From contig NZ_LT907842.1 of NCBI RefSeq assembly GCF_900215245.1, positions 1 through 64,000 of the forward strand: a stretch of DNA of 64,000 nt. Direction: 5' to 3'. Shown piece after piece: positions 1 through 64,000 of the stretch. The notes under the pieces are model-generated. The model was not told the DNA's origin, did not search any database, and saw only the letters and a list, made by a program, of their open reading frames with translations. Position 1 is the stretch's first letter, and each line of letters opens with the position of its first letter. Source of the DNA: Pseudomonas fluorescens (GTDB lineage: Bacteria > Pseudomonadota > Gammaproteobacteria > Pseudomonadales > Pseudomonadaceae). Made by a program: the position numbers and the translations under genes.

Positions 1-514
1 AGATGTCTTCACCGAAAAACAGCCCGACGTTATCGGTTGCCGCACACATGGCCAGCACCTTGTGGCGCAGCTTGTCCGGCAGCTTGCCATAACGTTTTTC
101 GGCGGCGCCCTCGGCCATCGGCGCCAGCAGCGGCCGCACCATTTGCGGATGCCCACCCAAGCTGGTAAGCCCCATCGCTGCCGTTGACTCGCGCACAAAC
201 AGATAGATGATCAACAAGCGCCCGACGGTGGCGCGCTCAAAACGAGCGATCCAGTTTTGCGCGTGCAGGCGTAAACCATGGCGCTCCAATAGACCAATAA
301 CGGCCAGGGGCAATAACAAGATCAGTTGCAGGGCACGGGTTTGAAGGAATCCTTCGCCCATGCTGGCGAGAATTCTTTCCAACGGAAAGTGGGCGGCAAG
401 CCCGGTCGCGATAGAGGCGGCGGTGACCACCAACAGCGGATTGAAACGCAAGACGAAGCCAACCACGATGACAAGTACGCCGATCAACGGCCATAGGTTC
501 ACAACAGTTTGCAT
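1..514 (-). CDS. DUF969 family membrane protein (N-terminal part, cut by window edge)
   Basis: The frame starts at an ATG at 514, preceded by an AAGGACC ribosome site, and stays open to position 1, so about 171 residues are visible and the C-terminus lies outside. The protein begins MQTVVNLWPLIGVLVIVVGF and has several hydrophobic stretches. It contains the phrase TSLGGHPQMVRPLLAPMAEG, which I recognise from the DUF969 family of inner-membrane proteins. Family knowledge: DUF969 usually pairs with DUF979, and in pseudomonads the pair often sits beside a pyrrolidone-carboxylate peptidase gene, so a role in permeation of a small carboxylate has been suggested. That context would lie to the left and cannot be seen here. 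Confidence 0.82.
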   Translation of the reverse strand, partial: MQTVVNLWPLIGVLVIVVGFVLRFNPLLVVTAASIATGLAAHFPLERILASMGEGFLQTRALQLILLLPLAVIGLLERHGLRLHAQNWIARFERATVGRLLIIYLFVRESTAAMGLTSLGGHPQMVRPLLAPMAEGAAEKRYGKLPDKLRHKVLAMCAATDNVGLFFGEDI

Positions 515-755
515 GACGATGAGGTCCTTGAATGCGCGCTGCGGCGCCATTACAGCAGGATGTGAACAAAGGGTTCACAGCATGAAAGTAGCGTGCAGCC
601 CGGCGCGGTTTTTATTGTTGACCTGGAAGGTCGAGCGTCAGTGGCGGCAACTGTGCTGCTTGGGGGCGGGGGGTGTCCAACAAGAAAAATTGTTGCTGCA
701 AACCAATAAATTTTGTGGGTGATTGGCGCCAGATGATCCGGCGCCGTGCAAGGAT

Positions 756-1181
756 TCAGCCCAGGTGTTTTTGAAAAAAGTGCCGTTGATGGCCCGGCGG
801 ATAATCAGCGATATGGCCAAACTCACTGAAGCCCAGCTTGCGATAAAAATCCGGCGCCTGGAAGCTGAAGGTGTCCAGCCAGATCCCGGCGCAGCCGCGT
901 TCACGTGCCAACTCTTCAGCGGCGCCCATCAAACGCGTGCCGGTTCCCTGAGTACGCATCGAGTGCGGAACACTCAAGAGTTCAACGAACAACCATCCGT
1001 AGGAAATCTTCCCATATAGGCCGCCCACCACCTCCTGAGAAGTGGGATCACGTAGCAATATGCCGACGGTTTCAAATGCCATTTCGCCGGTATGGCTGAG
1101 GTTATAGGCCCTCAGCGGTTTGAGGATGGCCTCACGCTCCTGCGCTGTTACATCGAACGACACTTCCATTGCCAATTTCAT
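756..1181 (-). CDS. GNAT family N-acetyltransferase
   Basis: This encodes 141 residues from the ATG at 1181, which has GGGAG six bases upstream. An ATG at 1205 in the same frame lacks such a site. The core shows the GNAT order: strand 4 (WLFVELLSVPHSMRTQGTG) followed by the acetyl-CoA pyrophosphate loop and helix (TQGTGTRLMGAAEELARERG), then LDTFSFQAPDFYRKLGF, the usual C-terminal strand with a Tyr suited to act as general acid. Such single-domain enzymes transfer acetyl from acetyl-CoA to an amine. The substrate cannot be deduced. It stands alone between two unrelated minus-strand genes. Confidence 0.85.
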   Translation of the reverse strand: MKLAMEVSFDVTAQEREAILKPLRAYNLSHTGEMAFETVGILLRDPTSQEVVGGLYGKISYGWLFVELLSVPHSMRTQGTGTRLMGAAEELARERGCAGIWLDTFSFQAPDFYRKLGFSEFGHIADYPPGHQRHFFQKHLG

Positions 1182-1439
1182 CGTTTGCTCCCAGGGCTGA
1201 ATCAATCATCCGCCAGTATGCCGGGTCACTGCGGCTTACGCAGCGCCTCATAACCGGGGCAGATGTCTGAGGCCCCAAACCAACACGCCCAGCCCTGCGC
1301 CCGCCCATTTGAAAGCGCGGTATTGATCCACCCAGATCAGCTCCACAGCGAAATCCTGTTACAGGCCTATACTCAATAATGCGGTGGAGCGTATTACGCA
1401 CCGCACACGATACTGTTGCCACCAAAGAGGGTAGCCACT

Positions 1440-1544
1440 ATGTACGCAGGACAAATGGGTATGCCAACAACGAATGGTGAAATACGCTGCCAGTTGGTGG
1501 TTCAAATCATCTGCCTGTTATCGGTTGCTACGCTGTTCTGCTGA
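1440..1544 (+). CDS. possible small hydrophobic-tailed peptide
   Basis: A 34-codon frame starts at an ATG about nine bases after AGAGG. It begins MYAGQMGMPTTNGEIRCQLV and ends in a hydrophobic stretch with two Cys (ICLLSVATLFC). It occupies an otherwise empty gap between two minus-strand genes. I recognise no family. The only support is the ribosome site and the hydrophobic tail, so this may be a chance frame. Confidence 0.2.
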   Translation: MYAGQMGMPTTNGEIRCQLVVQIICLLSVATLFC

Positions 1545-2637
1545 TCAATCAGTCACACCTGCCTTCAATATCTGTCGCTGACCCCCATGCGGCCCGCCCC
1601 TTAGCGCTCGACACTTAAATAACATGCCTGAAGGGCTTGAACTGCGGGCAATAACTATAGGCGCCAGCGTAATGCTGAAGACAGCGAACACCAGCGCAGG
1701 AATAACCCAGAGCATCGAATGGCCTTCAATGAAGGGGCCGTAAATAATACTCAGCCTGTTCATTATAAAAATATGCAAGCAGTACACACCCAGGGTACAG
1801 CCTGCCAGCACATTTAATGTTTTAGCGTACCTGGACAGCCGCGACCCCAGACTAATAAACAGCCGAAACCCGAAAACCGCGCCGACCACAACAAATGGCG
1901 AAAGATAAGAAAAAAACAGCTGATTGGGCGTGCCGTCTCGCAGTGATAACCAATAGGTCGCCAGCGCGGTGCACGCCGCGCGCGTGATAAACCTGCAGCA
2001 TCCGCCACAAGCGATGGCTTCGCCTGCGTGTTGATCCGGTCAAACACGTAAGCCCCAAGAAACACAAACCCACTTAAACCGACAATCGATGAAAGCCCGT
2101 ACACCGTGGCGAGGTCACCCCCAGCCGGATAAAAATAAGACACTAATGGAATAATGCAGGCTACAACGAACCAGAGAGCGAGATAGGTAATCTTTTCCGC
2201 CTCTGTGGAATGTCGATAAATCTTCGACATAAATGGAATAAACAGATAAATCCCTACCAAGGCATACAGGTACCACAGGTGACAATAGGCCGGCCCCTTG
2301 ACCACGGAAAACAGTGAGGCACTTAACCCACTGTAATCGCCACTCAACCTGGCCTTCCACAGCACGTAGAACACCGACCAAAATATCAACGGAGGGAAGA
2401 TGCGTAAAAATCGTTTGGTGTAAAACTGCCTTACGCCTTCTTCCCTGCCCAGCAACAGTGCACCTGACAACATCAAAAAAGTGGGACACACGCCCGAACC
2501 AGTGAGTCGTACGCATTAAAATAAACCCAGTCATGACTGAATTCGGCAACGCCCGTGGCGGACACATGAAGAACAACGACCATTAAGCACGCGACGATTC
2601 GCGTGAAATCCAATCCAACACTTAGGTCTTTTCTCAT
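1545..2637 (-). pseudogene. frameshifted membrane O-acyltransferase (acyltransferase-3 / WecH type)
   Basis: Three frames in series make one acyltransferase-3 protein. The first starts at an ATG at 2637 behind GAAGGGAACA and reads MRKDLSVGLDFTRIVACLMV up to ACVPLF. The second runs from about 2491 (FLMLSGALLLGREEG, then several membrane helices). The third covers roughly 1545-1990 (ALATYWLSLRDGTPNQLFF, then the last helices with LGVYCLHIFIMNRL). The first break lies in a run of six T (minus strand, near 2475), where one extra T would restore PLFLMLSGA. The second lies between about 1960 and 2040. Intact relatives are inner-membrane proteins of about 330 residues that acylate surface sugars. 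Two independent frameshifts suggest decay, although assembly error in the homopolymer is possible. Confidence 0.8.
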
Positions 2638-2882
2638 TGTTCCCTTCGAGCGCCTATCACGCGACATTTGATTTTATTTTATCTGGCAGCCTTATCCTTA
2701 AGGCTGACATCACCAAAACATTCGTTATAACAGTAGCGTGAAAAGCGCCCGTACGGGTATAGGCTATAGTGTGTCGACCCCTTTCAACTCCTGCGTTGAT
2801 TGCCCTCACGCTAGCTTGAAGCAATGCTGTTCAACACTGCACGCCAGAGCCCAAACGGGAGGCCGACTCAAATCGCAGGCAA

Positions 2883-2915
2883 CAAAAAAGGGCCCACCTT
2901 TCGGTGAGCCCTTCT
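2883..2915 (-). terminator. terminator of tRNA-Val(GAC)
   Basis: On the minus strand AAGGGCTCACC, a GAAA loop and GGTGGGCCCTT form a hairpin with one mismatch followed by TTTTTT. It lies just past the CCA end of the tRNA-Val gene, in the right orientation. Confidence 0.8.
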
Positions 2916-2942
2916 AGACCGCCCAGCAGAGCGGATTTTGTT

Positions 2943-3019
2943 TGGTAGGCGCGATTGGACTCGAACCAACGACCCCCACCATGTCAAGGTGGTGCTCTAA
3001 CCAACTGAGCTACGTGCCT
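2943..3019 (-). tRNA. tRNA-Val (anticodon GAC)
   Basis: A 77-base cloverleaf is read on the minus strand: acceptor AGGCACG, D arm TAGCTCAGTTGG, anticodon stem around TTGACAT giving anticodon GAC, T arm GGTTCGAGTCC, and an encoded CCA end. Acceptor position 5 faces C68 as an A-C mismatch. The rest pairs well. Confidence 0.95.
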
Positions 3020-3203
3020 GCTGTGAGGCGGCATTCTACGGAATTCCGGAGGGGTGTCAACATCTTTTTTGCAGCTAACCCTATGAATATGCGAATTATT
3101 TATTGGCGCTGGGCACACCCGAGGTTTTCGGGTGGCTGGCAGGCAATTTTCAACTCAGGTAGGATCGGCGCACTCGTAAAAAATATAAAACAGAGGTTCC
3201 AGG

Positions 3204-4487
3204 ATGGCGAACACCCCCTACCCCCAGTCCTATTACGCCGCATCCGCGAATGCGGTTCCGCCTCGCCCGGTGCTCCAAGGTGAAGTCGAAACCGATGTGT
3301 GCGTGATCGGCGCCGGCTACACCGGCCTTTCAAGCGCGCTGTTTCTGCTGGAGAACGGTTTTCGCGTCACCGTACTGGAAGCCGCCAAAGTGGGGTTCGG
3401 CGCCTCGGGCCGCAATGGTGGGCAGATCGTCAACAGCTACAGCCGCGATATCGATGTGATCGAGCGTAGCGTCGGCCCCAAGCAGGCACAGTTGCTTGGG
3501 CAGATGGCATTTGAAGGCGGCAAGATTATTCGCGAGCGCGTGGCCAAATATCAGATCCAGTGCGACCTGAAGGACGGTGGCGTGTTCGCCGCGCTTAATA
3601 GCAAGCATATGGGCCACCTGGAGTCACAGAAGCGCCTGTGGGAGCGCTATGGCCATACGCAGCTGGAGTTACTGGACGAGCGCCGTATCCGCGAAGTGGT
3701 GGCCTGTGACAACTATGTCGGCGGCCTGCTGGACATGAGCGGCGGACACATTCATCCGCTTAACCTGGCGCTGGGTGAGGCGGCGGCTGTGGAATCCCTG
3801 GGCGGCACGATCTACGAGCAATCGGCAGCGGTGCGTATCGAGCGCGGCGCCAACCCGGTGGTGCATACCGCCGAGGGCAAGGTCAGGGCCAAGTTCATCA
3901 TCGTCGCGGGCAACGCCTACCTCGGGAACCTGGTGCCGGAGCTGGCGGCCAAGTCGATGCCATGCGGCACTCAGGTCATCACCACCGCACCACTGGGCGA
4001 CGAACTGGCCAAGACGTTACTGCCGCAGGATTACTGCGTCGAGGACTGCAACTACCTGCTGGACTATTATCGCCTCACCAGCGACAAGCGCCTGATCTTC
4101 GGCGGCGGCGTGGTGTATGGCGCACGCGACCCGGCCAACATCGAAGCAATCATCCGCCCGAAGATGCTCAAAGCGTTCCCGCAGCTCAAAGATGTGAAAA
4201 TCGACTACGCCTGGACCGGCAATTTCCTGCTGACCCTGTCGCGCCTGCCGCAGGTCGGTCGTCTGGGGGACAACATCTATTACTCCCAGGGCTGCAGCGG
4301 CCATGGCGTGACGTACACGCACTTGGCTGGCAAGGTACTGGCGGAGGCGTTGAGAGGCCAGGCTGAGCGTTTTGATGCGTTTGCCGATCTGCCGCACTAC
4401 CCGTTCCCGGGTGGGCAACTGTTGCGCACACCGTTTGCTGCGCTGGGCGCGTGGTACTACGGGCTGCGAGATAAGCTGGGGTTCTGA
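3204..4487 (+). CDS. puuB: FAD-dependent amine oxidoreductase, gamma-glutamylputrescine oxidase-like
   Basis: A 427-residue DAO-type flavoenzyme. The Rossmann motif GAGYTGLSSALFLLENG sits at about residues 37-53, followed by VLEAAKVGFGASGRNGGQIV, typical of the PuuB branch. The C-terminal FAD-contacting segment SQGCSGHGVTYTHLAGKVLA is present. PuuB oxidises gamma-glutamylputrescine to the aldehyde in the putrescine-to-GABA route. Several paralogues with other amine substrates exist in pseudomonads, so the exact substrate is inferred. The start follows CAGAGGTTCCAGG. The gene stands alone between tRNA genes. The sad/ptrR pair at 37.6-40 kb would handle the last step of the same pathway. Confidence 0.8.
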   Translation: MANTPYPQSYYAASANAVPPRPVLQGEVETDVCVIGAGYTGLSSALFLLENGFRVTVLEAAKVGFGASGRNGGQIVNSYSRDIDVIERSVGPKQAQLLGQMAFEGGKIIRERVAKYQIQCDLKDGGVFAALNSKHMGHLESQKRLWERYGHTQLELLDERRIREVVACDNYVGGLLDMSGGHIHPLNLALGEAAAVESLGGTIYEQSAAVRIERGANPVVHTAEGKVRAKFIIVAGNAYLGNLVPELAAKSMPCGTQVITTAPLGDELAKTLLPQDYCVEDCNYLLDYYRLTSDKRLIFGGGVVYGARDPANIEAIIRPKMLKAFPQLKDVKIDYAWTGNFLLTLSRLPQVGRLGDNIYYSQGCSGHGVTYTHLAGKVLAEALRGQAERFDAFADLPHYPFPGGQLLRTPFAALGAWYYGLRDKLGF

Positions 4488-4498
4488 GCCTACCTGAT

Positions 4499-4528
4499 TG
4501 TGGGAGCGGGCTTGCTCGCTCCCACATT
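4499..4528. repeat. single REP-like palindrome
   Basis: TGTGGGAGCGGGCTTGCTCG is followed by CTCCCACA, forming a near-perfect palindrome just after the puuB-like stop. It has the same core as the REP sequences at 9.45, 21.5 and 33.5 kb, but a second inverted copy is missing here. It may also serve as a 3' hairpin. Confidence 0.75.
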
Positions 4529-4563
4529 TCTGACCGGGAACAGCCGGAGCCAAATTGCAGACA

Positions 4564-4594
4564 CAAAAAACCCCGGTCTTTCGACCAGGGTCTT
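4564..4594 (-). terminator. terminator of the tRNA-Asp/Val cluster
   Basis: The minus strand reads AGACCCTGGTCGAAAGACCG then GGGTTTTTTG: a GC-rich hairpin with a GAAA-type loop and a T run, downstream of the three minus-strand tRNA genes. Confidence 0.8.
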
Positions 4595-4664
4595 TGCTAT
4601 CGGATCAAAGAAGCTTAACGCTTGCTTTGTGCTTCAAGGCGTTCAGTGGGCCTTGAGGCAGATA

Positions 4665-4741
4665 TGGCGCAGCGGACGGGACTCGAACCCGCGACCCCCG
4701 GCGTGACAGGCCGGTATTCTAACCGACTGAACTACCGCTGC
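4665..4741 (-). tRNA. tRNA-Asp (anticodon GTC), copy 2 in transcription order
   Basis: A 77-base cloverleaf with acceptor GCAGCGG/CCGCTGC, D arm TAGTTCAGTCGGTTAGA, anticodon loop CTGTCAC giving GTC, T arm GGGTTCGAGTCCC and an encoded CCA. It is identical in sequence to the copy at 4847-4923. Confidence 0.96.
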
Positions 4742-4846
4742 GTATCGCTTGACCGGCTGCGCGTAAACGCTCAACCGTCTTTAAACATCTGATCAATCAG
4801 CCTTGGCTGTTCGATCTCAAGCCCGACAAGTCGAACCCGGAAAATA

Positions 4847-4923
4847 TGGCGCAGCGGACGGGACTCGAACCCGCGACCCCCGGCGTGACAGGCCGGTATT
4901 CTAACCGACTGAACTACCGCTGC
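4847..4923 (-). tRNA. tRNA-Asp (anticodon GTC), copy 1 in transcription order
   Basis: A second, identical tRNA-Asp gene 105 bases upstream of the other in transcription order, with an encoded CCA. The three tRNA genes share direction and a single terminator, so they are probably one transcript processed by RNases. Confidence 0.96.
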
Positions 4924-4978
4924 GCGTCGGTGCAACCTTTAACGTTGCGTCTTGCCCTGAAGCAAAACTCTCAAGAAG

Positions 4979-5054
4979 TGGTGGGTGATGACGGGATCGA
5001 ACCGCCGACCCTCTGCTTGTAAGGCAGATGCTCTCCCAGCTGAGCTAATCACCC
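4979..5054 (-). tRNA. tRNA-Val (anticodon TAC)
   Basis: A 76-base cloverleaf: acceptor GGGTGAT/ATCACCC, D arm TAGCTCAGCTGGGAGA, anticodon loop CTTACAA giving TAC, T arm CGGTTCGATCCCG, encoded CCA. It is the first gene of the Val-Asp-Asp array in transcription order. Confidence 0.96.
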
Positions 5055-5161
5055 TTTGCTTCGTTGAGGCCGCGAAATTTACGCAGGTAGCGGACCTAAG
5101 TCAATAGCCCGCTTGAAGTTTTTCTGAAAAAGACAAAATTGCTTCAAGACGGCGACCGGCC

Positions 5162-5941
5162 CTACTCGCTGTAAATCATCTTCTTGCTCATGCCACCGTC
5201 CACCACAAACTCCTGCCCGGTGACAAACCCCGCCTGACGCGACAGCAACCACGCCACCATCGCCGCCACGTCCTCAACCGTACCCACCCTGCCCGCCGGA
5301 TGCTGGGCGTGATCGGCATCGGTCAAAGGCTCGGCACGCCGAGCAGCAGGATCACGCGCATCGATCCAGCCAGGGCTGACGGCGTTGACCCGCACCTCTG
5401 GCCCCAGACTCATGGCCAAGGCGTGCGTCAGGGCCAGCAGGCCGCCCTTACTCGCCGCGTACGCTTCGGTGTCGGGCTCTGACTGGCGGGCCCGGGTCGA
5501 CGCCAGGTTGACGATGGCACCGCCGTGGGCACGCAGATACGGCGCACAGTGCTTGGCCAACAACATCGGCCCACTGAGGTTCACCGCCAGCACCCGGTTC
5601 CAGTAAGTCAGGTCAAGGCTCTCCAGGGTGATATTGCGCGGGTCGGCCACCGCCGCATTGCACACCAACGCATCCAGGCGCCCAAACTGCCCCAGCACTT
5701 CGGCAACACCCTGGGCGACCTGTTTCTCGTCGGCCACGTCCATGGTAATAAACCAGGCATTGTCACCCAACACCTTGGACACCTTGGAACCGCGCTCGCG
5801 GTCCAGGTCGGTCAACACCACCTGCCAGCCTTCGCTGATCAGCCACGCCGCGATCCCAAGGCCAATGCCTCGGGCCGCGCCCGTCACCAGTGCGACGCGA
5901 CCGTTACCGACCGCCGCAGCCTCCATGGACCACTCGATCAC
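5162..5941 (-). CDS. short-chain dehydrogenase/reductase, co-transcribed with metZ
   Basis: A 259-residue SDR: the nucleotide-binding motif [12 protein letters not shown] lies near residue 20, followed by LTDLDRERG (Asp at the end of strand 2), NAAV, catalytic Ser in LASTRA, and YAASKGG holding the Tyr and Lys. The C-terminus [17 protein letters not shown] is typical of classical SDRs. The GTG at 5941 overlaps the metZ stop (TTGTGA), so the two are translationally coupled. An ATG at 5926 is the alternative start. It is an NAD(P)-dependent oxidoreductase of unknown substrate. The gene follows metZ here as in other pseudomonads, but no link to methionine is proven. Confidence 0.88.
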
Positions 5942-7149
5942 AAGGCCGCCAGCCCGCGAGCCAGGTCAGCTTGCAAATCGGCGACGTCTTCGAGGCCGAC
6001 CGCGATACGGATCAAGCTATCGCGAATGCCGGCAGCTTCACGTTCCTGTGGCGCGAGGCGCCCGTGGGAGGTGGTGCTCGGGTGGGTGATGGTGGTCTTG
6101 CTGTCACCCAGGTTGGCCGTGATGGAGATCAGGCGCGTCGCGTCGATAAAGCGCCAGGCGCCGTCTTTGCCGCCCTTTACTTCAAAGCTCACCACGGCAC
6201 CGAAACCACGCTGCTGACGCTGGGCCAACGCGTGTTGCGGGTGGCTCTCGAGGCCGGCGTAATGAACTTTCTCAATCCCGTCCTGCTGCTCCAGCCACTC
6301 GGCCAGGGCCTGGGCATTGGCACAGTGGGCCTTCATACGCAGGCTGAGGGTCTCCAGGCCCTTGAGGAAGATCCACGCGTTAAACGGGCTCAGGGTCGGA
6401 CCGGCGGTGCGCAAGAAGCCCACCACTTCCTTCATCTGCTCGCTGCGCCCGGCAACCACGCCACCCATGCAACGGCCCTGGCCGTCGATGAACTTGGTGG
6501 CCGAGTGCACAACAATGTCCGCGCCCAGCTTCAACGGCTGTTGCAGCGCCGGGGTGCAGAAGCAGTTGTCGACCACCAGCATCGCGCCCTTGGCGTGGGC
6601 CACTTCGGCCAATGCAGCGATATCCACCAACTCAGCCAGCGGGTTGGAAGGCGACTCGACGAACAGCAACTTGGTGTTGGCCTTGATCGCAGCATCCCAG
6701 CCGGACAGATCCGCCAGGGGCACATAGTCCACTTCGATGCCGAAGCGCTTGAAGTACTTCTCGAACAGGCTGATGGTGGAGCCGAACACACTGCGCGACA
6801 CCAGCACATGATCGCCAGCGCTGCACAAGCTCATCACCACCGCCAGGATGGCCGCCATGCCGGTCGCGGTCGCCACCGCCTGCTCGGCACCTTCCAGCGC
6901 CGCGATACGCTCTTCGAACGCACGCACGGTCGGGTTGGTGTAGCGCGAGTAAACGTTGCCCGGCACTTCACCGGCGAAACGCGCGGCAGCGTCGGCGGCT
7001 GTACGGAACACATAGCTGGAGGTGAAGAACATCGGGTCACCGTGCTCACCTTCGGGGGTGCGGTGCTGCCCGGCGCGCACAGCCAGGGTATCGAACGCTA
7101 CGCCATCGAGGTCGCTGTCCAACCGACCGGCATCCCATTCCTGACTCAT
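5938..7149 (-). CDS. metZ: O-succinylhomoserine sulfhydrylase
   Basis: A 403-residue PLP enzyme of the Cys/Met metabolism family, fold type I. It makes homocysteine directly from O-succinylhomoserine and sulfide, the usual methionine route in pseudomonads. The pocket is recognisable: [20 protein letters not shown] near residue 68, [21 protein letters not shown], and the PLP lysine in [17 protein letters not shown] at about residue 210. The length matches the family. It lies downstream of purF behind a terminator hairpin at 7189-7208, so it probably has its own promoter. It overlaps the SDR gene by four bases. Confidence 0.95.
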
Positions 7150-7188
7150 GCTGCGACTCCTTACTCAATGCTTTATTTAAGATACAAA

Positions 7189-7208
7189 ACCGGCCCCTCA
7201 GGGCCGGT
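7189..7208 (-). terminator. terminator between purF and metZ
   Basis: The minus strand reads ACCGGCCCTGAGGGGCCGGT and then TTTGT. It is a tight palindromic hairpin directly after the purF stop and 40 bases before the metZ start. Confidence 0.7.
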
Positions 7209-7214
7209 GTTTAC

Positions 7215-8720
7215 TCAGTTGTTGTACAGATCGATGATCGCGCTGACCGCCTGGGTCTTGATCTTCGACGAGTCGTTACGCGCCTGCTCGATTTTGTTCA
7301 GGTAAGCCTCGTCGACATCACCGGTCACGTACTTGCCGTCGAACACGGCGCAGTCGAACTCGGCGATTTTGATCTTGCCACCACCGACCGCCTCGATCAG
7401 GTCCGGCAGGTCCTGATAGATCAACCAGTCAGCGCCGATCAGGTCGGCCACATCCTGGGTCGAACGGTTGTGGGCGATCAGCTCGTGGGCGCTCGGCATG
7501 TCGATACCGTAGACGTTCGGGTAACGCACAGCAGGTGCGGCGGAACAGAAGTACACGTTCTTCGCACCGGCTTCGCGGGCCATCTGGATAATCTGCTTGC
7601 ACGTGGTGCCGCGGACGATGGAGTCGTCCACCAGCATGACGTTCTTGCCACGAAATTCCAGCTCAATGGCGTTGAGCTTCTGGCGGACCGACTTCTTGCG
7701 CGCTGCCTGGCCCGGCATGATGAAGGTACGGCCGATGTAGCGGTTCTTGACGAAACCCTCGCGGAACTTGACGCCCAGATGGTTGGCCAGTTCCAGTGCA
7801 GCGGTACGGCTGGTGTCCGGAATCGGGATCACCACATCGATATCGTGCTCTGGACGCTCGCGCAGGATCTTCTCGGCCAGCTTCTCACCCATGCGCAGAC
7901 GCGCCTTGTACACCGAAACGCCGTCGATGATCGAATCCGGACGCGCCAGGTAGACGTGTTCGAAGATGCACGGGGTGAGTTTCGGGGCCACTGCGCACTG
8001 GCGGGTGTGCAGCTTGCCATCTTCGGTGATGTACACCGCTTCGCCCGGCGCCAGGTCACGGATCAGGGTGAAACCCAGCACGTCCAGGGACACGCTTTCG
8101 GAAGCGATCATGTACTCGACGCCTTCGTCGGTGTGACGCTGGCCGAACACGATCGGGCGGATGCCGTGCGGGTCGCGGAAACCGACAATGCCATAACCGG
8201 TGATCATGGCCACTACCGCGTAGCCACCGACGCAACGGTTGTGCACGTCAGTGACGGCCGCGAACACATCTTCTTCGGTCGGCTGCAGCTTGCCACGCTG
8301 GGCCAGCTCGTGAGCGAACACGTTAAGCAGCACTTCCGAGTCGGAGTTGGTGTTGACGTGGCGCAGGTCAGATTCGTAAATCTCCTTGGCCAGCTGTTCA
8401 ACGTTGGTCAGGTTACCGTTGTGCGCCAGGGTGATGCCGTAAGGCGAGTTGACGTAAAACGGTTGAGCTTCGGCCGAGGTCGAGCTACCGGCAGTCGGGT
8501 AACGCACATGGCCAATGCCCATGTGCCCGACGAGGCGCTGCATGTGACGCTGATGGAACACGTCACGCACCAGACCATTGTCCTTGCGCAGGAATAACCG
8601 GCCGTCGTGGCTGGTCACAATACCGGCAGCGTCCTGGCCGCGGTGCTGGAGGACGGTTAGCGCGTCATACAGCGCCTGATTGACGTTCGACTTACCGACG
8701 ATACCGACGATGCCACACAT
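7215..8720 (-). CDS. purF: amidophosphoribosyltransferase
   Basis: 501 residues from the ATG at 8720. This start leaves Cys2 ([20 protein letters not shown]) free to be the N-terminal nucleophile after Met removal, whereas the frame also extends three codons upstream. PurF takes ammonia from glutamine and adds it to PRPP, the first committed step of purine synthesis. The Ntn-hydrolase glutaminase domain covers about residues 1-240 and the phosphoribosyltransferase domain the rest, with the PRPP loop [18 protein letters not shown] near residue 365. The length is typical. cvpA lies immediately upstream, the classic arrangement. Confidence 0.97.
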
Positions 8721-8761
8721 GCGACGCAACCCCTACTTAATGAATCTTGACTGAACACAGC

Positions 8762-9319
8762 TTACTGAGGCGTTTTGGCCGGTAAAAGGTGTTCCTTGAA
8801 CGGAAGATCAGCGGGTACGCTGATTCCGCTGGCCAGCCACTGACTGCTCCACCCCAGAATGAGGTTCTTGGACCAGTCTGCAACCAATAGAAATTTTGGC
8901 ACGAGTACCGACTCCTGCCACCACGAATCCTGCTGTACCGGCCCCAGGCTCAATAGCCCGACCGCCACCACCACCAGCAGCCCGCCACGCGCGGCGCCGA
9001 AGGCCATGCCGAGGAATCGATCGGTCCCGGAGAGGCCGGTGACACGTATCAACTCGCCAATAAGATAATTGACCATTGCCCCCACCAGCAGCGTGGCGAT
9101 GAACATGATGGCGCAGCCCGCGATAACGCGAGCCGAAGGTGTTTCGATATACCCGGCCAGGTAAACCGACAGTGAACCACCGAACATCCAGGCTACGACT
9201 CCTGCGATGATCCAGGTCAGCAACGACAGTGCTTCTTTTACGAAGCCGCGGCTTAGACTGATCAAAGCGGAGATGGCGACGATTGCAACGATCGCCCAAT
9301 CAACCCAGGTAAATGGCAC
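8762..9319 (-). CDS. cvpA: CvpA family inner-membrane protein
   Basis: 185 residues with four hydrophobic helices, beginning FTWVDWAIVAIVAISALISL. The conserved segment RGFVKEALSLLTWIIAG follows the first helix and ends helix two. CvpA is needed for colicin V production in E. coli and appears in the purF operon in many proteobacteria. Its molecular activity is not established. It sits 41 bases upstream of purF on the same strand, which fits an operon. Confidence 0.93.
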   Translation of the reverse strand: MPFTWVDWAIVAIVAISALISLSRGFVKEALSLLTWIIAGVVAWMFGGSLSVYLAGYIETPSARVIAGCAIMFIATLLVGAMVNYLIGELIRVTGLSGTDRFLGMAFGAARGGLLVVVAVGLLSLGPVQQDSWWQESVLVPKFLLVADWSKNLILGWSSQWLASGISVPADLPFKEHLLPAKTPQ

Positions 9320-9452
9320 AGTGCAGCCTACGGACGGATAAGGCGGCGCATTTTAGCAGAGCGCTCGGCTATCGGTAAGCTGTGATTGCGGGTGCTTTGC
9401 AAATCAATGGGTTGCCCATAGATAACGCCCTGCCAAGACCAGCACAAAACCA

Positions 9453-9544
9453 ATGTGGGAGCGGGCTTGCTCGCGAATACAGAGTGCCAGATACACATTC
9501 AGTGACTGACACTGCGTATTCGCGAGCAAGCCCGCTCCCACATT
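9453..9544. repeat. REPIN (two inverted REP sequences)
   Basis: AATGTGGGAGCGGGCTTGCT with CGCGAATAC is mirrored by GTATTCGCGAGCAAGCCCGC with TCCCACATT. The arms are about 30 bases with a 33-base spacer. It lies in the dedD-cvpA gap. The arrangement fits a REP doublet, an element usually mobilised in trans by a RAYT transposase. No RAYT gene is in this window. Confidence 0.9.
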
Positions 9545-9567
9545 TGAACCGTATTACCCGCTTAAAA

Positions 9568-10224
9568 TCAGCCGCGCTCAGGCTGGAAACGCACCACAAA
9601 TCCATTCAGATTCTGCTGACGGCCCAACAAGTCCCGCAGGCGATCCGCCTCGGCACGCTCGATCAGCGGCCCGATAAACACCCGGTTCTTGCCGTCGGCG
9701 CTACGGATATAGGCGTTGTAGCCCTGGGTACGCAGCTTTTTCTGCAAGGCTTCGGCGCTTTCGCGGTTAGCCAGGCTGGCGAGCTGGATCGACCAACTGA
9801 TCGGCAAGCCGTTGGGATCGATACGGCTCTGGCCCACATCAGGCTTACCCGGTGCGGCCGGCTGCGGCGCCACTGGCTTGGGCGCAGGCGCGGGCGCAAC
9901 AGGCTTGGCGGCAACGACCGGGGCCGGAGCAGGCTTGACCACCGGCACACTCGGCTGTATCGGCTGAGTTGGCGCCTGCTGTGCAGCGACTTCCTCGTCA
10001 GTCGGCACCGGCTCTTGCGGCAACGCCTGCGGCTCGGGCACCACCACCGGCTCAACCTGAACCTGAGGGATCGTCGGCGCCTGGGGCGCGGCCGGTGCCT
10101 CGACGACGACCTGGCGCTGTTCGTCCTGGCGGGAAAACAGCATCGGCAGAAAAATCACCGCCAACGCCACCAATACGAGGGCCCCAACCATTCGCTGCTT
10201 GTATGCGCTATCCAGTAATGCCAT
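9568..10224 (-). CDS. dedD: SPOR domain cell-division protein, DedD-like
   Basis: 218 residues: a short cytoplasmic N-terminus, one membrane helix at about 12-30 (MVGALVLVALAVIFLPMLF), a long Pro/Ala/Val-rich periplasmic linker (about 40-135), and a C-terminal SPOR domain from about 140 (SWSIQLASLANRESAEALQK through RVFIGPLIERAEADRLRDLL). SPOR domains bind denuded glycan strands at the septum. DedD supports septal peptidoglycan synthesis. The gene overlaps the end of folC by 17 bases and precedes cvpA, the same order as folC-dedD-cvpA-purF in enterobacteria. The linker is low-complexity and could vary in length between strains. Confidence 0.93.
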   Translation of the reverse strand: MALLDSAYKQRMVGALVLVALAVIFLPMLFSRQDEQRQVVVEAPAAPQAPTIPQVQVEPVVVPEPQALPQEPVPTDEEVAAQQAPTQPIQPSVPVVKPAPAPVVAAKPVAPAPAPKPVAPQPAAPGKPDVGQSRIDPNGLPISWSIQLASLANRESAEALQKKLRTQGYNAYIRSADGKNRVFIGPLIERAEADRLRDLLGRQQNLNGFVVRFQPERG

Positions 10225-11515
10225 GTGCAGCTTCCTCCGTGGAGCGCCGGGCCAACCACTCTAGCGCCTCGGCAACACAATAAAATGATCCGAACAACAG
10301 AATCTCGTCCTCGGCCGTGGCCACCGCACATTGCGCTTCAAGCGCGGCGGTGACGCTTGTATACGACGCCACCGATGCACCAAGGTTCTGCAAGGCGACT
10401 TCCAGCTCGGCGGCCGGACGACTGCGCGGCGTATCCAGCGGCGCAACTGCCCACGCCTGAACATTGCTCAGCAACGGCGCAACCACGCCGTCCAGGTCCT
10501 TATCGGCCAACAGCCCGAACACCGCCAGGCGGCGGCCAGCCGGTGGCGTACGCGCGAGGCGCTGCGCCAGGTACTCGGCGGCATGCGGGTTATGCCCCAC
10601 ATCCAGCAGCAGGTTCAGACGCTTGCCCGCCCATTCAAACGCGCGGCGATCCAGCCGCCCAACCACCCGGGTCGCCAGCAATGTCGCAGCAATCTGCTCG
10701 GCATTCCACGGCAAATCCATCAACAGGTAGGCTTGCAGCGCGAGCGCAGCGTTTTCCATCGGCAGGTTCAGCAACGGCAAGTCACGCAACGCTACAACCT
10801 GCCCACGCGCATCACACCCGCGCCATTGCCAATGCTGGTTGCCAATCTCGAGTGTGAATTCGCGCCCGCGCAGGTAAAACGGGCAATCCAGCTCGCGCAC
10901 CTTGTCGAGCAAGGGCTGCGGCGGGTTCAGGTCGCCACACAGCGCAGGCTTGCCCTGACGGAAGATGCCAGCCTTTTCATAGGCCACCGACTCACGGGTA
11001 TTGCCGAGATAATCGGCATGGTCAACACCAATGCTGGTGACCAGCGCGAGGTCGGCATCCACCACGTTGACCGTGTCCAGACGCCCACCCAGGCCAACTT
11101 CCAGGACAACCACATCCAATTGCGCACGCTCGAACAGCCAAAACGCCGCCAAGGTGCCCATCTCGAAGTACGTCAGGGATATCTCGCCACGCCCGACATC
11201 CAGTGCGGCGAAGGCTTCGCAGAGCTGCTCGTCAGTGGCTTCGACGCCATTGAGCTGCACCCGCTCGTTATAACGCAGCAGGTGCGGAGAGTTGTACACG
11301 CCGACCTTCAGCCCTTGGGCTTGCAGCAGCGCCGCGACAAAGGCGCAGGTAGAGCCTTTGCCGTTGGTGCCGGTCACCGTGACCACGCGCGGTGCCGGCC
11401 GGCCCAACCCAAGGCGGGCCGCTACCTGTTGCGAGCGCTCCAGGCCCATGTCGATGGCGGACGGATGCAACTGCTCAAGGTAGGCGAGCCATTCGCCCAG
11501 GGTACGTTGGGTCAT
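10208..11515 (-). CDS. folC: bifunctional folylpolyglutamate synthase / dihydrofolate synthase
   Basis: 435 residues. The P-loop [16 protein letters not shown] sits near residue 50, [15 protein letters not shown] holds the folate-contacting segment, and [16 protein letters not shown] and [20 protein letters not shown] are Mur-ligase family signatures. FolC adds glutamate to dihydropteroate and extends the polyglutamate tail of folates in the cytosol using ATP. The start overlaps the accD stop by four bases, indicating translational coupling. The accD-folC-dedD-cvpA-purF order is well conserved. Confidence 0.95.
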
Positions 11516-12432
11516 AGGTTTGCAGGCACCGGCGGCACGACGATTGGCTCGACTTTAGGCGCGATGTACACCGGCGTCGGCAGGCCCATCATTTGCGCCA
11601 GCAGGTTACCCAGGCGTGGACGCAGCTCGCCACGGGCGATGATCATGTCGATAGCGCCGTGCTCAAGCAGGAACTCGCTGCGCTGGAAACCTTCCGGCAG
11701 TTTTTCGCGAACGGTTTGTTCAATCACGCGCGGGCCGGCAAAGCCGATCAGGGCCTTGGGCTCACCGACGATCACATCACCCAGCATCGCCAGGCTGGCG
11801 GAAACGCCGCCGTAGACCGGGTCGGTCAGCACGGAGATGAACGGGATGCCTTCTTCGCGCAGACGCGCCAGTACCGCGGAGGTCTTGGCCATTTGCATCA
11901 GGGAGATCAGCGCTTCCTGCATACGCGCGCCACCTGAGGCGGAGAAGCAGATCATCGGGCAACGGTTTTCCAGGGCGTAGTTGGCGGCACGTACGAAACG
12001 CTCACCCACGATGGCACCCATCGACCCCCCCATGAAGGAGAACTCAAACGCGGACACGACAACCGGCATGCCCAGCAGTTTGCCGCTGACAGAGATCAGC
12101 GCGTCCTTCTCACCGGTCTGCTTCTGCGCAGCGGTCAGGCGGTCCTTGTACTTCTTGCCGTCGCGGAACTTGAGGCGGTCAACCGGCTCCAGGTCGGCAC
12201 CCAGCTCGTTACGGCCATCGGCGTCGAGGAAAATGTCGATGCGGGCGCGGGCGCCGATACGCATGTGGTGGTTGCACTTGGGGCAAACATCCAGGGTCTT
12301 TTCCAGCTCCGGGCGGTACAGCACCGCGTCGCAGGATGGGCACTTGTGCCACAGACCTTCAGGAACCGAGCTTTTCTTCACCTCGGAACGCATGATCGAA
12401 GGGATCAGTTTGTCTACTAACCAGTTGCTCAT
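11512..12432 (-). CDS. accD: acetyl-CoA carboxylase carboxyltransferase subunit beta
   Basis: 306 residues from the ATG at 12432, which follows GGAGAAAGAAAGC. A longer frame to 12465 lacks a ribosome site. The N-terminal zinc ribbon ([20 protein letters not shown] and PKCNHH, about residues 27-50) gives the four Cys ligands. The crotonase-fold carboxyltransferase domain follows, with [18 protein letters not shown] and [17 protein letters not shown]. AccD works with AccA to transfer carboxyl from biotin-BCCP to acetyl-CoA, making malonyl-CoA. It heads the folC-dedD-cvpA-purF run. Confidence 0.97.
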
Positions 12433-12655
12433 GCTTTCTTTCTCCAGTACCGGTGGCTTGAACACAGCCCCGCGTATGCCCTTGAGCTAAATTCATATGT
12501 GGCGATGACACATGCTGGACGGGGTCAGACGTTCGACCGGCCATTTCCCGCATGCCTCCTCAGCCTTCCAGACAACCTGCCAGCGCAGGGTTGCCACTTC
12601 ATTTCCGGGCCTCCCGCAGGCGGCGCCGGTGCTGTTTTACACAGTGGTAGTTATG

Positions 12656-12679
12656 GACGGCGGCAGACTGCCAGCCGTC
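12656..12679 (-). terminator. hairpin after trpF, weak terminator candidate
   Basis: The minus strand reads GACGGCTGGCAGTCTGCCGC then CGTC, a stable stem right at the trpF stop codon. No T run follows, so termination would need Rho or be partial. Confidence 0.35.
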
Positions 12680-13310
12680 ACATCACGCCACTGCTGTTGC
12701 GCACGGCCTGCATGAATGCGCGAATCTTGTGGTGGTCCTTGATGCCCTTGCCCTGCTCCACCCCACCGCTCACGTCCACCGCGTACGGCCGGACCTGCTC
12801 GATGGCCGCCCCGACATTGGCCGGGGTGAGCCCGCCTGCGAGGATGATCGGCGTCTTCAAGCCTTCGGGAATCAGCGTCCAGTCGAAGGCCTCACCCGTT
12901 CCGCCGGGCACACCTTCGACATAGGTGTCCAACAGAATCCCGCGAGCGCCAGTATAGGCCGCACAGGCGGCAGCGATGTCATCCCCCGCCTTGACGCGCA
13001 GCGCCTTGATATACGGGCGCTGGTAGCTTTCACACTCGGCGGGGCTTTCATCGCCATGGAACTGCAGCATGTCCAGCTGCACGGCATCCAGGGTTTCGTT
13101 GAGTTCGCAGCGACTGGCGTTGACGAACAGCCCCACGGTGGTCACGAACGGTGGCAGCGCGGCGATGATTGCCCGCGCCTGCAACACATTCACCGCCCGC
13201 GGGCTTTTGGCGTAAAACACCAAACCAATGGCATCCGCCCCCGCCTCGACTGCCGCCAGCGCGTCTTCTATGCGGGTAATCCCGCAAATCTTGCTGCGAA
13301 CGGCTGACAT
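12678..13310 (-). CDS. trpF: phosphoribosylanthranilate isomerase
   Basis: 210 residues forming one TIM barrel. It opens with [20 protein letters not shown] (catalytic Cys in KICGIT), continues through [11 protein letters not shown] and [13 protein letters not shown], and closes with [15 protein letters not shown] and [19 protein letters not shown]. TrpF performs the Amadori rearrangement in tryptophan synthesis. In pseudomonads it stands apart from the other trp genes, between truA and accD, as here. It lies 63 bases downstream of truA and may share its transcript. Confidence 0.96.
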
Positions 13311-13373
13311 GTCGTAGAAACCTCAGGGTTGAACCGAGAAAGTCCCGGATGGTAACAAAAGCTTTTCCGGGCG

Positions 13374-14198
13374 TCAGCCGCCAAGTTCGCTGAAACCTGT
13401 GAGGAAGTGTGGCCCGATGAAGCGATCCGGCAACTCGAACTCATCGCGGTACTCCACATCCACCAGGTACAAGCCGAACGGATGCGCCGTCACCCCGCCC
13501 GTGCGGCGGATGCGGCTTTCCAGCACTTCTCTGGCCCACTCCACCGGACGCTCGCCGGTGCCGATGGTCATCAGCACGCCTGCAATGTTACGCACCATAT
13601 GATGAAGGAAGGCGCCGGCACGGATGTCCAGCACGATCATTTTGCCGTGGCGGGTCACCCGCAGGTGATGGACTTCCTTGATCGGCGACTTGGCCTGGCA
13701 CTGGCCGGCACGGAAGGCGCTGAAGTCATGCACACCCACCAAATGCTGTGCCGCCTCGGCCATGCGCTCGGCATCCAGGGGACGGTGGTTCCAGGTAATT
13801 TCCTGATTAAGGTGCGCCGGGCGGATCTGATCGTTATAGATCACATAGCGGTAGCGCCGGGCAATCGCCTTGAATCGCGCATGAAAATGCGCAGGCATGA
13901 CCTTGGCCCAGGTGACGCTGACGTCGTGGGGCAAATTGATATTGGCGCCCATTACCCACGCTTTCATCGTGCGTTCGGCCTGGGTATCGAAGTGCACCAC
14001 CTGACCACAAGCGTGCACGCCCGCGTCAGTACGCCCGGCGCACATCAGCGACACCGGCGAGTCGGCGACTTTCGATAAAGCGTTTTCCAGGGTTTCCTGC
14101 ACCGTCAACACACCGGAGGCCTGGCGCTGCCAGCCGCGATAGCGCGAACCTTTGTATTCCACGCCGAGGGCGATGCGGTAAAAGCCTGCGGCCGCCAT
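13374..14198 (-). CDS. truA: tRNA pseudouridine(38-40) synthase
   Basis: 274 residues from the ATG at 14198 (MAAAGFYRIALGVEYKGSRY). The catalytic Asp is in CAGRTDAGVHACGQVVHFD. HHMVRNIAGVLMTIG near residue 210 is the other family signature. The enzyme isomerises uridines 38-40 in the anticodon stem-loop of many tRNAs. The frame stays open upstream to a TTG at 14255, but a TATAAT at 14264-14269 would put the transcript start at about 14256, so initiation inside the transcript is more likely. A TTG at 14228 is a further possibility. The length matches the 270-residue E. coli enzyme. Confidence 0.95.
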   Translation of the reverse strand: MAAAGFYRIALGVEYKGSRYRGWQRQASGVLTVQETLENALSKVADSPVSLMCAGRTDAGVHACGQVVHFDTQAERTMKAWVMGANINLPHDVSVTWAKVMPAHFHARFKAIARRYRYVIYNDQIRPAHLNQEITWNHRPLDAERMAEAAQHLVGVHDFSAFRAGQCQAKSPIKEVHHLRVTRHGKMIVLDIRAGAFLHHMVRNIAGVLMTIGTGERPVEWAREVLESRIRRTGGVTAHPFGLYLVDVEYRDEFELPDRFIGPHFLTGFSELGG

Positions 14199-14263
14199 TT
14201 CGGCGGCCGCGTTATCTATATTTGCCAAGAACTGAGAGCCCGATGAGTTGCGCAAAGGCGCCC

Positions 14264-14269
14264 ATTATA
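14264..14269 (-). promoter_or_regulatory. -10 box of the truA(-trpF) promoter
   Basis: A perfect TATAAT on the minus strand (GCGCCTTATAATGGGCGCC) between the fimV terminator and truA. The -35 region is not convincing, so only the -10 box is called. Confidence 0.45.
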
Positions 14270-14313
14270 AGGCGCTGAGCCGCAGACGCCATGGTTTGTA
14301 AGGCTGGAAAGCA

Positions 14314-14338
14314 AAACGGCGGCCCAAGGGCCGCCGTT
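14314..14338 (-). terminator. fimV terminator
   Basis: AACGGCGGCCCTTGGGCCGC with CGTT forms an almost perfect GC-rich palindrome followed on the minus strand by TTTGCTTT. It lies 18 bases past the fimV stop. Confidence 0.75.
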
Positions 14339-14355
14339 GCGTTAACAGCTGACGA

Positions 14356-16971
14356 TCACGCCAGCCGGCCAAGCATTTCCTTGGCTTCACCGCGCTGGGC
14401 TTCATCGCCCTCGGTCAGCACTTCGGAAAGGATGTCCCGCGCGCCATCGGCATCGCCCATGTCGATGTAGGCCTGGGCCAGGTCCAGCTTGGTGGCGACC
14501 TCATTGGTACCGGACAGGAAGTCGAATTCCGGCTCATCACCACCCAACGCCGCCTCTTCAGCGGTGAAGGAAGGTTCGATCGGCGGATGTTCCAGGCTTT
14601 GGGACAGGCGATCCAGCTCAGCGTTGACATCATTGAGCTCCGAGGCGAAGACCTCGGGCTTGCCGGCGGCGGGCGCTTGCGGCTCGTCCGCCAGGGACAG
14701 GTCGAAATCTTCCGGCAGGTCAAAGTCGTCCAGCGCGGCAGGCGTCAGGGTCGGCGGCTCAACGGCCGGGACATCCTTCATCTGGTCTTCAAGACCCGAA
14801 AGGAAGTCATCATCCGACTGCGTGGAAGCCGGATCCTCCAGTTGCAGGTCCAGATCGAAGTCCGACAAATCGTCCGGGCTGGCTTTGGCTTCCGTCTGCT
14901 GTTGCAGCACCGACTCGAAGCTCAGCGCGTCTTTCGGGCTGACCACGGCCGGTGAAGCGGCTTCCAGGTCATCCAGGCTCAGGTCGAAATCGGTATCGAA
15001 CGCCTCTGGCTCCGGGGCTGGCGCGACGGGTTTGTCTTCCATCAGGTTCTTGACGTATTGCGCGTCCAGGGCCGCAGCAGCCACCGCAGCACTGACGCCC
15101 GCCGCCAACACAGCCATGGCCGGAAAGCGGCTTTTGAGCTGCTCGACCTGGGCATGGTTCTCACCATTGGCCACCAGTTGACGCTCCTGGGTAACGAAGC
15201 CGTCCTTGTCGCTCTGCAGGCCATAAACTTCCATCAACTTCAAACGCAGATCGCTGCGCTTGGGCTCGCGCTTGATCGCCTGCTCCAGCACATCAGCCGC
15301 CTGGTTCAGATGGCCACGGTCGATATGAGATTGAGCTTGTGCCAGCGCATCACTGGAATTCTCAGGAGCGACAGCAACCGCCAACGGCGAGAGTACCGAG
15401 GCAACCGTCGGCGCCACCACGACCGGCTCAACCGCCGCCGCGGGTGCGGGCGCAGCTGCCAACTTGACGTTCGGTGGCGTGACTTCCAGGCCTTCGAAGC
15501 TGTCCGGTGGCAGGTCGTGATCAATGTTCGGCGTAAATACCGGCTCTTCAGCCAGGGCCCGCGCCATACGCAAGTGCTTTTCTTCTTCAAGGCGCGCATT
15601 GCGATGACGTGCCCACAACAACAGCAGCAACAACACCAACAAGCCCGCCGCACCGCCGATCACACCCAAGACGATCGGATTGGTCAGCAGCTCGTTGAAT
15701 TTACCTTCGGTGGTATCAGGCGTGGCCTCCGGCTTGATTGGCTCGGGTGCGGCAGGTGCCGGTGCCGCAGCCGCAGCAGCAGCCGGCGCCACCTCGGGCG
15801 TTGCTGGAACCGCGGCTGGCGCAGTGACTGGCTCGCCGGCCAATTGAGCGGGCATCGCCGCCGTTGCCGCCGTTGCCGCCGTTGCCGGCGCCGCCGGGGC
15901 GCCGTTTGCTGCCTGCAACCTGGCAAGTTGATCGTTTTTCAGTTGAATCAGCTTTTGCAGCTTGTCCAACTGACTTTGCAGATCCGCCGCGCGGCTTTTC
16001 AGTTCGGCATTGTCGCGGCGAGTGGTATCCAGTTGTTCCTGGGTCATCGCAAGCTTGTCATTCAGCGCGCGACCGTCACCGGCCTTGCCCTTCGCGCCTT
16101 TCTTGGCAGATTCAGCAGAAACCAGGCTCAAGTTGTCCGTGGCGGTGGTGCTTGAGGGCGCATTGCCCGCCTGCGCGCGCTTGGTCGCGTCCAGTTGCTG
16201 CTTGCCCGCCGCCTGATTGTTGGCCGCGCGGCGCCCCTGGCGCCAGGCCGCATTTTGCGCGCTCACTTCGGCAATCGCCTTGGGTTGCGCCAAGGCGGTG
16301 GCTTGCTGGCGGTCCGGCAGGCGCAGGACATGGCCGGTTTTCAGGCGGTTGATATTGCCGTCGACAAAGGCGTCAGGATTGAGCGCCTGGATAGCCAGCA
16401 TGGTCTGTTGGATCGAAGCACCATTACGGTTCTTCTCAGCAATTTCCCACAGGGTGTCGCGAGAAGTCGTGGTGTGCTGAGCGGATTTGCTGACAGTCGG
16501 CGCAGCGCCGGTCGGCGCGCTCAAACGCGGCGCGGGTGCGCTCGCGGTCGGAGTCGGTGCTGGCTGTTCGAACTTGGCCGGGTCGAGCAGCACACTGTAG
16601 TCGCGCATCAGGCGGCCATTGGGCCATTGCACCTGCAGCAGGAAACGCACATAGGAATCCGGCAGCGGCTTGCTCGACGTGACACGCACCACGCTGCGCC
16701 CGCTAGGGTTGACCACCGGGGTAAACGTCAGGTCATTGAGGAACGCCTGGCGATCAACGCCTGCGTCTACAAATGCCTGGTCGGAGGCCAGGCTGGGCGT
16801 AATCTCGGCAGCGGTGAGGCCACCGACATCAAGCAATTCGATTTCCACCGACAACGGCTGGTTCAACTTCGACTTGAGGGTCATCTCCCCAAGCTGCAGC
16901 GCTTGCGCCATACCGGAGGACAGCGCCGAGGCGGCCGCTATTGCTAACACCAGTTTGCGAACTTGAACCAT
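14356..16971 (-). CDS. fimV: FimV, polar hub and pilus-assembly/c-di-GMP/cAMP signalling scaffold
   Basis: 871 residues from the ATG at 16971, which follows GATGAGGCT. It has a signal peptide (MVQVRKLVLAIAAASALSSG), a periplasmic N-terminal FimV domain, and a LysM-like peptidoglycan-binding motif at about 170-230 (TLWEIAEKNRNGASIQQTML, LKTGHVLRLPDR). A coiled coil follows at about 310-360, then an Ala/Pro/Thr-rich stretch and one membrane helix (VLGVIGGAAGLLVLLLLLLW). A long acidic cytoplasmic region with TPR-like helices ends in the conserved FimV C-terminal domain (KLDLAQAYIDMGDADGARDI). In P. aeruginosa FimV recruits type IV pilus components and adenylate cyclase activity to the pole. The gene has its own terminator. 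The Ala/Thr tract is encoded by short tandem repeats. Confidence 0.95.
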   Translation of the reverse strand: MVQVRKLVLAIAAASALSSGMAQALQLGEMTLKSKLNQPLSVEIELLDVGGLTAAEITPSLASDQAFVDAGVDRQAFLNDLTFTPVVNPSGRSVVRVTSSKPLPDSYVRFLLQVQWPNGRLMRDYSVLLDPAKFEQPAPTPTASAPAPRLSAPTGAAPTVSKSAQHTTTSRDTLWEIAEKNRNGASIQQTMLAIQALNPDAFVDGNINRLKTGHVLRLPDRQQATALAQPKAIAEVSAQNAAWRQGRRAANNQAAGKQQLDATKRAQAGNAPSSTTATDNLSLVSAESAKKGAKGKAGDGRALNDKLAMTQEQLDTTRRDNAELKSRAADLQSQLDKLQKLIQLKNDQLARLQAANGAPAAPATAATAATAAMPAQLAGEPVTAPAAVPATPEVAPAAAAAAAPAPAAPEPIKPEATPDTTEGKFNELLTNPIVLGVIGGAAGLLVLLLLLLWARHRNARLEEEKHLRMARALAEEPVFTPNIDHDLPPDSFEGLEVTPPNVKLAAAPAPAAAVEPVVVAPTVASVLSPLAVAVAPENSSDALAQAQSHIDRGHLNQAADVLEQAIKREPKRSDLRLKLMEVYGLQSDKDGFVTQERQLVANGENHAQVEQLKSRFPAMAVLAAGVSAAVAAAALDAQYVKNLMEDKPVAPAPEPEAFDTDFDLSLDDLEAASPAVVSPKDALSFESVLQQQTEAKASPDDLSDFDLDLQLEDPASTQSDDDFLSGLEDQMKDVPAVEPPTLTPAALDDFDLPEDFDLSLADEPQAPAAGKPEVFASELNDVNAELDRLSQSLEHPPIEPSFTAEEAALGGDEPEFDFLSGTNEVATKLDLAQAYIDMGDADGARDILSEVLTEGDEAQRGEAKEMLGRLA
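15857..15883. repeat. in-frame 9-bp tandem repeat inside fimV
   Basis: Three perfect copies of GCCGCCGTT (plus strand) stand in tandem with partial units on both sides. They encode an Ala-Ala-Thr type tract just before the membrane helix of FimV. Because the unit is nine bases, copy changes keep the frame. Confidence 0.8.
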
Positions 16972-17132
16972 AGCCTCATCCTTTGTCTGAACACTCCCCG
17001 GCCTGCGAGAAGGTTGGTAACCGCTGCCATAAGGCATGGCGAGCCGATAGGTTACCGACGCGCTTCTGTTCTGCTAGGGACCAAGCATAGCGCTTGGCTA
17101 GAATCAATCTACAAATTGCCGCCAAGTATCTT

Positions 17133-18143
17133 TTACGCAAGGCCTTTTATCAACAACTGCGCCAGTTGCACGGCATTCAATGCGGCGCCTTTGCGTACGT
17201 TATCTGACGTCAGCCATAGATTTAGTTCCGCCGGGTCATCCACGCCCGCACGCACTCGGCCCACGTAGACCACGTCCTGGCCGACCGCATCGCCCACGGC
17301 GGTCGGGTAATCGCCCTCTTCGACCAGCTCAATGCCCGGTGCCGCCTCGAGTGCGCGGTTGACCGCCGCCAGATCGACCGGCGCGCCCAATTGCAACGAC
17401 ACCGTCAGGCTATCGCCAAAAAACACCGGTGCTTGAACGCAGGTTGCGGAAATCTTCAGTAAAGGAGTTTCCAGCACCGCACGCAACTCGTGGACCAGGC
17501 GTCGCTCCAGGGCGGTATGGCCCTGGGCGTCGGGCGTGCCGACTTGTGCCAGCAAGTTGAAGGCCATTTGCCGATCAAAGAACTTGGGCTCCAGCGGGCG
17601 TACGTTCAGCAGCTCTGCGGTCTGCCGGGCCAGCTCGCTGACAGCCTCACGGCCTTGGGCAGAGACAGCCAGGTTGGCGGTGACGCTGACGCGCTGGATC
17701 TCCAGCAAACCGCGCAGCGGCGCCAGGACTACCGCCAGGTTGGTGGCGGACGGGCTTGGGCTGCCCAGTTGGAACGGCCTTTTCAGACCGTCCAGCACAT
17801 GGGCATTGGCTTCCGGCACCACTTGGGGCGCCTTCTCGGCCGGCAAGGCGCCGGAGAGATCGATCACCGAGCAGCCGGCGGCCGTGGCACGCGGGGCGAA
17901 ACTCAAGGTTACCGCCGGACCGGCTGCGAAGAACGCCAATTGCGCTTTGCTGAAATCGAATTCATCGACTTCCTTGACCCGCACGTTTTTGCCACGAAAC
18001 GGAACTGACGCACCGGCCGAGTTGCTGCCCGCCAGCAGGTACAAGGTGCCCACCGGGAAATCCAGCTCTTCAAGAATCTGCACCAGGGTTTCGCCCACGG
18101 TGCCGGTGGCGCCGATCACTGCAATTTCAAAAGTCTGGGTCAT
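17133..18143 (-). CDS. usg: aspartate-semialdehyde dehydrogenase-like protein, USG-1 type
   Basis: 336 residues from the ATG at 18143 (MTQTFEIAVIGATGTVGETL). The NADP-binding N-terminus and dimerisation domain match aspartate-semialdehyde dehydrogenase. Where the true enzyme has its catalytic Cys (NCTV in the neighbouring asd), this protein reads SPSATNLAVVLAPL with no Cys, so oxidoreductase activity by the usual thioacyl route is unlikely. Family knowledge: such USG-1 paralogues follow asd in many gamma-proteobacteria and their role is not known. It lies downstream of asd but behind a terminator at 18341-18378 and a REP pair. Confidence 0.9.
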   Translation of the reverse strand: MTQTFEIAVIGATGTVGETLVQILEELDFPVGTLYLLAGSNSAGASVPFRGKNVRVKEVDEFDFSKAQLAFFAAGPAVTLSFAPRATAAGCSVIDLSGALPAEKAPQVVPEANAHVLDGLKRPFQLGSPSPSATNLAVVLAPLRGLLEIQRVSVTANLAVSAQGREAVSELARQTAELLNVRPLEPKFFDRQMAFNLLAQVGTPDAQGHTALERRLVHELRAVLETPLLKISATCVQAPVFFGDSLTVSLQLGAPVDLAAVNRALEAAPGIELVEEGDYPTAVGDAVGQDVVYVGRVRAGVDDPAELNLWLTSDNVRKGAALNAVQLAQLLIKGLA

Positions 18144-18236
18144 GGGGGCTGCCTCGGGCATTGCGGGGGGAGCGGCACTTTACCGGGTGGCTGGGGGTGA
18201 GGCAATTAACCGGGGGTTTGCGGCGTGGCTGATGAC

Positions 18237-18322
18237 CCCTTCGCGAGCAAGCCCGCTCCCACACTTGACCGAGTTCCAACGCTCAAATGCGCTCGACTGT
18301 CGGCGCGGGCTTGCCCGCAATG
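18237..18322. repeat. imperfect REP pair between asd and usg
   Basis: CTTCGCGAGCAAGCCCGCTC plus CCACA at 18240-18264 is followed after about 37 bases by GGCGCGGGCTTGCCCGCAAT in inverted orientation. The second arm is diverged and lacks the TGTGGGA flank, so this is a decayed or hybrid REPIN. Confidence 0.7.
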
Positions 18323-18340
18323 GGGCTGTAACGAACAACA

Positions 18341-18378
18341 AAAAACCCGCGCCTGTCACCAGAACGCGGGTTTCTTGT
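18341..18378 (-). terminator. asd terminator
   Basis: The minus strand reads GAAACCCGCGTT, a TCTGGTGACA loop region, and GGCGCGGGTTTTTTGTTG. The stem ends in a T run 14 bases past the asd stop. Confidence 0.85.
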
Positions 18379-18391
18379 TTACCAGCAGCGA

Positions 18392-19504
18392 TTAGCGCTC
18401 CAGCAAAATCCGCAGCATGCGGCGCAGCGGTTCAGCCGCGCCCCACAGCAACTGGTCGCCAACGGTGAACGCGCCCAGGTACTGGGTGCCCATGTTCAGC
18501 TTGCGCAGACGGCCAACCGGTACATTCAGGGTGCCGGTAACCTTGGTCGGGCTGAGCTCCTGCATGCTGATTTCGCGGTTGTTCGGCACCAGCTTGACCC
18601 ACGGGTTGTGCTGGCTGATCAGCCCTTCGATATCCGCGATCGGCACGTCTTTGTTCAGTTTGATGGTCAGCGCCTGGCTGTGGCAGCGCATGGCGCCGAT
18701 ACGCACGCAGATACCGTCCACCGGGATCGGGCTCTTGAAGCGGCCCAGAATCTTGTTGGTTTCGGCCTGGGCTTTCCACTCTTCGCGGCTTTGGCCGTTC
18801 GGCAGTTCCTTGTCGATCCACGGGATCAGGCTACCGGCCAATGGCACACCGAAGTTCTCGGTCGGGTAGGCTTCGCTGCGCATGGCTTCGGCCACACGGC
18901 GGTCGATGTCGAGGATCGCGCTGGCCGGGTCGGCCAGTTGATCGGCAACGGCCGCGTGGGTCGCGCCCATTTGCTTGATCAGTTCGCGCATGTTCTGCGC
19001 ACCCGCACCGGACGCCGCCTGATAGGTCATGGCGCTCATCCACTCGACCAGGCCCGCTTCGAACAAGCCGCCCAGGCCCATCAGCATCAGGCTGACGGTG
19101 CAGTTGCCGCCGACGTAGTTCTTGGTGCCCGCATCCAGCTGCTGGTCGATGACCTTGCGGTTGACCGGGTCGAGGATGATCACCGCGTCGTCCTGCATGC
19201 GCAGGCTGGAGGCGGCGTCGATCCAGTAACCCTGCCAGCCGGCTTCGCGCAGCTTGGGGAAGACTTCGCTGGTGTAGTCGCCACCCTGGCAGGTCAGAAT
19301 CACATCGAGGGTTTTCAGCTCTTCAATGCTGTAGGCGTCCTTGAGCGGGGCAATATCCTTGCCCACGGACGGCCCTTGGCCACCTACGTTCGAAGTGGTG
19401 AAAAACACCGGCTCAATAAGATCGAAATCCTGCTCTTCCAGCATCCGCTGCATGAGCACGGAACCGACCATACCGCGCCAACCGATCAGACCTACACGTT
19501 TCAT
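18392..19504 (-). CDS. asd: aspartate-semialdehyde dehydrogenase
   Basis: 370 residues with the nucleotide-binding start [20 protein letters not shown], the catalytic Cys in [18 protein letters not shown] (about residue 135), and the substrate-binding segment [19 protein letters not shown]. The His/Arg region [21 protein letters not shown] (here [20 protein letters not shown]) follows. It reduces aspartyl phosphate to the semialdehyde, the branch point to lysine, diaminopimelate, threonine and methionine. The length matches the gamma-proteobacterial type. leuB lies upstream behind its own terminator. Confidence 0.97.
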
Positions 19505-19519
19505 CGCAACTACACCTTG

Positions 19520-19562
19520 TTAAAAAGTGGGCCGCCTTGCAGCAACAACTGCAAGCGGGCCC
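19520..19562 (-). terminator. leuB terminator
   Basis: GGGCCCGCTTGCAG, a TTGTTG loop and CTGCAAGGCGGCCC form a long stem with a 2-2 internal mismatch, followed by ACTTTTTAAC on the minus strand. It starts right after the leuB stop. Confidence 0.85.
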
Positions 19563-19568
19563 GAGAGA

Positions 19569-20651
19569 TTACAGATTCCGCAGCGCGGCGACTACTGCGT
19601 CGCCCATTTCTTGCGTGCCGACTTTGGTGCAACCCTGTGACCAAATGTCACCGGTGCGCAAACCCTGATCCAACACCAGGCTTACGGCCTTCTCGATAGC
19701 ATCGGCCGCGTCGCTCAGGTGGAAGCTGTAACGCAGCATCATCGACACCGACAAAATGGTCGCCAATGGGTTGGCAATGCCTTGCCCTGCGATATCCGGC
19801 GCCGAACCGTGGCAAGGCTCGTACATGCCTTTGTTGTTGGTGTCCAGGGACGCCGACGGCAGCATGCCGATGGAACCGGTGAGCATCGAGGCCTGGTCGG
19901 ACAGGATGTCGCCGAACAGGTTATCGGTGACGATCACGTCAAACTGCTTGGGTGCGCGCACCAGTTGCATGGCGGCGTTATCGACGTACATGTGGCTCAG
20001 TTCGACGTCCGGGTAGTCCTTGGCCACTTCTTCGACAATTTCGCGCCACAGCTGGCTGGAAGCCAATACGTTGGCTTTGTCGACGGAGCAGACCTTTTTA
20101 CCGCGCACGCGGGCCATGTCGAAACCGACACGGGCGATACGGCGGATTTCACTCTCGCTGTACGGCAGGGTGTCGTAGGCCTGACGCTCACCATTCTCCA
20201 ACTCGCGCACGCCGCGTGGCGAGCCGAAATAGATACCACCGGTCAGCTCGCGCACGATAAGGATATCCAGGCCCGCCACCACTTCCGGCTTGAGGCTCGA
20301 CGCGTCGGCCAGTTGCGGATAGAGGATGGCCGGACGCAGGTTGCCGAACAGGCCCAGTTGCGCGCGAATTTTCAGCAGGCCGCGCTCAGGGCGGATATCA
20401 CGCTCGATCTTGTCCCACTTCGGGCCACCCACAGCCCCCAGCAACACCGCATCAGCAGCACGGGCGCGGTCCAGCGTCTCGTCGGCCAGCGGCACGCCAT
20501 GCTTGTCGATAGCCGCACCACCGATCACATCGTGGCTCAGTTCGAAGCCCAGGCTGTACTTGGTGTTGGCCAACTCCAGGACTTTGACCGCTTCGGCCAT
20601 GATTTCCGGACCAATACCGTCGCCAGGAAGAATCAGAATCTGCTTGCTCAT
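19569..20651 (-). CDS. leuB: 3-isopropylmalate dehydrogenase
   Basis: 360 residues: [20 protein letters not shown] at the N-terminus, [20 protein letters not shown] (substrate Arg residues), [16 protein letters not shown], and [20 protein letters not shown] carrying the metal-binding Asp residues. The NAD-binding loop [20 protein letters not shown] is complete. LeuB oxidises and decarboxylates 3-isopropylmalate in leucine synthesis. It lies 50 bases after a methyltransferase gene that separates it from leuD, the usual pseudomonad arrangement. Confidence 0.97.
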
Positions 20652-20671
20652 GCGTTCCTCATTTCATCAAG

Positions 20672-20692
20672 CGACCTGCCCGCAGGCAGGTC
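20672..20692 (-). other. hairpin between the methyltransferase gene and leuB
   Basis: CGACCTGCCTGCGGGCAGGT (minus strand) forms a nine-pair stem with a very short loop in the 52-base gap ahead of leuB. No T run follows. It could slow ribonucleases or partly terminate. No evidence favours either. Confidence 0.4.
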
Positions 20693-20703
20693 GGGAAAAT
20701 TAA

Positions 20704-21468
20704 TCAACGTTCGGCAAAAACCACCAGCACGTCGGTGCTGAAGGTGCCGTCGGCCTGAATCTCGTAGTAATCGCGCACTTCCTGCCCCATCGCCTGCTGC
20801 AGCTCAAGGATCGCGGTGCGCAAGGCCTGCGGAGTGCGCATGCGCTCGACCCAGGAGGTGTATTCCAGGCGCAGGCGTTGGCGACTGCTGGTGCGCACAT
20901 GCAGGCCGGCCTCGCTGAGTTGACGCATCCACTCGGCGGCGTCGTAATCGCGCACGTGGCTGGTGTCGCGCAGCACTTCGACGGTTTGCAGGTAAGTGTC
21001 CAACAGCGGGCTGCCCGGTGACAAGACGTCGACAAAGGCCGCCACGCCGCCTGGCTTGAGTATGCGGCGCACTTCACGCAGGGCCAGGCCCAGGTCACTC
21101 CAGTGGTGCGCCGAGTAACGGCTGAACACGAAGTCGAACTCGCCGTCGGCGAATGGCAAGCGTTCGGCGGCGCCGCATACAGTGCGGATGTTATTCAGGC
21201 CGCGATCCACAGCGGCGGCACTGACCACGTCGAGCATCTGTTGGGACAGGTCGTAGGCGACCACTTCTTTGACCAGCGGCGCTACCTGGAAACTCACATG
21301 ACCAGCACCGCAGCCCAAGTCCAGCAGTCGTGCTGCGCCCTGCCCGGCCAGTTCGGCCTGGAGCAGCGCGAATTCGGTGCCTTGGGCGTGCACGGCACTG
21401 CTCAGGTACGCCGAGGCTTGCTCGCCGAATTGTTTTTGCACGACTTGGGTGTGGGCGGTGCGGGTCAT
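20704..21468 (-). CDS. class I SAM-dependent methyltransferase between leuD and leuB
   Basis: 254 residues from the ATG at 21468 (MTRTAHTQVVQKQFGEQASA), which follows AAGGAAGCTCACC. The frame stays open upstream only because it runs into a REP sequence, which would give a spurious VGAGLPAKTAV start. SAM motif I is LLDLGCGAGHVSFQVAP near residue 45, followed by VAYDLSQQMLDVV and the post-motif FVFSRYSAHHWSDLGLAL. It resembles UbiE/BioC-like small-molecule methyltransferases. The position inside the leu cluster is conserved in pseudomonads, but the substrate is unknown. Confidence 0.9.
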   Translation of the reverse strand: MTRTAHTQVVQKQFGEQASAYLSSAVHAQGTEFALLQAELAGQGAARLLDLGCGAGHVSFQVAPLVKEVVAYDLSQQMLDVVSAAAVDRGLNNIRTVCGAAERLPFADGEFDFVFSRYSAHHWSDLGLALREVRRILKPGGVAAFVDVLSPGSPLLDTYLQTVEVLRDTSHVRDYDAAEWMRQLSEAGLHVRTSSRQRLRLEYTSWVERMRTPQALRTAILELQQAMGQEVRDYYEIQADGTFSTDVLVVFAER

Positions 21469-21507
21469 GGTGAGCTTCCTTGAGACTTGTGTTGTTTGTA
21501 CTGCCGT

Positions 21508-21592
21508 CTTCGCGGGCAAGCCCGCTCCCACATTCAACCGAGTTCCTTCCGTTGAAATGCGATCAAATGTGGGAGCGGGCTTGCTCGCGAAG
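21508..21592. repeat. REPIN between leuD and the methyltransferase gene
   Basis: CTTCGCGGGCAAGCCCGCTC with CCACATT is mirrored by AATGTGGGAGCGGGCTTGCT with CGCGAAG. A smaller inverted repeat (TCAACCGAG / TTCCGTTGA) lies in the spacer, so the whole element can fold into one long hairpin in the leu transcript. Confidence 0.9.
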
Positions 21593-21615
21593 GGGCCAGT
21601 CCGGTCTACATAGAA

Positions 21616-22260
21616 TCACGCGTCGCGAAACAACCAGGGCTGGCTGGCCCGGTGTTTGGTTTCAAACGCGGCAATCGCATCGCCGTCCTGCAGGGTCAGG
21701 CCGATATCATCCAGGCCATTGAGCAGGCAGTGCTTGCGGAAGGCGTCCACTTCAAAGTGATAGACCTTGCCGTCCGGGCGCGTAACGGTCTGCGCAGCCA
21801 GGTCGACGGTCAACTGGTAGCCCACATCGGCTTCCACTTGCTTGAACAGTTCATCCACTTCAGCGTCGCTCAAGATGATCGGCAGCAAACCATTCTTGAA
21901 GCTGTTGTTGAAGAAGATGTCCGCGTAGCTCGGCGCGATGATGCTGCGAAAGCCATATTCTTCCAGGGCCCACGGCGCGTGTTCACGGCTGGAGCCGCAA
22001 CCGAAGTTTTCCCGGGCGAGCAACACGCTGGCGCCCTGATAGCGCTCGGCGTTGAGCACAAAGTCCTTGTTCAGCGGGCGCTTGGAGTTGTCCTGGTAGG
22101 CGTAGCCCACGTCCAGGTAGCGCCACTCGTCGAACAGGTTGGGGCCAAAGCCGGTGCGCTTGATCGACTTCAAGAACTGCTTGGGAATGATCTGGTCGGT
22201 GTCAACGTTGGCACGGTCCAACGGCGCTACAAGACCTGTGTGTTGGGTAAAAGCTCTCAT
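21616..22260 (-). CDS. leuD: 3-isopropylmalate dehydratase small subunit
   Basis: 214 residues, beginning with the LeuD signature [20 protein letters not shown]. It continues with [20 protein letters not shown] near residue 73, and FKNGLLPI later. LeuD is the swivelling domain that completes the active site with LeuC and converts 2- to 3-isopropylmalate. The start lies 11 bases after the leuC stop, so the two are co-transcribed in stoichiometric fashion. Confidence 0.97.
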
Positions 22261-22270
22261 CGGGTTTTCC

Positions 22271-23689
22271 TCAGATCAATTCGCGAACGTCGATGAAACG
22301 ACCGTTGACGGCAGCCGCGGCGGCCATGGCCGGGCTGACCAGGTGGGTACGCCCACCGGCGCCCTGACGCCCTTCGAAGTTACGGTTGGAGGTCGACGCG
22401 CAATGCTCGCCCGACTCCAAACGGTCCGGGTTCATCGCCAGGCACATCGAGCAGCCCGGCTCACGCCACTCAAAACCGGCCTCGAGGAAGATCTTGTCCA
22501 GGCCTTCGGCTTCGGCCTGGGCTTTGACCAGGCCCGAGCCTGGCACCACGATGGCTTGCTTGATGGTCGAGGCGACTTTACGGCCTTTGGCGATCACCGC
22601 CGCGGCACGCAGGTCTTCGATCCGCGAGTTGGTGCAGGAACCGATAAACACGCGGTCCAGCTGGATGTCGGTAATCGCCTGATTGGCTTTCAAGCCCATG
22701 TATTTCAAGGCGCGTTCGATCGAACCGCGCTTGACCAGGTCGGCCTCTTTAGCCGGGTCCGGCACGTTCTGGTCGACGGCCAGGACCATCTCCGGCGAGG
22801 TGCCCCAGCTGACTTGCGGCTTGATCTGCGCAGCGTCGAGCTCGACCACGGTGTCGAACACCGCATCGGCGTCGGAGACCAGGTCTTTCCAGGCTTCGAC
22901 GGCGGCGTCCCAATCGGCGCCTTTCGGCGCGAATGGGCGGCCCTTGACGTATTCAACGGTCTTCTCGTCCGCCGCCACCATGCCCACGCGGGCACCGGCT
23001 TCGATGGACATGTTGCAGATGGTCATGCGGCCTTCGATGGAGAGGTCGCGAATCGCGCTGCCGGCGAACTCGATGGCATGGCCGTTACCACCGGCGGTGC
23101 CGATCTTGCCGATCACGGCGAGCACGATGTCCTTGGCGGTCACGCCGAACGGCAGCGTGCCTTCAACCAAGACCAACATGTTCTTCATTTTTTTGGCGAC
23201 CAGGCACTGGGTGGCGAACACATGTTCCACCTCGGACGTGCCGATGCCATGGGCCAACGCGCCGAACGCACCGTGGGTGGAGGTGTGGGAGTCGCCGCAG
23301 ACGACGGTCATGCCGGGCAAGGTCGCGCCCTGCTCCGGACCGATCACGTGAACGATGCCTTGACGCACGTCATTCATTTTGAATTCGGTGATGCCATATT
23401 CGTCGCAGTAATCGTCGAGGGTCTGCACTTGCAGGCGCGACACGGTGTCAACGATTGCGTCGATGCCGCCCTTGCGTTCAGGCGTGGTCGGTACGTTGTG
23501 GTCAGGGGTGGCGATGATCGAGTCGACGCGCCAAGGCTTGCGCCCGGCCAGCCGCAGGCCTTCGAACGCTTGTGGCGAGGTCACTTCATGGATGATGTGA
23601 CGGTCGATATAAATCAGCGACGAGCCATCGTCGCGCCGTTTCACTTCATGGGAATCCCAAAGCTTGTCGTAAAGCGTTTTGCCGGCCAT
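22271..23689 (-). CDS. leuC: 3-isopropylmalate dehydratase large subunit
   Basis: 472 residues from the ATG at 23689 ([20 protein letters not shown]) behind AGGACCGACTG. The frame extends 16 codons further without a ribosome site. Aconitase-family segments are present: [20 protein letters not shown], and the [4Fe-4S] Cys ligands in [13 protein letters not shown] and [13 protein letters not shown]. The first gene of the leuCD(-methyltransferase-leuB) cluster, it is divergent from a LysR regulator gene 147 bases away. Confidence 0.97.
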
Positions 23690-23836
23690 CAGTCGGTCCT
23701 CATCATCGGTCTTTCTATGCCCCGGGCCTTGAGACATTCAATAACCCTTTGGCTTGTGAGGCTGATGGTATGGCGCTACATTAAATAACTCAAATTCATA
23801 TTTTTTATGCTTTGGATTACCAACTGGAATACCACC

Positions 23837-24727
23837 ATGGACCTGGCCAACCTCAACGCTTTTATCGCCATCGCCGAGACCGGAAGCTTCTCCGGCGCCG
23901 GTGAACGCCTGCACCTGACCCAACCGGCCATCAGTAAGCGCATCGCCGGCCTGGAGCAACAATTAAAGGTGCGCCTGTTCGATCGCCTGGGCCGTGAAGT
24001 CGGCCTGACCGAAGCCGGGCGGGCTTTGCTGCCGCGCGCCTATCAGATCCTCAACGTGCTGGACGATACGCGCCGCGCCCTCACTAACCTGACCGGCGAA
24101 GTCAGCGGCCGGCTGACTCTGGCCACCAGCCACCATATCGGCCTGCACCGCCTGCCCCCGATCCTGCGTACCTTCACCCGCCAGTACCCCAACGTGGCGC
24201 TGGATATTCAGTTCCTCGATTCGGAAGTGGCCTACGAAGAAATCCTCCATGGTCGCGCCGAAGTGGCGGTCATTACCCTGGCGCCTGACCCGCACAATTT
24301 GGTCCGCGCCACGCCGGTGTGGGATGACCCACTGGATTTCGTCGTAGCACCGGAGCACAGCTTGACCGGCAACGGCACCGTCAATCTGGCCGATATTGCC
24401 AGGCACCCGGCGGTGTTCCCGGGCGGCAACACCTTTACCCACCATATCGTCAGCCGCCTATTCGAGGCCCAGGGCCTGACGCCGAACATCGCGATGAGCA
24501 CCAACTACCTGGAAACGATCAAGATGATGGTGTCTATCGGCCTGGCCTGGAGCGTGCTGCCGCGCACCATGCTCGATGATCAAGTGGCAAGTATCGCTTT
24601 GCCGGGCATACAGCTCAGTCGCCAGCTAGGCTATATCGTGCACACCGAAAGGACGCTGTCGAACGCTGCGCGGGCTTTCATGAGCCTATTGGATGCACAG
24701 GTCGATCTGCCAGGGCTACCGGCATGA
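23837..24727 (+). CDS. LysR family transcriptional regulator divergent from leuCD
   Basis: 296 residues from the ATG at 23837 (MDLANLNAFIAIAETGSFSG), preceded by GGAATACCACC. A frame to 23807 exists but the LysR N-terminus always starts close to the helix-turn-helix. The HTH spans about 1-60 (LHLTQPAISKRIAGLEQQLK) and the effector-binding domain about 88-290. The divergent position suggests control of leuCD and itself. The 147-base shared intergenic region is the likely binding site. The ligand is unknown, though a leucine-pathway intermediate is a reasonable guess. Confidence 0.88.
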   Translation: MDLANLNAFIAIAETGSFSGAGERLHLTQPAISKRIAGLEQQLKVRLFDRLGREVGLTEAGRALLPRAYQILNVLDDTRRALTNLTGEVSGRLTLATSHHIGLHRLPPILRTFTRQYPNVALDIQFLDSEVAYEEILHGRAEVAVITLAPDPHNLVRATPVWDDPLDFVVAPEHSLTGNGTVNLADIARHPAVFPGGNTFTHHIVSRLFEAQGLTPNIAMSTNYLETIKMMVSIGLAWSVLPRTMLDDQVASIALPGIQLSRQLGYIVHTERTLSNAARAFMSLLDAQVDLPGLPA

Positions 24728-24793
24728 AACTGTGCGCCCTCAAGGCCTGAAACAACTCGCGCTGACCGCCCATTGAGCCAAGGCCCCGTGATA

Positions 24794-27700
24794 ATGCGCA
24801 ACCCCGTCGACTCCGTGCCACCCCTGCCCCGCATTTACGCCCTGGACCCTCAGGAGGCGGAAAAAAGCTGGGACAACGCCCCGCAATTGCTGGCGGCCCT
24901 CAACGCCGCCCGGCTGGGCGCGTGGTACTGGGAAATCGACACCGGCAGAATCAGTTGGTCAAGGGGCACTCAGGCGCTGTTCGGCTACGACCCCCGGCAA
25001 CCGTTACCCAAGGACCTGGAATACCTCGACCTGCTCGCCCCGCAGGACCGTGAGCGGGTTGTGCGCGCTTTTCATGCGGTGCTGGCGGGAGAGCCATTCG
25101 AGCAGGCCATGCACCACCAGATACGGTGGCCGGATGGCAGCGATCACTGGCTGGAAATCAGTGGCAGCCTGACACTGGACAAGAGCGGTCGGCGCCGCAT
25201 GATCGGCGTGATCCGCGAGACCACCCGCCAGCACGAGCGCGAACGTGCCCTCATGCAGTCGGAAAAACGCTTCGCCACGCTGTTTCACCTGTGCCCCAAC
25301 ATGGTCCTGCTGACCCGTCAATCCGACGGGCTGATCAGCGAAGCCAACCAGTATTTCGAGATGCACTTCGGCTGGCCCCTGGCCCACGCCATCGGCCGCA
25401 CCACCTTGGAGCTGGGTTTGTGGCGACACCCTGAAGAACGTGCGCTGCTGGTCAAGGCCACGCAGCGCAAAGGCGAACCCATCACCATGGAGGTGCAGTT
25501 CTGCGACAGCCACGGCCAGATCCATGATGGCACCCTCAGCGCGCAGAAAGTCGAGCTGGAGGGCGAGGCTTACTTGATCAGCACCTTTCTCGACACCACC
25601 GAACGCAAAAACGCCGAACAAGCCCTCAAGGACAGCCAGGAGCGCCTCGACCTCGCCCTGGATTCGGCGCAACTGGGCACCTGGGACTGGCACATTCCCA
25701 CGGGCATGCTCTACGGCTCGGCCCGTGCCGCCCAATTGCACGGGCTCCCGCCGGAACCCTTCCACGAGTCCTTCGATGCATTTTTTGAGGGCATGTCCGA
25801 TGCCGACCGCGAAGGCATGCGCAATGCCTACCGCAGTTTGCGTGAAGGCCAGGACGGTAACTACCAGTTGACCTACCGCGTACTCACGGAGGACGGCATT
25901 CCTCGCTACCTGGAAAGCCGCGCCCGTCTGTATCGCGACGACTCCGGCAAACCGCTGCGCATGGCGGGCACGTTGCTGGATATCACTGACCAGGTGGAGC
26001 GCGAACAACGCCTCACCGCGTCCGAAGAAAAATTCGCCAGCCTGTTCCAGGCCAGCCCCGACCCGATCTGCGTCACGTGCCTGGACAGTGGAGCCTTTAT
26101 TGAAATCAACCCCGCCTTCACCCAGACCTTTGGCTGGACGGTCGCCGAGGTCATCGACAAAAGCGCTGATCAAATCGGCCTATGGGATGAATCGAGCAAG
26201 CGCCTGCAGCGCATCGAACAGGTGATTCGCGAGCAGGCGCTGAGCAATGTGGCGATCGTGGTGCACCACAAGAATGGCCAATGCCTGACCTGCATGATCG
26301 CCAGCCGGCTGATCACGGTTGGCACCCAATCGTGTATCGTCACCACCCTGCGCGACATCACCCAGCAACAACGCTCGGAGGCCGCGCTGAAGGCCAGTGA
26401 AGAAAAGTTCGCCAAGGCCTTCCATTCCAGCCCCGACGCCATTTCGATTACCGAACGTGACACCGGCCGCTATGTCGAAGTCAACGACGGCTTTTGCCGC
26501 CTGACCGGGTATCGCGCCGAAGAAGCCATTGGCCTCACGCTGTACCAGATTGGCATCTGGGCCGATGAAAACCAGCGCGCTGCGCTGTTGGCCGAACTGC
26601 AGATCAAAGGCCGTATCCATCACCTGGAAATGCTCTGGCACAACAAACGTGGCGAGGTGTTGGCCGTAGAAGTTTCGGTAGAACCGATCACCCTGAATGA
26701 AACGCCGTGCCTGCTGCTGACCGCGCGGGACGTAAGCCTGCTGAAAAACGCCCAGGCGCAGATTCGTCACCTGGCCTACCACGACCCGCTGACCAACCTG
26801 CCCAATCGCGCCTTGCTGATGGATCGCCTGAGCCAGCAGATCGCCCTGCTCAAGCGCCATAACCTGCGCGGCGCGTTGCTGTTCCTCGACCTCGACCACT
26901 TCAAACACATCAACGATTCCCTCGGCCACCCAGTGGGCGACACCGTGCTGAAAATCGTCACCGCACGCCTGGAAGCCAGCGTGCGCATGGAGGACACCGT
27001 CGCGCGCCTGGGTGGGGATGAATTTGTGGTATTGCTCAGTGGCCTGGAAGGTACGCGGGCGCAAGTCAGCGCCCAAGTGCAGGAGCTGGCCGACACCTTG
27101 CGCGAATTGCTCTCGGAGCCGATGTTCCTCGATGGCCACCGCTTGCAGGTCACGCCCAGTATTGGCGTGGCGCTGATTCCCGACCACGGCTCCACGCCGG
27201 CCGACCTGCTCAAACGCGCCGACATTGCCCTGTATCGCGCCAAGGACTCGGGGCGTAACACCATACAAATGTTCCACAACAGCATGCAAAAAACCGCCAG
27301 CGAGCGCCTGCGCATGGAGACCGACCTGCGCCTGGCCCTGTCACGCGGCGAATTCAGCGTGCATTACCAGCCACAAGTGGATGCGCGCGGTAACAAAATC
27401 GTCGGCGCCGAGGCGCTGGTGCGCTGGCAGCATCCGCAGCTGGGTGCGCAGTCACCGTCCGAATTCATCAAGGTCCTGGAAGACAGCGGTCTGATCCTGG
27501 AAGTCGGCACCTGGATTCTCGATCAAGCCTGCGGCGCGTTTGCGCAACTGATTGCCGACGGATTGGTCGACCCACTGAATTTCAGCCTGTGCGTGAACAT
27601 CAGCCCCCGGCAGTTTCGCCAGAACGACTTCGTGGAGCGGGTGGAGCACAGCCTCAAGCAGTACCAGTTGCCCCACAGCCTGCTCAAACTGGAGATCACC

Positions 27701-28072
27701 GAAGGCATCGTGATCCAGAACCTCGACGATACCGTGGTCAAGATGCGCCGCCTGAAAAAACTCGGCGTGAGCTTTGCGATGGATGACTTCGGCACCGGCT
27801 ATTCGTCGCTGACCTACCTCAAGCGCCTGCCGGTCGATGCGCTGAAGATCGACCAGTCCTTTGTACGCGACGCGACCCATGACCCCAACGACGCAGAAAT
27901 CATCCGCGCCATTGTGGCCATGGCCCGCAGCCTGAACCTGGAGGTGATCGCCGAGGGCGTGGAAACCCCGGAACAACTGGCGTTCCTGCAAAAGCTGGGC
28001 TGCCATTTGTTCCAAGGGTATTTGCACAGCCGGCCATTGCCGATCGAGGACTTCAGGCGGTTGTTGATCTGA
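24794..28072 (+). CDS. multi-PAS GGDEF-EAL cyclic-di-GMP signalling protein
   Basis: 1092 residues from the ATG at 24794. A GTG at 24788 and a TTG at 24773 are alternatives. There is no membrane helix, so it is probably cytosolic. About five PAS/PAC units fill residues 30-650 (for example LGAWYWEIDTGRISWSRGTQ and LGTWDWHIPTGMLYGSA, both PAS_3-like). The GGDEF domain covers about 660-825 with intact RLGGDEF and an upstream RMED at the inhibitory-site spacing. The EAL domain covers about 845-1085 with GAEALVRWQHP and MDDFGTGYSSLTYLKRLPVD intact. Both catalytic motifs look functional, so it may make or break c-di-GMP depending on PAS input. It lies 66 bases after the LysR gene on the same strand. 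No functional link is evident. Confidence 0.93.
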   Translation: MRNPVDSVPPLPRIYALDPQEAEKSWDNAPQLLAALNAARLGAWYWEIDTGRISWSRGTQALFGYDPRQPLPKDLEYLDLLAPQDRERVVRAFHAVLAGEPFEQAMHHQIRWPDGSDHWLEISGSLTLDKSGRRRMIGVIRETTRQHERERALMQSEKRFATLFHLCPNMVLLTRQSDGLISEANQYFEMHFGWPLAHAIGRTTLELGLWRHPEERALLVKATQRKGEPITMEVQFCDSHGQIHDGTLSAQKVELEGEAYLISTFLDTTERKNAEQALKDSQERLDLALDSAQLGTWDWHIPTGMLYGSARAAQLHGLPPEPFHESFDAFFEGMSDADREGMRNAYRSLREGQDGNYQLTYRVLTEDGIPRYLESRARLYRDDSGKPLRMAGTLLDITDQVEREQRLTASEEKFASLFQASPDPICVTCLDSGAFIEINPAFTQTFGWTVAEVIDKSADQIGLWDESSKRLQRIEQVIREQALSNVAIVVHHKNGQCLTCMIASRLITVGTQSCIVTTLRDITQQQRSEAALKASEEKFAKAFHSSPDAISITERDTGRYVEVNDGFCRLTGYRAEEAIGLTLYQIGIWADENQRAALLAELQIKGRIHHLEMLWHNKRGEVLAVEVSVEPITLNETPCLLLTARDVSLLKNAQAQIRHLAYHDPLTNLPNRALLMDRLSQQIALLKRHNLRGALLFLDLDHFKHINDSLGHPVGDTVLKIVTARLEASVRMEDTVARLGGDEFVVLLSGLEGTRAQVSAQVQELADTLRELLSEPMFLDGHRLQVTPSIGVALIPDHGSTPADLLKRADIALYRAKDSGRNTIQMFHNSMQKTASERLRMETDLRLALSRGEFSVHYQPQVDARGNKIVGAEALVRWQHPQLGAQSPSEFIKVLEDSGLILEVGTWILDQACGAFAQLIADGLVDPLNFSLCVNISPRQFRQNDFVERVEHSLKQYQLPHSLLKLEITEGIVIQNLDDTVVKMRRLKKLGVSFAMDDFGTGYSSLTYLKRLPVDALKIDQSFVRDATHDPNDAEIIRAIVAMARSLNLEVIAEGVETPEQLAFLQKLGCHLFQGYLHSRPLPIEDFRRLLI

Positions 28073-28122
28073 GGCGCATCCGCCTCATTGCCTGTCTCGG
28101 TCAATCCGCGGCCATCAAACGA

Positions 28123-29082
28123 TCAAGCAGCAGCCGGAGGGGGCATGCCCAACAAACGACCGACCTGTTGCAAATCGGTTTCCCGACGCATCACGGTGAA
28201 CAGCTCCACCGCCTCGGGATAATTGCGTGTGAGCATCGCCAGCCATTGTTTCAAACGACCCGGCGCCTGCTTTTCGGTCAACTGCGCCACCGATTGGCGC
28301 CAGAACTCCTGGAGCATCGGCTGCATTTCGGCCCAGGTCATTTCCACCACCTCTTCACCCGCCTTCGCCGCCACAATCTGCCGCGCCAGGTCGGGACGTG
28401 CCACCAGGCCACGGCCGAGCATGATGTCGTCGGCGCCGCTGATTTCGCGGCAACGCTTCCAGTCTTCGACGCTCCAGATATCGCCATTGGCGAACACCGG
28501 CACCTTGACCACGTCCTGCACGCGCGGGATCCACTCCCAGTGAGCGGGCGGCTTGTAGCCATCGGCCTTGGTCCGTGCATGCACCACAATATGTGCCGCA
28601 CCGCCTTCAGCCAGGGCCGTGGCACACACCAGCGCACCGTCCGGGCTGTCGAAGCCCAGGCGCATCTTGGCGGTGACCGGAATATGCGCAGGCACTGCGC
28701 GGCGTACATGCTCGACAATCTGGTTAAGCAGCTCCGGCTCCTTGAGCAATACCGCACCGCCACGGGATTTGTTAACGGTCTTGGCCGGGCAACCGAAGTT
28801 CAGGTCGATCACCTGCGAACCCAGCTCACAGGCCAACGCCGCGTTTTCCGCCAGGCAGACCGGGTCGGAACCCAGCAACTGCACGCGCAGCGGCACGCCC
28901 GCTGCGGTGTGGGCACCGTCCAGAAGTTCCGGGGCGAGCTTGTGGAAATAGGCCGGCGTGAGCAGGCGGTCATTGACGCGAATAAATTCGGTCACGCACC
29001 AGTCAATACCGCCCACGCGGGTCAACACGTCCCGCAGGATGTTGTCGACCAACCCCTCCATGGGCGCCAAAGCAATTTGCAT
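28123..29082 (-). CDS. dusC: tRNA-dihydrouridine(16) synthase
   Basis: 319 residues from the ATG at 29082 ([20 protein letters not shown]). An FMN TIM-barrel: APMEG at the N-terminus, [19 protein letters not shown] with the catalytic Cys near residue 98, and [16 protein letters not shown]. Dus enzymes reduce uridines in the tRNA D-loop with NADPH. The DusC subgroup, with its flipped tRNA orientation, acts on U16. I assign DusC from the overall length and the N-terminal phrase. Dus subgroup assignment is the less certain part. Confidence 0.92.
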
Positions 29083-29137
29083 GGAAAACACTCAACAAAA
29101 ATCGTGGCGCAGTTTACTGGGTTTCCCAGCGTAACCG

Positions 29138-29572
29138 TTAACCCCCTGTCAGGGCGGGACCATAGCCGTCGAGAAATTCAGCCGGCATGCGCTTGGGCTT
29201 GCCGCTGGACAGCTCGATGCAGACAAAGGTGGTGTGCGCGCGCAGCAAGGTCGCGCCGTCGCGGGGGCGAACCAGTTGGAAGCGGCGGGTCATTTTCAGG
29301 CGCTGGTCCCAGTCGACGATCCAGGTGGCCAGTTGCAGCTCGTCGCCCTCATAGCCCGCCGCCAGGTAGTCGATCTCATGACGCACCACGGCCATCGCGC
29401 GGTCCAGGCGGCGGTACTCGGTGAGGTCCAGCCCCAGCCGCTGGGAATGGCGCCAGGCGCAACGCTCCAACCAGGACACGTACACCGCGTTATTGGCGTG
29501 CCCCAGGCCGTCGATGTCTTCAGCGGCGACCTGCAGATCAATGATAAACGGCGTTGCCAAATCCCAGCCCAT
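29138..29572 (-). CDS. hotdog-fold acyl-CoA thioesterase
   Basis: 144 residues. The 4HBT-type pattern VAAEDIDGLGHANNAVYVSW carries the active-site region (Asp in DIDGLGHANN), followed by the long helix LERCAWRHSQRLGLDLTEYR and strands ending in GATLLRAHTTFVCIEL. Such YbgC/FcbC-like proteins hydrolyse short- or medium-chain acyl-CoA in the cytosol. It lies between dusC and an alpha/beta hydrolase gene on the same strand, with 39 bases to the latter. They are likely co-transcribed from the tetR promoter. Confidence 0.88.
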   Translation of the reverse strand: MGWDLATPFIIDLQVAAEDIDGLGHANNAVYVSWLERCAWRHSQRLGLDLTEYRRLDRAMAVVRHEIDYLAAGYEGDELQLATWIVDWDQRLKMTRRFQLVRPRDGATLLRAHTTFVCIELSSGKPKRMPAEFLDGYGPALTGG

Positions 29573-29611
29573 GCCTTGCTCCAGTCGATTAATGTCGGCG
29601 GGAGCAGTGTA

Positions 29612-30448
29612 TCAGGCGGTTTGCCGCGCCTGTAAACGGCAGCCGGCCAGGAGCGTCAGTACGCCGTCGATCACCCGCGGGTCGGCCAGCACCTTCTGAT
29701 GGCCGCCCTGCTCCAGGCGCAGCAGACGGCTGTCGAACCAGGCGTCATGAATGGCTTGCGAAGCTTTGACCGGAACAAAGGTGTCGTCTTCGGCGTGCAC
29801 GATCAGGCCCGGAAGGTTCATCTGGTAGTGAGCGACGTCCAAGTGCTTGAGCGGCATGCCGAAAGTCAATTCGACTTCGCGGATAAACGCGGCGCGCGCA
29901 CGGGCCGGCAAGCCCACCATACCGGCAAACCCCCGCAGCACATCGAGGAACCGCGACGGTGCCGCAATGCTGACCAACGCCTCGGTACGCAACCCCAACT
30001 GCACCGCCAGCAGCGCACTGGCGCCGCCCATGGAATGCCCCACGACCGCCTGCAGCGGTGGTAACTCCGCGGCGGCTTCGAGCATCGCGCGAGCAAACAG
30101 CAGCACATGCGCTTCACGCCCAGGCGAACGGCCATGGGCCGGCCCATCCAGGGCAATCACCGAATAACCGTTATCCACCAGCGCGGTGATCAGACTGGCG
30201 AACTGCGTGGGACGCCCTTCCCAGCCGTGCATCAGCAACACGGCGGGCCCTTGCCCCCAGCGCAACGCCGACAGACCAAAACGCAGGGTGATGCGCTCCG
30301 ATTGCGCCAGCAGCGGTAACTCCCAATCACGCGGCGGCAGGTTGCGAGGCGTCATGAACGTGCGGCGCAACTTACTCGCCACCGTGCGCGGCGCCAAGCG
30401 GCCGACGGTGCCATTGAAACCACGAATCCAGGTTAATGCGCCCATCAT
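29612..30448 (-). CDS. alpha/beta hydrolase
   Basis: 278 residues with a canonical alpha/beta hydrolase layout: oxyanion strand VLLMHGWEGRPTQFASLITA, ALDGPAHGRSPGREAHV, nucleophile elbow VVGHSMGGASALLAV (Ser near residue 135), Asp in VHAEDDTFVPVKAS, and His in LEQGGHQKVLADPRVIDG. No signal peptide is evident. It probably hydrolyses an ester or lipid. It lies 13 bases downstream of the tetR gene, so the TetR repressor very likely controls it. Confidence 0.9.
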   Translation of the reverse strand: MMGALTWIRGFNGTVGRLAPRTVASKLRRTFMTPRNLPPRDWELPLLAQSERITLRFGLSALRWGQGPAVLLMHGWEGRPTQFASLITALVDNGYSVIALDGPAHGRSPGREAHVLLFARAMLEAAAELPPLQAVVGHSMGGASALLAVQLGLRTEALVSIAAPSRFLDVLRGFAGMVGLPARARAAFIREVELTFGMPLKHLDVAHYQMNLPGLIVHAEDDTFVPVKASQAIHDAWFDSRLLRLEQGGHQKVLADPRVIDGVLTLLAGCRLQARQTA

Positions 30449-30461
30449 GCGACTCCCCTTT

Positions 30462-31001
30462 TTAACGTACCGCCGACTTGGCAGCGCGTAACACGCGGTC
30501 CGACAATTCGCCCGGGCCGAGAGCCCGCGCCAAGGCCAGGCCGCCGATCATCAGGGCCATATCCGCCAGAGCTTTGTCGGTGTCCTCCGGGCTGGCGGCC
30601 AACTGGGCGGCCATCAACTCCGTATGTTCGTTGAGCGCCAGGCGAAACTCATCCGGCAGGCGGCTCATCTCGCCCACCGTTGCCGGGATCGGGCAGGCCT
30701 GGTCCGTCGAGTCGCGGTGTTTGCGCGACAGGTAGAACGCCGCCACCAGGCTTCTGCGCTCCTCGCCGGTGAGGCTTGCGTCCATGTCGTCAATGGAGGC
30801 ACGACGCCGGGCCAGCAACTGCGTGAAGGCCTCCAGCATCAACGCGTCTTTGCTTTCAAAGTGCGCGTAGAACCCGCCGACCGTGAGCCCGGCTGCACCC
30901 ATGACTTCACCGACGCTCGGCTCGGCAGGGCCGCGCTGGATCAACGCCGCGCTGGCAGCCTGCAAAATGCGTTCGCGGGTTTGCGCTTTTTTATCGCTCA
31001 T
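30462..31001 (-). CDS. TetR family transcriptional repressor
   Basis: 179 residues. The N-terminal HTH covers about 8-55 (RERILQAASAALIQRGPAEP through GEVMGAAGLTVGGFYAHFES), with GGFYAHFESKDAL the recognition part. The C-terminal ligand-binding half ends in ALARALGPGELSDRVL. It heads the gene run tetR-hydrolase-thioesterase. A perfect 10-base inverted repeat lies 26-48 bases upstream of its start and is the obvious operator, so the gene is probably autorepressed. Confidence 0.92.
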   Translation of the reverse strand: MSDKKAQTRERILQAASAALIQRGPAEPSVGEVMGAAGLTVGGFYAHFESKDALMLEAFTQLLARRRASIDDMDASLTGEERRSLVAAFYLSRKHRDSTDQACPIPATVGEMSRLPDEFRLALNEHTELMAAQLAASPEDTDKALADMALMIGGLALARALGPGELSDRVLRAAKSAVR

Positions 31002-31026
31002 CGTTGCCTCCGTCTGTCATGGGTTA

Positions 31027-31049
31027 AATATTATTACCATAATAATATT
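31027..31049. promoter_or_regulatory. palindromic operator upstream of tetR
   Basis: AATATTATTA, CCA, TAATAATATT: two perfect 10-base arms around a 3-base centre, strikingly AT-rich in a GC-rich genome. Position, symmetry and size fit a TetR dimer-of-dimers operator, and it would overlap the tetR promoter. Confidence 0.75.
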
Positions 31050-31236
31050 TTACAAGCCACCCACCTAACCGCTCGTCCGAGCAGCACCGATGAGAACGCA
31101 TGGAATAAAGCGCCTGCCGCCACCGTTTGCGATGCGGCGAGCCGAGGCCAACTGACTGGAAGCCTTGTGCGCCAATATGTGCGGGTTCGATGGGGAGATT
31201 TGGAGGTGGGTGTAAAAAACCCAAACGCCAGACAAA

Positions 31237-31268
31237 CAAAAGGGCCATTCAATAATTGAATGACCCTT
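31237..31268 (-). terminator. terminator of the Ala-Glu tRNA array
   Basis: The minus strand reads AAGGGTCATTCAATTATTGA then ATGGCCCTTTTG, a stem of about 12 pairs with one mismatch ending in a short T run, 26 bases past the last tRNA-Glu. Confidence 0.75.
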
Positions 31269-31293
31269 AAAAATCCCGCATAGCGGGTAATCG

Positions 31294-31369
31294 TGGCGTC
31301 CCCTAGGGGACTCGAACCCCTGTTACCGCCGTGAAAGGGCGGTGTCCTAGGCCACTAGACGAAGGGGAC
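31294..31369 (-). tRNA. tRNA-Glu (anticodon TTC), last gene of the array
   Basis: A 76-base cloverleaf: acceptor GTCCCCT/AGGGGAC, D arm CGTCTAGTGGCCTAGGA, anticodon loop CTTTCAC giving TTC, T arm GGGGTTCGAGTCCCC, encoded CCA. It matches the copy at 31575-31650. Confidence 0.96.
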
Positions 31370-31448
31370 ACAAACCTTCTATACAACGTGATCAGGCTGA
31401 GTCTGATCAGCTCAAGGACGGTGTGGCCGGAACCTTGAACGTGTAAAT

Positions 31449-31524
<76 letters not shown>

Positions 31525-31574
31525 GGATTTTTCGCCTCGCGGCGCAGCAGACCTTGCGAGCTGCTTGTTGAAAC

Positions 31575-31650
31575 TGGCGTCCCCTAGGGGACTCGAACCC
31601 CTGTTACCGCCGTGAAAGGGCGGTGTCCTAGGCCACTAGACGAAGGGGAC
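31575..31650 (-). tRNA. tRNA-Glu (anticodon TTC), first copy
   Basis: Same gene as at 31294-31369. It follows tRNA-Ala in transcription order, with a spacer clearly related to that of the other Ala-Glu unit. Confidence 0.96.
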
Positions 31651-31728
31651 AAAACCTTCTGTACAACCGATCAGCGCTGAGAACTGATCAATTCAAGGCC
31701 GGTGTGGCCAGACCTTGAACCTGTAAAT

Positions 31729-31804
<76 letters not shown>

Positions 31805-31910
31805 TCATCGGTGAGGACGGGGCGAATCTTAATGGCGGTTTGGAAGTGTGTCAAATTTATTTTCAACAATTTCCAAAATTTTTTGCCGGGATAACAATCA
31901 CTTACCGCCC

Positions 31911-31932
31911 AAACCCCGGAAAACCGGGGTTT
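31911..31932 (-). terminator. hairpin after gltX, possible terminator
   Basis: AAACCCCGGTTTTCCGGGGT with TT forms a nine-pair stem with a 4-base loop, 20 bases past the gltX stop. No T run follows directly, so read-through into the tRNA array is possible. Confidence 0.55.
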
Positions 31933-31951
31933 AGCCGTTACAACCGGTTGC

Positions 31952-33433
31952 TTAGCCGATAGCGCCCAGCAACTTTTCCCACTCTTTGTTTTCTTTCTTC
32001 GACACACCACCAAGCAAATCAAGGGCTTGGCGCAGACGGAAACGCGTGAGGTCCGGGCCGAGAATTTCCATCGCATCGAGTACCGATACCGAACTGGCCT
32101 GCCCGGTAATAGCGGCAAACATCAGCGGCATGGCATCGCGCAACTTCAGCTCAAGGGACTCGACCACCGCCTGGATCGTCGCAGTAATCGCCTCTTTCTC
32201 CCACTGACGCAGGCTTTCGAGCTTCCACAGGATCAACTGCATCAACTGGCGAACCTGGTCACCCGAGAGCTTCTTGGATTCAAACAGCTTGGGATCCGGG
32301 TTCACGCCACCAGCAAAGAAGAAACTGGCCAACGGTGCGACCTGGCTGAACGTCTCCACCCTGCCCTGCACCAGCGGTGCGATCTTCATCATGTACTCGG
32401 GGTTCAACGCCCACTGCTGCACGCGGCTGGCGAACTCTTCCACCGGCAGGTCACGCAGCCACTGGCCATTGAGCCACGACAGCTTCTCGATATCGAAAAT
32501 CGGCCCGCCCAAAGAGACACGGGACAGGTCGAAGTTATCGACCATTTCCTGCAGCGAGAACTTCTCGCGCTCGTCCGGCATCGACCAGCCCATGCGGCCC
32601 AGGTAGTTGAGCATCGCCTCAGGCATGAAGCCCATGCGCTCGTAGAACGTCACCGACGTCGGGTTCTTGCGCTTGGAGAGCTTGCTCTTGTCCGGGTTAC
32701 GCAGCAGCGGCATGTAGCACAACTGCGGTTGTTCCCAGCCAAAGTACTCGTACAGCAGAATCAGTTTGGGCGCCGACGGCAGCCATTCTTCGCCGCGCAG
32801 CACGTGGGTGATGCCCATCAGGTGGTCGTCGACCACGTTGGCCAGGAAGTACGTCGGCAGGCCGTCGGTCTTCATCAGCACCTGCATGTCCATGCGGTCC
32901 CACGGGATCTCGACGTCACCGCGCAGCATGTCCGGCACCACGCACACGCCTTCGCTCGGCACTTTCATGCGGATAACGTGAGGCTCGCCGGCAGCCAGGC
33001 GCTGGGCCACTTCTTCTTTCGAGAGCAGCAGCGCGCGGCCGTCGTAGCGTGGGGTTTCGCCACGCGCCTGTTGCTCGGCGCGCATCTGGTCCAGCTCTTC
33101 GGCGGTGCAGAAGCACGGGAAGGCATGGCCCATGTCGACCAATTGCTGGGTGTACTGCTTGTAGATCTCGCTGCGCTCGCTCTGGCGATACGGGCCGTGC
33201 GGGCCACCGACGTCCGGGCCTTCCGCCCAGGTAATGCCCAGCCAGCGCAGTGCATCAAAAATCTGCTGCTCCGACTCACGGGTCGAACGCAGTTGATCGG
33301 TGTCTTCGATCCGCAGGATGAATTCACCGCCGTGCTGCTTGGCAAAGCAGTAGTTGAACAGGGCGATGTAAGCAGTGCCGACGTGGGGATCCCCAGTAGG
33401 CGATGGCGCAATGCGCGTGCGGACGGTGGTCAT
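31952..33433 (-). CDS. gltX: glutamyl-tRNA synthetase
   Basis: 493 residues, class I synthetase: the HIGH-type motif in [20 protein letters not shown] at residues 7-25 and the KMSKS-type loop in [17 protein letters not shown] near residue 245. The C-terminal anticodon-binding helical domain is complete. It charges tRNA-Glu with glutamate. Two of the tRNA-Glu genes lie directly downstream, so enzyme and substrate genes are adjacent and perhaps partly co-transcribed. The length matches the proteobacterial enzyme. Confidence 0.97.
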
Positions 33434-33543
33434 GGCAGGTCTCGAATGGGCGATAAAACTGAAAATTCAAACAAGGGGCGAATGGTAACAGCCTGGGGTG
33501 CTTGGGCTCCAGCGTGGGTGATTCTGGTGGACCGCGGTGCCGC

Positions 33544-33628
33544 CCTTCGCGAGCAAGCCCACTCCCACATTCGACCGCATTCTCATGCTGGCAATCGGTC
33601 AACCGTGGGAGCGGGCTTGCTCGCGAAG
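33544..33628. repeat. REPIN between uvrB and gltX
   Basis: CTTCGCGAGCAAGCCCACTC with CCACA is mirrored by GTGGGAGCGGGCTTGCTCGC with GAAG, separated by about 35 bases. One arm has a C-to-A change relative to the consensus. Confidence 0.9.
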
Positions 33629-33650
33629 AGGCCATCACCGCCGCTGCCAA

Positions 33651-35666
<2,016 letters not shown>

Positions 35667-36009
35667 AACGTACCTCGTGAAGTCACCCCAGACTCAATAC
35701 CGCCAGGGACGAAATAGCTCAGCAACCCGCGAATAGTTATCGCAGGCTGCAGGAAAAAACCATGATAGCTGTAGAAGTGGTGACGAATGTGACGGGTTTC
35801 AAGGCAATCGTCCTACCTGCCGTGGTTGACCAATGTTGCAATAAGACTAACGGTCGGCAAATAAACCGAAAAACTTGGCCGAAAAGCCGTTTCGGCTGTC
35901 GCCCTCAGCCTGGATGGCCTCTATACTAGCTCCCCGTTTGTGCACCGCTCTAGTGCATTCGGCTGGAGCGCGACACGTCCCTCCATTCCCCCATAGAGCT
36001 GCCGCAAAA
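35667..36009. other. divergent intergenic region, uvrB / aminotransferase
   Basis: 343 bases with promoters for both neighbours presumably inside. I see no convincing open frame, no REP, no LexA-type palindrome and no strong terminator hairpin. An in-frame extension of the aminotransferase to 35875 runs through it but has no ribosome site. Confidence 0.5.
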
Positions 36010-37206
36010 ATGAGCCTGTTCTCCGCTGTCGAAATGGCACCACGCGATCCAATCCTGGGCCTCAACGAAGCATTCAACGCCGACACCCGAACCACCAAGG
36101 TCAACCTTGGCGTGGGCGTTTACTGCAACGAGGAGGGGAAGATTCCACTCTTGCGTGCCGTTGCCGAAGCGGAAGCCATTCGCGTGGCGCAACACGCCGC
36201 CCGTGGCTACTTGCCAATCGACGGCATCGTGGCGTACGACCAGGCCGTGCAAACGCTGCTGTTCGGCGCTGACTCGCCGCTGCTGAGCGCCGGCCGTGTC
36301 ATCACCGCACAAGCGGTCGGCGGCACCGGCGCGCTGAAAATCGGCGCCGACTTCCTCAAGCAACTGCTGCCCAACGCCGTCGTCGCCATCAGCGACCCGA
36401 GCTGGGAAAACCACCAGGCGCTGTTCGAAAAAGCCGGCTTCCCGGTGCAAACCTATCGCTACTACGACGCCGCCACCCACGACGTGAACCGTGCCGGTCT
36501 GCTCGAAGACCTCAACGCCCTGCCGCCACAGTCCATCGTGGTGCTGCACGCGTGCTGCCACAACCCGACCGGCGTCGACCTGAGCCCGGCCGACTGGCAA
36601 AACGTGCTGGACGTGGTCAAGGCCAAGAACCTGGTGCCGTTCCTCGACATGGCCTACCAGGGCTTCGGCGACGGCATCCACGAAGACGCCGCAGCGGTGC
36701 GCCTGTTCGCTGAATCGGGCCTGACCTTCTTTGTGTCCAGCTCGTTCTCCAAGTCGTTCTCGCTGTACGGCGAACGTGTGGGCGCGCTGTCGATCGTCAG
36801 CGAATCCAAGGAAGAAAGCGCGCGCATCCTGTCCCAGGTCAAGCGTGTGATCCGCACCAACTACTCCAACCCGCCAACCCACGGCGCGGCCATCGTAGCG
36901 GCAGTGCTGAACAACCCTGAGCTGCGCGCCCAGTGGGAAGCCGAACTGGCTGAAATGCGCCTGCGCATCCGTGGCATGCGCGAGCAGATGGTCGCCGAAC
37001 TGGCCAAAGCAGCGCCAGGCCACGACTTCAGCTTCGTCGGCCGCCAGCGCGGGATGTTCTCCTACTCCGGCCTGACGGTTGAGCAAGTCACCCGTTTGCG
37101 CACCGAGTTTGGTATCTATGCACTGGACACTGGCCGCATCTGTGTGGCGGCGCTGAACCAGTCGAACATTGGCGCGGTAACAAAGGCGATTGTTCAGGTT
37201 CTATAA
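36010..37206 (+). CDS. aromatic/aspartate amino acid aminotransferase
   Basis: 398 residues from the ATG at 36010 (MSLFSAVEMAPRDPILGLNE), the normal N-terminus of the family. A PLP fold-type-I class I aminotransferase: the pocket includes LNEAFNADTRTTKVNLGVGV, HACCHNPTGVDLSPADW, and the PLP lysine in VSSSFSKSFSLYGERVGALS near residue 248. The family covers AspC, TyrB and PhhC. The sequence resembles TyrB/PhhC-type enzymes that transaminate tyrosine, phenylalanine and aspartate with 2-oxoglutarate. Substrate preference is inferred. It has its own terminator. Confidence 0.92.
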   Translation: MSLFSAVEMAPRDPILGLNEAFNADTRTTKVNLGVGVYCNEEGKIPLLRAVAEAEAIRVAQHAARGYLPIDGIVAYDQAVQTLLFGADSPLLSAGRVITAQAVGGTGALKIGADFLKQLLPNAVVAISDPSWENHQALFEKAGFPVQTYRYYDAATHDVNRAGLLEDLNALPPQSIVVLHACCHNPTGVDLSPADWQNVLDVVKAKNLVPFLDMAYQGFGDGIHEDAAAVRLFAESGLTFFVSSSFSKSFSLYGERVGALSIVSESKEESARILSQVKRVIRTNYSNPPTHGAAIVAAVLNNPELRAQWEAELAEMRLRIRGMREQMVAELAKAAPGHDFSFVGRQRGMFSYSGLTVEQVTRLRTEFGIYALDTGRICVAALNQSNIGAVTKAIVQVL

Positions 37207-37224
37207 CCTGACGGTGCTGAACGA

Positions 37225-37250
37225 AGGGAAGCCGCGGCTTCCCTTTTTTA
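37225..37250 (+). terminator. terminator of the aminotransferase gene
   Basis: AAGGGAAGCCGCGGCTTCCC followed by TTTTTT: a perfect eight-to-nine pair stem with a tight loop, 18 bases past the stop. Confidence 0.92.
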
Positions 37251-37317
37251 ATGCCTGTCGCAAAACACCCCGCTCCCCTAGACTGAACCTCGACTGCCCC
37301 TTTGCTGTGAGAGCCCT

Positions 37318-37527
37318 ATGAGAAACGACGACCTGGACCTGCGCGCCGACCGCGACGAACTGGATGATTTCACCCCGCGCGCGCCACAAGCCAAGCGCCA
37401 GAAAAGCCTGGTGCTGCAAGTCGCCCTCGGCGTGTTCCTCGGCGGCCTGGCCTTGTGGCTGGTGCAACTGGGCGCGACGGCGATCATGGCCAAATTGGCG
37501 ATGGGCACCTTCCAGTTCGGCGGCTGA
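37318..37527 (+). CDS. small single-pass membrane protein, unknown function
   Basis: 69 residues: a charged N-terminus rich in Asp/Arg (MRNDDLDLRADRDELDDF), a basic patch QAKRQK, and one hydrophobic helix (SLVLQVALGVFLGGLALWLV) followed by a second weaker stretch. GTGAGAG lies upstream of the ATG. It resembles short conserved Pseudomonas membrane proteins of no known function. It stands between a terminator and a REPIN, as a single-gene unit. Confidence 0.7.
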   Translation: MRNDDLDLRADRDELDDFTPRAPQAKRQKSLVLQVALGVFLGGLALWLVQLGATAIMAKLAMGTFQFGG

Positions 37528-37538
37528 CAGCGATCCCC

Positions 37539-37627
37539 TGTGGGAGCCGGCTTGCCTGCGATTACGCCAGGCCTGCCGATACCTCTATCGCTGCTACGCC
37601 GTTATCGCAGGCAAGCCAGCGCCCACA
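37539..37627. repeat. REPIN of a second sequence class
   Basis: TGTGGGAGCCGGCTTGCCTG with CGAT is mirrored by ATCGCAGGCAAGCCAGCGCC with CACA. The core GCCGGCTTGCCTGCGA differs from the GCGGGCTTGCTCGCGA class elsewhere in the window, implying a different mobilising RAYT family. Confidence 0.88.
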
Positions 37628-37633
37628 CTGGCG

Positions 37634-38506
37634 CTACTTGGCTTGCAGAGCGCGTGCTTCCAACAACTTCACAAAGCTGTTCAAACTCTGCGACACCGTG
37701 CCCCGCCGCCAGATCAGCCAGGTGTGCAGAATGCGGAACGCGTCGCTCAACGGCCACACACTCACCGCCGTAAACCCCGGCATGCTTTCCAGCATACTGC
37801 GCGGCATCAGCGCCAGGCCGGCGCCGGCGCTGACGCAGGCGAGCATCCCGTGGTAGGACTCCATCTCGAAAATCTTGCCCGGCACCGCACCATCCTGTGA
37901 GAACCACCGTTCGAAGTGATGGCGATACGAGCAGTTCGCGCGAAAGGTGTAGATGCTCTCCCCCGCCACATCCTGCCCGCGGGTGATCGGCGCGTGATGC
38001 AGCGGCGCAATCACCACCATCTCCTCTTCAAACACCGCCACGCCCTCCAGCGTGGCATGCAGCACCGGGCCGTCGACAAATGCCGCCGCCAGGCGCCCCG
38101 ACAACACGCCTTCGATCATCGTGCCCGACGGCCCGGTGCTCAGGTCCAACTCGACCTTGGCGTACTTCTGGTTATACGCCGCGAGCAACGCCGGGATACG
38201 CACGGCGGCGGTGCTCTCCAGCGAGCCGAGGGCAAACGCGCCCTGGGGCTCCTCACCCGCCACCGTCGCGCGGGCTTCTTGCACCAGGTCGAGAATACGC
38301 CGCGCATAGCCGAGGAAATTCCACCCGGCCGGTGACAGACGCAGGCGGCTTTTCTCGCGGATAAACAATTCCACGCCCAAGTCTTGTTCCAGTTGCTTGA
38401 TACGCGTGGTCAGGTTCGACGGCACGCGATGAATCAACTGCGCGGCGGCGCTGATGCTGCCTTGCTCGGCAACCGCCTTGAAGATTTCCAGCTGCACCAG
38501 ATCCAA
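37634..38506 (-). CDS. ptrR: LysR regulator of succinate-semialdehyde dehydrogenase, PtrR-like
   Basis: 290 residues from a TTG at 38506 (read [20 protein letters not shown]), which has GGAG six bases upstream. A TTG four codons earlier is the alternative. The HTH contains [20 protein letters not shown] and the effector domain [15 protein letters not shown] and [20 protein letters not shown]. These phrases match what I remember of E. coli PtrR (YneJ) closely. PtrR there controls sad, next to it. Here it is divergent from a sad homologue, the same pairing. Confidence 0.9.
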
Positions 38507-38609
38507 GTCATTCTCCAATCGTGAACGTATTGCTTAATATTATTCAGTTTCCAGAAAACATGCAGCCCCGTAGGCTAAACCCATTCCACTCATTCAGCCG
38601 GACGGTGCC

Positions 38610-40001
38610 ATGAACGCGATGACTCAACAGACCCACGCCTTGTCGATCAACCCCGCCAACGGCGAAACGGTCGGCAGCTACCCTTACGAAACCCAGGCGC
38701 AACTGGACGCCGCGCTCAACCGCGCCACCGACGCCTTCCGCACCTGGCGCCGCCAGCCGGTCAGCCAGCGCGCCGAGCGGCTGCTGGCCCTGGCCAGTGC
38801 GCTGCGTGACCAAGCCGAAGACATGGCGCAGATGATCACCCTGGAAATGGGCAAACCCATCGCCCAAGCTCGCGCCGAAATCGAAAAATGCGCACACCTC
38901 AGCGAATGGTATGCCGCCCACGGCCCGGCCATGCTCGCGCCGGAGCCAACGCAGGTGGACAACGGCAGTGCCCAGATCGAATACCGCCCGCTGGGCCCGA
39001 TCCTCGCGGTGATGCCGTGGAACTTCCCGGTCTGGCAAGTGCTGCGCGGCGCCGTGCCGACGATGCTCGCCGGCAACACCTACGTGCTCAAACATGCGCC
39101 GAATGTCATGGGCAGCGCCTACCTGATGAAAGCGGCGTTCCAGAAAGCCGGGTTCGCTGAAGGCCTGTTCGAAGTGATCAACGTGACCCAGGACGGCGTC
39201 TCCACCGCCATCGCCGACCCACGCATCGCCGCCGTCACGTTAACCGGCAGCGTCCGCGCCGGCATGGCCATCGGCTCCCAGGCCGGTGCCGCGCTGAAAA
39301 AATGCGTGCTCGAACTGGGCGGCTCCGACCCGTTTATCGTGCTCAACGACGCCGACCTCGATGCCGCCGTCCAGGCCGCCGTGATCGGGCGTTTCCAGAA
39401 CAGCGGCCAGGTCTGCGCCGCCGCCAAGCGCCTGATCATCGAAGACGGCGTGGTAGAAGCCTTCACCGCTAAATTCCTCGAAGCCAGCCGCGCCCTGGTC
39501 ATGGGCGACCCGACAGCTTCCAGCACCTACGTCGGCCCGATGGCGCGCTTCGACCTGCGCGACGAGTTGCACGGCCAGGTCCAGGCCACCCTGGACGAAG
39601 GCGCGACCCTGCTGCTGGGCGGCCACAAAGTACCCGGCGCCGGCAACTACTATGCGCCCACCGTACTGGCCAACGTCACCGACCAGATGACCTCGTTCAA
39701 ACAGGAACTGTTTGGCCCCGTGGCCTCGATCATCACCGCCCGCGATGCCGACCACGCCGTGGCCCTGGCCAACGACAGCGAGTTTGGCCTGACGGCGAGC
39801 GTCTTCACCACCGACTCGGCCAAGGCACGCGACATCGCCAACCAACTGGAAACCGGCGGGATCTTCGTCAACGCCTTCAGCGTCTCGGACCCTCGGGTCG
39901 CGTTCGGCGGCATCAAGAAAAGCGGGTTTGGGCGGGAGTTGTCGCACTTTGGCGTGCGCGAATTCTGCAACGCGCAGACGGTATGGCTGGATCGCAAGTA
40001 A
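38610..40001 (+). CDS. sad: NAD-dependent succinate-semialdehyde dehydrogenase, Sad/YneI type
   Basis: 463 residues. An aldehyde dehydrogenase with ILAVMPWNFPVWQVLRGAVP, LTGSVRAG (NAD-binding turn), KKCVLELGGSDPFIVLNDAD (catalytic Glu) and FQNSGQVCAAAKRLIIEDG (catalytic Cys near residue 270). The C-terminus FGGIKKSGFGRELSHFGVRE matches the Sad branch. The enzyme oxidises succinate semialdehyde to succinate, the final step in putrescine and GABA use. An ATG three codons downstream is an alternative start. The 103-base gap to ptrR holds an AT-rich TTAATATTA stretch near 38535 that may be the LysR site. Confidence 0.92.
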   Translation: MNAMTQQTHALSINPANGETVGSYPYETQAQLDAALNRATDAFRTWRRQPVSQRAERLLALASALRDQAEDMAQMITLEMGKPIAQARAEIEKCAHLSEWYAAHGPAMLAPEPTQVDNGSAQIEYRPLGPILAVMPWNFPVWQVLRGAVPTMLAGNTYVLKHAPNVMGSAYLMKAAFQKAGFAEGLFEVINVTQDGVSTAIADPRIAAVTLTGSVRAGMAIGSQAGAALKKCVLELGGSDPFIVLNDADLDAAVQAAVIGRFQNSGQVCAAAKRLIIEDGVVEAFTAKFLEASRALVMGDPTASSTYVGPMARFDLRDELHGQVQATLDEGATLLLGGHKVPGAGNYYAPTVLANVTDQMTSFKQELFGPVASIITARDADHAVALANDSEFGLTASVFTTDSAKARDIANQLETGGIFVNAFSVSDPRVAFGGIKKSGFGRELSHFGVREFCNAQTVWLDRK

Positions 40002-40023
40002 GCCCCGGAGGCTGGCCGTGATA

Positions 40024-40070
40024 GTTGGCGCAAGCCAACTACCGGTGGCGAGCGGGCGTGCCCTGCTCGC
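40024..40070. other. two small hairpins after sad
   Basis: AGTTGGC-GCAA-GCCAACT at about 40024-40041 has a GNRA-type tetraloop. GGCGAGC paired with GCTCGCC lies at about 40047-40070. No T run follows either. They probably protect or end the sad mRNA ahead of the riboswitch. Confidence 0.4.
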
Positions 40071-40194
40071 CAGCAACTTACGGCCCTTGCCCTGGCGTTT
40101 GGCGCTGGCCTTGCCACCACACGCCCGGCGGCCCCGCTGATCGACGTGTATGGGGTACGCAGATCAAGCTCCCCCTGCCGGTCACGATCGACTA

Positions 40195-40400
40195 CCATAC
40201 CGCGCCGGTTCCCAAAGGGGACTAATAGGGAATTCGACGCGCAGCCCATCGCGCCAATCGAAACTGCCCCCGCAACTGTAGGTGCCGAGCCTGCTCCACA
40301 TCGCCACTGGGCATTGCCCGGGAAGGCCGGAGCGTGGCGACGACGCATCAGTCAGGAGACCTGCCGGCCCAGTAACTCACTAACCGGCGGGGTGTCCGGG
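40195..40400 (+). promoter_or_regulatory. cobalamin (adenosylcobalamin) riboswitch
   Basis: The aptamer elements occur in order: GGTTCCCAAAGGGGACTAAT with AGGGAA at about 40207-40232, the B12-box CTGCCCCCGCAACTGTAGG at about 40264-40282, GCCACTGGGCATTGCCCGGG with AAGG at about 40303-40325, and GTCAGGAGACCTGCC at about 40351-40365. This is the normal layout of cobalamin riboswitches. It lies about 100 bases upstream of a three-gene ABC importer, whose translation or transcription should fall when cobalamin is bound. Confidence 0.93.
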
Positions 40401-40496
40401 AAGGACGTCCTCGCCTGCCTGAACCGCAGCGTTCGAGGGGGTGTTTCCGAACCGTACCGCTCCAGTTCCACGTACGGTCCATACGGAGATTGCCCC

Positions 40497-41507
40497 ATGC
40501 TGCCTCGCATTACCGCCCTGCTCACCGGCCTGGGCTTCTGCGCCCTGGCCCACGCGGCCCCCACACATTACCCGCTGACGGTACAGAACTGCGGCAGCAC
40601 GCTGACCTTCGCGCAAGCCCCCGCACGCAGCGTAACCATCGGCCAGGCGGCCACTGAAATGCTCTATGCCCTGGGCGTGGCGAACAAGGTGGTCGGCACC
40701 TCGCTGTGGTTCAACAGCGTACTGCCGACGTTCAAGGCGCAGAACGACACCATCGAGCGCCTGGCCGATAACGAGCCAAGCTTCGAGGCCGTGATCGCCA
40801 AGCGCCCGCAACTGGTGGCCGCCGAGCTGGAATGGGTGGTCGGCCCGCAGGGCGTGGTTGGCACCCGCGAGCAATTCCACGAGCTGAAGATTCCCACCTA
40901 CCTGCTGCCCTCCGACTGCGAAGGCAAGGACAACCTGGTGGGTGCCGACGGCACGCGGCTGGAGCCGTTCCGCATCGACACAATTTACAAAAGCATCCGC
41001 CAACTGGCCGAGATCTTCGATGTACAGGATCGCGGCCAGCAACTGAACGACGAACTCAAGGCGCGCCTGGCCAACGCTGTCGCCACCGCGCAGAGCAAAG
41101 GCCTCAAGCAGGCCAGCGCACTGGTCTGGTTCTCCAGCGCCGAGATGGCCAGCGACCCGTACGTCGCCGGCCACAAAGGTGTCCCCGAGTTCATGCTGGA
41201 AACCCTGGGCCTGCACAACGTCGTGCAGTCCGATGAAGAGTGGCCCGCCGTCGGCTGGGAAACCCTCGCCAAGGCCAACCCGACCTTCCTGGTGATCGCC
41301 CGCATGGACCGCCGCCGCTACCCCGCCGACGACCATGAAAAGAAACTCGCCTTCCTGCGCAGCGACCCGGTGACCCGCAACATGGACGCGGTCAAACACA
41401 ACCGCATCATCATCCTCGACGCCCTGGCCTTGCAGGCCAGCATCCGCACGTTCGATGGCCTGGAACAACTGGCCCACGCCATCGACGGCTACGACCTGCA
41501 CAAATGA
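40497..41507 (+). CDS. periplasmic substrate-binding protein of a riboswitch-controlled cobalamin/metal-chelate importer
   Basis: 336 residues from the ATG at 40497 behind GGAGATTGCCCC. The open frame extends upstream through the riboswitch, which is not translated. A signal peptide (LPRITALLTGLGFCALAHA) is followed by a BtuF/FepB-type two-lobe fold: VTIGQAATEMLYALGVANKV, KRPQLVAAELEWVV, and a C-lobe ending DALALQASIRTFDGLEQLAH. Class III binding proteins carry iron-siderophores, haem or vitamin B12. The upstream riboswitch argues for cobalamin or a cobalt-related chelate. It overlaps the permease gene by four bases. Confidence 0.88.
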   Translation: MLPRITALLTGLGFCALAHAAPTHYPLTVQNCGSTLTFAQAPARSVTIGQAATEMLYALGVANKVVGTSLWFNSVLPTFKAQNDTIERLADNEPSFEAVIAKRPQLVAAELEWVVGPQGVVGTREQFHELKIPTYLLPSDCEGKDNLVGADGTRLEPFRIDTIYKSIRQLAEIFDVQDRGQQLNDELKARLANAVATAQSKGLKQASALVWFSSAEMASDPYVAGHKGVPEFMLETLGLHNVVQSDEEWPAVGWETLAKANPTFLVIARMDRRRYPADDHEKKLAFLRSDPVTRNMDAVKHNRIIILDALALQASIRTFDGLEQLAHAIDGYDLHK

Positions 41508-42508
41508 TACGTAGCCTGCTCGCCCTCGCCCTGTTACTGCTCGCCGTGCTTGCCGGTGTGGCCATCGGCGAAACCGCCATTTCCCCACAGGTCGTGCTCC
41601 AGGTGCTCGCCAACAAACTGTGGGCGGCGGGTTACGTGCTGGACCCGATCGACGAAGGGGTGGTGTGGAACTACCGCCTGACCCGCGCCCTGGTGGCGGC
41701 GGCGTGCGGGGCCGGGCTGGCCACGTGCGGGGTGATTTTGCAGTCGTTGTTGCGTAACCCGTTGGCTGACCCGTACCTGCTGGGCATCAGCGCCGGCGCA
41801 TCGACCGGCGCGGTGCTGGTTGCCCTGATCGGCGTGGGCGGCGGGCTGGTTTCGTTGTCGGCGGGCGCATTTGTCGGGGCCATGGCGGCCTTTGCACTGG
41901 TGACCTTGCTGGCGCGCGCCAGCGGCTCGTCCACCGGCACCGGGCAGATCATCCTCGCTGGCATCGCCGGCTCGCAGCTGTTCAATGCCCTTACCGCGTT
42001 CCTGATCACCAAATCGGCGAGTTCCGAGCAGGCCCGCGGCATCCTGTTCTGGCTGCTGGGTAACCTCAGCGGCGTGCGCTGGCCGTCGGTGTGGCTGGTG
42101 GTGCCGGTGGCGGTCGCAGGCCTGGCGGTGTGCCTGTGGCACCGCCGCGCGCTGGATGCGTTTACCTTTGGCACGGACTCCGCCGCGTCCCTGGGCATCC
42201 CGGTGCGGCGTGTGCAGTTTGTACTGGTGGGCTGCGCCGCGCTGGTCACGGCGGTGATGGTGTCGATTGTCGGCTCGATCGGCTTTGTCGGGCTGGTGAT
42301 TCCCCACGCCGTGCGCCTGCTGGTCGGCACCGGGCATTCGCGGTTGCTGCCGGTTAGTGCCTTGGGCGGCGCGCTGTTTTTGATTGCGGCGGATGTGCTG
42401 TCGCGCACGCTGATCAAGGGGCAGGTGATTCCGGTTGGCGTGGTGACGGCGTTGGTCGGCGCTCCGGTGTTTGCGCTGATTCTAATCGGCCGGAGAAATG
42501 CGCGATGA
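41504..42508 (+). CDS. FecCD/BtuC-type ABC permease
   Basis: 334 residues with about ten hydrophobic helices. Family phrases are ALVAAACGAGLATCGVILQS, NPLADPYLLGISAGASTGAV, and the ATPase-coupling loop SIGFVGLVIPHAVRLLVGTG near residue 260. It is the inner-membrane channel of the importer, working as a dimer with the ATPase encoded next. The ATG lies in the ATGA overlap with the preceding stop, and the gene overlaps the next by four bases. Confidence 0.92.
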   Translation: MIRSLLALALLLLAVLAGVAIGETAISPQVVLQVLANKLWAAGYVLDPIDEGVVWNYRLTRALVAAACGAGLATCGVILQSLLRNPLADPYLLGISAGASTGAVLVALIGVGGGLVSLSAGAFVGAMAAFALVTLLARASGSSTGTGQIILAGIAGSQLFNALTAFLITKSASSEQARGILFWLLGNLSGVRWPSVWLVVPVAVAGLAVCLWHRRALDAFTFGTDSAASLGIPVRRVQFVLVGCAALVTAVMVSIVGSIGFVGLVIPHAVRLLVGTGHSRLLPVSALGGALFLIAADVLSRTLIKGQVIPVGVVTALVGAPVFALILIGRRNAR

Positions 42509-43269
42509 GCGTGCTCAGTTGCACCGGGCTGGGCTTCAAGGTGCGCGAGGCTGAGTTGCTGCGCGATATTCACCTTGAGGTTCAGCTGGGCGAAACCTTA
42601 GGCATCGTCGGCCCCAACGGCTCCGGCAAATCCACCCTGCTCAAACTGCTCGCCGGTTTGCGGGTGCCCGCCAGCGGCGAAGTGCGCTTGAGCGGCCAAC
42701 GCTTGCGCGACCTGTCGCGCCGCGCCATCGCCCAGCAATTGGCCGTGGTGGAGCAACAAGCCGACACCGACGACGCGATCCGCGTGTTCGATGCCGTGGC
42801 GCTGGGCCGCACACCGTGGCTGTCGGCATTGAGCCCGTGGTCCGCAGACGACCACGCCATCGTCAACCAGGCCTTGCATGACGTCGACGCCACCCACCTG
42901 AGCACGCGCGCCTGGCGCAGCCTCTCCGGTGGTGAACGCCAACGCGTGCACATCGCCCGCGCCCTGGCGCAACGGCCGCAGATTTTATTGCTGGATGAGC
43001 CGACCAATCACCTGGATATCCAGCATCAGTTGGCGATTTTAAAAGGCGTGCAGGCGCTGCCGGTGACCACCTTGATTGCGCTGCACGACCTGAATCAAGC
43101 GCTGACCTGCGATCGTTTGGCAGTGCTGGATCGCGGGCAGTTGGTGGCGCTGGGCAAGCCGCTGGAGGTGCTCACGCCGCAGCGCTTGCAGGACACGTTT
43201 GGCGTACAGGCGCATTACCTGACTGACCCGTTTGATGGCGCGCAGATTCTACGGCTGCGCTCACACTGA
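42505..43269 (+). CDS. ABC transporter ATP-binding protein (BtuD/FecE type)
   Basis: 254 residues with a full set of ATPase motifs: Walker A GIVGPNGSGKSTLLKLLAGL near residue 36, the Q-loop in VVEQQADTDD, signature SLSGGERQRVHIARALAQRP, Walker B ILLLDEPTNHLDIQHQ and the switch His in IALHDLNQAL. It powers the importer made with the two upstream genes. No TonB-dependent outer-membrane receptor (BtuB) lies nearby, so the receptor must be elsewhere. Confidence 0.93.
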   Translation: MSVLSCTGLGFKVREAELLRDIHLEVQLGETLGIVGPNGSGKSTLLKLLAGLRVPASGEVRLSGQRLRDLSRRAIAQQLAVVEQQADTDDAIRVFDAVALGRTPWLSALSPWSADDHAIVNQALHDVDATHLSTRAWRSLSGGERQRVHIARALAQRPQILLLDEPTNHLDIQHQLAILKGVQALPVTTLIALHDLNQALTCDRLAVLDRGQLVALGKPLEVLTPQRLQDTFGVQAHYLTDPFDGAQILRLRSH

Positions 43270-43299
43270 CAGGTGAGTCAGCTTGAAAAGGTGCTGGGG

Positions 43300-43797
43300 T
43301 TACAGGTGCCGCTGCATATGCGTCGTGCGCCACACCGGGTCCGCCTCGACGTCCACCACCTCAAACCCCTGGCGAGCCCAGAAATCAATCGCCCCCGGTA
43401 GAAACGGATGGGTGTGCAGGTAAACCACCGCCACCCGATCCGCCCGCGCCTGCGCTTCCAGGGCACGATACAACTGACCGGCCAAGCCAAAACGGCGAAA
43501 GGCTGGCAGTACGAACAGGCGCACCACTTCCACTGTTTTAAGGCCTTGATAATTCAGCTGGGGGAAACGGCCGTCGTAGGGCAAGTAGCCGATGGCGGCG
43601 ACGATTCGGCCCTCGGCGCGAGCGATCAGGAACTGGCCGTCGCCGTGAAGGTAGACCGCCTCGAACCGCGCCAGGTCGTCCGGCATGCCGCTGGCGCTGA
43701 GCGTGGGAAACAGCTCGGCGCGGGCCTGCAGGACGAAGGCCCGTACTGCTGGAACGTCGGCGCCGGTGACGAACTGAAGGAGGGGAGTCTGGTTCAT
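43300..43797 (-). CDS. GNAT family N-acetyltransferase
   Basis: 165 residues. Strand 4 TVEVVRLFVLPAFRRFGLAG runs into the acetyl-CoA loop RRFGLAGQLYRALEAQARAD, then VVYLHTHPFLPGAIDFWARQ and GFEVVDVEADPVW. The substrate is unknown. The start overlaps the upstream 74-residue gene by an ATGA, so they are translationally coupled. It faces the importer operon convergently. Confidence 0.88.
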   Translation of the reverse strand: MNQTPLLQFVTGADVPAVRAFVLQARAELFPTLSASGMPDDLARFEAVYLHGDGQFLIARAEGRIVAAIGYLPYDGRFPQLNYQGLKTVEVVRLFVLPAFRRFGLAGQLYRALEAQARADRVAVVYLHTHPFLPGAIDFWARQGFEVVDVEADPVWRTTHMQRHL

Positions 43798-44018
43798 GTG
43801 ACCTTGATCTGGCGGATCCCGACCACCCGTGCCTGGTCCAGAATCTCCTCGGGGCCCGCGTCTGCAGGGGGCATGATCAACCCGTTTTCGGCATCGCCAA
43901 AATGCAACGCCAGCAAGTGCATCGCCGCTTCATGCAGGGGCAACTCGGACTGCTTCAGTTCAAACACATGGGTGCGGGGCTCGTCGTTGAACAGGTAGTT
44001 GAGGGTGTATTCGCGCAT
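43794..44018 (-). CDS. conserved hypothetical protein coupled to a GNAT gene
   Basis: 74 residues, MREYTLNYLFNDEPRTHVFE at the start and ILDQARVVGIRQIKVT at the end. It is acidic, with no membrane helix or signal peptide. I do not recognise a named domain. ATGA overlap with the downstream GNAT gene suggests the two work together. Confidence 0.75.
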   Translation of the reverse strand: MREYTLNYLFNDEPRTHVFELKQSELPLHEAAMHLLALHFGDAENGLIMPPADAGPEEILDQARVVGIRQIKVT

Positions 44019-44075
44019 GGTGGGGTCCTGTGAGGGCAGAGGAGTGACTGCTTATCCTGACCAAGCGATCAGCTT

Positions 44076-45014
44076 TTAAGTTCCTACTGTTGCCAATCGC
44101 TGGGTTATCCAAGCCTGGGTGTGCATCAGCACATGGCCCGCCATCGCCACCGGAAAATGAATAAACCCATGGGCAGATTCCGCTAACAGGTGCGCTTCAA
44201 CCGGCGTCTGCGCGCCCCACCGCTCGGCGATCAACAGCGTGTCATCCTTGAGCGGGTCCAATTCCCCGACAAACATCAACGCCGGCGGCAACCCGCTAAA
44301 ATCGCCATACAACGGTGACAACGGCGGCTGCCGGCGCTCGTCATCAGTCAGCCCCGGCGTCAGCATGCGCAACGCCTCGACCATGCCCGGACCGTCCAGC
44401 AACAACGTGTCCGGCCCGGCTGCGTGCACGCTTGGCGTGCCGCTCAAGTCATACACGCCGTAATACAACACTGCCCCGCTCACGCGCTTGAGCAGGTCCG
44501 GCCATGGTTTGAGCGCCAGCAACGTCGCCACTGCCAGGTGCCCACCGGCGGATTCACCCACCACAAACACCGGCACGTCGGCAAACTCCGGGCAGTCGCC
44601 CAACAGCCAGCGCGCAGCCGCCAGGCAGTCCTCCATCAGCCCTTCGACCGGCGTGTCGACCGCCAGCCGATAGTCCACCGACACCACCGCCACGTCACAG
44701 GCGCGCACCATGCCCAGGTTCAGGTCATCGTCCATCTGTGCGTTGCCGATGACCCAGCCGCCACCGTGGATATCCAGCACCACGCCCTTGGCCTTGCCCG
44801 CCGGGCGCAAGATGCGCACGGGCACGCCATTCACCTGCCGCGTCTCGGCGGCAGGCGCGGTCTTGAGCGATTGACTGACGCGCAGCAGCGCCTGAATCAC
44901 ACGTGGCGTGACGCGGTTGCGGATTTTAAAGCGCGGCAGCCAAGCGAGCTTCTTGTTGAAGCGCCGCATCTCGGCCAGCTCGGGCTCGCTGGCAGGCCAA
45001 CGTTGGCAGGCCAT
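44076..45014 (-). CDS. alpha/beta hydrolase, hormone-sensitive lipase-type esterase
   Basis: 312 residues. The HSL-family oxyanion motif LDIHGGGWVIGNAQMDDDLN lies near residue 83, the nucleophile elbow VFVVGESAGGHLAVATLLAL near residue 155, Asp in LMFVGELDPLKDDTLL and His in LLAESAHGFIHFP. No signal peptide, so a cytosolic carboxylesterase acting on short acyl esters is likely. Its ATG overlaps the tspO stop by one base (TGATG), indicating coupled translation with tspO. Confidence 0.92.
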   Translation of the reverse strand: MACQRWPASEPELAEMRRFNKKLAWLPRFKIRNRVTPRVIQALLRVSQSLKTAPAAETRQVNGVPVRILRPAGKAKGVVLDIHGGGWVIGNAQMDDDLNLGMVRACDVAVVSVDYRLAVDTPVEGLMEDCLAAARWLLGDCPEFADVPVFVVGESAGGHLAVATLLALKPWPDLLKRVSGAVLYYGVYDLSGTPSVHAAGPDTLLLDGPGMVEALRMLTPGLTDDERRQPPLSPLYGDFSGLPPALMFVGELDPLKDDTLLIAERWGAQTPVEAHLLAESAHGFIHFPVAMAGHVLMHTQAWITQRLATVGT

Positions 45015-45454
45015 CAGCGGTTATTGCGCAAAATCGAGAAATTCAGCGCCGCCGCCACACACAGCCACGCCAGATAAGGCAACAGGATCAACCCGGTGAT
45101 CACGTCCAGTCGCATGGCCAACACCAGCATCGCGGCGACCGTGAGCCACAGCAGCACAATAATCACCATGCCCGCGAAGAGCCGGTGTGCCCCGAAGAAC
45201 ACCGGTGTCCACAACGTGTTCAAGGCGATTTGCGCGGCCCATAAGGCCAGGACTTCCTGGCTGCCGGGGAGCAGCGTCAGGCGGTAACCCGCCCAGGCCA
45301 GCAGCACGTAAATCAGGCTCCAGGCCACTGGGAACAGCCAGTTCGGCGGCGTGAAGCTGGGTTTGACCAGCGCGTCGTACCACGCGCCCGGTTTGAAAAT
45401 AATGCCAGTGCTGGCGGCGGCGGCGCAGGCCAGCAGGAAGATAAAGAAGGTCAT
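45014..45454 (-). CDS. tspO: TspO/MBR family membrane protein
   Basis: 146 residues, five membrane helices. Signature residues: WYDALVKPSFTPPNWLFPVA with the Trp-Tyr and Pro-Asn-Trp motif, WAAQIALNTLWTPVFFGAHR, and LPYLAWLCVAAALNFSILRN. Family knowledge: TspO proteins bind porphyrins and may degrade or move tetrapyrroles. The downstream esterase gene is coupled to it. About 200 bases separate it from the divergent chrA. Confidence 0.93.
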   Translation of the reverse strand: MTFFIFLLACAAAASTGIIFKPGAWYDALVKPSFTPPNWLFPVAWSLIYVLLAWAGYRLTLLPGSQEVLALWAAQIALNTLWTPVFFGAHRLFAGMVIIVLLWLTVAAMLVLAMRLDVITGLILLPYLAWLCVAAALNFSILRNNR

Positions 45455-45652
45455 CGTCTGTCCTTAGCTGAAGTCAGCTGTGTGTGATGGGCGGGCGTTT
45501 TTCCCTGCCCTTTTCAATGACTCAAACGCGCCCGCATAAATTCCATCCGACGTGGCAATTGGCGCACAGCGGCGCCTCTTCTTCACGTCATCAAAATCCG
45601 CTAGGGTGCCTGCCTACCTTAGCCTGTTTTGACCTTATCGAGACCGCCCGCC

Positions 45653-46864
45653 TTGGCCACCTCACCCACTGATCACCGTGCCAGCCCCTGGTCGGTCTTC
45701 CTGATCTTCCTGCGCCTGGGGCTCACCTCGTTCGGCGGCCCGGTGGCGCACCTGGGTTACTTTCGCGACGAGTTCGTCACCCGCCGACGCTGGCTGAGTG
45801 AGCGCAGCTACGCCGACCTGGTGGCGCTGTGCCAATTCCTCCCCGGCCCAGCCAGCAGCCAGGTGGGCATTGCCCTTGGGCTATCGCGGGCGGGCTACGG
45901 CGGCGCGCTGGCGGCGTGGCTCGGGTTTACCTTGCCGTCGGCCCTGCTGCTGATTCTGTTCGCGCTGGGCCTTGCGCAACACAGCAGCGTCATCGCGCCC
46001 GGCGTGCTGCATGGCCTAAAAGTGGTGGCCGTGGCCGTGGTTGCCCAGGCCGTGTGGGGCATGGCGCGCAACCTGTGCACCGATGCACCGCGCATCAGCC
46101 TGATGCTGATCGCCGCCTGCGTGGCCCTGCTGCAAACCTCGGCTTGGGGCCAGGTCGGCGTGATCGACGCCGCCGCGGTGGCGGGCCTGTTGTGGCTAAA
46201 CACCCCGCCGTCCACCGCCCATGACGCCCTGCCTATCACGCTAAGCCGCCGCGTGGGGGCGATGTGGTTGGCGTTGTTCGTGCTGTTGCTGGCCGGCTTG
46301 CCGCTACTGGCCGAGCTGGCGCCCAGCCAAGGCCTGGCGCTGATCGACGCGTTCTACCGCACCGGTTCGTTGGTGTTTGGCGGCGGCCACGTGGTGCTGC
46401 CGCTGTTGCAAGCCGAGGTCGTGCCCACCCAGTGGGTGAGCAACGATGTATTCCTCGCCGGCTACGGCGCCGCCCAAGCCATGCCCGGCCCGTTGTTCAC
46501 CTTCGCGGCGTTCCTCGGCGCGTCCATGCAGCCGGCCCCGACGGGCTGGCTCGGCGGCCTGCTGTGCCTGCTGGCGATCTTCGCGCCGTCGTTTTTACTG
46601 GTGCTGGGCGCACTGCCCTTCTGGGAAACCCTGCGCCGCAGCGCCCGCACCCAGGCCGCGTTGGCGGGCGTGAACGCGGCGGTGGTCGGCCTGTTGCTGG
46701 CCGCGCTGTACCAACCGGTATGGACCAGCGCGATCTTCAGCGCGCGGGATTTCGGCCTGGCCCTGCTCGCACTGGTGGCGTTGATGGTGTGGAAGTTGCC
46801 GCCGTGGCTGGTGGTGATCGGCAGTGGCGGCGTGGGGTGGCTATTGAGCGTTACGCTGGGCTAG
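45653..46864 (+). CDS. chrA: chromate efflux transporter ChrA, two-domain form
   Basis: About 403 residues from a TTG at 45653 (read MATSPTDHRASPWSVFLIFL) that follows GAGACC. Another TTG at 45629 is possible and no in-frame ATG exists before the conserved part. Two homologous CHR halves in tandem: the first starts with LRLGLTSFGGPVAHLGYFRD, the second with TGSLVFGGGHVVLPLLQAEV. About 10-12 membrane helices. ChrA expels chromate, probably by proton coupling. The 3' end overlaps the convergent nucleotidyltransferase gene by 14 bases. Confidence 0.9.
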   Translation: MATSPTDHRASPWSVFLIFLRLGLTSFGGPVAHLGYFRDEFVTRRRWLSERSYADLVALCQFLPGPASSQVGIALGLSRAGYGGALAAWLGFTLPSALLLILFALGLAQHSSVIAPGVLHGLKVVAVAVVAQAVWGMARNLCTDAPRISLMLIAACVALLQTSAWGQVGVIDAAAVAGLLWLNTPPSTAHDALPITLSRRVGAMWLALFVLLLAGLPLLAELAPSQGLALIDAFYRTGSLVFGGGHVVLPLLQAEVVPTQWVSNDVFLAGYGAAQAMPGPLFTFAAFLGASMQPAPTGWLGGLLCLLAIFAPSFLLVLGALPFWETLRRSARTQAALAGVNAAVVGLLLAALYQPVWTSAIFSARDFGLALLALVALMVWKLPPWLVVIGSGGVGWLLSVTLG

Positions 46865-47426
46865 GCCCCGGCGCGACGATTTTGAGCCACGGCCAGCGCG
46901 CCTGATAACTGCGTGCCTTCTGTTCAAACAACTCGGGCTCGGGGTGCCGGGGATTGATCCGCAACACACCCTGCTCCACATCCGCCAACCCATGGGGCGC
47001 GTACACCTCGCCCGTGGCAATCTCCAGCCCGATGCACGTGCCTGCCACCAAGTAGCGATCAACGCCTTGCTTGGCTGTGTGCAACTGCGGATACGGCCGG
47101 CCAAAGCGCTCGCCATACCAGAGATGAACCCGCGCCTGGTTCTTGACCTCGACGTTGACGCCCAAGTCCTCAAACAGTCGCTCGGCCGCGCGTATGACCC
47201 TGTCCTCTGCTTCGTAGGACAGGTCCGTATCGAAGTAAAAAACGTCGTAGTCCTTCACGTCTTGAGCGACCGGACGGTTGGATTGATGGTTCCACACCGC
47301 CTGGAACAGGCAGCCCGCGGTCAGCATGCACTGATCCACGCCGAGGGCCGGCAGGCGCGCGGTGATTTCGGCGTTGATGGGGTTGGCCATGGCGATTTCG
47401 AGCAGGGTTTTGACGGTCAATGTCAT
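46851..47426 (-). CDS. nucleotidyltransferase family protein (DUF925 type)
   Basis: 191 residues from the ATG at 47426 (MTLTVKTLLEIAMANPINAE) behind AAGGATTCAAC. The frame extends upstream without support. Core: MLTAGCLFQAVWNHQSNRPV and KDYDVFYFDTDLSYEAED, the DxD-like metal site of the nucleotidyltransferase fold, then VHLWYGERFGRPYPQL. The family is seen in many bacteria, with unknown substrate. It overlaps chrA tail-to-tail. Confidence 0.87.
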   Translation of the reverse strand: MTLTVKTLLEIAMANPINAEITARLPALGVDQCMLTAGCLFQAVWNHQSNRPVAQDVKDYDVFYFDTDLSYEAEDRVIRAAERLFEDLGVNVEVKNQARVHLWYGERFGRPYPQLHTAKQGVDRYLVAGTCIGLEIATGEVYAPHGLADVEQGVLRINPRHPEPELFEQKARSYQARWPWLKIVAPGPSPA

Positions 47427-47500
47427 GTTGAATCCTTGAGAAACGGGCCGGTTGCAGCGGCCGACTTTACAACAGCGCGGAGTCCGAATGATGAATCGCA

Positions 47501-47561
47501 GCGTAGGCAAATGCTCTGGCGTGCGCAACGATACGTCGCCGCCTTGCTCCATTGCCTACGC
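47501..47561. repeat. 61-base inverted repeat upstream of the DUF6124 leader
   Basis: GCGTAGGCAA at 47501-47510 and TTGCCTACGC at 47552-47561 are perfect 10-base arms. Inner bases pair weakly (TGGCG near 47516 with CGCCG near 47537). It differs from the REP classes here. It could be a terminator-like or mobile palindrome. Confidence 0.6.
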
Positions 47562-47639
47562 TTACGTCAGAATCCGCCGGCTTGTGCGCTGGGGTGGCCG
47601 TCTCTAAGGTGGCTCGGTCGCTGAATTGTTCAGTGATCG

Positions 47640-47808
47640 GGTTTAGTAGCCCAAGGTTTAACCTAACAAGTGCACAAGCTTCATCTGTCAGACGTTCCTG
47701 TCTGTGCTCGATGGTGGCTGTGCGTAGGGCACCCTTGGGTGCGCCGGTTTTGTTAGGTTCCACCGGTCTACTAACCTGCGTACAGCTACCGCCTTTTCGT
47801 TTAGTAGC
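47640..47808 (+). ncRNA. highly structured leader RNA of the DUF6124 gene (candidate cis-regulator)
   Basis: Nested helices are visible by eye. GGTTTAGTAG (47640-47649) pairs with CTACTAACC (47768-47776) with one bulge. Inside, AACCTAACA pairs perfectly with TGTTAGGTT. Further in, GCAC-AGC-CATC pairs with GATG-GCT-GTGC, capped by CAGAC-GTTCCT-GTCTG. A separate hairpin GGCACCC-TT-GGGTGC stands beside it. A second GTTTAGTAGC at 47799-47808 can compete with the first for CTACTAAC, giving two exclusive folds. The start codon downstream sits in the loop of TTAAC-AATG-GTTAA. I do not know a named RNA family for it. Confidence 0.6.
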
Positions 47809-47841
47809 GATGAGGTTGTGGCCCAAGCTAGGAACTTAACA

Positions 47842-48081
47842 ATGGTTAACGTCAAACCGGATTCAACCGCCCTCTTCAGCGTCGTTCCCGACGCCAGCAC
47901 CGAAACCCTGATCACCAACAGCTACGAAACCTTCGCCTCCGTCAGCACGCTGTTGCTCGACCTGTCCGAAGACCTGTGCGGCAAACACCGCGACATCGCA
48001 CTGGCCATCCACCAACTGAGCGAACTGGGCGTGCTGCTCACGGCCAAATTGCTCGACCGCGAAGCGCCCTGCCCTGGCTGA
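47842..48081 (+). CDS. DUF6124 family protein
   Basis: 79 residues from the ATG at 47842, which follows TAGGAACTTAACA. It begins MVNVKPDSTALFSVVPDAST and continues through SVSTLLLDLSEDLCGKHRDI and LAIHQLSELGVLLTAKLLDR, two amphipathic helices. I recognise the pattern from the DUF6124 family of small, multicopy Pseudomonas proteins of unknown function. No signal peptide or membrane helix. Expression is probably governed by the structured leader just upstream. Confidence 0.8.
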   Translation: MVNVKPDSTALFSVVPDASTETLITNSYETFASVSTLLLDLSEDLCGKHRDIALAIHQLSELGVLLTAKLLDREAPCPG

Positions 48082-48120
48082 GTGGGCGCCCCTCAAGCAG
48101 CGCCGCCGAGGGCGCTGCCT

Positions 48121-48420
48121 TCAATTAGCGCCCGGGTAGTGATCCACGTACTGAATAGTGAAGTCGGGGTAGTGATCGACAATCTGGATTTTGTAGTCCG
48201 GGTAGTGATCGACGGTTTTCCATTTGCCCGCTGAGTCCGGGTAATGATCGACCTTCTGCACCTTGAGGTCGGGGTAGTGATCGACAACCTGAACCTTGTA
48301 GTCCGGGTAGCTATCGACGAACTGGATATTGCCGTAAATCTTCGACACATCAACACTCGTACCCGCCGACGCGCAGAAGGTACAGGTCAGCAACACTGAC
48401 GCCAGAGCAACTTTAAACAT
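48121..48420 (-). CDS. exported protein made of VDHYPD tandem repeats
   Basis: 99 residues from the ATG at 48420 behind TGAGGCTGTC. Signal peptide MFKVALASVLLTCTFCASAG, then VDVSKIYGNIQFVDSYPDYK and six successive units built on VDHYPD-x-K-[VI]-Q (one has a longer insert, SAGKWK). Units are 9-15 residues with alternating hydrophobic and charged positions, suggesting short beta strands. No named family recognised. Acidic/His-rich repeats could bind metal, but that is conjecture. It converges on the DUF6124 gene. Confidence 0.8.
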   Translation of the reverse strand: MFKVALASVLLTCTFCASAGTSVDVSKIYGNIQFVDSYPDYKVQVVDHYPDLKVQKVDHYPDSAGKWKTVDHYPDYKIQIVDHYPDFTIQYVDHYPGAN

Positions 48421-48508
48421 GACAGCCTCATCCTGAGAAATCAGAGGCGCCAGTCTAACGACCCGCGCGCAAAAAATCGCACAGAGAAACACGCTGCCCA
48501 GCGAATGA

Positions 48509-48742
48509 TCAGCCCTTCAACTCACCCGCCCGATTACTCGCCGCATCGTCATAAGCCACATACAGCGACTCGGCGATTTGGCTTTTGATGGCTTTGGCGG
48601 CTTCCAGACCCAACACAAACCCTTCAGCCTTGCCGCCAGCGCGGTTGAGCTCTTCGTGGGTAGAGGCGCCGGTGATAGCGTCGAGCAGCTTGGCGGCGTG
48701 AGGGCCTACGCCTTTGGGGAGGGAGATTTGGTCGATGGACAT
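48509..48742 (-). CDS. small conserved hypothetical protein
   Basis: 77 residues from the ATG at 48742 (MSIDQISLPKGVGPHAAKLL) preceded by GAAGGTATCGCC. Predicted helical and soluble (DAITGASTHEELNRAGGKAE, GLEAAKAIKSQIAESLYVAY). No domain recognised. The frame extends upstream to 48817 but without a ribosome site. Confidence 0.65.
   Translation of the reverse strand: MSIDQISLPKGVGPHAAKLLDAITGASTHEELNRAGGKAEGFVLGLEAAKAIKSQIAESLYVAYDDAASNRAGELKG

Positions 48743-64000: not shown

Follow-up and report, generated by a model that had tools for sequence, protein, structure and literature searches.

A C4 antisense RNA precedes a DUF6124 gene of Pseudomonas fluorescens and very probably silences it as one of many separately addressed C4 cassettes

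C4 is an antisense RNA of the phages P1 and P7 (PMC5320573). In P1, it is cut from a transcript by RNase P and pairs with the ribosome-binding sites of its target mRNA, and ant is not fully repressed unless C4 is present (PMC5320573, PMC8198154). Acinetobacter baumannii has many Group 1 C4-like small RNAs, which are dispersed over the chromosome and have variable antisense loops (PMC5320573). C4 in Pseudomonadales is already known as well, having been predicted there, among other groups, by Weinberg et al. in 2010 (cited in PMC5320573). In the open-licence literature searched, we found neither a link of C4 to DUF6124 or DUF3077 nor a separately addressed C4 array. In the IsrK-orf45-anrP region of Gifsy-1, a short leader activates translation in trans, and a conformational switch of leader mRNA has been demonstrated for Salmonella IsrK (PMC4825925). 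The P1 region served as our positive control; its annotated order is promoter, a1, b1, C4 (77 bases), a2, b2, icd, and ant. It scored 68.8 bits with the Rfam family for C4 (RF01695) and 51.0 bits with c4-a1b1 (RF03163), and its leader reached a subthreshold 35.1 bits with the isrK family (cutoff, 50).

The window analyzed here, a stretch of 64,000 nucleotides from Pseudomonas fluorescens, carries a C4 antisense RNA at 47707-47796 (+) that an Rfam scan matched to RF01695 with 73 bits (cutoff, 45). Upstream, at 47604-47657 (+), lies a weak match to c4-a1b1 (28.0 bits, under the cutoff of 46.7; E = 4.3e-5), a threshold that was missed although complementary a1 and b1 sites are present. Apart from these two, no Rfam family matched positions 47500-48000 at E values up to 1. 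The gene behind the RNA (47842-48081, +; ATG at 47842-47844) encodes a DUF6124 protein of 79 amino acids (PF19619, 88.2 bits). A preliminary description of this DNA had called the region a structured leader in front of a DUF6124 gene, and both parts of that call proved right. Among the other features of the window are a cobalamin riboswitch at 40189-40382 (+; RF00174, 113.4 bits) and, at 48121-48420 (-), a small protein with tandem VDHYPD-type repeats that has no Pfam match.

All parts of the locus lie on the plus strand. A predicted sigma-70-like promoter, recognized by eye at 47582-47610, consists of a -35 box (TTGTGC, 47582-47587), a 17-base spacer, and a -10 box (TAAGGT, 47605-47610). Promoter-like boxes are likewise seen by eye in the equivalent position upstream of many of the genome's 29 C4 units, and we infer that those at the window locus act as a promoter. 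The c4-a1b1-like upstream target element that follows comprises a 5' hairpin and a1 (GTTTAGTAG, 47641-47649, flanked by GGG and CCC), an upstream copy of target site a that is complementary to a' (RNAduplex, -9.6). Next comes b1 (AACCTAACA, 47660-47668), an upstream copy of target site b that is complementary to b' through TTTGTTAGGTT with AACCTAACAAG (RNAduplex, -12.1), and the interval between b1 and C4 holds a small hairpin, CAGAC-GTTCCT-GTCTG (47689-47704). Within C4, an RNase P cut is predicted at 47713, 5' of GGT, by analogy with the GGW motif in PMC5320573, and the GG of this expected cut is invariant in 29/29 aligned C4 copies. The loop of the third C4 helix is the antisense loop b' (TTGTTAGGTTCC, 47750-47761, of which TGTTAGGTT at 47751-47759 is a part), and the C4 joining strand contains the second antisense stretch, a' (CTACTAAC, 47768-47775), which pairs with a1 and with a2. 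Downstream, a2 (47799-47807) is a second copy of the a1 sequence (a'/a2 RNAduplex, -6.5), and b2 (GGAACTTAACAA, 47831-47842) pairs with b' (RNAduplex, -15.1) and overlaps the Shine-Dalgarno sequence (AGGA) as well as the first base, A, of the start codon.

The stretches named in the preliminary description are thus all present: both copies of GTTTAGTAG, AACCTAACA, TGTTAGGTT, CTACTAAC, and the CAGAC/GTCTG hairpin. Its pairings took in a', a1, a2, b1, and part of b', but the site that matters most, b2, was not listed. Its two competing pairings are indeed mutually exclusive and could control access to the start codon; they are now seen to be those of the C4 stretches a'/b' with either a1/b1 or a2/b2.

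On the 5' side of the promoter, positions 47540-47600 (CAGAATCCGCCGGCTTGTGCG) are well conserved among relatives and paralogues, and a shared activator site within this stretch is possible. An inverted repeat, GCGTAGGCAA (47501-47510) and TTGCCTACGC (47552-47561), lies near it.

The leader is strongly structured. Its 262 nucleotides have a predicted folding energy of -96.1 kcal/mol, more stable than that of any of 200 dinucleotide shuffles (z = -3.29). The mature C4 has a predicted fold of -45.0 kcal/mol in which b' and seven of the eight bases of a' are unpaired. In an alignment of 29 of the 30 copies in this genome (L030 excluded), the three C4 helices had 98.0% of cells paired, versus 91.9% in shuffles, and changes on both sides of a pair occurred in 58 cells, versus 15.3 in shuffles, and affected 11 of the 26 pairs. 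In these permutation tests, none of 500 shuffles was as high on any of five measures of covariation, and the signal was lost when the partners were slid by 1 to 3 columns. The compensatory changes that the preliminary description had proposed to seek with R-scape were therefore found, by permutation instead. Of 79 related loci, 61 have the CAGAC/GTCTG hairpin in this or a variant form (CAGAC/GTCTG in 50, CAGAT/GTCTG in 5, CGGAC/GTCTG in 3, and, with both sides changed, CGGAC/GTCCG in 3), and 18 lack it. A hairpin that places the start codon in its loop (TTAAC-AATG-GTTAA, 47836-47849) is present as had been described. It is probably incidental, because only 2 of the 15 relatives that share the b' loop have the same 14 bases, and for want of conservation it was ruled out as a switch element. 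No loop-loop pairing was predicted when mature C4 was cofolded with its target by a method that omits such pseudoknotted pairs.

Because C4 loops are hypervariable, the decisive test was whether each antisense RNA matches its own target. We scored the best ungapped complement (GC, 3; AU, 2; GU, 1; mismatch, -4), taking b' against the 36 bases up to the start codon, for the 29 units of this genome and compared the observed means with 20,000 re-pairings. Cognate pairs scored higher at both downstream sites (b'-b2, mean of 20.2 versus 12.4 for noncognate pairs [sd 2.6]; a'-a2, 17.4 versus 11.3 [sd 2.7]) and also for the upstream copies (b1, 18.8 versus 14.2; a1, 18.1 versus 13.3). In this set of tests, L005 was entered with a start one base too early. 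A second parser of the loop edges gave nearly the same values (b2, 20.4 versus 13.0; a2, 17.0 versus 11.9; b1, 18.8 versus 14.3; a1, 17.6 versus 13.2). With either parser, 0/20,000 re-pairings reached the observed mean in each of the four tests.

All 29 b' loops are distinct, and the two antisense stretches specify the target best when taken together. By itself, b' puts its own target first in only 19/29 units, and a' does so in 23/29 or 19/29, depending on the parser, with many ties. The joint a'+b' score makes the cognate target strictly best for 27/29 C4s with a parser that shifts some loops by one base and for 26/29 with the second parser; the latter puts the loop ends of L022 and L024 in the wrong place, and two of its three misses are misplaced loops. 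In the reverse direction, 25 or 24 of the 29 targets score strictly highest with their cognate C4. When the 79 loci from other species were added, the resulting 55 distinct loops from 108 loci scored 20.2 versus 13.1 or 20.6 versus 13.2 with these same two parsers, and 0/20,000 re-pairings were as good with either one. Shared loops were seen in 0 of 38 same-genome pairs and 63 of 1,288 different-genome pairs, numbers too few for significance, and this is suggestive of addresses that are unique within a genome.

The same locus in other species carries other addresses. In twelve of the 80 related loci, the two neighbors of the window locus are on their proper sides: the nucleotidyltransferase gene lies to the left, and the stretch at 48509-48740 lies to the right. 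At one further locus, L075, both neighbors are on the left; it too was included in the comparison of b' with b2. Together with the window, these loci have five types of b', which form three groups. The window type pairs with its own b2 at -16.6 kcal/mol and with the b2 of other groups at -6.0 to -8.5 kcal/mol; the TTTGGATTCC type likewise favors its own b2 (-17.6 versus -7.5 to -9.8 kcal/mol), and the GATATCC group reaches -9.8 to -12.7 kcal/mol within the group versus -3.4 to -7.5 kcal/mol outside it. The upstream (b1) side shows the own-group pattern too, with one near tie (window loop against the L061 leader, -11.2; against its own leader, -13.6). The open reading frames (ORFs) of L056, L073, L079, and L082 are 89.7 to 91.9% identical in DNA sequence to that of the window. 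Given this group-specific b'/b2 pairing and the identity of the ORFs, the address (b1, b', and b2) was replaced as a set and the gene was retained.

C4 is abundant in this genome (6.51 Mb, one contig), with at least 30 matches, of which 29 are above the cutoff; the count may be a lower bound, as 150 of 1,934 first-look candidates were scored. The cassettes are scattered round the chromosome, and downstream of 29 of the 30 matches lies an ORF that could plausibly start 41 to 56 bases on, the starts having been picked by us among the listed frames. The exception, L030, has no such ORF and is also the sole copy under the cutoff (44.9 bits). The C4-linked ORFs include 19 of the genome's 24 DUF6124 matches, and the remaining ten C4 units precede DUF3077 ORFs (3), a Bro-N anti-repressor-like ORF (1), and ORFs without a family (6), none of the last six having a Pfam family above the cutoff when scanned. 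The other five DUF6124 matches have no C4 nearby at E values up to 0.1. The Bro-N anti-repressor-like ORF (42.6 bits in Pfam; PHROG "anti-repressor Ant," E = 5.7e-15) stands behind the C4 of L015 (2247247-2247334) and starts with a PDPP motif that is common in DUF6124 and DUF3077 ORFs. At L023 (1038194-1038280), the C4 target appears by eye to lie on a 24-codon frame whose stop overlaps the ATG of DUF3077 (ATGA), reminiscent of the coupled icd-ant or orf45-anrP.

The association extends through the genus. Of the 154 related DUF6124 loci found, the best 80 were searched with a covariance model built from the copies in this genome, and 79 of these 80 have C4 upstream; the leader expected at other DUF6124 genes is thus there. 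Among 99 Pseudomonas genomes, for each of which 39 C4 candidates were scored, 92 have C4 and 78 have DUF6124; 39 genomes have at least 20 C4s, and 8 have at least 39. Counts of C4 and DUF6124 are correlated (Spearman coefficient, 0.887), and all seven C4-less genomes also lack DUF6124. Because 5 of the 24 DUF6124 matches in this genome have no C4 and 14/99 genomes have C4 without DUF6124, the link, as read from these sequences, is strong but not exclusive. In a class-wide sample, filtered more strictly and limited to 18 scored candidates per genome, C4 was found in 12/229 genomes, this one counted.

Some DUF6124 genes stand as if their C4 had been removed. In this genome, L036, L041, and L052 (near 274.8 kb, 4110.2 kb, and 1300.0 kb) are C4-less genes in which, by eye, promoter-like boxes, a 5' hairpin, and an a-type site run directly into the gene; they look as if C4 had been deleted between the direct repeats a1/b1 and a2/b2. 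Their best joint scores against the other C4s are 31 to 32, on a scale where the cognate mean is 37.7 and the noncognate mean is 24.7 (sd 3.5), and no other C4 in the genome clearly fits them. In Pseudomonas extremorientalis, L099 is an orphan target, a DUF6124 gene with intact a2/b2 and no upstream C4, before which an unrelated frame of 372 codons (297-1415) ends 41 bases ahead of a2.

A connection with phages nonetheless persists, as the Pseudomonas-type C4 pattern is also carried by 39 viral contigs. Eight of their downstream ORFs were scanned, giving three DUF6124, three DUF3077 (L183, L200, and L220), and two without a family (L189 and L190), the last being a type of small ORF that, by eye, recurs in many of the 39. 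The three DUF6124 ORFs lie directly behind C4 on predicted viral contigs (L184, 43.8 bits; L188, 49.5; L212, 82.3; cutoff, 27). The DUF6124 protein encoded in the window has no PHROG or NCBIfam match, and tblastn at an E value of 0.01 matched it to none of 50,697 phage records and none of 72,556 plasmid records. A DUF3077 paralogue matched one plasmid record and phrog_36471 and had no match among the phage records. AlphaFold2 models the window DUF6124 as a two-helix hairpin whose N terminus is flexible (mean pLDDT, 83.8), and a Foldseek search with this model gave no match at E values up to 0.001 in PDB or BFVD. The protein shows no similarity to Icd of P1 (hhalign probability, 0.15%), and the gene is not ant either.

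Viral and chromosomal copies differ in what lies just ahead of C4. A run of at least five T's within 45 bases before C4 is found in 32/39 viral copies, 13/29 copies of this genome, and 2/79 DUF6124 relatives, a distribution that suggests loss, in the DUF6124 branch, of a terminator-like step present in the phage version. The run stands directly before C4, often behind a hairpin (e.g., GGCGCTTTTTTTGTG), in those 32 of the loci L182 to L220 and in several of the loci L165 to L180. It may represent a terminator-like step between a1/b1 and C4, possibly with an anti-terminator in the b1 region of some copies in this genome. By a loose criterion, 11/29 copies of this genome have a terminator-like hairpin in the interval between b1 and C4, versus 4.5 (sd 1.8; maximum, 10) in 100 rounds of shuffling. 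The window locus has neither the T run nor such a hairpin upstream of C4, and terminator/anti-terminator attenuation was set aside there for lack of the hairpin.

We consider it very probable that the window DUF6124 gene is silenced in translation by the C4 RNA that precedes it, and that this locus is one of many C4 cassettes with separate addresses. The leader encodes a C4-type antisense RNA, probably within the DUF6124 transcript, and release of this RNA, by RNase P if as in P1, would display a' and b' as single strands. These would pair with a2 and b2 in the DUF6124 mRNA, and translation would be blocked because b2 covers the Shine-Dalgarno sequence and reaches the start codon. In the uncut precursor, a1/b1 may hold a'/b' back, as their dominance in the fold predicted for the entire leader suggests, and processing or competition would then set the level of repression. 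Once free as a leader RNA, a1/b1 could titrate C4. About 29 chromosomal cassettes, each with its own a' and b', would in this way silence DUF6124, DUF3077, and no-family proteins and, in one case, a Bro-N anti-repressor-like protein. What survives of the switch or attenuator in the preliminary description is a proposed control of access to the start of DUF6124. The leader contains C4 and is neither a ligand switch nor a new class of RNA.

The same pairings might operate entirely in cis, a long transcript toggling between the precursor fold and a start-masking fold without any free antisense RNA. The minimum-free-energy fold of the uncut leader does pair a1/b1 with a'/b' and does not form the C4 fold, a1/b1 covary with a'/b', and both the leader-mRNA switch of IsrK (PMC4825925) and the subthreshold isrK match of the P1 leader are in keeping with such an attenuator. 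However, the C4 stem shows strong conservation and covariation that a switch acting purely in cis would not need, and C4 of P1 is described as a processed RNA (PMC5320573), so we regard a cis-only attenuator as possible but doubtful. A ligand-binding riboswitch, or a generic structured leader that merely resembles C4, would also account for the strong structure and the maskable start region. Either is highly improbable, since C4 and c4-a1b1 were the only Rfam matches at the locus and hypervariable loops that match their targets are the opposite of a conserved aptamer core; no known class of riboswitch or other cis-regulatory aptamer was matched, and the cognate pairing already refutes this reading in the main.

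Chromosomal C4s might instead act in trans on the mRNAs of incoming phages that carry C4, a role raised as one possibility for the C4-like RNAs of Acinetobacter (PMC5320573). The b' loop of L015 is identical to that of 3/39 viral contigs, and DUF6124 follows C4 on at least three such contigs. Yet this is the only one of the 29 loops of the genome that equals any loop of the 39 viral C4s, and there a' differs. Each chromosomal C4 fits its own downstream gene far better than the genes of its paralogues, and the DUF6124 of the window has no counterpart in the phage records searched. We therefore think phage defense an unlikely explanation, and silencing of the adjacent gene the preferred one.

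If each gene is silenced by its own C4, the numerous small DUF6124 and DUF3077 genes of Pseudomonas would gain a mode of control that can be tested. The cassettes would also offer a natural library, with tens of antisense/target pairs per cell, for studying how RNA addresses diverge without cross talk, and they suggest genome-scale reuse of a phage immunity RNA. We speculate, quite tentatively, that Pseudomonas took over the lysogeny-control RNA of phages as a genome-wide array (29 here and at least 39 in some species) in which each copy silences one small protein of the DUF6124/DUF3077 type. Addresses would be selected for uniqueness within the genome and replaced as a set (b1, b', and b2), and the array might work like separately keyed cassettes of a type I toxin-antitoxin-like or bet-hedging kind.

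Among the described systems, the Gifsy-1 IsrK region resembles the window locus in having a leader RNA with alternative pairings before a small ORF and an anti-repressor gene; it differs in that translation is activated in trans, and the accessible text of PMC4825925 does not mention C4. The Group 1 C4-like RNAs of A. baumannii are, as in this genome, dispersed over the chromosome with variable loops, but the available part of PMC5320573 assigns them no targets, whereas here the matching gene lies directly downstream of each C4. The immI region of P1 and P7 (C4-icd-ant) shares with the window the order promoter-a1-b1-C4-a2-b2-small ORF, and both RNAs belong to RF01695. In P1, b2 also lies beside or over the ribosome-binding site, and the small ORFs are alike in size (Icd, 73 amino acids; window DUF6124, 79 amino acids). 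In contrast, the P1 leader has a T run before C4 (TATTTTTGTG) that the window locus lacks, the ORF behind the window C4 is DUF6124 in place of icd and ant, and, unlike P1, this one genome holds about 29 separately addressed cassettes.
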